NCBI GenBank assembly: GCA_017538795.1
Contig: JAFYIE010000040.1
Coordinates: 1-41,432 of the forward strand
DNA: 41,432 nt
Reading direction: 5' to 3'
Origin: Bacteroidales bacterium
GTDB taxonomy: Bacteria > Bacteroidota > Bacteroidia > Bacteroidales > F082
The notes below the pieces were generated by a model, which saw only the letters and a program-made list of their open reading frames with translations, did not search any database and had not been told where the DNA came from. Below are positions 1 to 41,432 of this stretch, piece by piece (positions within the stretch are counted from its first letter, which is position 1; the number at the start of each line of letters is the position of its first letter). The translations under genes were made by a program, and so were the position numbers.

Positions 1-552
1 GCCGCGTGTGCCGATGCCTGCACCGGCTCCGCCACCGCCATTGCCACCTGTACCACCAGCGCCAGTATATGTCCAGCTATCCCATTCACCACTTGCGTTT
101 CCTCCAGTACCGCCATTGCTGCCGTTAGCAGCGTTGCCGCCCGTGGCATTGATTGTGCCGCCGCCGAGGAGGACGAGGGTGTTGCCCTCGTTTAGCTCGA
201 TGCCCGCACCGGCACCATTGGTTTCATTGGCGTTGGCACCTATGAAGTTGACAGTAATGCCAGTGGGCACGTAGAGATATACCGTGCCATGGATGGTCGC
301 ACCGCTACCGTCATGTTGGTAGTTGGTGAAATTGTAGATGTTGTTGTTTAGGCCTAAGCGATAGTATGTCGTGTTACCGTCACTACCAAACCAATGTCCC
401 GTTGTGGAGCCTGAATGAAGGACATTCCAGTTTGACGAGGTGGTCTGCGTCATTGCCAAGACCTCTTGCCATTCCTCCTCCAAACTGGTTTGTGCCAACG
501 CTCCCTGCGCAAACGCGCACAGCAGAGCGAAAAATAGTAAAGTTTTCTTCAT
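1..552 (-). CDS. Glycine-rich secreted protein, 5' part only (runs off left edge)
   Basis: The ATG at 552 opens a frame that stays open to base 1 (184 codons, no stop). It begins MKKTLLFFALLC and has a Sec signal peptide ending around ALAQ (about residue 21). The body shows a short non-repetitive part (DGSGATIHGTVYLYVPTG) followed by low-complexity Gly/Asn/Thr/Ala-rich sequence (GGNAANGSNGGTGGNAS, then GGTGGNGGGGAGAG). This is typical of Bacteroidota surface proteins built from parallel beta-helix or glycine-rich stretches, often with a T9SS sorting domain at the end. The C-terminus is outside the window, so the export route cannot be read. It is expressed from a promoter with an unusual inverted repeat (560-609). 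Function unknown. Confidence 0.75.
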   Translation of the reverse strand, partial: MKKTLLFFALLCAFAQGALAQTSLEEEWQEVLAMTQTTSSNWNVLHSGSTTGHWFGSDGNTTYYRLGLNNNIYNFTNYQHDGSGATIHGTVYLYVPTGITVNFIGANANETNGAGAGIELNEGNTLVLLGGGTINATGGNAANGSNGGTGGNASGEWDSWTYTGAGGTGGNGGGGAGAGIGTRG

Positions 553-559
553 TTATGTT

Positions 560-609
560 AATAGTTTGATTTTTTCTTTAGAAAGAGGTGCAAAATTAAT
601 CAAACTATT
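560..609. repeat. 12-bp perfect inverted repeat around a promoter (operator candidate)
   Basis: AATAGTTTGATT at 560-571 is the exact reverse complement of AATCAAACTATT at 598-609, with 26 bases between. The arms flank the -7 element and predicted transcription start of the leftmost gene, so a dimeric regulator or looped repressor could bind here. A hairpin in the transcript is less likely because one arm lies upstream of the predicted start. Confidence 0.5.
591..598 (-). promoter_or_regulatory. Bacteroidota -7 element (TAATTTTG) for the glycine-rich protein
   Basis: On the minus strand TAATTTTG fits TAnnTTTG and lies about 40 bases before the ATG at 552. The element sits at the inner edge of one arm of a perfect 12-bp inverted repeat (560-571 / 598-609). 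Confidence 0.55.
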
Positions 610-647
610 TCAAATAAAAAAGGTTTTTAGGCTCAGGATAGCAAATT

Positions 648-755
648 TTGTAAATTTTGAAAGTGATTTTGTAAATTTTGAAACTCGAGCCGCAAATTTT
701 GTAAATTTTGAAAGTCGAATTGTAAATTTTGAAAGTCGAATTGTAAATTTTGAAA
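648..755. repeat. 21-bp-phased direct repeat array (five copies)
   Basis: The 15-mer TTGTAAATTTTGAAA starts at 648, 669, 699, 720 and 741. Spacings are 21, 30, 21 and 21. The last three units also share the spacer GTCGAA or close to it. The array fills the gap between the AraC-type gene stop (756-758) and the promoter of the leftmost gene. The 21-bp step (two helical turns) puts every copy on the same DNA face, which suggests regulator-binding iterons, although a simple tandem duplication would look the same. Confidence 0.7.
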
Positions 756-1832
756 CTACATTTCCTGCATCCAGGCGGTCACACTTTGTCCAGTGCGCTG
801 CTTAAAAGCTAAGCTGAAGGTGCTGTAGCTGCGGAATCCGCTGTCTTTGGCAAGCTGTTGTACGATGACGGTCTTTTCGGCAGCGATAGCCTCACTATAG
901 AGCTTCATGAAGTGGTTGATGCGAAGATTGTTGATATAGGCATTGTAGGTGATACCCTGATGTGAGAAAAACTGGCTTAGATAGGAACGGTTGGTGCCGA
1001 GAATCTGGGCTAGTAATAGAAGGGTGAGGTCGTGCTGCAGGTAAAGATGAGTTGCGACACAACGTTCGTTGAGCAACTGCTCGAACGGCTCATCAGGCTG
1101 CTCCTCAGGTTGTTCAGATTGGTCTTCGACCGTGACGTTTTCAAGCTGCGGAAGTGTCTCAACTCGCCACAGCAGGAAGCAGTAAAGAACTATCGATAAG
1201 AATTGCACGATAAAGCTTATGGTAATGTTGGCACCATCAAAGCCGTAGAAAATGATTAACAGCAGGATGACGATTATAAGCACATGGCTGATCCATATTT
1301 CCTTGTTTTCCAAGTCGGCATAGTTGTCGCGCAGCCATCGGCCGTATTGCTTGACGGCAAACACCATGTATATGGTAAAAATGACGTAAATCAACAGAAA
1401 ATATGCTAATGCGAATTGGAAATAATTGTCGTTGGGATTGACAAAGTGCAGTGCCAATATCCCCCCGAACGGTATCGTGGCGATGACGACAGGCCAGATG
1501 CGTCGCTTGCGGTCTTGGAGCATGGCGAACAGGGTGCTGGGGATGGTGGTGAAAAGCGTCAAACAGTCGAGATAAGCCGCTATCATGCAGCCTACGGAGT
1601 TGGTGTCGCCAGAGTAGAGGTAGAAAAGGAGCCAATAGATGTGCCCCAAAAATGCTACGCCAAAGAGTGCCGCGGCCCAACGGCGGAGTTGCATCGGCGG
1701 CGTGACATCTGGCGAGATGGCGTTGCTTTTACGAAACAGTAAGTAAATACAAGCGATTAGCGCAGTCATTGCTGATGCGCCGTAGAGCATGAAATATAAT
1801 AATAATTCGGTAGATATATTGTCAAGTGACAT
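756..1832 (-). CDS. Membrane-bound AraC-family transcriptional regulator
   Basis: 358 residues. The N-terminal half (about 10-225) is a set of six or seven hydrophobic segments (for example LLLYFMLYGASAMTALIACIYLL near the start). After an acidic linker (VEDQSEQPEEQPDEPFEQL) comes a C-terminal AraC/HTH_18 domain of about 90 residues with the two helix-turn-helix blocks: LLLLAQILGTNRSYLSQFF and the second around VQQLAKDSGFRSYSTFSLAFK. Such 7TM-AraC proteins bind DNA from the membrane and probably sense an envelope or extracellular signal. A -7 element precedes it (1858-1865). Its gene ends exactly where the 21-bp repeat array begins, so it may control the leftmost gene; that link is inference. 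A fragment of a paralogue lies at 5018-5072. Confidence 0.88.
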   Translation of the reverse strand: MSLDNISTELLLYFMLYGASAMTALIACIYLLFRKSNAISPDVTPPMQLRRWAAALFGVAFLGHIYWLLFYLYSGDTNSVGCMIAAYLDCLTLFTTIPSTLFAMLQDRKRRIWPVVIATIPFGGILALHFVNPNDNYFQFALAYFLLIYVIFTIYMVFAVKQYGRWLRDNYADLENKEIWISHVLIIVILLLIIFYGFDGANITISFIVQFLSIVLYCFLLWRVETLPQLENVTVEDQSEQPEEQPDEPFEQLLNERCVATHLYLQHDLTLLLLAQILGTNRSYLSQFFSHQGITYNAYINNLRINHFMKLYSEAIAAEKTVIVQQLAKDSGFRSYSTFSLAFKQRTGQSVTAWMQEM

Positions 1833-1857
1833 GGTTGCAACTCAATTTTTGACGATG

Positions 1858-1865
1858 CAAAGGTA
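1858..1865 (-). promoter_or_regulatory. -7 element (TACCTTTG) for the AraC-type regulator
   Basis: TACCTTTG on the minus strand lies 25 bases before the ATG at 1832 and fits TAnnTTTG. Confidence 0.5.
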
Positions 1866-1939
1866 ATAAATAATAAAGTATGGGAAAAGAAAAAATGTTA
1901 CAAAAAATAATTACGAAGATTCCGAAGATTAAATAATCA

Positions 1940-2269
1940 TCATTTCAGATTAAGATCATCTTTTATAAAACTGACGTTTACTACACTTTCTGTCACCATC
2001 ACGCTTTCCTGATGGAAAAAGGCGCATAAGTCTTTTGCAATGGATTCGGCTATCTGCTTGTCGGCATCAATCAGCGAGATGAGGAGGATTCGCTCTTGAG
2101 TGTAATCGCCATTCTCGTGGAAATATCCGCCTTCGTTGATGGAAAACGCGAACGGCACATGATAGCTCTTGCAGACGTATTTCATGATATCGACATACGT
2201 CTCGGTGCTATGCTTCTGCTGCTTGGTAGTGGCATCGTTCAGCCCTATGTAAATTTTAGTCTCGATCAT
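1940..2269 (-). CDS. Small conserved-looking protein of unknown function
   Basis: 109 residues, starting MIETKIYIGLND. There is no signal peptide or membrane segment, so it is probably cytosolic. The alternation of short beta strands and helices (ETKIYIGLND, STETYVDIMKYVCKSY, FAFSINEGGYF, ILLISLIDADKQIAESIAKDLCAFF, VMVTESVVNVSFI) suggests a small ferredoxin-like or DUF3574-like fold. That assignment is a guess from pattern only. It follows the mutase gene in the same direction with a 22-base gap and may be the last gene of the cupin-membrane protein-mutase transcript. Confidence 0.7.
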   Translation of the reverse strand: MIETKIYIGLNDATTKQQKHSTETYVDIMKYVCKSYHVPFAFSINEGGYFHENGDYTQERILLISLIDADKQIAESIAKDLCAFFHQESVMVTESVVNVSFIKDDLNLK

Positions 2270-2291
2270 AATTATCAGTTATTACAAATCT

Positions 2292-3920
2292 TCATTCGTT
2301 AATAAGGCACTGGCCTGTCATTTCCTGTGGCTGTTGCAGTCCCATTATGTGGAGTATGGTAGGAGCCACGTCAGCAAGGACACCGTTTTGCACTCGTGCG
2401 TTGTTGTTCGCTGTCACGTAGATGAAGGGGACAGGGTTGGTGGAGTGGGCGGTGTTGGGTGTGCCGTCGTCGTTGATGGCATGGTCGGCGTTGCCGTGGT
2501 CGGCGGTGATGACGACTTCATAGCCATTGGTCTTAGCTGCTTCCACCACCTCGTTCAAGCATTGGTCAATGGTCTGCACTGCTGTCTGGATGGCGGTGTA
2601 AACTCCTGTGTGTCCTACCATGTCGGCGTTGGCGAAATTCACCACAATCCAGTCATAGCGGTTGGTGTTGAGCGCCTCTATCAGCCTGTCTTTCACCTCG
2701 AATGCCGACATCTCCGGCTGCAGGTCGTAGGTCGCCACCGCTGGAGAGTTCACCAGGATGCGGTCTTCGCCCTCGAACGGCTCTTCGCGTCCGCCGTTGA
2801 TGAATGATGTTACGTGTGCATATTTCTCGGTCTCGGCGGCGTGCAGCTGCTTCAGACCTTTGCTGGCTATGTATTCGCCGAGGGTGTTCTCAACATTTCC
2901 TTTAGGGAAGACGACGTGTATGCCTGTGAAAGAGTCGTCGTATGGTGTCATGCAATAGTACTGGAGATCAGGAATTGTCTGCATGTCCTGCTCAGGGATG
3001 TCATGCTGAGTGAGCGCGATGGTCATTTCTTTGGCGCGGTCGCTGCGGAAGTTGAAGAAGATGACGATGTCGCCATCTTTGATACGTCCGTCGACGTTGC
3101 TGTTGACAAGCGGTTCCATAAACTCGTCGGTGTTTTTGTGTTCAGGCGTGTGTGAGTCGTAGCACGACTGTATGCCTTCGACCATGTCGGTAACCTCACG
3201 ACCGATGCCGTGTACGAGCAGGTCGTAACCCAGCTTGATGCGGTCCCAGTTGTTGTCGCGGTCCATGGCGTAGTAACGGCCGATGACAGATGCCACAACA
3301 CCTGTGCCAGCCTCTGCCATATGCTGCTGCAGGTCGATGACAAAGCCTTTGCCAGACATTGGGTCGGTGTCACGACCATCCATGAAGCAGTGCACGTAGC
3401 AGTTTTCGATGTCATACATCTTGGCGATATCGATGAGTTTAAAGAGGTGGTCTATTGAAGAGTGGACGCCGCCGTCGGAAGTCAAACCCATGAGGTGAAG
3501 GCTCTTGCCGGTGGATTGTGCATAGCTGTAAGCCGACTGGATTTCAGGGTTTTGCAAGATGGAGTTGTCGTCACAGGCGTGGTTTATCATCACCAGATCC
3601 TGATAGATGACGCGTCCGGCGCCGATGTTGAGGTGTCCGGTCTCGGAGTTGCCCATCTGTCCGTAGGGCAGACCCACGTATTCGCCCGAAGCCTGCAGCT
3701 CGGAGTGAGGATATGTGGCGTTGAGGTAGTCGATATAAGGTGTGGGAGTATTAGCGATGACGTCGCTCTCGCTTTGGTCGCCTATGCCCCAGCCGTCGAG
3801 AATGACCAAAAGAGCTTTCTTTGAGGTGCTGCCCGGATTTGGGTTGTTCGTGCTGGTTTCTTTCTTGCACGAAACAAACACCATTGCCACGGTTGCTAAA
3901 ATGATGAATAGTTTTTTCAT
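2292..3920 (-). CDS. gpmI: 2,3-bisphosphoglycerate-independent phosphoglycerate mutase with an N-terminal lipoprotein signal
   Basis: 542 residues. From about residue 34 the protein is a complete iPGM, which interconverts 3- and 2-phosphoglycerate using two metal ions. Visible motifs are DGWG (Asp42, metal ligand), GNSETGH (Ser92, the phosphorylated serine), DGRDTDP, the FFNFRSDRA block, DHGNADH (474-480, metal ligands) and AHSTNPVP (His492). The odd part is residues 1-33: [18 protein letters not shown] followed by KKETST, a lipoprotein signal with lipobox Cys18. There is no other in-frame Met before the DGWG motif, so the enzyme would be exported and lipidated. The signal closely matches that of the lipoprotein at 5074-5880, also at DNA level. 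The upstream membrane-protein gene overlaps its ATG by 4 bases (ATGA), implying translational coupling. Confidence 0.93.
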
Positions 3921-4492
3921 GATTTTTCAGTTTCTGAAACAAAACAGGCCACGAGGCCGTAAGTGATGGTTGGACGAATCCAGATTTCCGTAAGGAGATA
4001 AGGAGTGTACTCATTGATCGGCTCGATATAGATGTCGTAGTTGTAAAGCGCGGCAATTACCATGTCGATAATGCAAATCAACCACAGGTTGCGCTTGGTG
4101 TAGCTCTTCCAGTCTTTGCGCGAATAGAAATAGGTGAGCATGCAAAGCAGCACCACCGAGAGGATGAGGCACATAAGATGCAGAGCGTAGAATGCCAGCG
4201 GAGGCGCGAAGAGTATGTCGCGCAGCAGTATCGTAACGCCTATGCAAACCGAACACCAGTAGTTGAACTGCTCGGGCTTCAATTTGTTGAAGAAAAACAT
4301 ACCCATCATAACCAGACAGGCCAGATAAAACATGTTGAGCACCAGCTCAGGCCACGACTCTTTCAATCCGAAATGCATGACTGCATAAATCATGGTGCCT
4401 ACCGAAAACAGTCCCGCAACAGTAGTAACGGCGACGTCGAAGATTTTGCCTTTTGTCTTAAATCTTAGCATAGTTTCACGTTTTTTCTTCAA
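3917..4492 (-). CDS. Polytopic membrane protein, unknown function
   Basis: 191 residues with about six hydrophobic segments ([90 protein letters not shown], and a last one around [12 protein letters not shown]). The N-terminus is basic and no family motif is recognised. An alternative start is the Met at residue 8 (MLRFKTKG). Its TGA overlaps the ATG of the lipoprotein-type phosphoglycerate mutase, and the cupin gene lies 6 bases upstream, so the three are probably co-transcribed. The context gives no clear role. Confidence 0.8.
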
Positions 4493-4498
4493 TTCAGA

Positions 4499-4873
4499 TT
4501 ATTCTAAAGGTATCTCTGGATGCTGCACCGACAGCGGCAGTCCTTCTTGCGAGAGGTAGAACATGTAGAGAACGACGGGCTTGGTGCCGCGGTTCTCACC
4601 GTGGTGGATGGTGCCTACCATTTCGACGACGGCCTCGCCAGCGTACACGGTCTTCTCTTTGCCGTCGATACTGATGATAGTGAGCTCGCCCTCTACCATT
4701 ATGCCGAAGTTCATCACAGGATGGTCGTGCCAATCAAGTTTCTTTCCGGCAGGAATTTCGTATTTAATTCCGACTATTTCAGGCTTGCCTACCAGGTAGT
4801 CGGGAAGGTCCACGCCGTCCCAGCTTTGGCTGGTGCGAACTATTTCGGTAGTTTTCGTATTTAATGTGAGCAT
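4499..4873 (-). CDS. Single-domain cupin protein
   Basis: 124 residues, a small beta-barrel cupin (Cupin_2 type). The first metal motif is visible as WHDHPVMNFGIMVEGEL (His49, His51, Glu61) and the second as GTIHHGENRG (His90 or His91). The spacing fits a metal-binding cupin, of the type seen in small dioxygenases, isomerases and sugar-binding regulators. There is no signal peptide, so it is cytosolic. It is the first gene of the cupin-membrane protein-mutase run. No substrate can be named. Confidence 0.85.
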   Translation of the reverse strand: MLTLNTKTTEIVRTSQSWDGVDLPDYLVGKPEIVGIKYEIPAGKKLDWHDHPVMNFGIMVEGELTIISIDGKEKTVYAGEAVVEMVGTIHHGENRGTKPVVLYMFYLSQEGLPLSVQHPEIPLE

Positions 4874-4941
4874 AGTTATCAGTTGTTAATATGTCTGGCA
4901 AATCCACATTTCCTAATTATACAAATTCTATAATAGAAATT

Positions 4942-5072
4942 CTATAATTTTTCGCGTTTTTTCTTCAAGGCATATCCTGCGCCTAATGCAGTGAGCACGA
5001 GCAAGCCGTTGCCGACGCTCCGTAGACCATGAAATATAACAATAACTCGGTAGAGATATTGTCTGGTGACAT
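4942..5072 (-). pseudogene. Chimeric remnant: start of an AraC-type regulator joined to the C-terminal tail of a surface protein
   Basis: Reading the minus strand from the ATG at 5072 gives MSPDNISTELLLYFMVYGAS, almost the same as the start of the membrane AraC-type regulator at 1832 (MSLDNISTELLLYFMLYGAS); the DNA matches closely over 5018-5072. After about 21 codons the match ends and the frame stops at 4983-4985. Shifting one frame at about 5017, the sequence continues as VGNGLLVLTALGAGYALKKK and ends at 4942-4944. This is a hydrophobic stretch plus Lys/Arg tail of the kind found at the C-terminus of Bacteroidota cell-surface proteins. Two unrelated gene ends therefore meet here with everything between lost, a deletion scar. 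Confidence 0.7.
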
Positions 5073-5073
5073 G

Positions 5074-5880
5074 TTATTCGCTAACTTTAACCAGCGTAGA
5101 TATTTCGGTGTAAAGCTGTCCGTTGCGCGAAACCACTTCTTTCACTATCAAAGTGTCGTTTTCGTATGACATGAAGATGCTGTTTTCGCGTTGCTCTCTG
5201 CTTCCAGGGTACTGCCATCGTGTGCACAACAGGTTGCCGTCGACGAAATAGTAGGCGTATACCACCTCTACTTCCTTCCACTCTCCGTCAACGAGCTGAT
5301 ATTCGATATTGGTGCCGTCGGTGAGGTATTTTTCGCAGAATGGCTGAGGCTCATATCCCTGTTCGTCGCAGGTGATGAATCCTTCCCAGCGTCCGATGAT
5401 GATCTCTGAGTAGTCGTCGTGAACCTTGACGCAGCGCAGCTGATAAGGGCCATAGGTCTCAACCACCTCGCCGTCGCGCAAGATGGTGTAGTTGCTTGTG
5501 TAGCGCAGATTGTCGCCGTCGACGATGATATTGGTCATCACTTCCACTGTCGTTATGTTGTCTTTTTGCATTGTCAGCGTGATGGTATCGCCCTCAATCG
5601 TCACTTCGGTAAGCTGTTTGTAGGCCCACACGCCATATTTCTTTATCGAGATGCTGGTGTAAGCCGTCAGTGTGGTGTCTTCCATGACGAAGTCGGTAAT
5701 CGATGACTCGATGGTCTCGACCAATGCTCCGTCGGCTTCAATGTAAAGCCATTTGCCTACAAGCTGCTCGGCGAGGGTAGGAGTAGGGTTAGGGTTGACC
5801 GGATCGTTGTCGCTGTCGCTTTTTTTACATGCGGCAAATATCATTGCCACGGCTGCCAAAATGATAAATAATTTTTTCAT
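5074..5880 (-). CDS. Lipoprotein with lipocalin-like domain
   Basis: The start is taken at the ATG at 5880 ([18 protein letters not shown]), because an upstream in-frame Met at 5907 would put nine polar residues before the signal. Lipobox Cys17 is followed by KKSDSDNDP and a Pro/Asn linker, so it is an outer-membrane-bound, probably surface-exposed lipoprotein of 268 residues. The body opens with LAEQLVGKWLYIEADG, the GxW start of lipocalin-like domains common in Bacteroidota, and has a second such start at IIIGRWEGFIT, so it may hold two lipocalin-like barrels. The ligand is unknown. It is 39 bases downstream of the DUF4421 gene and probably co-transcribed. Its stop lies one base upstream of the remnant ATG at 5072. 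Confidence 0.82.
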   Translation of the reverse strand: MKKLFIILAAVAMIFAACKKSDSDNDPVNPNPTPTLAEQLVGKWLYIEADGALVETIESSITDFVMEDTTLTAYTSISIKKYGVWAYKQLTEVTIEGDTITLTMQKDNITTVEVMTNIIVDGDNLRYTSNYTILRDGEVVETYGPYQLRCVKVHDDYSEIIIGRWEGFITCDEQGYEPQPFCEKYLTDGTNIEYQLVDGEWKEVEVVYAYYFVDGNLLCTRWQYPGSREQRENSIFMSYENDTLIVKEVVSRNGQLYTEISTLVKVSE

Positions 5881-5919
5881 GATGTTTTGATTTTTTATGT
5901 TTAACAATATTTGAGTTTT

Positions 5920-7053
5920 CTATAGTCGTACGCCCAAAGAGGTGTTGATGAACCAGTCGTTCAGATATCCGTCGGTGTTATTGTGTTGATAACGAATATT
6001 GTTGAATTGTCCGTAGGCGGAGAAGAAATAGCGCCCGAAGTTGTAAGACAGCGATACGCGTGCGTCTAAGCCTATGCTAAGACCGCTATTGAATGATTTG
6101 TCACCCAGGTAGGTTATACGCGAATTCCCATAGAACCACGCATCCCATTCCTCGTCGGAGATCTCCTCATCCCAGAAAAGGGGGTCTTCCATCAGCTCAT
6201 CGATGTTGGTGGCATAGGCATAAACCTTAAGTCTGTTGACAAATGTCAGCATTGGCATGGCCATGACGTTGATAAGCAGTCCGCGTGTCGGCACCCAGTT
6301 GTATGCGTATCCTACGCCTGCGCTACCTTGCCATAGTTTCACCTGACCCATTCCTTGCATAGTGTATATTAGGTCGGCGTTATAGTCCGAGGCATAGTCG
6401 ATATGCGTGTGGGTGTACATGAGTCCTACCATCAGCGAGCCTGCCGAGCGTTTTTGTATCAGCGACTGGTCGTAGGCTGCCGCATAGGAGAATCTCTTGC
6501 CGTTGAACATATAGTATCCGTCGGCAAAAACTGACGTCACGCTGATGGGGTCTATCAGTTCCACCACTTCCCAAGCCCCCTCTTGTCCCTCCGGGATAAG
6601 CTCACTGTTAAGATTGAAGCTCGGGTTGCTGTTGTCGAAAGTGTGCATGCGCAGGTTTAGGCCGTAGGCTCCTCCCGTGAGGCCGATAGTGAAATAGCTA
6701 CCTTTGTCGCCGCCGACGTTCACCAGATAACCCAGGCCGTAGCCTCTGTATCCTACCCACAGACCTAAATACTTCGAAGGAGAGGTCTCTAGGTATGGAC
6801 TCACGCTATATGCCGTGCCTCCTATAGTCCCCTCAGTTTTCATACTCACTATAGTCTGGCTCACATTGTTTCTTATGATGACCTGCCAAGGCTCATCCGG
6901 CATATCGATGTAGTTGCGGTCGACGCCCTTAACCGACATGGTGTCAATAAAAGTTTCCAAATCCTTAACCAGAGAAACCAGCTTTCTCTGAGCCATCGCT
7001 GTCCCGCAGAAATTAAGGAATAAAACCAAAATAAAAAGTTTCAATATCTTCAT
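5920..7053 (-). CDS. DUF4421-type outer-membrane beta-barrel protein
   Basis: 377 residues with a signal peptide (MKILKLFILVLFLNFCGTAMA, cleaved before QRK). The mature part matches my memory of the Bacteroidota DUF4421 family: an early DRNYIDMPDEPWQVIIRNN segment, then many alternating strands rich in Gly and Tyr (YLGLWVGYRGYGLGYLVNVG, YFTIGLTGGAYGLNLRMHTF, GSAGVGYAYNWVPTRGLLINVMAMPM), ending in an amphipathic strand (WFINTSLGVRL). A barrel in the outer membrane is the likely location; the function of the family is unknown. The promoter element is at 7080-7087. The lipoprotein gene 39 bases downstream probably shares the transcript. Confidence 0.82.
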   Translation of the reverse strand: MKILKLFILVLFLNFCGTAMAQRKLVSLVKDLETFIDTMSVKGVDRNYIDMPDEPWQVIIRNNVSQTIVSMKTEGTIGGTAYSVSPYLETSPSKYLGLWVGYRGYGLGYLVNVGGDKGSYFTIGLTGGAYGLNLRMHTFDNSNPSFNLNSELIPEGQEGAWEVVELIDPISVTSVFADGYYMFNGKRFSYAAAYDQSLIQKRSAGSLMVGLMYTHTHIDYASDYNADLIYTMQGMGQVKLWQGSAGVGYAYNWVPTRGLLINVMAMPMLTFVNRLKVYAYATNIDELMEDPLFWDEEISDEEWDAWFYGNSRITYLGDKSFNSGLSIGLDARVSLSYNFGRYFFSAYGQFNNIRYQHNNTDGYLNDWFINTSLGVRL

Positions 7054-7079
7054 TAATTTAATGATAAAAAAGTAAAGTG

Positions 7080-7087
7080 CAAAGATA
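7080..7087 (-). promoter_or_regulatory. -7 element (TATCTTTG) for the DUF4421 gene
   Basis: TATCTTTG on the minus strand, 27 bases before the ATG at 7053. Confidence 0.6.
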
Positions 7088-7145
7088 TAAAAAAATCGGA
7101 GAACAAAATAATTTGTTCCCCGAAAAATTCAATTATGTTTAAGTT

Positions 7146-7427
7146 TTAAATGAGATACTCTTTCAGTGAGTTTACGTAGTTTTCGAAGGCTGCGAGCCCC
7201 GACGGTGTGATTTTGCAGGTCGTGCAAGGCACCTTCCCCTTGAAGCCTTTCTCGACGCTGATGTAACCTGCCGCGCTGAGCTTGTCGAGCTGCACGCTGA
7301 GGTTTCCCGACGTGGCACCGGTCTGCGTCTTGATGTAGCTGAAATCGGCACTGTCGACACCAGCCAGAATCGACATCACAGCCAGCCTCAGCTCGGAATG
7401 AAGAAGTGGGTCAAGTTTCGGAAACAT
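7146..7427 (-). CDS. Winged-helix transcriptional regulator (MarR/ArsR-like, HTH_34 type)
   Basis: 93 residues from the ATG at 7427 (MFPKLDPLLHSELRLAVMSI). A longer open frame upstream is only a shadow of the membrane-protein gene. The short winged helix is clear: LDPLLHSELRLAVMSILAG, then DFSYIKTQTGATSGNLSVQLDKLSAAGYISVEKGF (recognition helix and wing), then TTCKITPSGLAAFENYV. This resembles the family of small regulators with a conserved hxELRLxIxxxL start that sit beside a membrane protein. It starts two bases after the stop of the membrane-protein gene, so the two are co-translated. It probably binds its own promoter region; the inducer is unknown. Confidence 0.88.
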   Translation of the reverse strand: MFPKLDPLLHSELRLAVMSILAGVDSADFSYIKTQTGATSGNLSVQLDKLSAAGYISVEKGFKGKVPCTTCKITPSGLAAFENYVNSLKEYLI

Positions 7428-7429
7428 GG

Positions 7430-8014
7430 CTATTTGTATTGATGTTTGACAATCAAGCCTGTGGCTACAAGGATAATTCCGCCTATTGTGAAGATAAGCA
7501 GCTGCTCGGCCCACACCAGCATGGCGGCAGCGACAGCACCGCCGACTCCGAGAACGAATCCGCTGATGATGATGGCCCAGTTTTTCAACACTATGCCCGA
7601 GACGCATTCAGCAAAACCTAAAGCTATCACAATGACGAGGGTGATGGGCATCGGAACGGCAAACACCGCGATAACGCTGCTTGTCATGGCGAATGCACAG
7701 TAGGCGAGCCATATAGCGCCGATTTGTTTGTTGAGATGGTTCTGAGGGACATCAGAATCTTTCTTGTCGAGGACGCGTGCGACAGGGAAGCCTATCGCCG
7801 GCATCGCGAACCATAGGAAATTCCATGCCGGATTGCCGGTGACGTGCCACAACTCGTAAATCACGAACGAGACCACTATAAGCAGTAATCCCCAAAGGAT
7901 AAAGTGTTTCGCGCTGTTCTGAAGGATGGCGCGGCGGCTGTTGTTCATCATCTCGGTGATGATTCCGAGGCTCTGCTGAGCCGTCATTTCTTTGTTTTCA
8001 ATGTTGTTTTCCAT
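7430..8014 (-). CDS. Membrane protein, partner of the winged-helix regulator
   Basis: 194 residues. A polar N-terminus (MENNIENKEMTAQQSLGIITEMM) is followed by about six membrane segments (FILWGLLLIVVSFVIYELW, WNFLWFAMPAIGFPVARVL, AIWLAYCAFAMTSSVIAVFAV, ITLVIVIALGFAECVSGIV, WAIIISGFVLGVGGAVAAAML, LLIFTIGGIILVATGLIV). The stop is TAG, then CC, then the ATG of the winged-helix gene. Membrane protein plus small regulator pairs of this kind are frequent in Bacteroidota and may form a signalling unit in which the membrane protein sequesters or informs the regulator. That is inference. Confidence 0.82.
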   Translation of the reverse strand: MENNIENKEMTAQQSLGIITEMMNNSRRAILQNSAKHFILWGLLLIVVSFVIYELWHVTGNPAWNFLWFAMPAIGFPVARVLDKKDSDVPQNHLNKQIGAIWLAYCAFAMTSSVIAVFAVPMPITLVIVIALGFAECVSGIVLKNWAIIISGFVLGVGGAVAAAMLVWAEQLLIFTIGGIILVATGLIVKHQYK

Positions 8015-8085
8015 AGTTTAAATTTTAAATTGTTGTTTTACCTTTTTATTAATTATAAGTGCACTTTATGTCTTAAACGACGCTG

Positions 8086-8093
8086 CAAAGATA
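8086..8093 (-). promoter_or_regulatory. -7 element (TATCTTTG) for the membrane protein / regulator operon
   Basis: TATCTTTG on the minus strand, 72 bases before the ATG at 8014. The stretch 8100-8215 behind it is strongly AT-rich and holds no gene that I can see. Confidence 0.55.
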
Positions 8094-8215
8094 AACAAGT
8101 TTATAATATAAACTACAAAAAAGTGAAAATATTTTTAAAAAATTTTTTAGAATTTTTATAAAGTGTTGATAAACAATGAATTACAAAAACATTTTTTTTA
8201 ATGTCAATGTCTTAA

Positions 8216-9409
8216 TTACAATGCATCATCGGGAACATCTATCCAAACGATACTAAGCTGCTCAAATAATACCGGAAGAAATGCGCAGCCGTTGTTTGAT
8301 CGGCCCATTCTCACTATTACAAGGTTTTTATACGGGTTGACGTAAATTGTTTGGGCACAGATACCATATGCGTAATAGCCGGAATTTTCAGGTCTGGTAT
8401 AACCCTCATAGCTTATGTTATACCAGTTGTAATTATAGCCGTGACTATTCTCGTCAAAGGTTATAGTCTGATGAATCCATTCCTCGCTTACGATACGTTT
8501 GCCCTCCCATAAGCCATAGTTGAGATACAGCTGTCCAATCTTGGCCAAGTCTCTCAATGTCATGGTGATACCGCCAAAGGCGTGCGCCATGTCGTGTTTA
8601 CGGCTGTCGATGTTTATCAATGCGTAATGTTCCATGCCGAGCGGCTGCCACACTTTCTCGCTGAGATAGTCGGCAAAACGTTTGCCTGAGGCATTCTCTA
8701 TGACAACACCAAGAATCGCCGATGTCATGCTCTCGTAACGTAGTTGGGTACCTGGCTCACAACGGAATTTCAGACCTTTTATTTGTTTTCTGATATCGTG
8801 TCCGTAGTTCAGTTTTGACATCGCATTAAGCATTTTTATGTCTTTCCACGAGGTGAACTCATACGTGTCTTCGAAATCCAGGCCGCTCTTCATGTCAAGC
8901 AGATGACGGATGGTGAGCTTCTGCCACATCGGGTCTTTCTTCTTGAGTTCCGGCAGATAGTCGGTGACAGGGTCGTCGATGCTTTTGATGTAGCCGTCGT
9001 CAACAGCGATACCGCACATCAGCGATGTTATTGATTTTGAAACGGAGAAGATAGTTGCGTAAGTGTCGGCGTTGAAATCGCCCCAATATCTTTCATAAAC
9101 GATGCTGTCGTTGTGGATAATGAGCAATCCCTGTGTGTTGCTTTTCCGATTCATCGCTTCAAGGAAAGTCATACTATCGCAGCCATGTGCCTTGTGGTAG
9201 AAATAAAAGCTGTCGATCCAGTCAGCACGCTGGCCGACGGGAAACACAAACACCTCCTCGCCGTTGGCGATGGTGTCAACCTCACGTTTCTGGTAACTGA
9301 AGACATTCGGACCGTCTTTGCCATCAGTCCGCAATGCCCTGATTATCGAGCACGACGTCAACGCCAACACGCAGAGGGTAAGGATGGTTTTTGTTAGTAT
9401 TGATTTCAT
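8216..9409 (-). CDS. Serine hydrolase lipoprotein (beta-lactamase / esterase superfamily)
   Basis: 397 residues. The signal MKSILTKTILTLCVLALTSC has lipobox Cys20, so it is a lipoprotein. The fold is that of class C beta-lactamases, EstB-type esterases and 6-aminohexanoate-dimer hydrolases. Visible motifs are SVSK (Ser122 nucleophile, Lys125), YES in the RYESMTSAILG block (the Tyr of YxN, with Ser replacing Asn), the AFGGITMTLRDLAKIGQLYL block, and YGICAQTIYVNPYKNLVIV in place of the usual KTG or HxG motif. It probably cleaves a small ester or amide or a peptidoglycan-derived peptide in the periplasm. It overlaps the end of the TlpA-like gene by 4 bases (ATGA) and is the last gene of a three-gene envelope operon. 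Confidence 0.88.
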   Translation of the reverse strand: MKSILTKTILTLCVLALTSCSIIRALRTDGKDGPNVFSYQKREVDTIANGEEVFVFPVGQRADWIDSFYFYHKAHGCDSMTFLEAMNRKSNTQGLLIIHNDSIVYERYWGDFNADTYATIFSVSKSITSLMCGIAVDDGYIKSIDDPVTDYLPELKKKDPMWQKLTIRHLLDMKSGLDFEDTYEFTSWKDIKMLNAMSKLNYGHDIRKQIKGLKFRCEPGTQLRYESMTSAILGVVIENASGKRFADYLSEKVWQPLGMEHYALINIDSRKHDMAHAFGGITMTLRDLAKIGQLYLNYGLWEGKRIVSEEWIHQTITFDENSHGYNYNWYNISYEGYTRPENSGYYAYGICAQTIYVNPYKNLVIVRMGRSNNGCAFLPVLFEQLSIVWIDVPDDAL

Positions 9410-10443
9410 TGCAGTAATTCAGCCAACTTTGGTACTATGTTCTCGATATCGTCGCGCATGACGATTTTTCCGGTCTGACAATCGATCAAAATGGTTGTCG
9501 GATAGGCTATTATAGCATAGTCGTCGCGGACTTTGCTGTTGCCTCGCTTTCCTCCGCTGTAGTCACACACGTTAACCCATGTCATGTTGTTTTTTTCGAT
9601 ACATGATTTCCAATATTTATAGCGTTTTTGGGTATCGACGGAGAGGCCGTAGATTTCCAGACCTTTGTCATGATAATTTTCATAGATTTCCACCAACGTA
9701 GGCAGGTCGTCCACGCATCCGTCACACCACGATGCCCAGAAGTCGACGATGACATAGCGGTTGGCAGGGTTGTTGACCACTGAGCTCAGGCTGATAGTGT
9801 CGCCGTTTAAGTCGGGATATTTCATGTCGATATACGTCCCGCCGGCTTCGGTCTTCAAGCGCTGTATGGCTTCTTTTCTCAATCTTTCGACATAAGGAAG
9901 CCGTGCCAACTCGGGTGTAAGACGGTCGATGACGTCAAGCATCTCAACCGACGACTTGCACCATTCATCGATATTGGCCAAAGCCAGGGCTCCTGCAGGG
10001 TTTTCGTTCATAACAATAGCCTTTATTGAGTCGGCGGCAGCGTAGTTGCCACTTCTTCGATAACCGGTGATTATCTGATCTAGGTCGTTCAAAGGTGTGC
10101 CTTTGGCTCCTGTTTCATAATCGTACTCATCAGTGGCATCCACCTCTACGAGAATCGTTCCGGGTTCCGTAATGAAGTCTTTCAGCTGCATTCCGTTATG
10201 CACATATAAATATACATGCGTAGGTGCGGTTACCTCTGGGTGAATCTCGAAAGCGCCATCTTTAATAATGGCTTGTCCGACGACAACCCAATCATTGAAC
10301 GCGTCTAACAATTCGAGTTTTTTGCCGTCTTTCACGCCTTTGACGGTACCTTTAACAACACAATAATCGTTTGCCGGTTTGTTATCATTGCAGCTTGCAA
10401 ATACCAGCAATGCTAAAGCTGCTAAAATTAAAATTCTTTTCAT
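9406..10443 (-). CDS. TlpA-like thiol-disulfide oxidoreductase lipoprotein (DUF4369 + thioredoxin fold)
   Basis: 345 residues. Lipobox FASC (Cys18). Residues 25-105 form a small beta-sandwich of the DUF4369 kind (VVKGTVKGVKDGKKLELLD, AFEIHPEV), then a helical region, then a thioredoxin/AhpC-TSA domain from about 205. Its active site is FWASWCDGC (Cys240 and Cys243) and the cis-Pro loop is IIAYPTTILID. It probably reduces disulfides or cytochrome apoproteins in the periplasm. The gene starts 3 bases after the upstream lipoprotein gene, which has the same type of N-terminal domain but no thioredoxin part. Confidence 0.9.
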   Translation of the reverse strand: MKRILILAALALLVFASCNDNKPANDYCVVKGTVKGVKDGKKLELLDAFNDWVVVGQAIIKDGAFEIHPEVTAPTHVYLYVHNGMQLKDFITEPGTILVEVDATDEYDYETGAKGTPLNDLDQIITGYRRSGNYAAADSIKAIVMNENPAGALALANIDEWCKSSVEMLDVIDRLTPELARLPYVERLRKEAIQRLKTEAGGTYIDMKYPDLNGDTISLSSVVNNPANRYVIVDFWASWCDGCVDDLPTLVEIYENYHDKGLEIYGLSVDTQKRYKYWKSCIEKNNMTWVNVCDYSGGKRGNSKVRDDYAIIAYPTTILIDCQTGKIVMRDDIENIVPKLAELLQ

Positions 10444-10446
10444 ATT

Positions 10447-11151
10447 TTATTCAACTATTTGCATCGGCATGTCATACTCTTCAATCTCTTTGAGGTAGTT
10501 TTCGATATTCTTTTTATATATCGATTCAACGGTAAAAGTTCCGACTACTTCTTTTAAGACTTCCGAATCATAATTGATCTTAGCTTCATCAAGTAAATAA
10601 TGTGCGACGTAGCAATCGGGGTGATTTCTGATAAAATCGAGACGACGATTGTTGTATTCATCCATGCAGGCTATGGCTTTCCAGTACAATTCATGTCCCC
10701 TTACAGTGTCATTCTCCGCATATGCCGCCTCCATGTCTGGGACAATGGTCATCACAGCGTCGGCATACGGTTTAAGTTTTTTATGAAATGCGTTTAATAT
10801 TTCCATTGCCGGGCTTCCTTCTGCCTGCCAACTGATTATGTCGTTGAAGTCGCCGGTAATCGTAATGTCGCAGTTTTCAGGTAAAAAGGTGAATACGCCG
10901 CATTGGTCGTACTTGTCATATTTAAGTATGTACTTGGTCTGCGGGTCGTCGAAATCGGCTTTCAGCACCGCTGTGTTGCCGTCGAATACCGCCGAGTCGA
11001 CGCACATTTCCACCATGCCGAGGTCTTTGTGCAGATAAATGATCTGGCCGTCGGCGTTGTCAAGGTTGAGATTCACCTTGAATCGCTTTGTGTTGTTGCA
11101 GCCGCACAGAATCATTGCAGCTGCGATGAGTGTAAGGATGAGTTTTTTCAT
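10447..11151 (-). CDS. DUF4369-like lipoprotein without a thioredoxin domain
   Basis: 234 residues, lipobox ILCGC (Cys18) followed by NNTKRFKVNLNLDNADGQIIYLHKDLG. The beta-sandwich start and the following helical region (AEGSPAMEILNAFHKKLKPYADAV to YKKNIENYLKEIEEYDM) resemble the first two-thirds of Bacteroidota TlpA-like lipoproteins. The protein ends where the thioredoxin domain would normally begin, and the adjacent gene supplies that domain together with its own copy of the N-terminal part. It may be a partner or a decayed duplicate. It is the first gene of the operon; its promoter element at 11206-11213 is divergent from that of the C10 protease. Confidence 0.75.
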   Translation of the reverse strand: MKKLILTLIAAAMILCGCNNTKRFKVNLNLDNADGQIIYLHKDLGMVEMCVDSAVFDGNTAVLKADFDDPQTKYILKYDKYDQCGVFTFLPENCDITITGDFNDIISWQAEGSPAMEILNAFHKKLKPYADAVMTIVPDMEAAYAENDTVRGHELYWKAIACMDEYNNRRLDFIRNHPDCYVAHYLLDEAKINYDSEVLKEVVGTFTVESIYKKNIENYLKEIEEYDMPMQIVE

Positions 11152-11205
11152 GGTTTGATTATCAAAGTTTTATAAAACTTAATTAAATAAGTGATTAATT
11201 TTCCG

Positions 11206-11233
11206 CAAAGATACGAAAAAAATTATATTTTTG
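11206..11233. promoter_or_regulatory. Closely spaced divergent promoters (lipoprotein operon / C10 protease)
   Basis: TATCTTTG on the minus strand at 11206-11213 serves the lipoprotein operon, and TATTTTTG on the plus strand at 11226-11233 serves the protease gene. Only 12 bases separate the two -7 elements, so the two polymerase footprints must overlap. Confidence 0.65.
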
Positions 11234-11261
11234 CAGTCCTTAATCCTATAATTTTAAAAAA

Positions 11262-12275
11262 ATGAAAAAAGTTTTTACTGTATTGTTATTGTTTTGCGCT
11301 TTGACGAGCTTTGCGCAAACTCCTCTTTTGAAATCAGAGTGGGATCAAGGCTATCCTTACAACATGCTTTGCCCAAGAGACCCATTTAACGGTTATGCCT
11401 ATAGCGCTGCTGGTTGTCCGGCTGTTGCCATGGGGCAGATTATCAATTATTTGAGAACGACACAGGGCACTCGCTTTGACGATGGTGATGACTATCTCCA
11501 TGATTACGCAGGTAGAATATATAATATTGATGACGATTGGGAAACGTTGCAATTTCCGTCATTTCCGAAACTTAACATATTGTTAGATTCTGTCGATGCC
11601 TATTTCCAACGTGGCGATGAACTCAGCGACACATTGAAAGCCGCGGTGATTTTTGCTTGCGGCACGGCATGCACACAGATCTATACTTCGGAAGGTTCCG
11701 GTACTTTCTTTGTGGATCAGGCGTTTGCGGCGTATAAGCGTTTCGGCTTCACCGACTGCCAGTTGTTCCGTGACCCGACCGACGAGATGTACGAGCTTCT
11801 GATTTCCAACCTTGAAGACGGCTATCCTGCCCATCTGGCAGTTGAAAATCCGGAGGGAACCGTCGGACACAACGTCGTGGTTGACGGCTATCGCGAATCG
11901 GACGGCAAGTTCCACATCAACTTCGGCTGGGGTGGTCCTAACGATAACTGGTATGACATTCCCGACCCAAATTTTGCTTATGGAATGACCAAGGTGGAAG
12001 GTATTATCTTGAATATCATACCTAAAAATGACGGTGTTAATGAGCTCACCAGTCAGCAGTTTGCGGTGTATCCTAACCCGGCATCTGATGTGATTTATAT
12101 CGATGGCATGTCTAACGCAACAGTTGACTACGCTATTTTCAATGTCTTAGGTCAAAAGATGACAGAAGGTTGTTCCGATGGTACTATTTCGGTTGCTGAA
12201 TTGGAAAAAGGACTCTATGTTTTGCAGATAAAAGGTGAAAAATTCCTCGAAACAGCTAAATTCATTGTGAAATAG
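11262..12275 (+). CDS. C10-family (streptopain-like) cysteine protease with T9SS sorting domain
   Basis: 337 residues. The signal peptide ends at SFAQ (residue 19). The catalytic domain starts immediately (PLLKSEWDQGYPYN). It has the C10 motif AAGCPAVAMGQI (nucleophile Cys52), the histidine motif VGHNVVVDGY (His203), and the oxyanion/Trp motif HINFGWGG. This is the family of SpeB, Bacteroides fragilis Bfp and Porphyromonas PrtT. Residues 268-337 are a type A T9SS C-terminal domain (FAVYPNPASDVIYI through ELEKGLYVLQIKG to AKFIVK), so it is exported across the outer membrane and anchored or released. The long inhibitory propeptide of SpeB-type zymogens is absent. It has its own promoter at 11226-11233. 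Confidence 0.92.
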   Translation: MKKVFTVLLLFCALTSFAQTPLLKSEWDQGYPYNMLCPRDPFNGYAYSAAGCPAVAMGQIINYLRTTQGTRFDDGDDYLHDYAGRIYNIDDDWETLQFPSFPKLNILLDSVDAYFQRGDELSDTLKAAVIFACGTACTQIYTSEGSGTFFVDQAFAAYKRFGFTDCQLFRDPTDEMYELLISNLEDGYPAHLAVENPEGTVGHNVVVDGYRESDGKFHINFGWGGPNDNWYDIPDPNFAYGMTKVEGIILNIIPKNDGVNELTSQQFAVYPNPASDVIYIDGMSNATVDYAIFNVLGQKMTEGCSDGTISVAELEKGLYVLQIKGEKFLETAKFIVK

Positions 12276-12278
12276 TTG

Positions 12279-12286
12279 TAATTTTG
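12279..12286 (+). promoter_or_regulatory. -7 element (TAATTTTG) for rlmN
   Basis: TAATTTTG followed by CAG, 20 bases before the ATG at 12306 and just after the protease stop. Confidence 0.6.
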
Positions 12287-12305
12287 CAGAAAAATTCATT
12301 GCATC

Positions 12306-13322
12306 ATGAAATCACTTTTAGGAATGTCGCTTCAGGAGCTGCAAGACCTTGTGGCTCAACATAATATGCCGAAGTTTACGGCCAAACAGCTCGTCGATTG
12401 GCTCTATCGTAAACGCGTTACATCTTTCGATGAGATGACGAATTTGTCGAAGCAGACGCGTCAGATTCTGGCTGAAAACTACGAGACCGGCTACCGTGCA
12501 TTTACTGACGTTCAGGAGTCGCGCGACGGTACCAAGAAGTATCTTTTCCCAGCTGAAAACGGCTTTGTCGAGACAGCGTATATCCCTGAAAAAGAACGCG
12601 CTACGCTTTGCGTGTCGTGTCAGGTGGGATGCAAGATGAACTGCCTCTTCTGCCAGACAGGAAAGCAAGGATTTCAAGGCAATCTGTCGGCTGGCGACAT
12701 TATAAATCAGATACTTAGCCTGCCAGAATACGAGACTTTGTCGAACTTCGTCTTCATGGGCATGGGCGAGCCGATGGATAATTACGACAACATCATGCGC
12801 GTCCTCGAAATCATGACCTCCGACTGGGGTTTGGCGATGAGCCCGACGCGTATCACGGTTTCCACTGCTGGTGTCATTCCGAACATGAAACGTTTCATCA
12901 ACGAGTCGAAATGCAATTTGGCAATCAGTCTGCACAGCCCGTTCCACGATGAGCGCGCGAAAATCATGCCTGTCGAGAAGACGTATCCTATCAACGAGGT
13001 CATCCACGCCATCCGCCAGCACGACTGGAGCGGCCAACGTCGTGTCTCGTTCGAATATATAGTGTTTAAAGGCCTTAACGACACCCCGAAGCACATCAAC
13101 GAGCTCGCAAAACAGCTCGGAAGCTTGCGTTGCAGAGTGAATTTAATAAGGTTCCATGCTATACCTAATATTGATTTGCAGAGTCCATCATTGGAAGACA
13201 TGGTCCGCTTCCGCGATAAACTCAACGATAAAGGAATTATAGCAACGATAAGAGCCTCGAGAGGCCAGGATATTGACGCCGCTTGTGGGTTGTTATCAAC
13301 AAAAAATTCTATCAAGGAATAA
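12306..13322 (+). CDS. rlmN: 23S rRNA/tRNA adenine-C2 methyltransferase RlmN
   Basis: 338 residues, usual family length. This radical-SAM enzyme methylates A2503 of 23S rRNA and A37 of some tRNAs. It has the N-terminal accessory helices (KFTAKQLVDWLYRKRVTSFDEMTNLSK), the iron-sulfur motif CQVGCKMNCLFC (Cys109, Cys113 and Cys116 of the CxxxCxxC), the FMGMGEPMDNYDN block, the RITVSTAGVIPNMKRF block, and the C-terminal catalytic cysteine in DIDAACGLL (Cys327). The second catalytic Cys of the family is C105 in VSCQVG. A -7 element lies just upstream, so it is probably transcribed on its own. Confidence 0.96.
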   Translation: MKSLLGMSLQELQDLVAQHNMPKFTAKQLVDWLYRKRVTSFDEMTNLSKQTRQILAENYETGYRAFTDVQESRDGTKKYLFPAENGFVETAYIPEKERATLCVSCQVGCKMNCLFCQTGKQGFQGNLSAGDIINQILSLPEYETLSNFVFMGMGEPMDNYDNIMRVLEIMTSDWGLAMSPTRITVSTAGVIPNMKRFINESKCNLAISLHSPFHDERAKIMPVEKTYPINEVIHAIRQHDWSGQRRVSFEYIVFKGLNDTPKHINELAKQLGSLRCRVNLIRFHAIPNIDLQSPSLEDMVRFRDKLNDKGIIATIRASRGQDIDAACGLLSTKNSIKE

Positions 13323-13348
13323 AAAACTTCAAACTCCAAACTTTTTTG

Positions 13349-13356
13349 TATTTTTG
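13349..13356 (+). promoter_or_regulatory. -7 element (TATTTTTG) for the carboxylase beta-subunit operon
   Basis: TATTTTTGCAG, 18 bases before the GTG start at 13374. Confidence 0.6.
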
Positions 13357-13373
13357 CAGAAAATTGTATCAAA

Positions 13374-14981
<1,608 letters not shown>

Positions 14982-14983
14982 CT

Positions 14984-15751
14984 ATGGAATTTACCACACT
15001 TCAAATAGGAATTGAGAAAAATGTCGCGCGCGTCGCGCTGAACCGTCCCGAGGTTCGCAACGCCTTGAACGCCATGATGATACATGAGCTCACCGAGGCT
15101 ATCGACTGGCTCGACGCGCGCGAGGATATCCACGTGATTGAGATTTGCGGCAATGGTAAGAGTTTCTGTGCCGGCGCCGACCTCAACTACATGAAAGACA
15201 TAGCAAAATATGGCTATGCGCAGAATCTTGATGACGCAAACAAACTCTCGAAGCTGTTTCAGACCATCTATTTCTGCAACACTCCAGTCATCGCACTGGT
15301 GCACGGTCACGTAATAGGCGGCGGCAACGGCATCATAGCAGCTTGCGACGTGGTTTTGGCTGAAAACGATACTGTTTTTGCTTTCAGCGAAGTAAAACTG
15401 GGACTTACTCCAGCCACGATTTCGCCTTTCGTCATTGCACGTTGCGGTGAGACTATGGCTCGCGACACCATGCTGAGCGGCCGTAAGTTCACGGCTCAGG
15501 AAGCGTTGAAATTCAACCTTGTGAACTACGTCGGCACGATGGAGGAACTCAACAAACGCCTGGATTTCTACACAGAGCAGTATCTTGCGGCATCGCCAGC
15601 GGCAATTAGAGATTGCAAACAATTGATCCGTTCAGTCGCAGGACATGACGACCCATATAGTGATGTTTTTTATTTGACATCGGCGCTCATCGCGAAAGAG
15701 CGAATGGGAGCGGATGCCCAAGAGAGAATGAAGAAATTTTTAGAAAAATAA
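14984..15751 (+). CDS. Enoyl-CoA hydratase family protein, LiuC / 3-methylglutaconyl-CoA hydratase-like
   Basis: 255 residues, crotonase fold. Visible are the oxyanion-hole motifs GKSFCAGADLNYM and HGHVIGGGNGIIAACDVV, and the active-site region FAFSEVKLGLTPATISPFV, where the first Glu-containing stretch matches LiuC. The YAQNLDDANKLSKLFQTIY segment also resembles bacterial LiuC. The usual reaction is hydration of 3-methylglutaconyl-CoA to HMG-CoA, the step after methylcrotonyl-CoA carboxylase in leucine breakdown, which fits its position 2 bases after that enzyme's beta subunit. No HMG-CoA lyase gene is in the window. Confidence 0.86.
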   Translation: MEFTTLQIGIEKNVARVALNRPEVRNALNAMMIHELTEAIDWLDAREDIHVIEICGNGKSFCAGADLNYMKDIAKYGYAQNLDDANKLSKLFQTIYFCNTPVIALVHGHVIGGGNGIIAACDVVLAENDTVFAFSEVKLGLTPATISPFVIARCGETMARDTMLSGRKFTAQEALKFNLVNYVGTMEELNKRLDFYTEQYLAASPAAIRDCKQLIRSVAGHDDPYSDVFYLTSALIAKERMGADAQERMKKFLEK

Positions 15752-15752
15752 T

Positions 15753-16223
15753 ATGCCCAAATTCGAGATACGCCCAGCCCAAGAAAATGAATCCGCCTTG
15801 GTGTTAGATTTCATTAAAAAGCTCGCCACTTACGAGAAAATGCTCGATGAAGTGGAAGCCACTCCAGAGACCATCCACGATTCCCTTTTTGTGAAGCAGG
15901 ATGCCGAGGTCGTCTTTGGTTGCGAGGATGGCATCCCTGTCGGTTTTGCCTTGTTTTTCCACAACTTCAGCACCTTCGTCGGACGTAAAGGGCTCTATCT
16001 CGAAGATCTCTTCGTTATCCCCGAAAAACGTGGTTTAGGCTACGGAAAAGCCTTGTTATTGTATCTCGCTCATCTCGCCAAAGAGCGCCACTGCGGCCGC
16101 ATGGAGTGGGTCTGCCTCGACTGGAACCAGCCCTCAATCGACTTCTATAAATCATTGGGTGCGAAACCAATGGATGACTGGACGATTTACAGACTGGATG
16201 AAAAGAGGTTGGGGGAGATGTAA
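15753..16223 (+). CDS. GNAT N-acetyltransferase, spermidine/spermine (diamine) acetyltransferase-like
   Basis: 156 residues. GNAT fold with the acetyl-CoA loop RGLGYGKALL. The sequence LYLEDLFVIPEKRGLGYGKAL plus the DWNQPSIDFYKSLGAKPMDDWTIYRLD segment closely follows eukaryotic SSAT and its bacterial homologues, which acetylate polyamines or thialysine-type amines. It begins one base after the hydratase stop, so it is in the same transcript. Its link to acyl-CoA metabolism is unclear. It is the last gene before the AT-rich island, which suggests the island entered just behind it. Confidence 0.87.
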   Translation: MPKFEIRPAQENESALVLDFIKKLATYEKMLDEVEATPETIHDSLFVKQDAEVVFGCEDGIPVGFALFFHNFSTFVGRKGLYLEDLFVIPEKRGLGYGKALLLYLAHLAKERHCGRMEWVCLDWNQPSIDFYKSLGAKPMDDWTIYRLDEKRLGEM

Positions 16224-16263
16224 ATTTTTTTGAGAATTTTAATAGTATTTCAAAAAAAAGTAT

Positions 16264-16271
16264 TATCTTTG
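16264..16271 (+). promoter_or_regulatory. -7 element (TATCTTTG) for the structured leader and NYN gene
   Basis: TATCTTTGCAG, 86 bases before the NYN start, so transcription begins around 16276 and includes the two hairpins. Confidence 0.6.
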
Positions 16272-16275
16272 CAGC

Positions 16276-16341
16276 AGATTTATCCCCCGTAGGTGAGAAA
16301 GACTACGGCCCGCCACCTTAATTAGGGTGGCTTATTTTTAT
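16276..16341 (+). ncRNA. Structured leader with two hairpins upstream of the NYN gene
   Basis: Just after the predicted start the RNA can form CCGTAG / CTACGG (16287-16292 with 16303-16308, 10-base loop). Then comes GCCACCT / GGGTGGC (16312-16318 with 16325-16331), followed by a U-rich run TTATTTTTATC. The second hairpin plus U-run looks like an intrinsic terminator, so the leader may end as a short RNA of about 65 bases or act as an attenuator. I do not recognise a named RNA family. Confidence 0.5.
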
Positions 16342-16356
16342 CAAATATCAAAACTT

Positions 16357-16995
16357 ATGGAAAAGCAAAAAGTTATAGTGTATGTTGACGGTTTCAATTT
16401 TTATTATGGATTGAAAAAGAATAAATGTTGGAGAAAGTATTATTGGTTGGATATGGTACGTTTCTTTGAACTTGGACTTAAAGAAAATCAAGAGCTTGTG
16501 GCTGTAAAATATTTTTCTGCGATTCCTGATGACGAAATCAAACAGAAGAACCAAGATGCATTTTTCCAAGCGAATAAACAGAATTCTAAGTTTCAATTGA
16601 TTTTAGGAAAATATTTGCGTAAGGAGATTATTTGTCGTAATTGCGGCTATACAATTCGCACATACGAGGAAAAGGAATCAGATGTTCGTATCGCTACACA
16701 GGTGGTTTCTGATGCGTATAAGAAAAATTGTGATATTTCTATAGTTGTATCTGCTGACAGCGATATGATTCCGGCCGTTGAATTGGCAATGGAGGCGGGG
16801 CATCGTGTATTTGTTTATTTTCCGCCGAATCACTATTCAAGTGATTTGAATACGATTACAGGTGGTGCAGTGTTTTTAAGTCGTTATGAAAAACGTTTCA
16901 AACAGAGTCTGTTGCCTGATGTTATTCATCTTGATAAATATGATTATGATTTGCATATTCCAGAAAAATGGAAACAATATAAAAATACGAAATGA
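16357..16995 (+). CDS. NYN-domain (PIN-like) ribonuclease
   Basis: 212 residues from the ATG at 16357 (MEKQKVIVYVDGFNFYYGL); a possible upstream GTG start lies inside the leader hairpin and is rejected. This is the LabA/DUF88-type NYN fold, a metal-dependent nuclease relative of PIN domains. Acidic residues expected in the active site are present: Asp11 and Asn14 in YVDGFNFYYGL, Asp109 in ESDVRIATQVVSDAY, and Asp134 with Asp136 in VSADSDMIPAVELA. A CRNC pair (Cys93, Cys96) may form half of a metal knuckle. Codon use is visibly AT-rich against the carboxylase genes around it. Targets are probably RNA. It may act in defence or RNA turnover; a toxin-like role with the structured leader is speculation. 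Confidence 0.88.
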   Translation: MEKQKVIVYVDGFNFYYGLKKNKCWRKYYWLDMVRFFELGLKENQELVAVKYFSAIPDDEIKQKNQDAFFQANKQNSKFQLILGKYLRKEIICRNCGYTIRTYEEKESDVRIATQVVSDAYKKNCDISIVVSADSDMIPAVELAMEAGHRVFVYFPPNHYSSDLNTITGGAVFLSRYEKRFKQSLLPDVIHLDKYDYDLHIPEKWKQYKNTK

Positions 16996-17000
16996 CCTGT

Positions 17001-17035
17001 CATTCCGAACCCCGAAGTGGAGAAATCTCCGTATT
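17001..17035 (+). repeat. Short interspersed repeat fragment (TCATTCCGA ... GGAGAAATCTCC)
   Basis: The sequence between the NYN stop and the left inverted repeat carries TGTCATTCCGA and then GGAGAAATCTCC. The same two blocks occur in the larger inverted element at 24052-24137. Such REP-like elements are scattered between genes. The rest of the 385-base gap is the left inverted repeat, the hairpin at 17239-17276 and the helicase promoter. Confidence 0.5.
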
Positions 17036-17068
17036 TTTTAATTATCGTCCTCTCGGGCTAATTTTCTT

Positions 17069-17170
17069 GATACTTTTTTCTTGACAAAATAGTATCCAAA
17101 AAGTCAAGACCCGAATTATCGGCCACCGCTGCCCCGCGATTCGGACCGTCTTACCGCACCGCGAAGCGAC
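17069..17170 (+). repeat. Left inverted-repeat element flanking the helicase
   Basis: Bases 17069-17144 are the reverse complement of the element at 20324-20512 (its 113-bp insert removed), with about 72 of 76 positions matching. The homology continues to the GCGAAGCGAC at 17161-17170. Inside it GATACT / AGTATC (17069-17074 with the copy near 17091) forms a hairpin; in the right copy that base pair is swapped but still paired. A GC-rich GGGGCTAAGCCCC hairpin follows at about 17175. Confidence 0.8.
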
Positions 17171-17238
17171 CTGGGGGCTAAGCCCCGATGGCAAAAATCA
17201 AGCTGCGTGGTTAAGAGAGAGTATTAGACCTTCGCATA

Positions 17239-17276
17239 AAAAAGCTTACAAATTTTAAAAAAAATGTGAGCTTTTT
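17239..17276 (+). terminator. Hairpin terminator candidate between NYN and helicase genes
   Basis: AAAAAGCTTACA pairs with TGTGAGCTTTTT (one G-T pair) around a 14-base AT-rich loop and ends in five T. It would stop transcripts from the NYN side. Confidence 0.55.
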
Positions 17277-17307
17277 GATTACTATTGATATTTTTTTATC
17301 AAAAATA

Positions 17308-17337
17308 TTGAAGTGTTCCAAAATGTTTGTAATTTTG
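17308..17337 (+). promoter_or_regulatory. Promoter of the helicase gene
   Basis: TTG at 17308-17310 and TAATTTTG at 17330-17337, 19 bases apart, fit the Bacteroidota -33/-7 arrangement; the ATG is at 17381. The helicase therefore has its own promoter inside the inverted-repeat unit. Confidence 0.55.
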
Positions 17338-17380
17338 TTGAGTAAAACAAAATAATTATATAACAGGTGATATCAGATCT

Positions 17381-20254
17381 ATGTTGTTTGTTGTAATAAG
17401 CTGTGTTATTTTGATAATTGGAGTCTATGCTATTATCGCAAGGCACAAGTATAGACGGAAAGTCAATAGTATTGCTGCACAAATAAAGACACTGTCGGAG
17501 TATCTTGATGAATTGTTTAAACCTGACAAGTGTATTAGACAAGAAGATATCGATGCTTTTTTAGAAAAAAATAAGATAGCAATAGATGCTGCTAAAGAAA
17601 TTTATCAAATTCCAAACCGATATAAGAATCTGCTACAATCCACTGGTATTGAAGAATTTAATATAAGAGTTAATGATGATAATCTTCAAGCGAGTTTAAG
17701 AGAAAATAATACTATTTTTGATGCAATAGAACAATTAAATAATCTATGCGAAGGGCCAATTAATAAATATAATGCTCTAGTGGCACCAGACCATTACTTT
17801 TCCTACTCAGAAATGGATACCTTTAAGGAGTCATTGTCTGAGATAGAATCATGTGAGAATCAAATATTCCCTAAATATTCAAAGTTTGTTACAAATAATT
17901 CGGTGAATACTCTATTAAATATCAAAAAGGATATTGATCGAATAAGATTGATTCATAATAAGGAATTTATAAGCAATGAGCTCGCCAAAAACGAACTGTA
18001 TTTTGATAATGTTTTAGGCAAATATCCTCTTGATTCTCAGCAAAGAGACTCAATTGTTAAGCTTGAAGATAATTGCTTGGTAATAGCAAGTGCTGGTAGC
18101 GGAAAAACATCGACTATATTAGGAAAAGCTAAATATCTGGTGGAAAAAAGAGGGATTGATCCTTCCAAGATACTTCTGATAACTTATACCAGAAAGGCGG
18201 CTAACGAGCTACATGAGCGTATGAAGATTGAAGGAATAACGTGTAGCACATTCCATGCGTTGGCATATCAAATAATAGCCCAAATAACAGGACAAGCACC
18301 GTCTATTTGTGATGCAGATTTGCCGCTTAATGTATTTAGAAACCTTATTCTAAACAATAAAGAGTTTTTACATGCTGTAAATAATTATATTATCAATCAG
18401 CAATCGCTGATGAAACTCGAACACGATTATAACGATGCTTTTTCATACTTTGAAGATAGAAAGAAGTATGGCATACAAGCACTATTTCCTGATGCTGACG
18501 GTAAACTTGTTTTTACTAGAAGTGAGGAAGAAAAGCGTCTAGTTTCAATCCTTACAAAATGGAGTATAACATTTAGATACGAGAATCCATATGAGGTAAA
18601 AACCACAACACCGGAAAAGAGACAATATAAGCCAGATTTTACTATATATTTCCAAGATGAAAAGGGAGAGTGGAAATGGATTTATCTGGAACATTTTGGC
18701 ATTGATTCATCAGGCAATGTGCCAATGTGGTTTGGAGAAGGAACTCGTGGCGGATGGAAAGCAGCCAATGAAAAGTATAACGAAGGTGTCGTGTGGAAGA
18801 GACAAACACATCAACGATATCGCACAACACTCATTGAGACAACAAGTGCTGACTTCAAAAATGGGTCGGTAGAAGCAAAGTTGCTAATGCAGTTGCGTCG
18901 TTGCGGAGTGCCAGTAAAAGAACGCACAGATCAAGAACTTTATGACCTTTTAGTAAAGCGCAATAGAAAACTTGAAAAATCGGTTTATACCTTACTACTT
19001 TCATTTATCACTCTCATGAAAGCGAATGAGAAAACCATCGACTTGCTTTTGGGCGATTTACTAATTAATAAAAATGATAGGAGTGAGAATATACTTACTA
19101 AGATAATACAACCATTCTATGAAGAATATCAGAGTGAACTGAACAAAAACTACGAGATAGATTTTACAGACGCTATTATTCAAGCTACTGAATTGTGCAG
19201 AGATGGTCTGTGGAGAGATTATGATTATATATTGGTTGATGAGTTTCAGGATATTTCAATTGACAGATATAAATTCCTTCAAGCATTGCGAAGTGATGAG
19301 CCTAAAACCAAATTATATTGCGTTGGTGATGACTGGCAGTCAATTTTCCGCTTTGCCGGTTCGGATATGTCGCTATTTTATGAGTTTGAGAAATATTTCG
19401 GTTATACAGAGCTTTGCAAGATAGAAACAACTTATCGTTTCCATCAGCCACTAATTGACAGGTCTTCAGAATTTATTATGAAGAACAAAGAGCAAAAAGC
19501 TAAAACCATCAAAACACCAAACGATGATATTTACAAGACATATTTGAGCTTTGAAAAATGTGAGAGTAATGATTATGGCGTTTTGAAAAAGGTTGGGGAA
19601 ATAGTTGGTAAAATACCTGCAAGCCAATCAGTTATCATAATTGGAAGATACAATTACGATGCTACATCAGTCGGATTTAATGGCAAAATCGACATAAAAG
19701 AAAGCAAGATCAGGGTTAATATTGCAGGTAGAGAAATACCATTCTTGTCTGTTCATTCCGCTAAAGGACTTGAAGCGGACAATGTTATTTTAATCAATTG
19801 TAATCAAGGAGCATATGGGTTCCCATCGCTTATTGAAGACGACCCGATTCTTGATTTCGTTTTGAGTAAGCGTGAAACCTATCCGTTTGCAGAGGAGCGT
19901 CGTTTATTCTATGTGGCAATGACAAGAGCCAGAATGCATATGTATGTGCTCTTCGATCAAGACAAACCATCTCCTTTTATTGGTGAGTTCTTACTTAAAG
20001 TCGAAAAAGGATCATATCTCTGTCCACGATGTCTGGAAGGTAAGGTAACTGTTGTAAAAGAAGGTACTACAACTAACAATGTCAAATACAGATGCTTTAC
20101 ATGCTCAAATAAAGAAGGAGGTTGTGATTTCTTTGAAACAAAATATGGAGATTTGACTCCTCCTGGTATTAAGATTACAGACAAAATGACCGCTCAAGAT
20201 GTTGAGAAATTGAGAGAGACTAGGAGAAGATTGGCAAATAACAGACAAAAGTAA
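17381..20254 (+). CDS. Membrane-anchored UvrD/Rep-like (helicase IV type) helicase with nuclease-like insert and zinc ribbon
   Basis: 957 residues. Residues 1-20 (MLFVVISCVILIIGVYAIIA) form one membrane segment, then about 190 helical residues. The superfamily 1 helicase core is intact: ASAGSGKT (Walker A, 236-243), TYTRKAANEL, DEFQD (Walker B, 620-624), VGDDWQSIFRFAGSD, TYRFHQPL, SVHSAKGLE, and VAMTRAR. Between motifs Ia and II is an insert with YKPDF (416-420), YLEHFG (435-440) and a TTLIETTSADF block, resembling the PD-(D/E)xK-like nuclease of helicase IV (HelD) relatives. The C-terminus has a zinc ribbon (Cys881, 884, 905, 908). It lies between 76-bp inverted repeats and is AT-rich. It is a candidate defence or mobile-element-linked enzyme acting on DNA near the membrane; the role is inferred. 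Confidence 0.9.
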   Translation: MLFVVISCVILIIGVYAIIARHKYRRKVNSIAAQIKTLSEYLDELFKPDKCIRQEDIDAFLEKNKIAIDAAKEIYQIPNRYKNLLQSTGIEEFNIRVNDDNLQASLRENNTIFDAIEQLNNLCEGPINKYNALVAPDHYFSYSEMDTFKESLSEIESCENQIFPKYSKFVTNNSVNTLLNIKKDIDRIRLIHNKEFISNELAKNELYFDNVLGKYPLDSQQRDSIVKLEDNCLVIASAGSGKTSTILGKAKYLVEKRGIDPSKILLITYTRKAANELHERMKIEGITCSTFHALAYQIIAQITGQAPSICDADLPLNVFRNLILNNKEFLHAVNNYIINQQSLMKLEHDYNDAFSYFEDRKKYGIQALFPDADGKLVFTRSEEEKRLVSILTKWSITFRYENPYEVKTTTPEKRQYKPDFTIYFQDEKGEWKWIYLEHFGIDSSGNVPMWFGEGTRGGWKAANEKYNEGVVWKRQTHQRYRTTLIETTSADFKNGSVEAKLLMQLRRCGVPVKERTDQELYDLLVKRNRKLEKSVYTLLLSFITLMKANEKTIDLLLGDLLINKNDRSENILTKIIQPFYEEYQSELNKNYEIDFTDAIIQATELCRDGLWRDYDYILVDEFQDISIDRYKFLQALRSDEPKTKLYCVGDDWQSIFRFAGSDMSLFYEFEKYFGYTELCKIETTYRFHQPLIDRSSEFIMKNKEQKAKTIKTPNDDIYKTYLSFEKCESNDYGVLKKVGEIVGKIPASQSVIIIGRYNYDATSVGFNGKIDIKESKIRVNIAGREIPFLSVHSAKGLEADNVILINCNQGAYGFPSLIEDDPILDFVLSKRETYPFAEERRLFYVAMTRARMHMYVLFDQDKPSPFIGEFLLKVEKGSYLCPRCLEGKVTVVKEGTTTNNVKYRCFTCSNKEGGCDFFETKYGDLTPPGIKITDKMTAQDVEKLRETRRRLANNRQK

Positions 20255-20297
20255 ACGATGCTGGAAATGTCTTGACTTTTCTTGGCTTTGCTCCCAC

Positions 20298-20512
20298 GTC
20301 GCTTCGCGGCGCGCGGGCCCGGCCCGAATCGCGGGGCAGCGGTGGCCAAAAAGCCGGGCTAAGGCGCTGATTCTCAAACGGGGCGCCTGGTCGTTTGCTT
20401 TCATCATAAAGCACTACCCGTGCTGAGAATCACAGCCTTAGCTCGGCTGCAGCGGGGGCCGATAATTCGGGCCTTGACTTTTTGGTTACTTTTTTGTCAA
20501 GAAAAAAGTAAC
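20298..20512 (-). repeat. Right inverted-repeat element, interrupted by a 113-bp insertion
   Basis: 20324-20347 plus 20461-20512 is the reverse complement of the left element (17069-17144), with about 4 mismatches in 76. The GTCGCTTCGC at 20298-20307 mirrors the left element's outer part. The terminal GTTACTTTTTT / AAAAAAGTAAC hairpin is near perfect here and could act as a two-way terminator. Together with the nested insertion this accounts for most of the 324-base gap after the helicase. Confidence 0.8.
20348..20460. mobile_element. MITE-like 113-bp insertion inside the right inverted repeat
   Basis: The left element reads straight through GGTGGCCGATAAT, whereas the right one has 113 extra bases at that point, with GGCC at 20344-20347 and again at 20457-20460 (target-duplication-like). 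The insert has long inverted arms: 20352-20376 and 20424-20448 match at about 22 of 25 positions. It has no open frame and so would depend on an enzyme encoded elsewhere. Confidence 0.6.
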
Positions 20513-20566
20513 ATAAATAATATTATTTCTAAAACTAATAATCTGTCCGAATTAGCAAAAAATCAC

Positions 20567-20574
20567 TATCTTTG
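20567..20574 (+). promoter_or_regulatory. -7 element (TATCTTTG) directly before the DUF1905 start
   Basis: TATCTTTG ends only 4 bases before the first ATG (20579), so the mRNA probably has almost no leader. Confidence 0.5.
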
Positions 20575-20578
20575 TGGC

Positions 20579-20842
20579 ATGGTTATGTTTGAATTTGACG
20601 CAATAATTCTTCAAAACGAAGATATGGACGCTGCCTACGTCGAGGTTCCGTTTGACATCAAGGCGATTTTCGGCAAAGGCCGACTTTTGGTTCATGCCAC
20701 CTTCGATGGCATGCCTTACGACGGCCAAATCGTGAAGATGGGAACGCCGTGCTACATCATCGGAGTTCGCAAAGACATCAGAAAACAAATTGGAAAAACC
20801 TTCGGCGATACGGTGAAGGTGACGTTTCGGGAGAGAAAATAA
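20579..20842 (+). CDS. DUF1905 family protein
   Basis: 87 residues ([31 protein letters not shown] onward), the complete DUF1905 domain: FEFDAIILQ, the acidic [11 protein letters not shown] strand, the [24 protein letters not shown] loop and the [24 protein letters not shown] end. The family is small, cytosolic and of unknown function, often near YdeI/OmpD-associated proteins. The start could also be the ATG at 20585. The longer open frame from 20420 runs through the repeat element and is rejected. It sits between the island and the carboxylase alpha gene. Confidence 0.85.
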
Positions 20843-20879
20843 TCTTGTCAAATAATTTGCATCGTCAATATAATTTTTG

Positions 20880-20887
20880 TACTTTTG
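20880..20887 (+). promoter_or_regulatory. -7 element (TACTTTTG) for the carboxylase alpha operon
   Basis: TACTTTTGCAC, 17 bases before the ATG at 20904; it gives the second half of the acyl-CoA cluster its own promoter. Confidence 0.6.
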
Positions 20888-20903
20888 CACGGAATTATAT
20901 ACT

Positions 20904-22907
20904 ATGCCTTCGAAGAAGATTCATAAAGTGCTTATTGCAGGCCGCGGAGAGATTGCGGTGAGGGTGATGCGTACGCTTAAAAAGCTGAGTATCAACTCAG
21001 TAGCTATCTATGCCGACAACGACGCCGACACCCTGCACCGCCGTATGGCTGATGAAGCCAGACCTCTCGGCAACGGCCAACTTAAAGATACTTACCTCAA
21101 TATTCAGAAGATTATCGACGCAGCTTTGGATACTGGCGCCGACGCTATACATCCTGGCTACGGTTTTTTGTCGGAAAGTCCGGAACTTGCCGAAGCTTGC
21201 GCGAATAACAATATCATCTTCATCGGTCCTGATGCCGACACCATGCGCCTCATGGGTAACAAAATAGCTGCCCGCGAGTTTGCGAAATCGCACGGAATAC
21301 CAGTGACAACTGGCGTTACCGGCACTATGGACGACATCATGAAGCAAGCCGACAAGCTTCCGTATCCTGTGCTGATAAAAGCAGCGGCAGGCGGCGGTGG
21401 TAAAGGCATGCACATCGTCAGAAGTAAAGATGACCTTCGCGATGAGCTTGAAAAAGCATCTCGTGAAGCACAGAAATACTTCGGCGACGGCGAGGTCTAC
21501 GTCGAGAAATATGTCGAGAACCCACGCCATATCGAGGTGCAGGTGCTTGCCGACCATTATGGTAACGTGATTCATCTCTACGAACGCGAATGCTCAGTTC
21601 AACGCCGCTACCAGAAGATTATCGAAGAATCGCCGTCGCCGACTCTCACTCCAGAGAAACGCCATGCGATTTGCGAAACGGCTGTAAGTCTCTGTAAAGC
21701 AGTGGGTTACAAAAACGCTGGCACAGTGGAGTTTTTGGTCGATAAAGACCTCAACTTCTACTTCCTCGAGATGAACACCCGTATCCAGGTGGAGCATCCT
21801 GTCACTGAACAGCGCACAGGTATCGACATCGTCGAGGAGCAGATTCGCATCGCTCGTGGCAAGGAGATGGGCTGGACACAAGACATGATTCAGGACAAGG
21901 GGCACGCCATCGAATGCCGTGTGTACGCTGAGGATGCGGAGAATAACTTCCTCCCGGCTGCCGGCGAGGTAACTCTATATCACGAGCCTCAGATGCGCGG
22001 CGTGCGTATTGACAGCAGCATCGACGGTCCTTGCACCATCAGCGACAGCTACGACCCGATGATTGCCAAGTTGATATGCTTCGGCAAGACCCGCGAAGAA
22101 GCAATCGAGATAACTCGCAGGGCGTTGAAGGAATATATCGTTCAGACGGAGAAGACAAATATCCCCTATCTGCAAAGTATCATTGATAATCAAGATTTTA
22201 CAAATAATAAAATCGACACTTCATATTGCGGAAAGCATCAGGAGGAACTGGTCGAAACCATGCGGCAGACTCGCGAAAACATCAAGAAAGAAGATGTTGC
22301 AGCGCTGTTCCTCTTCCATGATTTCAACAACCGTCAGAATACTGCAAACGTTTGGAACTCAATAGGTTACTGGCGTTTCCAGATGTCGCTCAACGTCACC
22401 GTGATGGAGTCGCACAACGATTCCAACCCACAGACTATGAAGGTGCAGATCAACCGTCTTTCGAGCACTAACCTCGAGTGCGTTATCAACGGAAAGCCTT
22501 ATTCTGTAATGCTTTCGCAGAATGGCGAAGTCCAGAAGGTGATAATAAACGGCCGTACAGAGCCTGTGTTTGTGTCACAGACTCCGCATCACGACTACTG
22601 CGTGCATCTGCGCGGCTTGGATTTCATCTGCCATCGCGACGACCAGCTCAACGACATGAAAGATTATTCGCATACCGATGTGGTTGGCGACGACATGAAG
22701 TTCTTCTCGCCTATGCCAGGTAACGTGATGAAAATCAACGTGAAAGAAGGGGATGAGGTGCATTACGGCACTATTCTTTGCATTGTCGAAGCAATGAAGA
22801 TGGAGAACAATATTGTGGCAAAAGGCGATGCTAAAGTCTTGAAAATAAATGTCAAAGAGGGTGAAAAAGTGGATACGAAAACTGTTTTAATTGAACTTGG
22901 AATATGA
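20904..22907 (+). CDS. Biotin carboxylase/biotin carrier (alpha) subunit of an acyl-CoA carboxylase, MCC type
   Basis: 667 residues from MPSKKIHKVL; a TTG start nine codons upstream is rejected because it lies within the -7 element. Domains: biotin carboxylase N-terminal (AGRGEIAVRVMRTLKKL), ATP-grasp (KAAAGGGGKGMHIV), the MNTRIQVEHPVTEQ catalytic block, the biotin carboxylase C-terminal domain (HAIECRVYAEDAENNFLPAAG), a connecting domain, and a biotinyl carrier domain with EAMKM (biotin lysine near 632). It loads CO2 on biotin with ATP for transfer by the beta subunit at 13374-14981. The one-chain alpha architecture and that partner make methylcrotonyl-CoA carboxylase the best guess. Its stop overlaps the dehydrogenase ATG by 4 bases. 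Confidence 0.92.
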   Translation: MPSKKIHKVLIAGRGEIAVRVMRTLKKLSINSVAIYADNDADTLHRRMADEARPLGNGQLKDTYLNIQKIIDAALDTGADAIHPGYGFLSESPELAEACANNNIIFIGPDADTMRLMGNKIAAREFAKSHGIPVTTGVTGTMDDIMKQADKLPYPVLIKAAAGGGGKGMHIVRSKDDLRDELEKASREAQKYFGDGEVYVEKYVENPRHIEVQVLADHYGNVIHLYERECSVQRRYQKIIEESPSPTLTPEKRHAICETAVSLCKAVGYKNAGTVEFLVDKDLNFYFLEMNTRIQVEHPVTEQRTGIDIVEEQIRIARGKEMGWTQDMIQDKGHAIECRVYAEDAENNFLPAAGEVTLYHEPQMRGVRIDSSIDGPCTISDSYDPMIAKLICFGKTREEAIEITRRALKEYIVQTEKTNIPYLQSIIDNQDFTNNKIDTSYCGKHQEELVETMRQTRENIKKEDVAALFLFHDFNNRQNTANVWNSIGYWRFQMSLNVTVMESHNDSNPQTMKVQINRLSSTNLECVINGKPYSVMLSQNGEVQKVIINGRTEPVFVSQTPHHDYCVHLRGLDFICHRDDQLNDMKDYSHTDVVGDDMKFFSPMPGNVMKINVKEGDEVHYGTILCIVEAMKMENNIVAKGDAKVLKINVKEGEKVDTKTVLIELGI

Positions 22908-24046
22908 ATTTCGGATTGACAGAAAAACAAATTGAATTGCGCGCGAAAGTCCGCGATTTCGCTGAGAAAGAAGTGAAACCGGTGGCGGCGTTCAACGACG
23001 AGCACGAGAAATTCGACGTCGAGCTGACCAAGAAGATGGGAAAACTTGGACTTCTTGGCATGTGCGTGCCTCAGGAATACGGCGGACAAGGTCTCGACAC
23101 TTTGTCGTATATCATTGCCGTTGAGGAACTTGCACGCGTCGATGGCTCCACGGCAGCTACCATAGCGGCGGATAACTCATTGGGTATCGGCCCTATCAAG
23201 GAATACGGAACAAAAGAACAGAAAGAGAAATATCTCCCGAAACTCTGCAAAGACCATCTCTGGGGCTTCGGCTTGACTGAAGAGACGGCTGGCAGCGACT
23301 CGAGAGGAACAAAATCGACTGCAAAGAAAGTTGATAATCAATGGGTTGTCAACGGAACAAAGATATTCATCACCAACAGCGCCACGCCAATGACGTTGGG
23401 CAGCACCATCCAGGTTATCAGCGGCGAGAGCAACGGAAAGCCTGAGTTTACTGCTTTTCTCATCGAAAACGACATGCCTGGCTTCACTCAGCGTCCGATG
23501 GACCGCAAGATGATGTGGCGTGCCTCGAACACTGGTGAGTTGAAGTTCAACAACGTGAAGTTGGGCGATGAGAACATCCTCGGAAAACCAGGCGACGGCT
23601 CGCATATCATGCTGGCAACTTTGGACGGCGGACGTCTCTCCATCGGCGCTATGGGTCTCGGCTGCGCTCAGGGTGCCTTCGAGATGGCTCTCGAATATTC
23701 GAAGCAACGTGAGCAGTTTGGCAAGCCGGTGTGCAAGTTCCAGGCTGTCAGCTTCATGCTTGCCGAGATGGCGATGAAGATCGAGGCGGCACGCGAACTG
23801 CTTTACAAAGCCTGCCGCATGAAAGACGCTCATCTGCCTTACGGAAAACAAGCAGCGATGGCGAAACTCTACTGCTCACAGGTGGCTGCCGAGGTTTGCG
23901 ACAAAGCCGTCCAGGTGATGGGAGGCCACGGTCTGCTGAAGGACTTCAACATGGAACGCTTCTACCGCGACCAGCGCATCCTTCAAATCGGCGAAGGAAC
24001 GAGCGAAATCTTAAAATTAGTTATCTCAAGATATATCGGCTGTTGA
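22904..24046 (+). CDS. Short-chain (butyryl-CoA type) acyl-CoA dehydrogenase
   Basis: 380 residues, normal length. FAD enzyme that introduces or removes the alpha-beta double bond of acyl-CoA together with electron-transfer flavoprotein (not in the window). Motifs: WGFGLTEETAGSDSRG, FITNSATPMTL, REQFGKPVCKFQAV, VMGGHGLLKDFNMERFYRD, QIGEGTSEI. The catalytic base is at the classical C-terminal position, Glu364 in GEGTSE. At the site of the isovaleryl-CoA dehydrogenase base (LDLERL in that family) it has LDGGRL, with Gly243. It is therefore SCAD/butyryl-CoA type rather than isovaleryl-CoA dehydrogenase, although it sits translationally coupled to a methylcrotonyl-CoA-carboxylase-type subunit. 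Confidence 0.92.
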   Translation: MNFGLTEKQIELRAKVRDFAEKEVKPVAAFNDEHEKFDVELTKKMGKLGLLGMCVPQEYGGQGLDTLSYIIAVEELARVDGSTAATIAADNSLGIGPIKEYGTKEQKEKYLPKLCKDHLWGFGLTEETAGSDSRGTKSTAKKVDNQWVVNGTKIFITNSATPMTLGSTIQVISGESNGKPEFTAFLIENDMPGFTQRPMDRKMMWRASNTGELKFNNVKLGDENILGKPGDGSHIMLATLDGGRLSIGAMGLGCAQGAFEMALEYSKQREQFGKPVCKFQAVSFMLAEMAMKIEAARELLYKACRMKDAHLPYGKQAAMAKLYCSQVAAEVCDKAVQVMGGHGLLKDFNMERFYRDQRILQIGEGTSEILKLVISRYIGC

Positions 24047-24051
24047 TAGCC

Positions 24052-24137
24052 GGAGATTTCTCCATTCCGCTTCGCTTCAGTCGAAATGACGGCACTAAAC
24101 GTCATTCCGACCGACCGCAGGGAGCGGAGGAATCTCA
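24052..24137. repeat. Inverted pair of REP-like elements between acyl-CoA dehydrogenase and ptb
   Basis: GAGATTTCTCC ... TCGAAATGACG (from 24053) faces CGTCATTCCGAC ... GGAATCTC (24100-24137). The two halves are imperfect reverse complements and would make one long hairpin in the mRNA. Shorter relatives lie at 17001-17035 and, degraded, at 38711-38746. It may reduce read-through or stabilise upstream mRNA. Confidence 0.6.
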
Positions 24138-24192
24138 TAAAATAATAACGAAAACAATTGAATTAAATAAATAACAAAAAAAGTTAACGAAA

Positions 24193-25095
24193 ATGGAAAT
24201 CACCAAATTAAATCAAATGTTCGACGTGCTGAAAAGCCGTCCTAAAAAACGTCTCGTAGCAGCTTTTGCTATGGATGACCACACTGTTTGCGCTGTCAAC
24301 GACGCTGTCGACAACGGTCTTATCGACGCCACCCTCATCGGTGACCCTGCGCGTATCGCTGAGATCTGCAAGGCAGAGAAAATCGACATCAACAAGTTCA
24401 AAATCGTTGAGGAAAAAGACGATGTGAAGGCTGCTGCTTTAGCATGTGACCTCATCAACCGTGGCGAAGGCGACATCCTCATGAAGGGCCTTCTCCCGAC
24501 CGATAAATACATGCGCGCCATCCTCAACAAGGAACGCGGCCTCTGCCCACCAAACGTCACATTGGCACACGTCGCAGTGATCCAAAACCCTAACTACCAC
24601 AAGCTTCTCGTGGCATCTGACTGCGCTATCATCCCGTTGCCTGACCTCAAGCAGAAACAGACAATCTTGAAATATGTCACCACAGTGTCGAAGGCTCTCG
24701 GCGTGAAGACTCCGAAAGTCGCTCTCGTGACAGCTACCGAGCAGATGAGCGCCGGTATCCCGGCATGCGTCGACGCAGCTATCATCTCGAAGATGGCCGA
24801 CCGCGGTCAGATCAAGGGTTGCCTCGTCGAAGGTCCTATCTCTCTCGACCTCGCTTGCGACGCTGAGACAGCACAGATCAAAGGCATGAACAGCCCAGTG
24901 GCTGGCGACGCCGACTGCCTCGTGTTCCCTAACCTCGAAGCATCGAACGTGTTCTACAAATGCTGCTCGAAATTCGACAAAGCCGAAATCGGAGCAATGC
25001 TCATGGGCGCCAAGGTCCCTTGTGTCCTCTCATCACGCGGCGACACCTCGCTGACGAAGCTCTATTCAATCGCATTGGCAGCATTAATCGCATAA
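24193..25095 (+). CDS. ptb: Phosphate butyryltransferase
   Basis: 300 residues, full length. Transfers acyl groups from butyryl-CoA (or branched acyl-CoA) to phosphate, giving acyl phosphate. It has the PTA/PTB fold: KKRLVAAFAMDDHTVCAVNDAV, the GDILMKGLLPTDKYMRAILNKERGL block, LTHVAVI-like LAHVAVIQNPNYHKLLVASDCAI, and the PVAGDADCLVFPNLEASNVFYK block, which is diagnostic of the family. Butyrate kinase follows 21 bases downstream. Acid-resistant branched-chain substrates (isovaleryl-CoA, isobutyryl-CoA) are also known for the family, so the physiological acid is uncertain. Confidence 0.94.
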   Translation: MEITKLNQMFDVLKSRPKKRLVAAFAMDDHTVCAVNDAVDNGLIDATLIGDPARIAEICKAEKIDINKFKIVEEKDDVKAAALACDLINRGEGDILMKGLLPTDKYMRAILNKERGLCPPNVTLAHVAVIQNPNYHKLLVASDCAIIPLPDLKQKQTILKYVTTVSKALGVKTPKVALVTATEQMSAGIPACVDAAIISKMADRGQIKGCLVEGPISLDLACDAETAQIKGMNSPVAGDADCLVFPNLEASNVFYKCCSKFDKAEIGAMLMGAKVPCVLSSRGDTSLTKLYSIALAALIA

Positions 25096-25116
25096 ATAAC
25101 ATAAAACATAAAAATC

Positions 25117-26187
25117 ATGTATAAACTGTTAATCGTCAATCCAGGCTCGACATCAACGAAGGTTGCTGTTTTCAATGACAAAGAACAGGTTTTCAAGAAG
25201 AATATCAAACATTCTGTTGAAGACTTGGCAAAATTCGATCATATCGCTGATCAGTTCTCATATCGTAAAGATATGATTCTCAATGAATTGAAGAACGAAG
25301 GCGTTGATATCAACGGTCTCAGCGCAGTTGTTGGCCGCGGCGGTCTGCTTCATCCGCTCACATCAGGTGTTTACGAGGTGAACGAGCCGATGATGCGTGA
25401 CCTTAAGGCTGCAACATATGGCGAGCACGCCTGCAACCTCGGTGGTCTCATCGCCAACGACATCGCCAAGGAATATGGCGTGAAGGCATTCATCGCTGAC
25501 CCTGTCGTCGTCGATGAAATGGAAGAACTGGCACGTTTTTCTGGTCACCCGTTGTTCCCACGTATCTCTATCTTCCACGCCCTCAACCAGAAGATGATCG
25601 CCCGTCAGCATGCTGAGGCTGTCGGCAAGAAATACGAAGACCTCAACCTCATCGGTGTGCACCTTGGCGGTGGTATCTCGGTGGCGGCTCACAAGAAAGG
25701 TCGCGTGGTGGACGTCAACAACGCTCTCAATGGCGACGGTCCTTTCACACCTGAACGCTCGGGCGCTCTTCCGTCAGGACCATTGATGAAGGCCTGCTTC
25801 AGCGGCAAATACACCAAGAAAGACGTCGACCTTATGCTTAAGGGACAAGGCGGTTTCGTGGCATATCTCGGCACCAACGACGCTCTCGAGGTTGAAAACG
25901 CTGTGAAGGCTGGCAACAAGGAATGGGAGAAGGTGTATCGTGCCATGGCTTACCAGGTCGCTAAGGAAATCGGCGGTCTCGCGGCAGCAGCTCTCGACAT
26001 GAACGTCGACGGCATCTTCATCACCGGTGGTATGGCTTACGACAAGACCTTCTGCGGCATCGTGACTGAACACGTCGAGAAGATCGCTCCAGTGTACCGT
26101 TACCCAGGTGAAGACGAGATGCTCGCCCTCGCTTTGAACGGCATCATGGTGCTCGACGGCAAGGCTGAAAACAAGAAATACGAATAA
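25117..26187 (+). CDS. buk: Butyrate kinase (or branched-chain fatty acid kinase)
   Basis: 356 residues. Acetokinase-family enzyme that moves phosphate from acyl phosphate to ADP, conserving energy. Motifs: VNPGSTSTKVAVFNDKE (phosphate loop), VGRGGLLHPLTSGVYEV, LIGVHLGGGISVAAHKKGRVVDVNNALNGDGPFTPERSG, DGIFITGGMAYD. Paired with ptb it completes acyl-CoA to acid plus ATP. A 28-bp perfect palindrome begins 13 bases after the stop and could serve as terminator. Confidence 0.95.
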   Translation: MYKLLIVNPGSTSTKVAVFNDKEQVFKKNIKHSVEDLAKFDHIADQFSYRKDMILNELKNEGVDINGLSAVVGRGGLLHPLTSGVYEVNEPMMRDLKAATYGEHACNLGGLIANDIAKEYGVKAFIADPVVVDEMEELARFSGHPLFPRISIFHALNQKMIARQHAEAVGKKYEDLNLIGVHLGGGISVAAHKKGRVVDVNNALNGDGPFTPERSGALPSGPLMKACFSGKYTKKDVDLMLKGQGGFVAYLGTNDALEVENAVKAGNKEWEKVYRAMAYQVAKEIGGLAAAALDMNVDGIFITGGMAYDKTFCGIVTEHVEKIAPVYRYPGEDEMLALALNGIMVLDGKAENKKYE

Positions 26188-26199
26188 TTGTCGTTATAT

Positions 26200-26227
26200 G
26201 TAGAGACGTGCCATGGCACGTCTCTAC
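26200..26227. repeat. 28-bp perfect palindrome (copy 1)
   Basis: GTAGAGACGTGCC followed by its exact complement centred on CCATGG. A second copy differing by one base is at 37171-37198, inside a gene. Between buk and the OstA-like gene it could act as a hairpin terminator. An ATG in it is in frame with the OstA-like gene but is not the likely start. Confidence 0.8.
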
Positions 26228-26239
26228 GATTGTATATTT

Positions 26240-27808
26240 ATGCGTCGTATTAGATTTTTAATCCTGACATTATTCGTCTGTATCTGTTGCGTCCTCAACG
26301 CCCAACAGAAAAACAAGACGTTTATCCATATCGTTCATGCCGACTATCAAGTTTACGACGAGGCGTTCGGTAGGGATGTGGAACGTCTTATTGGCGACGT
26401 GGTACTGCGTCAGGATTCGGCGTATTTTTACAGCGACAGTGCGCATTTCAACGAAAAGACGCGTTATTTCGACGGTTACAGCCGTGTTCATATCAAATTG
26501 AACGATACCACCGAGATTTTTAGTGATAAATGTAAATATTCCGGTGACAAGAAATTCGCCGAGCTTTTCGATCATGTCGTCCTGAAAGATGACTCTACAG
26601 TGCTGAAAACCAATTACATGACGTACGACAGGAACGAGCATCTCGCCACCTATCCGCGTCATGGAACGATTATTCGAAACAACAAAAAACTGGTCAGTAA
26701 GAAAGGCTATTTTCGCGATGACATCCAGGTGGCTTATTTTCGCAAGGATGTTGTCGTAACGACGCCGAAGAGCCGCATGCTCACCGATACCCTCGTGTAT
26801 AAGATTCAGGAGGAGAGGATGTATTTCTACGGCCCGACGACGATTTATTATGAAGATAATGTCCTTGTTGGAAACTACGGCTGGTATGACGCTAAAAACG
26901 ATATCGCATATCTCGATAAACGTGCCACTTTGAGCAATAAAGGCTACTCAATCACTTCTGACTCAATGTATTACGACAGGAAGAAGGATTTCGCCAAGGC
27001 GATGAGCAACGTCTTTATTCATGACACCGTCAACAAAGGTATCATCGAAGGCAACTATGCCGAGATGTGGAAAAAGCTGGGCAAGAGTTTTGTTACCGAC
27101 AGTGCCAGAACCTGTTATTACGCTGATAAAGACACCTTGTTCCTGCATTCAGACTCACTGTTTTTCTTCATGGATACCGTCACGCAGAGAGCTGAGCGTG
27201 TGCTGGCTTACTACAACGTGCGTTTCTATCGTAGAGACATCCAGGGAAAATGCGACTCGTTGAATTATTGTGTCGCCGATTCCACTGCCAAGATGCGCAA
27301 AAACCCTATGATTTGGGCCGAAAATAGTCAGTTGCGCGGCGATTCCATTAACATCGTGATAGCCAACAGCGCCATCGACAGCGTGCTGCTTTATCCTAAC
27401 GGTTTCATAGTTCAGAAAGACACCATCGAAGGCTATAACCAAATCAAGGGCAAGGTGATGACGGCTTATTTCAAGAAAAATCAGCTCGACCATGTCTATG
27501 ACGACGGCAACGCCGAGACGGTGTACTGGCTGCGAGAGGAAGACGGCTCGATGATTGGCATCAACGTGTCGCAGAGCGTGGCAATGGATATCAAAATCAG
27601 GGAAAACAAGATTGTCAGGATAAAATATTTCAAGAAGACCAACGAGACGTTGTATCCAAAGGAGAAGCTGAAGCCGGGCATTGAGATATTGAAAGGCTTC
27701 GAATGGAGAGAGGATCTGCGTCCTGTCGACAAGAACGACATCTTCCGCAAGGAGAAAAAAGAAACGGAAGGCACTGACAAAGGACGTCGGCGTCACCGTA
27801 AGAAATAA
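26240..27808 (+). CDS. OstA/LptA-like protein (LPS transport)
   Basis: 522 residues from MRRIRFLILTLFVCI, chosen because the signal peptide (ending at LNAQ) starts there; an upstream ATG lies in the palindrome. The body is a long run of beta strands of the LptA/OstA N-terminal type: RLIGDVVLRQDSAYFYSDSAHF, AELFDHVVLKDDSTVLKTNYMTYD, YFYGPTTIYYEDNVLVG, TLSNKGYSITSDSMYYD, with the recurring pattern of Asp-Ser-Tyr facing hydrophobics. It probably bridges lipopolysaccharide through the periplasm toward LptD (33326-35938). Much longer than proteobacterial LptA (about 185), as is usual for Bacteroidota. The C-terminus is highly basic (RKEKKETEGTDKGRRRHRKK). Confidence 0.85.
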   Translation: MRRIRFLILTLFVCICCVLNAQQKNKTFIHIVHADYQVYDEAFGRDVERLIGDVVLRQDSAYFYSDSAHFNEKTRYFDGYSRVHIKLNDTTEIFSDKCKYSGDKKFAELFDHVVLKDDSTVLKTNYMTYDRNEHLATYPRHGTIIRNNKKLVSKKGYFRDDIQVAYFRKDVVVTTPKSRMLTDTLVYKIQEERMYFYGPTTIYYEDNVLVGNYGWYDAKNDIAYLDKRATLSNKGYSITSDSMYYDRKKDFAKAMSNVFIHDTVNKGIIEGNYAEMWKKLGKSFVTDSARTCYYADKDTLFLHSDSLFFFMDTVTQRAERVLAYYNVRFYRRDIQGKCDSLNYCVADSTAKMRKNPMIWAENSQLRGDSINIVIANSAIDSVLLYPNGFIVQKDTIEGYNQIKGKVMTAYFKKNQLDHVYDDGNAETVYWLREEDGSMIGINVSQSVAMDIKIRENKIVRIKYFKKTNETLYPKEKLKPGIEILKGFEWREDLRPVDKNDIFRKEKKETEGTDKGRRRHRKK

Positions 27809-27843
27809 TTTTTAAAAAATTGTTGGTGTAACAAAAAAAGTTG

Positions 27844-27851
27844 TATTTTTG
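27844..27851 (+). promoter_or_regulatory. -7 element (TATTTTTG) for tRNA-Ala
   Basis: TATTTTTGCAC, 15 bases before the tRNA; a TTG-rich stretch (ATTGTTGGTG) about 20 bases further upstream may be the -33. Confidence 0.6.
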
Positions 27852-27865
27852 CACCGCAAAACAAA

Positions 27866-27941
27866 GGGGTATTAGCTCAGTTGGTAGAGCGTTTGAATGG
27901 CATTCAAAAGGTCAGGAGTTCGATTCTCCTATGCTCCACCA
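27866..27941 (+). tRNA. tRNA-Ala (anticodon GGC)
   Basis: Cloverleaf of 76 bases with encoded CCA. Acceptor GGGGTAT pairs with ATGCTCC (two G-T pairs), D-arm GCTC/GAGC, anticodon stem TTTGA/TCAAA with loop ATGGCAT so the anticodon is GGC, T-arm AGGAG/CTCCT around TTCGATT. Confidence 0.96.
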
Positions 27942-27946
27942 AAAAA

Positions 27947-27973
27947 GGTTGCAACGAAGTTGCAACCTTTTTT
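27947..27973. terminator. Bidirectional intrinsic terminator after tRNA-Ala
   Basis: GGTTGCAAC / GTTGCAACC stem with a GAA loop, six A before and six T after. It serves the tRNA on the plus strand and the AsmA-like gene (ends 27978) on the minus strand. Confidence 0.9.
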
Positions 27974-27977
27974 ATTT

Positions 27978-30900
27978 TTATTTCACGTTTTCTTTCAACG
28001 AGTTGGAAATAATCTTCTTCAGCTCGGCGATTTTTTCTTCCTTGTAATCGCGTTTTTCTGGCTTGAACATGTTCTTGTGGCGACTTCTTCTCACCTTAAA
28101 CTTCATGTTGTCGAAGTCAGGGCCCTTGATCTCCACTCCAAGTCGGCTGAGGATAGGAGGGCTGAGCACCGCGATATTGTAATCGTAGCTCATGTCAAGG
28201 TTGTGACGGCCGTAGAGCATCGCTGAATATTTATCCATCGAGATGGCGAACGGGTAGACGTCGATTTCGTTCTTGAACACCGTAAACTGCACGTCGAGGG
28301 TGTCGATCTTGTTGTCGGTTTTTTTGCTGAAGAAGAGCAGTCTCTTGATTCTGTTGAACGTCTCGCTGTCGAGTACCACGAGGTCTTTACCTTCGATGCT
28401 GCACGCTGCCTTAAGTGTCGAATATTTCAAGGAATAGTCCGATTTGAGGTTTGTCTCTGCTGCGAAGTGGAACTCTGCGTTTCCGGCGAATGACTTCAGC
28501 ATAGGCACGATGGTGTCGAGGTCAGGGATGATTTTAATCATCTCGGCGATGTCGATGTCGAGCAGATGGAAGTCGAAGCCTGCATAGAGATGGTTCTTTC
28601 TCTTCGATTTGTACAACGCGGTGAGCTGCATTTTGGCGGCTTCGCTGGTGAAGCCCATCTCGTGCAAGACGAGGATGCCGTCTTTTATTGTGAGGTCGCC
28701 ACCGACGTTATGAATCTCCATGTTGCCGGCAAGAGCGTTGTTGATCATGGTGTGCAACTTGATGTCCACGCCGTAAGGCACCATGAACGGGTCGCCTTCT
28801 GTCGGGGCAGCGGCGCTGTCATCGGCTTTCTGCTCGTTTTGAGCAGTCTCACCTGATTCTTCGGCACCCATGCCACTGAAGATATCCATGAGCTGGTTCA
28901 CATCGGTGTAGTCCGATCTAAAGGAGAACTCACCGGTCAGAAGATCGTTGTGCCTGAAATGGTCGTAGATGTTGGTGAGCGTTCCGTCGAGATTGAAGTC
29001 GGAGTTGCCGAGTTCGATTCGGCTATTCTCGATGTTGAGGCCTTCTTCGGTGTATTTCATCACTATTTGAGGTATGATGACCTGTTCGTTGAGGTCTTTC
29101 ATCCTGAAGAGGGCGTTGCTCAAATCGAGGTTGAGTTTAGGATTCCATTGCAGAAGAATGTTGTCGGCTTTCTCGTCGTAGTCGGCGTTGACGTCGAGCG
29201 ACATAGCTTCTGTGGCGAAGTACATCTCATCGCCCATGGCAAACGACATGCTGTCGCTGCTGTAAACCGCCCCGTAATAGGTGTTTCCTTCGTTGAGTGA
29301 AGGCAGCAGGAAAGCGCTTCCGTTCACGTTGTTGGAATGCAGCACCATGTCGTCCATCACGAAGTCGATCCTGTTGAAATTGTAGTCTGTGGCTGCTGCC
29401 AAGGCTGTTTTGTCGTCGAGGACGTTCGACACCTGTGCCTCGATGTTGAACTCGTTGAGAGCTGCCGTCATCATGTTGGTGATGTCGGCGTTGAGATCCG
29501 CTCCGCTGAGTTTTACGTAGGCGAGACCGTCGCGAAGGAAGTTCTCGTCAGGATTCGGCAAAACAAACGCTATGTTCAACTCAGAGGTGTTGAGGTTAAT
29601 GGTGTCGCAGTATTTGATGTCGATGTTTCTGCACTGCAACTTTCCGTTCAGCTTGGTGTTCATGAGGTCGAGGTTGGTGAACTGGTCGACGGTGCCTCTG
29701 ACGTTGATGTCGGCCTTCACGGTGCCTTGAGCTATGAGCTCCTCAGGAAGGAACGACTTCACATCGTTGAAGTTGACATCGGTCTTGACGCTGATGTTGC
29801 AAAGCATTATGCCCATGACGTCTTTCACTGTTCCGCTTGCCGCGAACACGGTGTTGTTCATCCTGGCGCCCAACGAGTGGAGCGTGACGTCCGACTTGCC
29901 GTTGAGATCCAAATCGGCATGAACAGAGGTGTTGACGTTGGTGAGCGGATAAGGCAGAACCGCAGGCATCTTCACGTAGCCTTCGTTGAAGTTCACGTTG
30001 GCTTTAACCACAGGCATCGAGTTGTCGTTGAAGGTTCCTTCGATGTGCGAGTCGAGTTGCAGCTTTCCGTTGGCGGTGATGCCTTCGAGAAGCTCTTCTC
30101 TCATGCTTTGCGGGATGAGCTCGATGAGCTCGGCGATAATCAAAGTGTTGGTGTTGACGTCGATGTTCATGTTGATGTCAGGGTCGGCCATTGCCAACTG
30201 TCCCATGAAACCGATGATGATGTCGTTGAACTTAAACTCCGATTTCTCGAATTTCGCGTCAAATTTCTCGACGTCGAACTCAAGAGGTGAGTTGAAGCTG
30301 ATGTTGGCGTTGTCGACATATTTCTCGTCGTTCATCGCCATCGTCACGCCGTTGATTTTCAGGTCGGTGACACCTTTAATAAAGTTGTAGTTGTCGACTT
30401 TGCCGTTGTAGTTGAAGCTGAAACTGTTGAGGTTGGCTCCGATTTTGCTGTCGCCTGTCATGAGGAAAGCGAGGGAGCCCGTCCCGATAGTGGTGTTGGC
30501 AGTGATATTGTCGCCTTCCATCTTGACTTTCCCGTCGACATACAGTTGTTTCACCGCGGCGTTGATGGTGGTGGTATCGTTGATTTCCGCAGTGATGCTG
30601 TTGACTCTCATGTTGATGTCGCCTGCTATGGTATAACTGTTGATGTCGCCCTTCATCTTAAGCTCCAGTCCTGTTATCGCCGCAGTGGTCTTTGACGCCA
30701 TGTCGGTATATCTCAGGTTGATGTTGCTGAGCTTCAGCTTGTCGAGGTTGATGATGTAAGAGCTCTCTTCTGTAGCCTGCTCCGGCTGCGTCTCCGGTTC
30801 TTCTGTCTCGCTTGGCGCGAAGATGTCGAAGTTGTTTTTGCCTTCGGCGTCGAAGAAAGCGTTGATGGTGCCGCCGTTGAGCTGGCAGGTGTTCACTATT

Positions 30901-31229
30901 ATAGCGTCGTCAAACAGCATTTTTTTGATGTTCACCGACACCACGCATTCATCGATGGCGGCGAGAGTGTCGGTATGACATCCTTCTGTAGGATTGATAA
31001 GTACAAGATCGTCAATTTCAAGTCCCACATCTGGGAACGATTTGAACAAAGTCAAATCTACCTTGCCGATATTGTAGTCGCAGGTGATGAAATTCGACGC
31101 GTATTTGTTGACTAACGACGTCAGACGTTTCGGACTCAGCACCAGAAACAGCGCTATTAATACCGTTATCAAAACCACGCCCACCACCGAAGCGAGGCTG
31201 ATCCAAGTGATCTTGTAAGCTTTTTTCAT
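27978..31229 (-). CDS. AsmA-family envelope protein
   Basis: 1083 residues. One N-terminal membrane segment (WISLASVVGVVLITVLIALFLVL), then a long periplasmic part. The start LSPKRLTSLVNKYASNFITCDYNIGKVDLTLFKSFPDVGLEIDDLVLINP is the AsmA N-terminal signature. The remainder is repeated beta-strand elements (for example GSLAFLMTGDSKIGANLN, LDSHIEGTFNDNSMPVVKANV, GTVKADINVRGTVDQFTNLDL), typical of proteins that form a lipid-conducting groove between the membranes. Such proteins (AsmA, TamB, YhdP, LetB relatives) move phospholipids or affect outer-membrane assembly. Its stop lies against the tRNA terminator. The lipoprotein gene ends 2 bases upstream, so they share a transcript. Confidence 0.9.
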   Translation of the reverse strand: MKKAYKITWISLASVVGVVLITVLIALFLVLSPKRLTSLVNKYASNFITCDYNIGKVDLTLFKSFPDVGLEIDDLVLINPTEGCHTDTLAAIDECVVSVNIKKMLFDDAIIVNTCQLNGGTINAFFDAEGKNNFDIFAPSETEEPETQPEQATEESSYIINLDKLKLSNINLRYTDMASKTTAAITGLELKMKGDINSYTIAGDINMRVNSITAEINDTTTINAAVKQLYVDGKVKMEGDNITANTTIGTGSLAFLMTGDSKIGANLNSFSFNYNGKVDNYNFIKGVTDLKINGVTMAMNDEKYVDNANISFNSPLEFDVEKFDAKFEKSEFKFNDIIIGFMGQLAMADPDINMNIDVNTNTLIIAELIELIPQSMREELLEGITANGKLQLDSHIEGTFNDNSMPVVKANVNFNEGYVKMPAVLPYPLTNVNTSVHADLDLNGKSDVTLHSLGARMNNTVFAASGTVKDVMGIMLCNISVKTDVNFNDVKSFLPEELIAQGTVKADINVRGTVDQFTNLDLMNTKLNGKLQCRNIDIKYCDTINLNTSELNIAFVLPNPDENFLRDGLAYVKLSGADLNADITNMMTAALNEFNIEAQVSNVLDDKTALAAATDYNFNRIDFVMDDMVLHSNNVNGSAFLLPSLNEGNTYYGAVYSSDSMSFAMGDEMYFATEAMSLDVNADYDEKADNILLQWNPKLNLDLSNALFRMKDLNEQVIIPQIVMKYTEEGLNIENSRIELGNSDFNLDGTLTNIYDHFRHNDLLTGEFSFRSDYTDVNQLMDIFSGMGAEESGETAQNEQKADDSAAAPTEGDPFMVPYGVDIKLHTMINNALAGNMEIHNVGGDLTIKDGILVLHEMGFTSEAAKMQLTALYKSKRKNHLYAGFDFHLLDIDIAEMIKIIPDLDTIVPMLKSFAGNAEFHFAAETNLKSDYSLKYSTLKAACSIEGKDLVVLDSETFNRIKRLLFFSKKTDNKIDTLDVQFTVFKNEIDVYPFAISMDKYSAMLYGRHNLDMSYDYNIAVLSPPILSRLGVEIKGPDFDNMKFKVRRSRHKNMFKPEKRDYKEEKIAELKKIISNSLKENVK

Positions 31230-31231
31230 GA

Positions 31232-31630
31232 TTAGTTAACTCTGTGAAGTGTGACTTCTCTCTTTAAAGCGTCGTTGTTGTACTTGAGTGTTGTTTCATT
31301 TAAGATGAGAATGTTGCAATATTGAGGTACAACACCTTGCTGTCCTTGGAATTGAACATATTGTGTCATTTTATTGTGTTCCGCGTCAACTTCATATGTG
31401 AAAGTGTCAGCTTCATCTTCTTGAACATCTTCCGCTGTGTCCCACATCTTGCCTGTATTATTTGCGTTATATACTTCATAATAAGGCTGTGCGGCATCAG
31501 TTTTCCATCTACCTACGAGAAGTTCCGGATTGATTGGAGTTGTTTTGTCGTCGTCATCTTTTTTACATGAAGTGACTGTGAATAATGCGGCGAAGAATGC
31601 CACGATCAATAATAATGATACTTTTTTCAT
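31232..31630 (-). CDS. Small lipoprotein with lipocalin-like fold
   Basis: 132 residues. Lipobox VTSC (about Cys22) followed by KKDDDDK, an acidic tail like Bacteroidota surface-lipoprotein export signals. The body starts PELLVGRWKTDAAQPYY (GxW, lipocalin-like) and finishes LNETTLKYNNDALKREVTLHRV. The ligand is unknown. It is 2 bases upstream of the AsmA-like gene in the same direction and could be a partner of that system. Confidence 0.82.
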   Translation of the reverse strand: MKKVSLLLIVAFFAALFTVTSCKKDDDDKTTPINPELLVGRWKTDAAQPYYEVYNANNTGKMWDTAEDVQEDEADTFTYEVDAEHNKMTQYVQFQGQQGVVPQYCNILILNETTLKYNNDALKREVTLHRVN

Positions 31631-31692
31631 AATTTTAACTTTTAACTTATTAAACTTTAAACTACTCTAAACTTTCAACTCTAAACTCTACA

Positions 31693-32070
31693 CTAAAGCG
31701 CCGCGATCATCTCGATTTCAACCATCACTTCTTTTGGAAGCGTTCTCACGGCGAAAGCTGCGCGCGCCGGAGGATCCTGCTTGAAATATTTTCCGTACAC
31801 CGCGTTCATGGCGCCGAAGTTGGCGATGTCGCTCAAATAGCATGTCGACTTCACCACATTGTCGAAGGTGCATCCTGCCTCTTTGAGGATGGCTTCGAGG
31901 TTCTTCATAACCATTTCTGTCTGCTCGGTGATGCCGCCATCAACCACGTTGCCTGTGGCCGGGTTCACTGGCATCTGACCTGAGATAAATAAAAATCCGT
32001 TTGCTGCTATGGCCTGGCTGTAAGGCCCGATAGCTCCTGGAGCATTGTTTGTTGCTATTGCTTTTTTCAT
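31693..32070 (-). CDS. ridA: RidA family enamine/imine deaminase
   Basis: 125 residues from MKKAIATNNAP. The ATG overlaps the stop of the lytic transglycosylase gene by 4 bases (ATGA), and an upstream ATG three codons earlier is possible. The family signature is intact: APGAIGPYSQAI, FLFISGQMPVNPATG, VVKSTCYLSDIANF, NAVYGKYF, PARAAFAVRTLPKEVMVEIEMIA, including the Arg that holds the imine (about Arg105). It removes reactive 2-aminoacrylate formed by PLP enzymes. The coupling to a cell-wall enzyme is probably accidental. Confidence 0.94.
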   Translation of the reverse strand: MKKAIATNNAPGAIGPYSQAIAANGFLFISGQMPVNPATGNVVDGGITEQTEMVMKNLEAILKEAGCTFDNVVKSTCYLSDIANFGAMNAVYGKYFKQDPPARAAFAVRTLPKEVMVEIEMIAAL

Positions 32071-33248
32071 TTTAACCATGTTTTAAAATTATTCATTCTT
32101 TCTGTTACTTTTCTGATGTAATTTTGCGTCTCAGGCATCAGCTTCTTCTCAAAATACTTGAAAAGCTGGTCGTAGCTCATCTCGTTGATTTGCGGGATGG
32201 CCTTGCCGATCTTTGTGTCGCCTCTCAAAGCGCGTGCCACGTTGCCTGCGCCGGTGTTGTACGAAGCGATGACGCAGAGATTTTGCTTATCGACGCTGTT
32301 CACGTCTTTGAAATATCTCTTCTTCAAAAGATAGAGGTAATGCACGCCCATCTCGATGTTGTTCTCAGGCTCATAAAGGTAGTTGCCCGTAGGTGCCGCG
32401 AAAGGCTTCTTGAGGCTCTGTGCGCAGTCGGCACCGGCTGTTCTTGGGACGATCTGCATCAAACCGTAAGCCGGAACGTATGACTTTGCCTTCGGGTTGA
32501 ACGACGACTCTGTCTGCATGATAGCGTAGGCGAGGGCAGGGTCGACACCCCATTTGTCGCAGTATTTCTGAATCTCTTTCTTGTATTGCTCGGCACGTGT
32601 ACGAATGTGGTCGGGTGCCAAGTCGAGCTTGATGGTCACCACCTGACGTTCTTTGTTGTCGGCTCCTTTGATGGTCTTGACCTCTGGCTTCACCTCCTCG
32701 ACGATTTCTTTTACTTGCTCGTTGACTTTTTCTTCTGTCACAGTCTCGCCCGAAGGAGTCTGAATCTGGTTTTCAAGAACAGGCTTCTCCTGAAGCGGCA
32801 CAGCCTTCTCTACTTCCGAGTCGTAGTCTTTGGTTTTACCTTTGTTGGTGAGCAAAAACTTCAGTTTTTTCTCTATTTCTTTGTTGTCGACAGGCTTGCC
32901 GGGCTCTTGCACTATCTCGATGGTGGCTTCGCCTTTCTCAAAGTCGACGGTGCTGCGGGTGTTGCCGTTGTCGGAATATTCAACCCAGTCTTTCTGAGTA
33001 CTTTCCTTCACATTGCCTTTGCCCCATACAAGCTCTCTTTCCTTCACGAATTTGTCGAAAGCTTCTTTCTCAGCTTTGACATAAGCCTCGTATTCTTCTT
33101 GCATTTTTTTCATTGCAGCTTGATTGTCTTTGTCCATTTTCTGCATCTGTTCTTTTTGCTCCCTCACATATTTTTCATATTCTGTCTCCACCTGGGCAAA
33201 GCATCCGATATAGCTGAAAATAAGTACGATAAGAAATAATTTCTTCAT
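32067..33248 (-). CDS. Membrane-associated lytic transglycosylase, MltC-like
   Basis: 393 residues. The signal region is MKKLFLIVLIFSYIGCFAQ; the Cys16 is at a lipobox-like site (YIGC), so it may be a lipoprotein. Next is a charged coiled coil of about 60 residues (EKYVREQKEQMQKMDKDNQ), then the MltC-like N-terminal domain (RSTVDFEKGEATIEIV), then an SLT domain from about 215: YAIMQTESSFNPKA (catalytic Glu247), AYGLMQIVP, NYLYEPENNIEMGVHYL, ASYNTGAGNVARAL, ETQNYIRKV. It cleaves peptidoglycan glycan strands with anhydro-sugar formation. It is transcribed from the element at 33279-33286; ridA follows with a 4-base overlap. Confidence 0.92.
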   Translation of the reverse strand: MKKLFLIVLIFSYIGCFAQVETEYEKYVREQKEQMQKMDKDNQAAMKKMQEEYEAYVKAEKEAFDKFVKERELVWGKGNVKESTQKDWVEYSDNGNTRSTVDFEKGEATIEIVQEPGKPVDNKEIEKKLKFLLTNKGKTKDYDSEVEKAVPLQEKPVLENQIQTPSGETVTEEKVNEQVKEIVEEVKPEVKTIKGADNKERQVVTIKLDLAPDHIRTRAEQYKKEIQKYCDKWGVDPALAYAIMQTESSFNPKAKSYVPAYGLMQIVPRTAGADCAQSLKKPFAAPTGNYLYEPENNIEMGVHYLYLLKKRYFKDVNSVDKQNLCVIASYNTGAGNVARALRGDTKIGKAIPQINEMSYDQLFKYFEKKLMPETQNYIRKVTERMNNFKTWLK

Positions 33249-33278
33249 AACATTAAATTTTTAATTAGTTTTATTCCG

Positions 33279-33286
33279 CAAAGATA
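33279..33286 (-). promoter_or_regulatory. -7 element (TATCTTTG) for the lytic transglycosylase-ridA operon
   Basis: TATCTTTG on the minus strand, 31 bases before the ATG at 33248, in the gap behind the LptD stop. Confidence 0.6.
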
Positions 33287-33325
33287 ATAAAAAATTTTAA
33301 ACTTTGTATATTTTTTGACCTAATA

Positions 33326-35938
33326 CTAATAATTGTCTCGATAATCTTTCTTCTTCGTGAGCTTCAAGTCTTGCAAAGCTGAGGCTTTCACGTTGATTTG
33401 GAAGTTCCACGATTTGTATGTGCCGTAAGGTATCACGTTGAAACGCATCTCCCAGCAATGCAGGTCTCTGTAGATCGTCAACGATGTATACGAGACCTTC
33501 CTTTGCTCGAAATCCCATCCCGACTGTGCCGAGAATTTCCATTTCGGCGAGAGGTTTATCTCGCCGTGCAATCCTATGGTTTGAATCGTCGACCTGTTGT
33601 CTCGCATCACATAGTTTACATACGTCGGGTTATTGTTTATCCGCAAATTGTAGCTAAGCGATATCGACCACGTCGTCGACCAGTCGACATAATCGTTAGG
33701 ATTGTTGTAGATGTCATTCAGCTCCTGCTCCGATGAGTTAGGGATGTCGTATTTTTTTTCCTGAGTTTTGCTTTTTTTACTGGAGAAGGTGCTGTTGTTA
33801 AAGGTGTATGTCGCGCTGAAGTTCCATGTCACGCTTTTCTTTCTGAACAGCCGGTGGTTGACGTCCCACTCAAACTTGTTGAGTTGCTTAGTTCCCGTCG
33901 AGTCGAGGATGTAAGGGTCCCACAAACTTGAATATTGAATGCTGAAGTTCTTGAAAAGCGTTGTTCTTCCGCTGATGCTCAGATACGACCAGTTCAACGA
34001 GTCTTTCGCGAGGTCGTAGTTTCCTGAGAACGTGAGGTTCTCGATGAGCACTACCTTTTTGAGTCCGGTGATGGTGTCTTTCCTTGAAGGCACCTTGATT
34101 TCAAGGTTGTTGCTCAAATTATATGTTATCCTTCCTGATCTCTGACCTGGCGGCGCTCCGTAGATGCTGCCTTGGAAGTAGCTGTAGGAATGCTCGACGC
34201 CCTCGCCGTCGGTGTATGTTGAGTAGTAATCCCAGTAACCGGCGCTGAAGTCGGGGTTGTACGAGAAGCCGAACGTAGGCGTGAAGACATGTCTCACAGC
34301 TCTTATGGGGCCTTTCTTGAACTGCAGCATTCCGTAAATCTTCGTGGTGATGTTACTCGATACATCATACGTGAAGACGTTTCTGAAATGCGGTATGGTG
34401 TCGGTTACCACTTTTCCCGCGCTCGTTGAATCACCGGCGACCCATTCTTTCTTGTAATACTGGAAATACATCTTGTCGTTGAGGTTGAGTGTCGTTGTCC
34501 AAGTGAAGTATTTAAACAGCTTGATAGGCATGTTGATAGGCGCGCGGTGCTGGATACCGTTTTGCAGATGGTCGGTCCATCCTGGCTTGAAGAACAGACT
34601 GTCGGCCATGCTTATATAGTTCTTCGCGTTGACGGTATAATTCACGTTGATTTCGCTGTACCAGTGTTTTTTGCCGCGTTTTCCGATGTTTCTGAAAGGA
34701 TACACACGGTTCATCGAGAGCGTCGCCTCTGGCAATGTTATCGTCATGTTGTGCGATATGGTGTTCTGACTGTGGCTGCCGTTTAACGTCAGGAAAAACA
34801 GGTTCGCGAAGCTCGTCTGGAAAGCGATACTCGACTGGAATGTGTTGCTGAGGTGTTCAGTGACGGTCATTCCGTTGTATTTGTTGTAGTTGTTACTCAC
34901 GATGTAGACGTCGGCGCTGAACGACGATTTCGGCCTCGCCTTGGCGTCTTGCTTGTGAATCCATCTGATCTTGAAGTCGGTGGTCTCTTGATAGTCGGCG
35001 GAGCCTTCGGTTCCGATCTTGTTGAGTGCGTAGTTTGCGTTGAAAGAACCGCTGTATTTGTACCTGTTGACGTATCTGAACAATGGCTTCACCGCCCAGC
35101 TGCCTCTGGTGTAAATATCGCCTGTGAGCTGCAAATCCATGTATTCGTTTATGGCCCAGTAATAACCGCCGTTTTCAAAGTAATAACCTCTGTTGGCCGA
35201 CTGACCGAACGACGGGATGAGAATACCCGAGCGCTGTCCTTTGCTGTTGGGTATCAAAGCGAAAGGAATGGCTACAGGCAATGGCGTCTCCTCAATCTTC
35301 AGATACATGTGTTTCGCCACAATCTTGTCTTCAGGAATGACGATGGCTTTTCTGAAATGGAACTCGTAGTGAGGATGATCTCTGTTGTTGCAGGTGGTGA
35401 AGGAACCCGACTGCACGTTGATCTTTCCGTCCTCCATTTTCTTGATCTTGTTGCCATGGATGTAGCTCTGCGAGTCTTCCGTGAAAACCTTTCTGATGAT
35501 ACCTTTCTTGGTGTCGAAGTTGAACGACATCTCATCGGAATAGTATTTTTGCCCGTTTTGGGTAAACACAGGCTTTCCCACGATTTTTCCGGTTGAGTCG
35601 GGCATGCCCTTGGCAAAAATGGTGTGCTTGTCGAAGTCGAATTCCACGTAGTCGGCCTGAATCTCGATGTCGTCGTACTTTATCACGGCGTTGCCGTAGT
35701 AAAAAATCTTGTTGTTCTTGAAATCCTGGATCGTGGAGTCGTTGCACGTCCTGTCGATCGGTGCCTCGATGGCCGACTTTTTCTCCGTTGGTGTGATGGA
35801 GTCGGGCTGATGTATTGTGTCTGCAACAATTTGATTGTCAAGGCTATCTAAAACATTTTGGCCTCTGCCGTTTGTCAGGAAAAGGAAAAGGCAGAAGAAA
35901 AAAACAATAAAATGTTTATATGTTAACCTTGTGTACAA
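33326..35938 (-). CDS. lptD: LPS-assembly protein LptD (OstA family)
   Basis: 870 residues. The signal region is MYTRLTYKHFIVFFFCLFLFLTNGRGQ. The N-terminal part is an OstA-type beta-jellyroll (NNKIFYYGNAVIKYDDIEIQADYVEFDF, KVFTEDSQSYIHGNKIKKM, NVQSGSFTTCNNRDHPHYEFHF), then a large barrel of alternating strands (for example ANRGYYFENGGYYWAINEYMDLQLTGDIYTRGSWAVKPLFRYVNRYKYSG, KFSAQSGWDFEQRKVSYTSL). The location is the outer membrane, where it inserts LPS delivered by the OstA/LptA-like protein; its partner LptE is not seen here. The start is the ATG at 35938, from the divergent promoter shared with the amidase. Confidence 0.9.
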   Translation of the reverse strand: MYTRLTYKHFIVFFFCLFLFLTNGRGQNVLDSLDNQIVADTIHQPDSITPTEKKSAIEAPIDRTCNDSTIQDFKNNKIFYYGNAVIKYDDIEIQADYVEFDFDKHTIFAKGMPDSTGKIVGKPVFTQNGQKYYSDEMSFNFDTKKGIIRKVFTEDSQSYIHGNKIKKMEDGKINVQSGSFTTCNNRDHPHYEFHFRKAIVIPEDKIVAKHMYLKIEETPLPVAIPFALIPNSKGQRSGILIPSFGQSANRGYYFENGGYYWAINEYMDLQLTGDIYTRGSWAVKPLFRYVNRYKYSGSFNANYALNKIGTEGSADYQETTDFKIRWIHKQDAKARPKSSFSADVYIVSNNYNKYNGMTVTEHLSNTFQSSIAFQTSFANLFFLTLNGSHSQNTISHNMTITLPEATLSMNRVYPFRNIGKRGKKHWYSEINVNYTVNAKNYISMADSLFFKPGWTDHLQNGIQHRAPINMPIKLFKYFTWTTTLNLNDKMYFQYYKKEWVAGDSTSAGKVVTDTIPHFRNVFTYDVSSNITTKIYGMLQFKKGPIRAVRHVFTPTFGFSYNPDFSAGYWDYYSTYTDGEGVEHSYSYFQGSIYGAPPGQRSGRITYNLSNNLEIKVPSRKDTITGLKKVVLIENLTFSGNYDLAKDSLNWSYLSISGRTTLFKNFSIQYSSLWDPYILDSTGTKQLNKFEWDVNHRLFRKKSVTWNFSATYTFNNSTFSSKKSKTQEKKYDIPNSSEQELNDIYNNPNDYVDWSTTWSISLSYNLRINNNPTYVNYVMRDNRSTIQTIGLHGEINLSPKWKFSAQSGWDFEQRKVSYTSLTIYRDLHCWEMRFNVIPYGTYKSWNFQINVKASALQDLKLTKKKDYRDNY

Positions 35939-35948
35939 GTTTTTTATC

Positions 35949-35986
35949 TAATTTTGTAAATCAAAATATTTCAAACTGCAAATATA
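35949..35986. promoter_or_regulatory. Divergent promoters of lptD and the amidase gene
   Basis: TAATTTTG on the plus strand at 35949-35956 serves the amidase (ATG 35996). TATATTTG on the minus strand at 35979-35986 serves lptD (ATG 35938). Each transcript therefore starts within the other's promoter region, so the two overlap and may exclude each other. Confidence 0.55.
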
Positions 35987-35995
35987 CGTATTTTT

Positions 35996-37066
35996 ATGAA
36001 GTACAAACTTTTATTTTTTATTATATTAATGAGTTTTTTTATCTGGCAGCCTGAAGTTAAAGGTCAGACGACTAAGATTCAGACAGTTGTTATTGACGCG
36101 GGGCACGGTGGAAAGGATGCGGGAGCTGTTGGAAAGAAGGCGAAAGAGAAGAATATCACCCTCGCTGTGGCGAAAAAAACCGGCGATTATATAAAGAAAA
36201 AATATCCTGATGTGAAGGTCGTTTACACCCGCACCACCGATGTCTTTGTCGAGCTGATGGAACGTGCGCGCGTCGCTAACCGCAACAATGCCGATGTCTT
36301 TATCTCAATTCATTGTAACTCAGTGGCTAACGCTCCTAAAACATGTGGCGTGGAGACCTTTGTGATGGGTGAGCACCGTAACAGCGCCAACCTCAACGTC
36401 GCAAAACGCGAAAACGCTTCAATTCTCTACGAAAACGACGCGCAAGACAACTACGACGGCTTCGACCCGAACAGCACCGAGGCTTACATCGCCTTCAGTT
36501 TCATCCAGAGTGAGTTTAAGCAGCACTCTCTCGAACTGGCCGAACTCGTTCAAAATGAGATGGTTGGCAAGGCAAAACGTAGCGACAGGGGAGTGCAGCA
36601 GGCTGGTTTCCTGGTGCTTTACAAAACGGCCATGCCTTCGATTCTCGTCGAGCTCGGTTTCATCTCAAATCCTACCGAAGAGGCCTATATGATGTCGGCC
36701 GAAGGTCAGGATAATCTCGCGTCGGCAATATATCACGCTTTCTGTGCTTATAAGACCAATTACGAGAAAAACTGCGTTGAGCTTCAGCAGGAAGTCGTTG
36801 AGACCGTCGAAGCTCCTGCCATTGATAAAAACAAAGGCGTCGTCTACAAGGTTCAGTTCGCGACAAGAAACCGTCCTGTCGACAACCCGCAAAACGTTTA
36901 CAAGGGCCTGAAAGACATTGATTATTACGAGCATAACGGCATGTTCAAATACACCGCTGGATGCTTCGCCACCAAAGCCGAAGCCGGTAATTATCTGAAA
37001 GAGGTCGTTTCAAAAGGCTATGACGGCGCTTTCGTGGTAAAATTTGAAGATGGAGTGAGAAAATAA
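35996..37066 (+). CDS. N-acetylmuramoyl-L-alanine amidase (Amidase_3) with C-terminal SPOR-like domain
   Basis: 356 residues. Signal peptide MKYKLLFFIILMSFFIW to VKGQ. Zinc amidase domain with VIDAGHGGKDAG (His37), EKNITLAVA (Glu51), SIHCN (His106), ILVELGFISNPTE (catalytic Glu about 219). After a linker, the last about 75 residues (VVYKVQFATRNRPVDN to YDGAFVVKFEDGVRK) look like a SPOR peptidoglycan-binding domain. It cuts the stem peptide from glycan during cell separation. Its stop touches the stop of the minus-strand gene with no bases between. Confidence 0.93.
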   Translation: MKYKLLFFIILMSFFIWQPEVKGQTTKIQTVVIDAGHGGKDAGAVGKKAKEKNITLAVAKKTGDYIKKKYPDVKVVYTRTTDVFVELMERARVANRNNADVFISIHCNSVANAPKTCGVETFVMGEHRNSANLNVAKRENASILYENDAQDNYDGFDPNSTEAYIAFSFIQSEFKQHSLELAELVQNEMVGKAKRSDRGVQQAGFLVLYKTAMPSILVELGFISNPTEEAYMMSAEGQDNLASAIYHAFCAYKTNYEKNCVELQQEVVETVEAPAIDKNKGVVYKVQFATRNRPVDNPQNVYKGLKDIDYYEHNGMFKYTAGCFATKAEAGNYLKEVVSKGYDGAFVVKFEDGVRK

Positions 37067-38653
37067 TTATTCCTTCACAATTTTTTCTGAAAATTCTTTG
37101 CCGTCTGCCATTCTGATTTTCATGAGATAAACACCTGAATTTAGATTCGAAATATCGATTGTGTTGTTCTGTAGAGACGCGCCATGGCACGTCTCTACCA
37201 TGCGTCCGTCGAGGGTGTATATTTCAACCGATTGGCAATTGACATCCGGTGAAAACTCGATGTAAATTTTATCTTTTGCAGGGTTCGGATAGCAGAAATA
37301 CGGCTTTGCGAGGCTTTCTGTGTTCTCGCTGATTGCATCGTAGCCATCTTCATTGAGTTTAAGGATGTAGGAGGAAAAATTACAAACGTCAAAATCTTTG
37401 GTATAAACACCAGTCATAATACATCCTCCGTCTTCTGTGGCTTGTATTATATTTATGTCGTAGAAAACGCCATTCCCTCCATAATGCCTGCGCCATATTA
37501 GATTAAGTTCTTTATCGAACTTGCTGACTGTTATCGTCGACGCTTGTACACCGAATCCACCGCAATGATGACCATGATCCTTTATTCCCACCACTCCGCA
37601 ATGGAAAATGGCATCATTTGACACACTGATGGCGTTGTAACCTGCCGACAATGCAGATGTCGAGTAATTTGCAGATTGCTTTCCAATGTCCCAAATATCG
37701 TTATCCAAAACATTCAGGCTGTCGTCAATGGTGGCGATAAAATTGCACCATCCCAACTCAGCCCCCAGATGTTTAATGTATCTTCCGCCTGTTGTAAGAA
37801 GGGAAACGCTATCGTTCAAAAAATCAATTGTTCCCTGAGGAAAATAGTAAGAATATGTGGTGTCCAACAAGTTGTATTGCTGGTTCTCGACAACCCTTAT
37901 CGGGAGATTTGTTAGTCTGCCAATCCTTGTAACGTTAAACGCTGTATCAGCTTCATAAAAATGGGAACCAGTTTCGGGTTCAGACATTATCATTCCGAAA
38001 CTACCATCCGACCTCCTTCTTGAGAATAAATTAAACAAATTTAGACCAACGACGTTTGAAGACATATCTGATTCTTTCTGTTTCAATATTTCACCATCGT
38101 TTGTGAATCTGGCAAATAGAGAATAATAGCCATCCGTTTTCTGACAACGCGTAACCATGGTAACCGTTCCGTCGTCTTCCAAAATCAATAAAGGCACTTC
38201 CAAAACACCTGCTGCCAATTTTACATAATCGTCGCCAAAATCGTACACGGTTTGGCTTATGATGTTCAAGTCGGAATCAAATCGGATAAAAGCCAGTTCC
38301 TTCTGGATATAGTCGTCGGGAGTTGTGCCTTCGTCTAATGTCGCAACGACCAGATAATCCTCTTCGTTTGCCGGATGGCAAAACAATCCGCAATATTTCA
38401 GGTTTTTGTTGTCAATCTGAAAAATTAGCTGTTTTGTCACCTCACCTTCAGATGACACGGTTATCAGCATATCGTTCTGGTACCTGTCTTGTGCATCCAA
38501 GCCGATGAGGAAGCCATGGTAGGTTGTCTCAATCACATGTTTTGCTTCGCGAAAAACACCGTCTTCCGTCGGAATGATAGTCTCAAAACCGGTTTGCGAC
38601 ATGCTGGATGTAGCGATGAGCAAACTCAGTAAAAGGAATGATATTTTTTTCAT
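37067..38653 (-). CDS. T9SS-secreted protein of unknown function (paralogue 1)
   Basis: 528 residues. Signal peptide MKKISFLLLSLLIATSSMS then QTGFE. The body is repeated beta sequence with blocks such as LAFIRFDSDLNIISQTVYDFGDDYVKL, resembling a beta-propeller of KELCH/BNR type. The C-terminus (about 455-528) is a type A T9SS sorting domain (PYFCYPNPAKDKIYIEFSPDVNCQSVEIYTLDGRM ... SNLNSGVYLMKIRMADGKEFSEKIVKE). Within it, residues VETCHGASLQ are encoded by the 28-bp palindromic repeat. It is homologous over its length to the gene at 38755-40314. The promoter element is at 38670-38677. It is probably an exported adhesin or enzyme; the function is not known. Confidence 0.88.
   Translation of the reverse strand: MKKISFLLLSLLIATSSMSQTGFETIIPTEDGVFREAKHVIETTYHGFLIGLDAQDRYQNDMLITVSSEGEVTKQLIFQIDNKNLKYCGLFCHPANEEDYLVVATLDEGTTPDDYIQKELAFIRFDSDLNIISQTVYDFGDDYVKLAAGVLEVPLLILEDDGTVTMVTRCQKTDGYYSLFARFTNDGEILKQKESDMSSNVVGLNLFNLFSRRRSDGSFGMIMSEPETGSHFYEADTAFNVTRIGRLTNLPIRVVENQQYNLLDTTYSYYFPQGTIDFLNDSVSLLTTGGRYIKHLGAELGWCNFIATIDDSLNVLDNDIWDIGKQSANYSTSALSAGYNAISVSNDAIFHCGVVGIKDHGHHCGGFGVQASTITVSKFDKELNLIWRRHYGGNGVFYDINIIQATEDGGCIMTGVYTKDFDVCNFSSYILKLNEDGYDAISENTESLAKPYFCYPNPAKDKIYIEFSPDVNCQSVEIYTLDGRMVETCHGASLQNNTIDISNLNSGVYLMKIRMADGKEFSEKIVKE
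37171..37198. repeat. 28-bp palindrome copy 2, inside the CDS of paralogue 1
   Basis: Identical to 26200-26227 except for one base, here within the sorting domain codons for VETCHGASLQ. In the paralogue the same segment is IESKNFNCETIG and three residues shorter, so the repeat was inserted in frame or replaced that part. Confidence 0.85.
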
Positions 38654-38669
38654 AGGATTATTATTTTTG

Positions 38670-38677
38670 CAAAGATA
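38670..38677 (-). promoter_or_regulatory. -7 element (TATCTTTG) for paralogue 1
   Basis: TATCTTTG on the minus strand, 17 bases before the ATG at 38653. Upstream of it lie the degraded TCATTCC repeat (38711-38746) and the end of paralogue 2. Confidence 0.55.
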
Positions 38678-38754
38678 TTAATTATTTTCTTATCGTCCAC
38701 TAGATTCGGTTGTCATTCCAAGCTGTTAGGTGAGTAATCTCATTTATTTGTTGT

Positions 38755-40314
38755 TTATTCCTTGATGATTCTCTCTGAGAATTCTTTGCCGTCTGCCATT
38801 CTGATTTTCATGAGATAAACACCTGAATTTAGGTTTGAAATACCTATCGTTTCACAATTGAAATTTTTAGATTCGATCATTTTTCCGTCCAAATCGTATA
38901 TTTCAACCGATTGGCAATTCACATCCGGTGAAAACTCGATGTAAAGATTGTCCTTCGCAGGGTTCGGATAGCAGAAGAAAGGTTTAACATTGTTTTGGAT
39001 GTTTTCATCAACTGTATCATATCCGTCGGCATCTAATTTGCAAACAAAAGTATAAATGTAATTATAACTTTGGGAATATGATGACACTCCAGCTAAAATA
39101 CATCCGCCATCATCTGTTGCTGAGATAGTATTAATATCAAAGAAATCATTATCTCTGGCCATATATCTTCTCCATACAAGATGAAGTTCTTTGTCAAATT
39201 TGCTGACTACAATCCTTGTAGGGGCGAAGTAAGGCATGCCATAATGATTTTGCGCTCCTACTCCTATGATACCACAATGAAAAACTGCATCGTTGGTGAC
39301 ACATATCGCTTTAATTTTAGCAGGCCATGCTTTGTTACTATCAGTTTTTGGTGCGCAATCCCATGTGATGGCATCAATTATTTCCAAACTGTCGTTTGCC
39401 AGTGCTATAAAATTATTATATCCGAATTTTCCTTTTATGTGATCAAGAAAAGAACCATAGCTGGTCAAAAGGAAAGTGGTATCATTGAAGCAACATCCTT
39501 TGCCATTTGCCGTATAAGAGAAAGTTGTATCAGGCAGTGAAGGATTGCCTGCCAACCTAACTACTTTAGCTGAAATTCTTTGAGCATCATTGACATTGAA
39601 ATTATTATCCATATAATGTAAAAAGTCGCCGCCATGGTTGTCGTTTGACCATTTAACAATGCGGTATCCGTCATTACCTGGCATAAAATTTAAAATTATG
39701 TCTGTAAAGTCGTCCATTGCCTCTCCGTGATTCTCTATTACAGACAAGACATCACCATCTAATGTTAAATTTGCGAAAAGGTAACAATATCCGTCATTTT
39801 TAAGGCAGTGAGCAGCCATAGTAATGGTGCCGTTGTTGTTAACGACAAATTTTGGCAGGTCGCGGTTAGCTGATTCCAACATCAGAAAGTCGTCTCCAAG
39901 ATGCCAAACGTTATAATCGATTACATTAAGATCTTTGTCAAACCTTATGAATGCCATGGAGTTTTGAACAAATTCATCAGCAGAGATGTTTTCTGTAAGA
40001 ATTGCCAATCCAACAAATTCGCTGATATTCTGCGGATGTTTGAACAAATCACAGTATTCGAGGTTTTTCCCCTCAAGTTGCATGACAAGTCTGTTGGTTA
40101 TTTCTCCATTGGGCGACAGAGTTAGAAGCATGTTGTTTTCGTAAATGTAAGGCGGCTGACAACTAACCACAAAGCCGTCGCCAGGCATCTCAACTACGAA
40201 CATGCCGTCGCGAAAAACATTATTATCGGGAGGAACTTCTATAATAAAAGTATCCTGTGCAAAACTAATTACAGCTGTAAAAACAATGATTATAGATAGT
40301 AAGGCTTTTCTCAT
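38755..40314 (-). CDS. T9SS-secreted protein of unknown function (paralogue 2)
   Basis: 519 residues from the ATG at 40314 (MRKALLSIIIVFTAVISFAQDTF), four bases after the stop of the lipoprotein gene; a longer reading from 40359 would start inside that gene. It has the same plan as paralogue 1: signal peptide, beta-repeat region with SMAFIRFDKDLNVIDYNVWHLGDDFLML, and a T9SS sorting domain (FFCYPNPAKDNLYIEFSPDVNCQSVEIYDLDGKM ... SNLNSGVYLMKIRMADGKEFSERIIKE). The two genes are clearly diverged in the N-terminal part but nearly identical in stretches of the sorting domain. Its target is unknown. Confidence 0.88.
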   Translation of the reverse strand: MRKALLSIIIVFTAVISFAQDTFIIEVPPDNNVFRDGMFVVEMPGDGFVVSCQPPYIYENNMLLTLSPNGEITNRLVMQLEGKNLEYCDLFKHPQNISEFVGLAILTENISADEFVQNSMAFIRFDKDLNVIDYNVWHLGDDFLMLESANRDLPKFVVNNNGTITMAAHCLKNDGYCYLFANLTLDGDVLSVIENHGEAMDDFTDIILNFMPGNDGYRIVKWSNDNHGGDFLHYMDNNFNVNDAQRISAKVVRLAGNPSLPDTTFSYTANGKGCCFNDTTFLLTSYGSFLDHIKGKFGYNNFIALANDSLEIIDAITWDCAPKTDSNKAWPAKIKAICVTNDAVFHCGIIGVGAQNHYGMPYFAPTRIVVSKFDKELHLVWRRYMARDNDFFDINTISATDDGGCILAGVSSYSQSYNYIYTFVCKLDADGYDTVDENIQNNVKPFFCYPNPAKDNLYIEFSPDVNCQSVEIYDLDGKMIESKNFNCETIGISNLNSGVYLMKIRMADGKEFSERIIKE

Positions 40315-40318
40315 ATAA

Positions 40319-41305
40319 TTAAAATTCAATTCCGACATATGTGCATTCCACAGTACCATATATTGCCTCTAGCACTGTACTTATCGGAAACAGCTGACTA
40401 TATTCAACCATAACCAAATACAACTCCTGTTCTGCATAGATAGCTCCCCATTCTAAAAGTTTATCCCTAATATTGTGATAATAATAATTCATATCATCGG
40501 GAGACAGACATGATGACTCATAATCGAGATATATTAATCCGTAGTGACCATTAGGGCTGTTTGTGTCAATAAATTCATGTGCCGTTAGAAACTCAACGTC
40601 ACTATTATTATAAATTATATACATCCTATAACCTACTTGGCACGACGGTAGATTTAATAAAGATTGGAGTTTTAGGTTTATTCTTGTTACGGCATTATAG
40701 GCATTGCCTCCTTGACCATAATATGGACCGCATAATCCATTTACAAAGGGGCTCCAATAATCAGTTTCTCCAAAATCTGAAGGTAGTCCTATATATCTGC
40801 CAGATAAAAACCAATCTGTTATAATTCTAATATTATCCCCATCTTTACTGTCATATTGAATCCTGTTTGATATAAAATACACTGTCTTGTCATCGTTTTC
40901 AAGGCCATTGAGTTTTTCAATAATCTTATTTTTGGTACTTTCATATAATGAGTTGATGTCAGACAAATAAACATTACCTTCTGTTACAGGTATTATAGAT
41001 TCAATTGTAAGACGTTCCATATCGGTGGAATATCTGCTTGCGTCGCACATCTTGAAGTTCTCGTAATTACTGAGGTTTCTGATGGCTTCTTCAAGCTGCA
41101 TGGTTTCGCCGCCTTTTTGTGCAGCCTTCATCTTTTCACCGAAAAGAATCATTTCCTTATCCATGTCTGAAAGCTCGACGACATTCAATTCAGGAATGTT
41201 GTTTGCGACTTCATTTTTCTTGTTGCAGGCTTCAAAAGTGATTACGCCCGCTGCTGCGATTAGCAATGTTGCCACTGCAGCAACTAATTTCATGTGTTTT
41301 TTCAT
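40319..41305 (-). CDS. Lipoprotein of unknown function
   Basis: 328 residues. The signal MKKHMKLVAAVATLLIAAAGVITFEAC gives a lipobox Cys at about 27, then NKKNEVANN. The mature region starts with a helical segment (SDMDKEMILFGEKMKAAQKGGETMQLEEAIRNLSNYENF) like those of a Bacteroidota lipoprotein family with a DMDKEM-type helix. The rest (ETDYWSPFVNGLCGPYYGQGGNAYNAVTRINLKL, YESSCLSPDDMNYYYHNIRDKLLEW) has many aromatic residues and a few cysteines. I do not recognise the family. It is followed after 4 bases by paralogue 2, so it may be the surface partner of those proteins. Confidence 0.8.
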   Translation of the reverse strand: MKKHMKLVAAVATLLIAAAGVITFEACNKKNEVANNIPELNVVELSDMDKEMILFGEKMKAAQKGGETMQLEEAIRNLSNYENFKMCDASRYSTDMERLTIESIIPVTEGNVYLSDINSLYESTKNKIIEKLNGLENDDKTVYFISNRIQYDSKDGDNIRIITDWFLSGRYIGLPSDFGETDYWSPFVNGLCGPYYGQGGNAYNAVTRINLKLQSLLNLPSCQVGYRMYIIYNNSDVEFLTAHEFIDTNSPNGHYGLIYLDYESSCLSPDDMNYYYHNIRDKLLEWGAIYAEQELYLVMVEYSQLFPISTVLEAIYGTVECTYVGIEF

Positions 41306-41337
41306 AATTGTAAAAATTTAGTTAATTAATAATGAAT

Positions 41338-41432
41338 TTAATCTGTTACTTCAAATTCTCCGTAATATTCATCGCCATTTGGTAAAACGAATGTCACGAT
41401 GTATCTTCCGTTGACTGGTATGTAGATGATAA
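41338..41432 (-). CDS. C-terminal end of a gene cut by the right window edge (DUF3244-like strands)
   Basis: The frame is open from 41432 down to the stop TAA at 41338-41340, ending IIYIPVNGRYIVTFVLPNG and then DEYYGEFEVTD. The two strands with a final (E/T)YxGxFxV pattern resemble the end of small Bacteroidota secreted DUF3244-type beta-sandwich proteins. It lies 33 bases upstream of the lipoprotein gene on the same strand and is probably the head of the same transcript. Too short for a firm call. Confidence 0.5.
   Translation of the reverse strand, partial: IIYIPVNGRYIVTFVLPNGDEYYGEFEVTD

Follow-up and report, generated by a model that had tools for sequence, protein, structure and literature searches.

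What is the AT-rich block that lies between two groups of carboxylase genes in this Bacteroidales genome, and do its genes work together? The block lies within a 41,432-nucleotide stretch of DNA (the window, meaning the whole stretch analysed), and its features are collected in Table 1. An NYN nuclease and a helicase share the block, and the original prediction paired them as a possible defence system.

Table 1. Features of the AT-rich block and its right edge (positions in the window).
Feature	Position	Strand	Remarks
Small-RNA promoter-like box TATCTTTG, -7 type of Bacteroidota	16264..16271	+	sequence read
Class IIa small RNA, the "structured leader"	16282..16338	+	76.6 bits with model R1
Hairpin 1: 6-bp stem, 10-nt loop GTGAGAAAGA	16287..16308	+	two-sided changes at 6/6 pairs (class IIa alignment A2)
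Hairpin 2, terminator stem, then T-rich run 16332-16339	16312..16331	+	
NYN nuclease, family HEC-09, 212 aa	16357..16995 from ATG	+	D11, E105, D109, D134, D136 kept
Inverted repeats I1 and I2, left arms; dispersed repeat in the NYN-helicase intergenic region	17059..17184	.	
UvrD/helicase IV-like gene, 957 aa	17381..20254	+	separate cargo
Right arms of inverted repeats I1 and I2, hairpin between arms	20284..20522	.	
DUF1905 gene	20555..20842	+	also at G026 site; overlooked in the original prediction

A variable site with separable cargo

The low GC content that first drew attention to the block was confirmed by a GC profile. Values of 0.349 at 16225-17058 and 0.352 over the helicase ORF, about 35% for the island, compare with 51-52% in the flanks (0.519 at 13374-16223 and 0.506 at 20904-26187). 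The block had also been taken to split an operon, and relatives agree with this. Alpha-subunit loci were compared in 20 same-genus relatives, leaving out L401-L404. 4/20 (G004, G013, G020 and G023) have a hydratase 34-81 nt upstream of the alpha subunit and no island, with 54-58% identity to the window hydratase. The remaining 16/20 have no hydratase match within 1.5 kb of the alpha subunit. The block was inserted at a site that varies between relatives: in three near ones (G015, G017 and G026) the gap is occupied by different cargo, namely restriction-modification genes, toxin-antitoxin genes, or the helicase without NYN.

Read by eye, the helicase translation has a hydrophobic N-terminus, a nuclease-like insert and C-terminal Cys pairs. 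The predicted repeat elements are present as inverted repeats of 74 and 75 nt around the helicase (88% and 80% complementary), pieces of which were found at other places in the genome. It is highly improbable that the island is an NYN-helicase anti-phage system. Both genes do lie in a single AT-rich block, and the relatives' site has defence-like cargo. Against this, a dispersed repeat arm separates the two genes, the G026 site has the helicase without NYN, and G033 has relatives of the two genes on different contigs. Furthermore, 138 NYN loci were fetched with flanks of 1.5-5 kb, some of them from the same genome; two are copies of the window itself, and a similar helicase was found near NYN in 0/136 of the others. 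The pair was therefore rejected as a unit, as the sample searched gave no co-occurrence elsewhere, the outcome that the original prediction had named as refuting it. Like the DUF1905 gene, the helicase is cargo separate from the NYN module.

The predicted PIN-like nuclease is an NYN protein by Pfam (E 2.3e-12, 48.1 bits vs a cut-off of 24.2), a fold given by sequence and by model, with no ToxN chain among the matches listed. Pfam found no Abi_2 in this ORF at E up to 0.01. The PADLOC model HEC-09 (PADLOC-DB 2.0.0, PDLC04163) matches at full length, residues 4-206 aligning with model positions 2-203 of 203 (E 2.9e-55). The suspected defence link thus holds as far as a match to a candidate-defence model. 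The NYN/PIN acidic active site is kept, its residues being invariant or nearly so; in the portion of a CRISPR-associated NYN study available to us, the equivalent first aspartate is required for that RNase (PMC11346440). In the part consulted of one survey, HEC-09 goes with susceptibility to phages rather than with resistance (PMC12447246). Neighbour proteins at the NYN loci were also scanned (101 of the 145 counted). Few matched defence families, which like the survey counts against the reading favoured below. A second conserved neighbour gene was rejected because no family among the first 25 listed exceeded 2/101.

A structured RNA inherited with the nuclease

The leader folds at -21.1 kcal/mol (z -2.58; 4/200 shuffles fold equally well). 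The structured leader of the original prediction is real and is a conserved RNA gene; this RNA, not the helicase, is the conserved partner of NYN. The Bacteroidota -7 consensus is TAnnTTTG, and boxes similar to TATCTTTG precede the RNA in relatives, as judged by eye. The terminator hairpin and T run (16312-16339) precede the NYN ATG at 16357, as at class II loci and unlike most class I loci. The window RNA, itself a seed of model R1, is the only R1 match in its genome (E up to 1e-4) and is thus a single unit, with no tandem repeats. A pseudoknot between loop and terminator is unsupported in class IIa, since pairing in alignment A2 was not above shuffled (63.9% vs 65.3%) and showed no two-sided change. 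Identity with BjrC68 of Rfam (RF02353) was also rejected. BjrC68 scored 25.4 bits on relative L061 against a gathering cut-off of 39, gave no match to the window RNA, and had matches under the cut-off in 9/14 control genomes, marking such matches as generic.

86/93 closer NYN loci have an RNA next to NYN that matches one of three RNA class models at 25 bits or more, a threshold chosen after the scores were seen, and many of these loci are model seeds or near copies. Matches outside the seeds include loci L145, L142, L149, L141, L133 and L138, together with one on a plasmid of Thermus at 60.9 bits and another in a phage record at 57.7 bits. In four of the seven unmatched loci (L098, L124, L155 and L162) two hairpins can be seen by eye, the models matching weakly or not at all; two (L143 and L170) lie too near a contig end; and L132 has neither the RNA nor NYN residues 1-12, D11 among them.

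Covariation scores exceeded those of shuffled alignments in class IIa (0.483 vs 0.157; 21 sequences), class IIb (0.526 vs 0.198) and class I (0.555 vs 0.191), with 0/500 shuffles as high in each. Further pair types in class IIb point in the opposite direction (12 vs 14.1 shuffled). Pairing counts are raised because seeds were partly picked by pairing, fully paired stems being a condition of seed choice. Each class has a conserved single-stranded hairpin loop. The loop sequence CTTTCTTG, chosen by loop alone, has 5/5 flanking pairs in 29/30 cases upstream of NYN and in 1/66 elsewhere in the same loci. A two-hairpin finder, which placed wrong or doubtful hairpins at some loci, was positive for 79/87 NYN upstreams vs 79/496 upstreams of control ORFs taken from the first locus set only.

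The RNA classes follow the nuclease in descent. On a tree of 65 NYNs they require two changes, the fewest possible, whereas shuffled classes required 28.8 on average and 0/200 shuffles went as low; support for the class IIa branch is weak (87/45). In 295 genomes model R2 gave two strong matches (62 and 72 bits), both adjoining NYN. Thirty loci were checked in all, and the 28 besides these two scored at most 37.1 bits and lack NYN. Genome scans with the RNA models used stricter filters and may have missed some RNAs. By these sequence comparisons, the RNA is a conserved structure co-inherited with NYN.

RNA and NYN occur together across diverse bacteria, in chromosomal loci as well as on plasmids and phage-like contigs. 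Members were also found on enterobacterial plasmids of 3.4-4.3 kb with 3-4 annotated genes. The three classes are not universal in the family, since at 25 bits their models matched 0/67 distant viral NYN loci and found nothing at 6/8 plasmid and phage loci scanned; none of five plasmid RNA sequences matched at that score. A test for two hairpins with a terminator was passed by 41/57 distinct upstreams of distant viral NYNs (at least 200 nt kept; repeats of the same 120 nt dropped). At two of these distant viral loci, L207 and L216, NYN is immediately preceded by a tandem array of three two-hairpin units, repeating about every 50 nt.

Placement of the RNA and copies without NYN

In class II, window included, the terminator of the RNA lies immediately ahead of NYN and both are on one strand, an arrangement that would suit an RNA controlling NYN in cis, as an attenuator or riboswitch. 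Class I differs. Its RNA lies upstream on the opposite strand at 20/25 loci, upstream on the same strand at 3/25, and downstream on the opposite strand at 2/25 (L138 and L151, one with four copies). Tandem units occur in L138 (4) and L159 (2). Because the class I RNA is usually divergent and sometimes co-directional or downstream, the RNA is, as judged from gene order, a gene in its own right that can change place and strand with respect to NYN. A promoter shared by RNA and NYN would likewise fit the class II arrangement, whereas at 22/25 class I loci the two are encoded on opposite strands. Class I orientation and the downstream copies rule out cis attenuation as a general explanation, and solitary RNA copies also count against it. 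We consider it very unlikely, although attenuation may be an additional role in class II.

Scans of 395 genomes, which we take to be the same set for NYN and for the class I RNA, gave 41 class I RNAs. Fifteen lie by an intact NYN, six by a broken or partial one, three by remnants, and 17 have none found. Conversely, 16/16 intact NYNs (>270 bits in one uninterrupted piece) have a class I RNA. Nine of the 17 solitary RNAs were assigned by local tblastn and eight by the whole-genome NYN search alone (E up to 1e-20); L365 was counted as lacking NYN despite a 12-residue match (E 0.008), and L363 ends at a contig end. The assemblies are drafts, and part of the broken NYNs may be sequence errors. R1 matches in 60 relatives adjoin NYN in 8/8 cases; three of these NYNs are broken and 4/8 matches are seeds. 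The solitary copies that were read retain the promoter-like box and the terminator. Among 12 solitary or remnant loci, four pairs have neighbouring genes in common between genomes. A common partner gene was sought beside solitary RNAs and rejected, as none extends across the 12 loci and matches fall mostly within syntenic pairs.

An RNA that is frequent without NYN (17/41) or beside a broken or remnant one (9/41), together with a nuclease that when intact always has the RNA (16/16), is an antitoxin-like signature in these genomes. The same copies bear on two other roles. The RNA could be an activator or guide, the NYN-RNA complex being the active effector and the hairpin loop recognising a target. 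Co-inheritance and the conserved single-stranded loop of each class fit this, whereas guides would be expected to vary within a class, and 17/41 class I RNAs have no NYN found nearby. Retention of box and terminator by solitary copies, with four syntenic pairs among 12 loci, is unexpected for a guide without its effector. We regard this role as unlikely. It is more doubtful still that NYN is a maturation enzyme, processing an RNA that then regulates in trans. Trimming of crRNA intermediates has been proposed for a CRISPR-associated NYN, in the available part of that account (PMC11346440), and solitary RNAs exist as such a regulator would allow; those same RNAs would be without their processing enzyme. 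Solitary RNAs may also point to an independent function of the RNA, which counts against the antitoxin reading.

A candidate RNA-restrained nuclease

The reading we favour, and consider probable, takes the left part of the island for a module of two components that works like a type III toxin-antitoxin with an unrelated nuclease. Its components would be an RNA gene of about 57 nt (a 5' tail, a hairpin with a class-conserved loop, and a terminator hairpin) and the NYN-fold nuclease of family HEC-09, a putative RNase whose activity would harm the cell. The RNA would be made in excess, its expression being uncoupled from that of NYN by the terminator in class II and by a divergent promoter of its own in class I. 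By binding NYN through its hairpins, the RNA would keep the nuclease inactive. If the RNA disappeared, through phage shut-off of transcription or because the plasmid or island itself was lost, NYN would be released to cleave RNA of the cell or the phage, and the module would act as type III toxin-antitoxin or abortive-infection systems do.

ToxIN, CptIN and TenpIN, in the available part of their description (PMC5086642), are similar in that the nuclease gene is immediately preceded by a small structured RNA and its intrinsic terminator (class II here, window included), in tandem RNA units (here in L207 and L216, three each), and in occurring on chromosomes, plasmids and phage-like contigs. They differ in that the nuclease there is ToxN, the window has one RNA unit, and class I RNAs are mostly divergent or downstream. 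Classical type III antitoxins are pseudoknotted, whereas the one pseudoknot tried here was unsupported. This and the single RNA copy of the window count against the type III-like reading.

AbiF with its RCd22 RNA likewise has a structured RNA gene beside an RNase-like protein; in the excerpted account (PMC12373285) RCd22 is active both in cis and in trans, and a comparison with type III is drawn. That account describes AbiF as HEPN-like and RCd22 as having two repeated motifs; the systems were compared by description. A CRISPR-associated NYN of Bacteroides fragilis shares the fold and equivalent catalytic aspartates and is a Mn-dependent RNase, as given in the part consulted (PMC11346440). It is described there in a type III CRISPR locus, whereas the window NYN has its own RNA gene; the two were compared by description.

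More tentatively, and with somewhat more doubt than belief, we propose an unrecognised class of RNA-controlled nucleases over many phyla. In it an NYN/PIN RNase would be checked by a two-hairpin RNA gene on either strand or side, single or in tandem, and solitary RNAs would be genomic antidotes against plasmid- or phage-borne modules.

HEC-09 is listed in the defence database as a single protein; the entry, matched here at full length, is a protein model without description, and no RNA partner was found in the literature searched. If the RNA gene is its partner, cloning or phage tests of the protein alone cover half of the system. The RNA offers a concrete and cheap antitoxin hypothesis and a marker for finding further members, and because members reside on small enterobacterial plasmids the question is testable in common laboratory hosts. 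NYN may be a new toxin family for RNA-protein toxin-antitoxin systems.

Content and site of the AT-rich block

The block between the acetyltransferase and carboxylase alpha subunit genes was confirmed as AT-rich: its two parts have a GC content of 0.349 and 0.352, and the acyl-CoA genes on either side 0.519 and 0.506.

Features of the AT-rich block in the window
Feature	Positions	Remarks
AT-rich block	16225-20560	
Two-hairpin RNA, class IIa	16282-16338	
NYN gene	16357-16995	PADLOC HEC-09 matched across full length
UvrD/helicase IV-like gene	17381-20254	inverted repeats on its two sides
DUF1905 gene	20555-20842	

Among the three nearest relatives with the same gene order (G026, G015 and G017) this gap varies. 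It holds a helicase 97% identical to that of the window, a ParD antitoxin gene and a DUF1905 gene in G026, where NYN is absent; a HicB-family gene with a type II methyltransferase and a restriction enzyme in G015; and, in G017, ParD with further small genes, including two that candidate-defence models match. Relatives without the island were also found. In 4/20 same-genus relatives (G004, G013, G020 and G023) a hydratase precedes the alpha subunit by 34-81 nt, and no hydratase match was found within 1.5 kb of the alpha subunit in the remaining 16. The varied cargo and the island-free loci indicate, at the level of sequence comparison, that the block was inserted where cargo varies and that NYN and the helicase are gained and lost separately. 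The original prediction had tentatively joined the two in a single defence or mobile cassette. This unit was not upheld, since G026 has the helicase without NYN at the same site and, among 138 loci fetched for NYN, only the window's own two copies have a similar helicase beside it.

In G026 an extra insert of ~4 kb (L047:1475-5251), carrying an AAA_14/DUF4143 gene, splits rlmN from the carboxylase beta subunit, its neighbour in the window. Pieces of the dispersed repeat on the two sides of the helicase also bracket another block (L369:2752-10484, G000:C6), which carries genes for a cytosine methyltransferase, a Vsr endonuclease, a large PLD/SNF2-like helicase and a GHKL-like ATPase (identified by eye). 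Further copies of the repeat lie near housekeeping-like genes.

Structure and occurrence of the RNA

The window NYN is preceded by a promoter-like box, a hairpin (10-nt loop, 6-bp stem) and a terminator hairpin followed by a T-rich stretch, in that order. This architecture, though not the sequence, is shared by NYN relatives at other loci. Alignments were made for three classes, IIa (21 sequences, model R1), IIb (29, R2) and I (15, R3). In each class helix covariation was far above both the shuffled and the slid controls; in IIb one measure, further pair types, was not above controls. Because the seeds were picked partly by pairing, a control set was picked by loop alone. The flanks of the IIb loop CTTTCTTG chosen in this way are fully paired in 29/30 cases upstream of NYN vs. 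1/66 elsewhere in the same loci. No Rfam family matched the window RNA at E 1 or better, and none attained its own cut-off in seven loci of relatives. No RNA partner for NYN or HEC-09 was apparent in titles and abstract openings among the matches listed from open-access literature outside bioRxiv.

To survey the family, 160 NYN loci were fetched, 80 from genomes and 80 from viral contigs. The 93 closer loci comprise all 80 genome loci and 13/80 viral loci (tblastn E up to 3e-30); the other 67 are distant viral loci. An RNA model scored at least 25 bits beside NYN in 86/93 closer loci (R1 24, R2 37, R3 25). Four of the remaining seven have two hairpins by eye, two are on cut contigs, and one (L132) is without RNA. 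The L132 NYN has also lost its first 12 residues, the catalytic aspartate among them; the RNA and the NYN start were apparently removed by a single deletion right after the promoter-like box (L132:3344). At L095 the match of at least 25 bits is a IIb RNA just downstream of NYN (995-1048), and the upstream R1 match scores 20.6 bits; the 350 nt read beyond the downstream RNA show no second NYN.

All three models scored below 25 bits in the 67 distant viral loci. The NYN proteins of these loci match HEC-09 (9/9 scanned), and a two-hairpin-plus-terminator test was passed by 41/57 of their distinct upstreams vs. 79/496 control ORF upstreams. At L207:4845-4966 and L216:2912-3042 a two-hairpin unit occurs three times in tandem, about every 50 nt, immediately before NYN; of the arrangements seen, this one most resembles the antitoxin array of a classical type III system. 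These results suggest that the two-hairpin architecture extends across the whole family and that the three modelled classes are not the only ones.

Position and inheritance of the RNA relative to NYN

The RNA had been described as a structured leader. Covariation bore out the structure; the leader role did not survive as a general account, since class I RNA is divergent or downstream in 22/25 loci. It lies upstream on the opposite strand in 20 (L159 twice) and downstream on the opposite strand in two (L151, and L138 with four copies); in three (L134, L141 and L156) it is upstream and shares the strand of NYN. At L138:5660-6034, from Dehalococcoidia, each of four class I RNAs downstream of one NYN has promoter-like and terminator elements, apparent by eye as its own TTGACA-like promoter and terminator. 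On a tree of 65 NYN sequences (three unassigned to an RNA class; weak support for the IIa branch), RNA class changes twice, the minimum, vs. 28.8 times with shuffled labels. Class I RNA spans several phyla, yet RNA class agrees with NYN phylogeny. By these comparisons the RNA is a gene of its own, co-inherited with NYN, and not its leader.

A search with R3 found 41 places in 34/395 genomes of the phylum. Fifteen are beside an intact NYN, six beside a frameshifted, interrupted or partial NYN (by coordinates) and three more beside N-terminal remnants (local tblastn); NYN was not found beside the remaining 17. Solitary class I RNAs whose surroundings were read keep the promoter-like box and terminator. 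Twelve solitary or remnant loci include four pairs with common neighbouring genes between different genomes. RNA identity in these pairs is 90-95% and flank identity ranges from far lower to higher, so selection on the solitary RNAs is not proved. Every NYN that matches HEC-09 at >270 bits as a single unbroken piece has an RNA (16/16; 15 by the R3 search and L065 at 29.7 bits). In 60 relatives all eight R1 matches adjoin NYN, and three of those NYNs are broken (G008, G010 and G022). An RNA that outlives the nuclease, and an intact nuclease never without RNA in these samples, are what a toxin-antitoxin pair would predict.

Spread and predicted activity of NYN

Labels among the best 80 of 508 genome relatives include Bacteroidota, Spirochaetes, Chloroflexota, Proteobacteria, Actinobacteria, Planctomycetota, Atribacteria and KSB1, although such labels can be wrong for MAGs. 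A class I NYN matches 384/72,556 plasmid records (E up to 1e-5; in 118 the match covers at least 80% of this NYN) and 3/50,697 phage records, one of which carries a IIa RNA (57.7 bits). The plasmids include enterobacterial ones of 3.4-4.3 kb, and the NYNs of three of those match HEC-09. A Thermus plasmid carries class I RNA (60.9 bits); in the other six plasmid loci scanned R1, R2 and R3 were all below 25 bits. In four enterobacterial plasmid loci (L309, L310, L376 and L377) the RNA-like region upstream of NYN is longer and unmatched by the three models; it contains a conserved CACTACC-hairpin, and its strong terminator immediately precedes NYN.

Evidence for a defence role of NYN is mixed. 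The insertion site is a cargo hotspot; against this, few neighbours elsewhere match defence families, and one survey associates HEC-09 with phage susceptibility (PMC12447246). The NYN structure model is confident (pLDDT 94.3), its best matches are the NYN domains 2qip, 5yaa and 6fdl, and the acidic residues are conserved. According to excerpts of a study of a CRISPR-associated NYN, RNase activity needs the equivalent first aspartate (PMC11346440). Together the fold, the acidic residues and this need for aspartate suggest that NYN is an RNase, probably held back by its RNA. Such a pair would entail a toxic NYN that binds the RNA, a target, a trigger, and a benefit that may be either defence or addiction.
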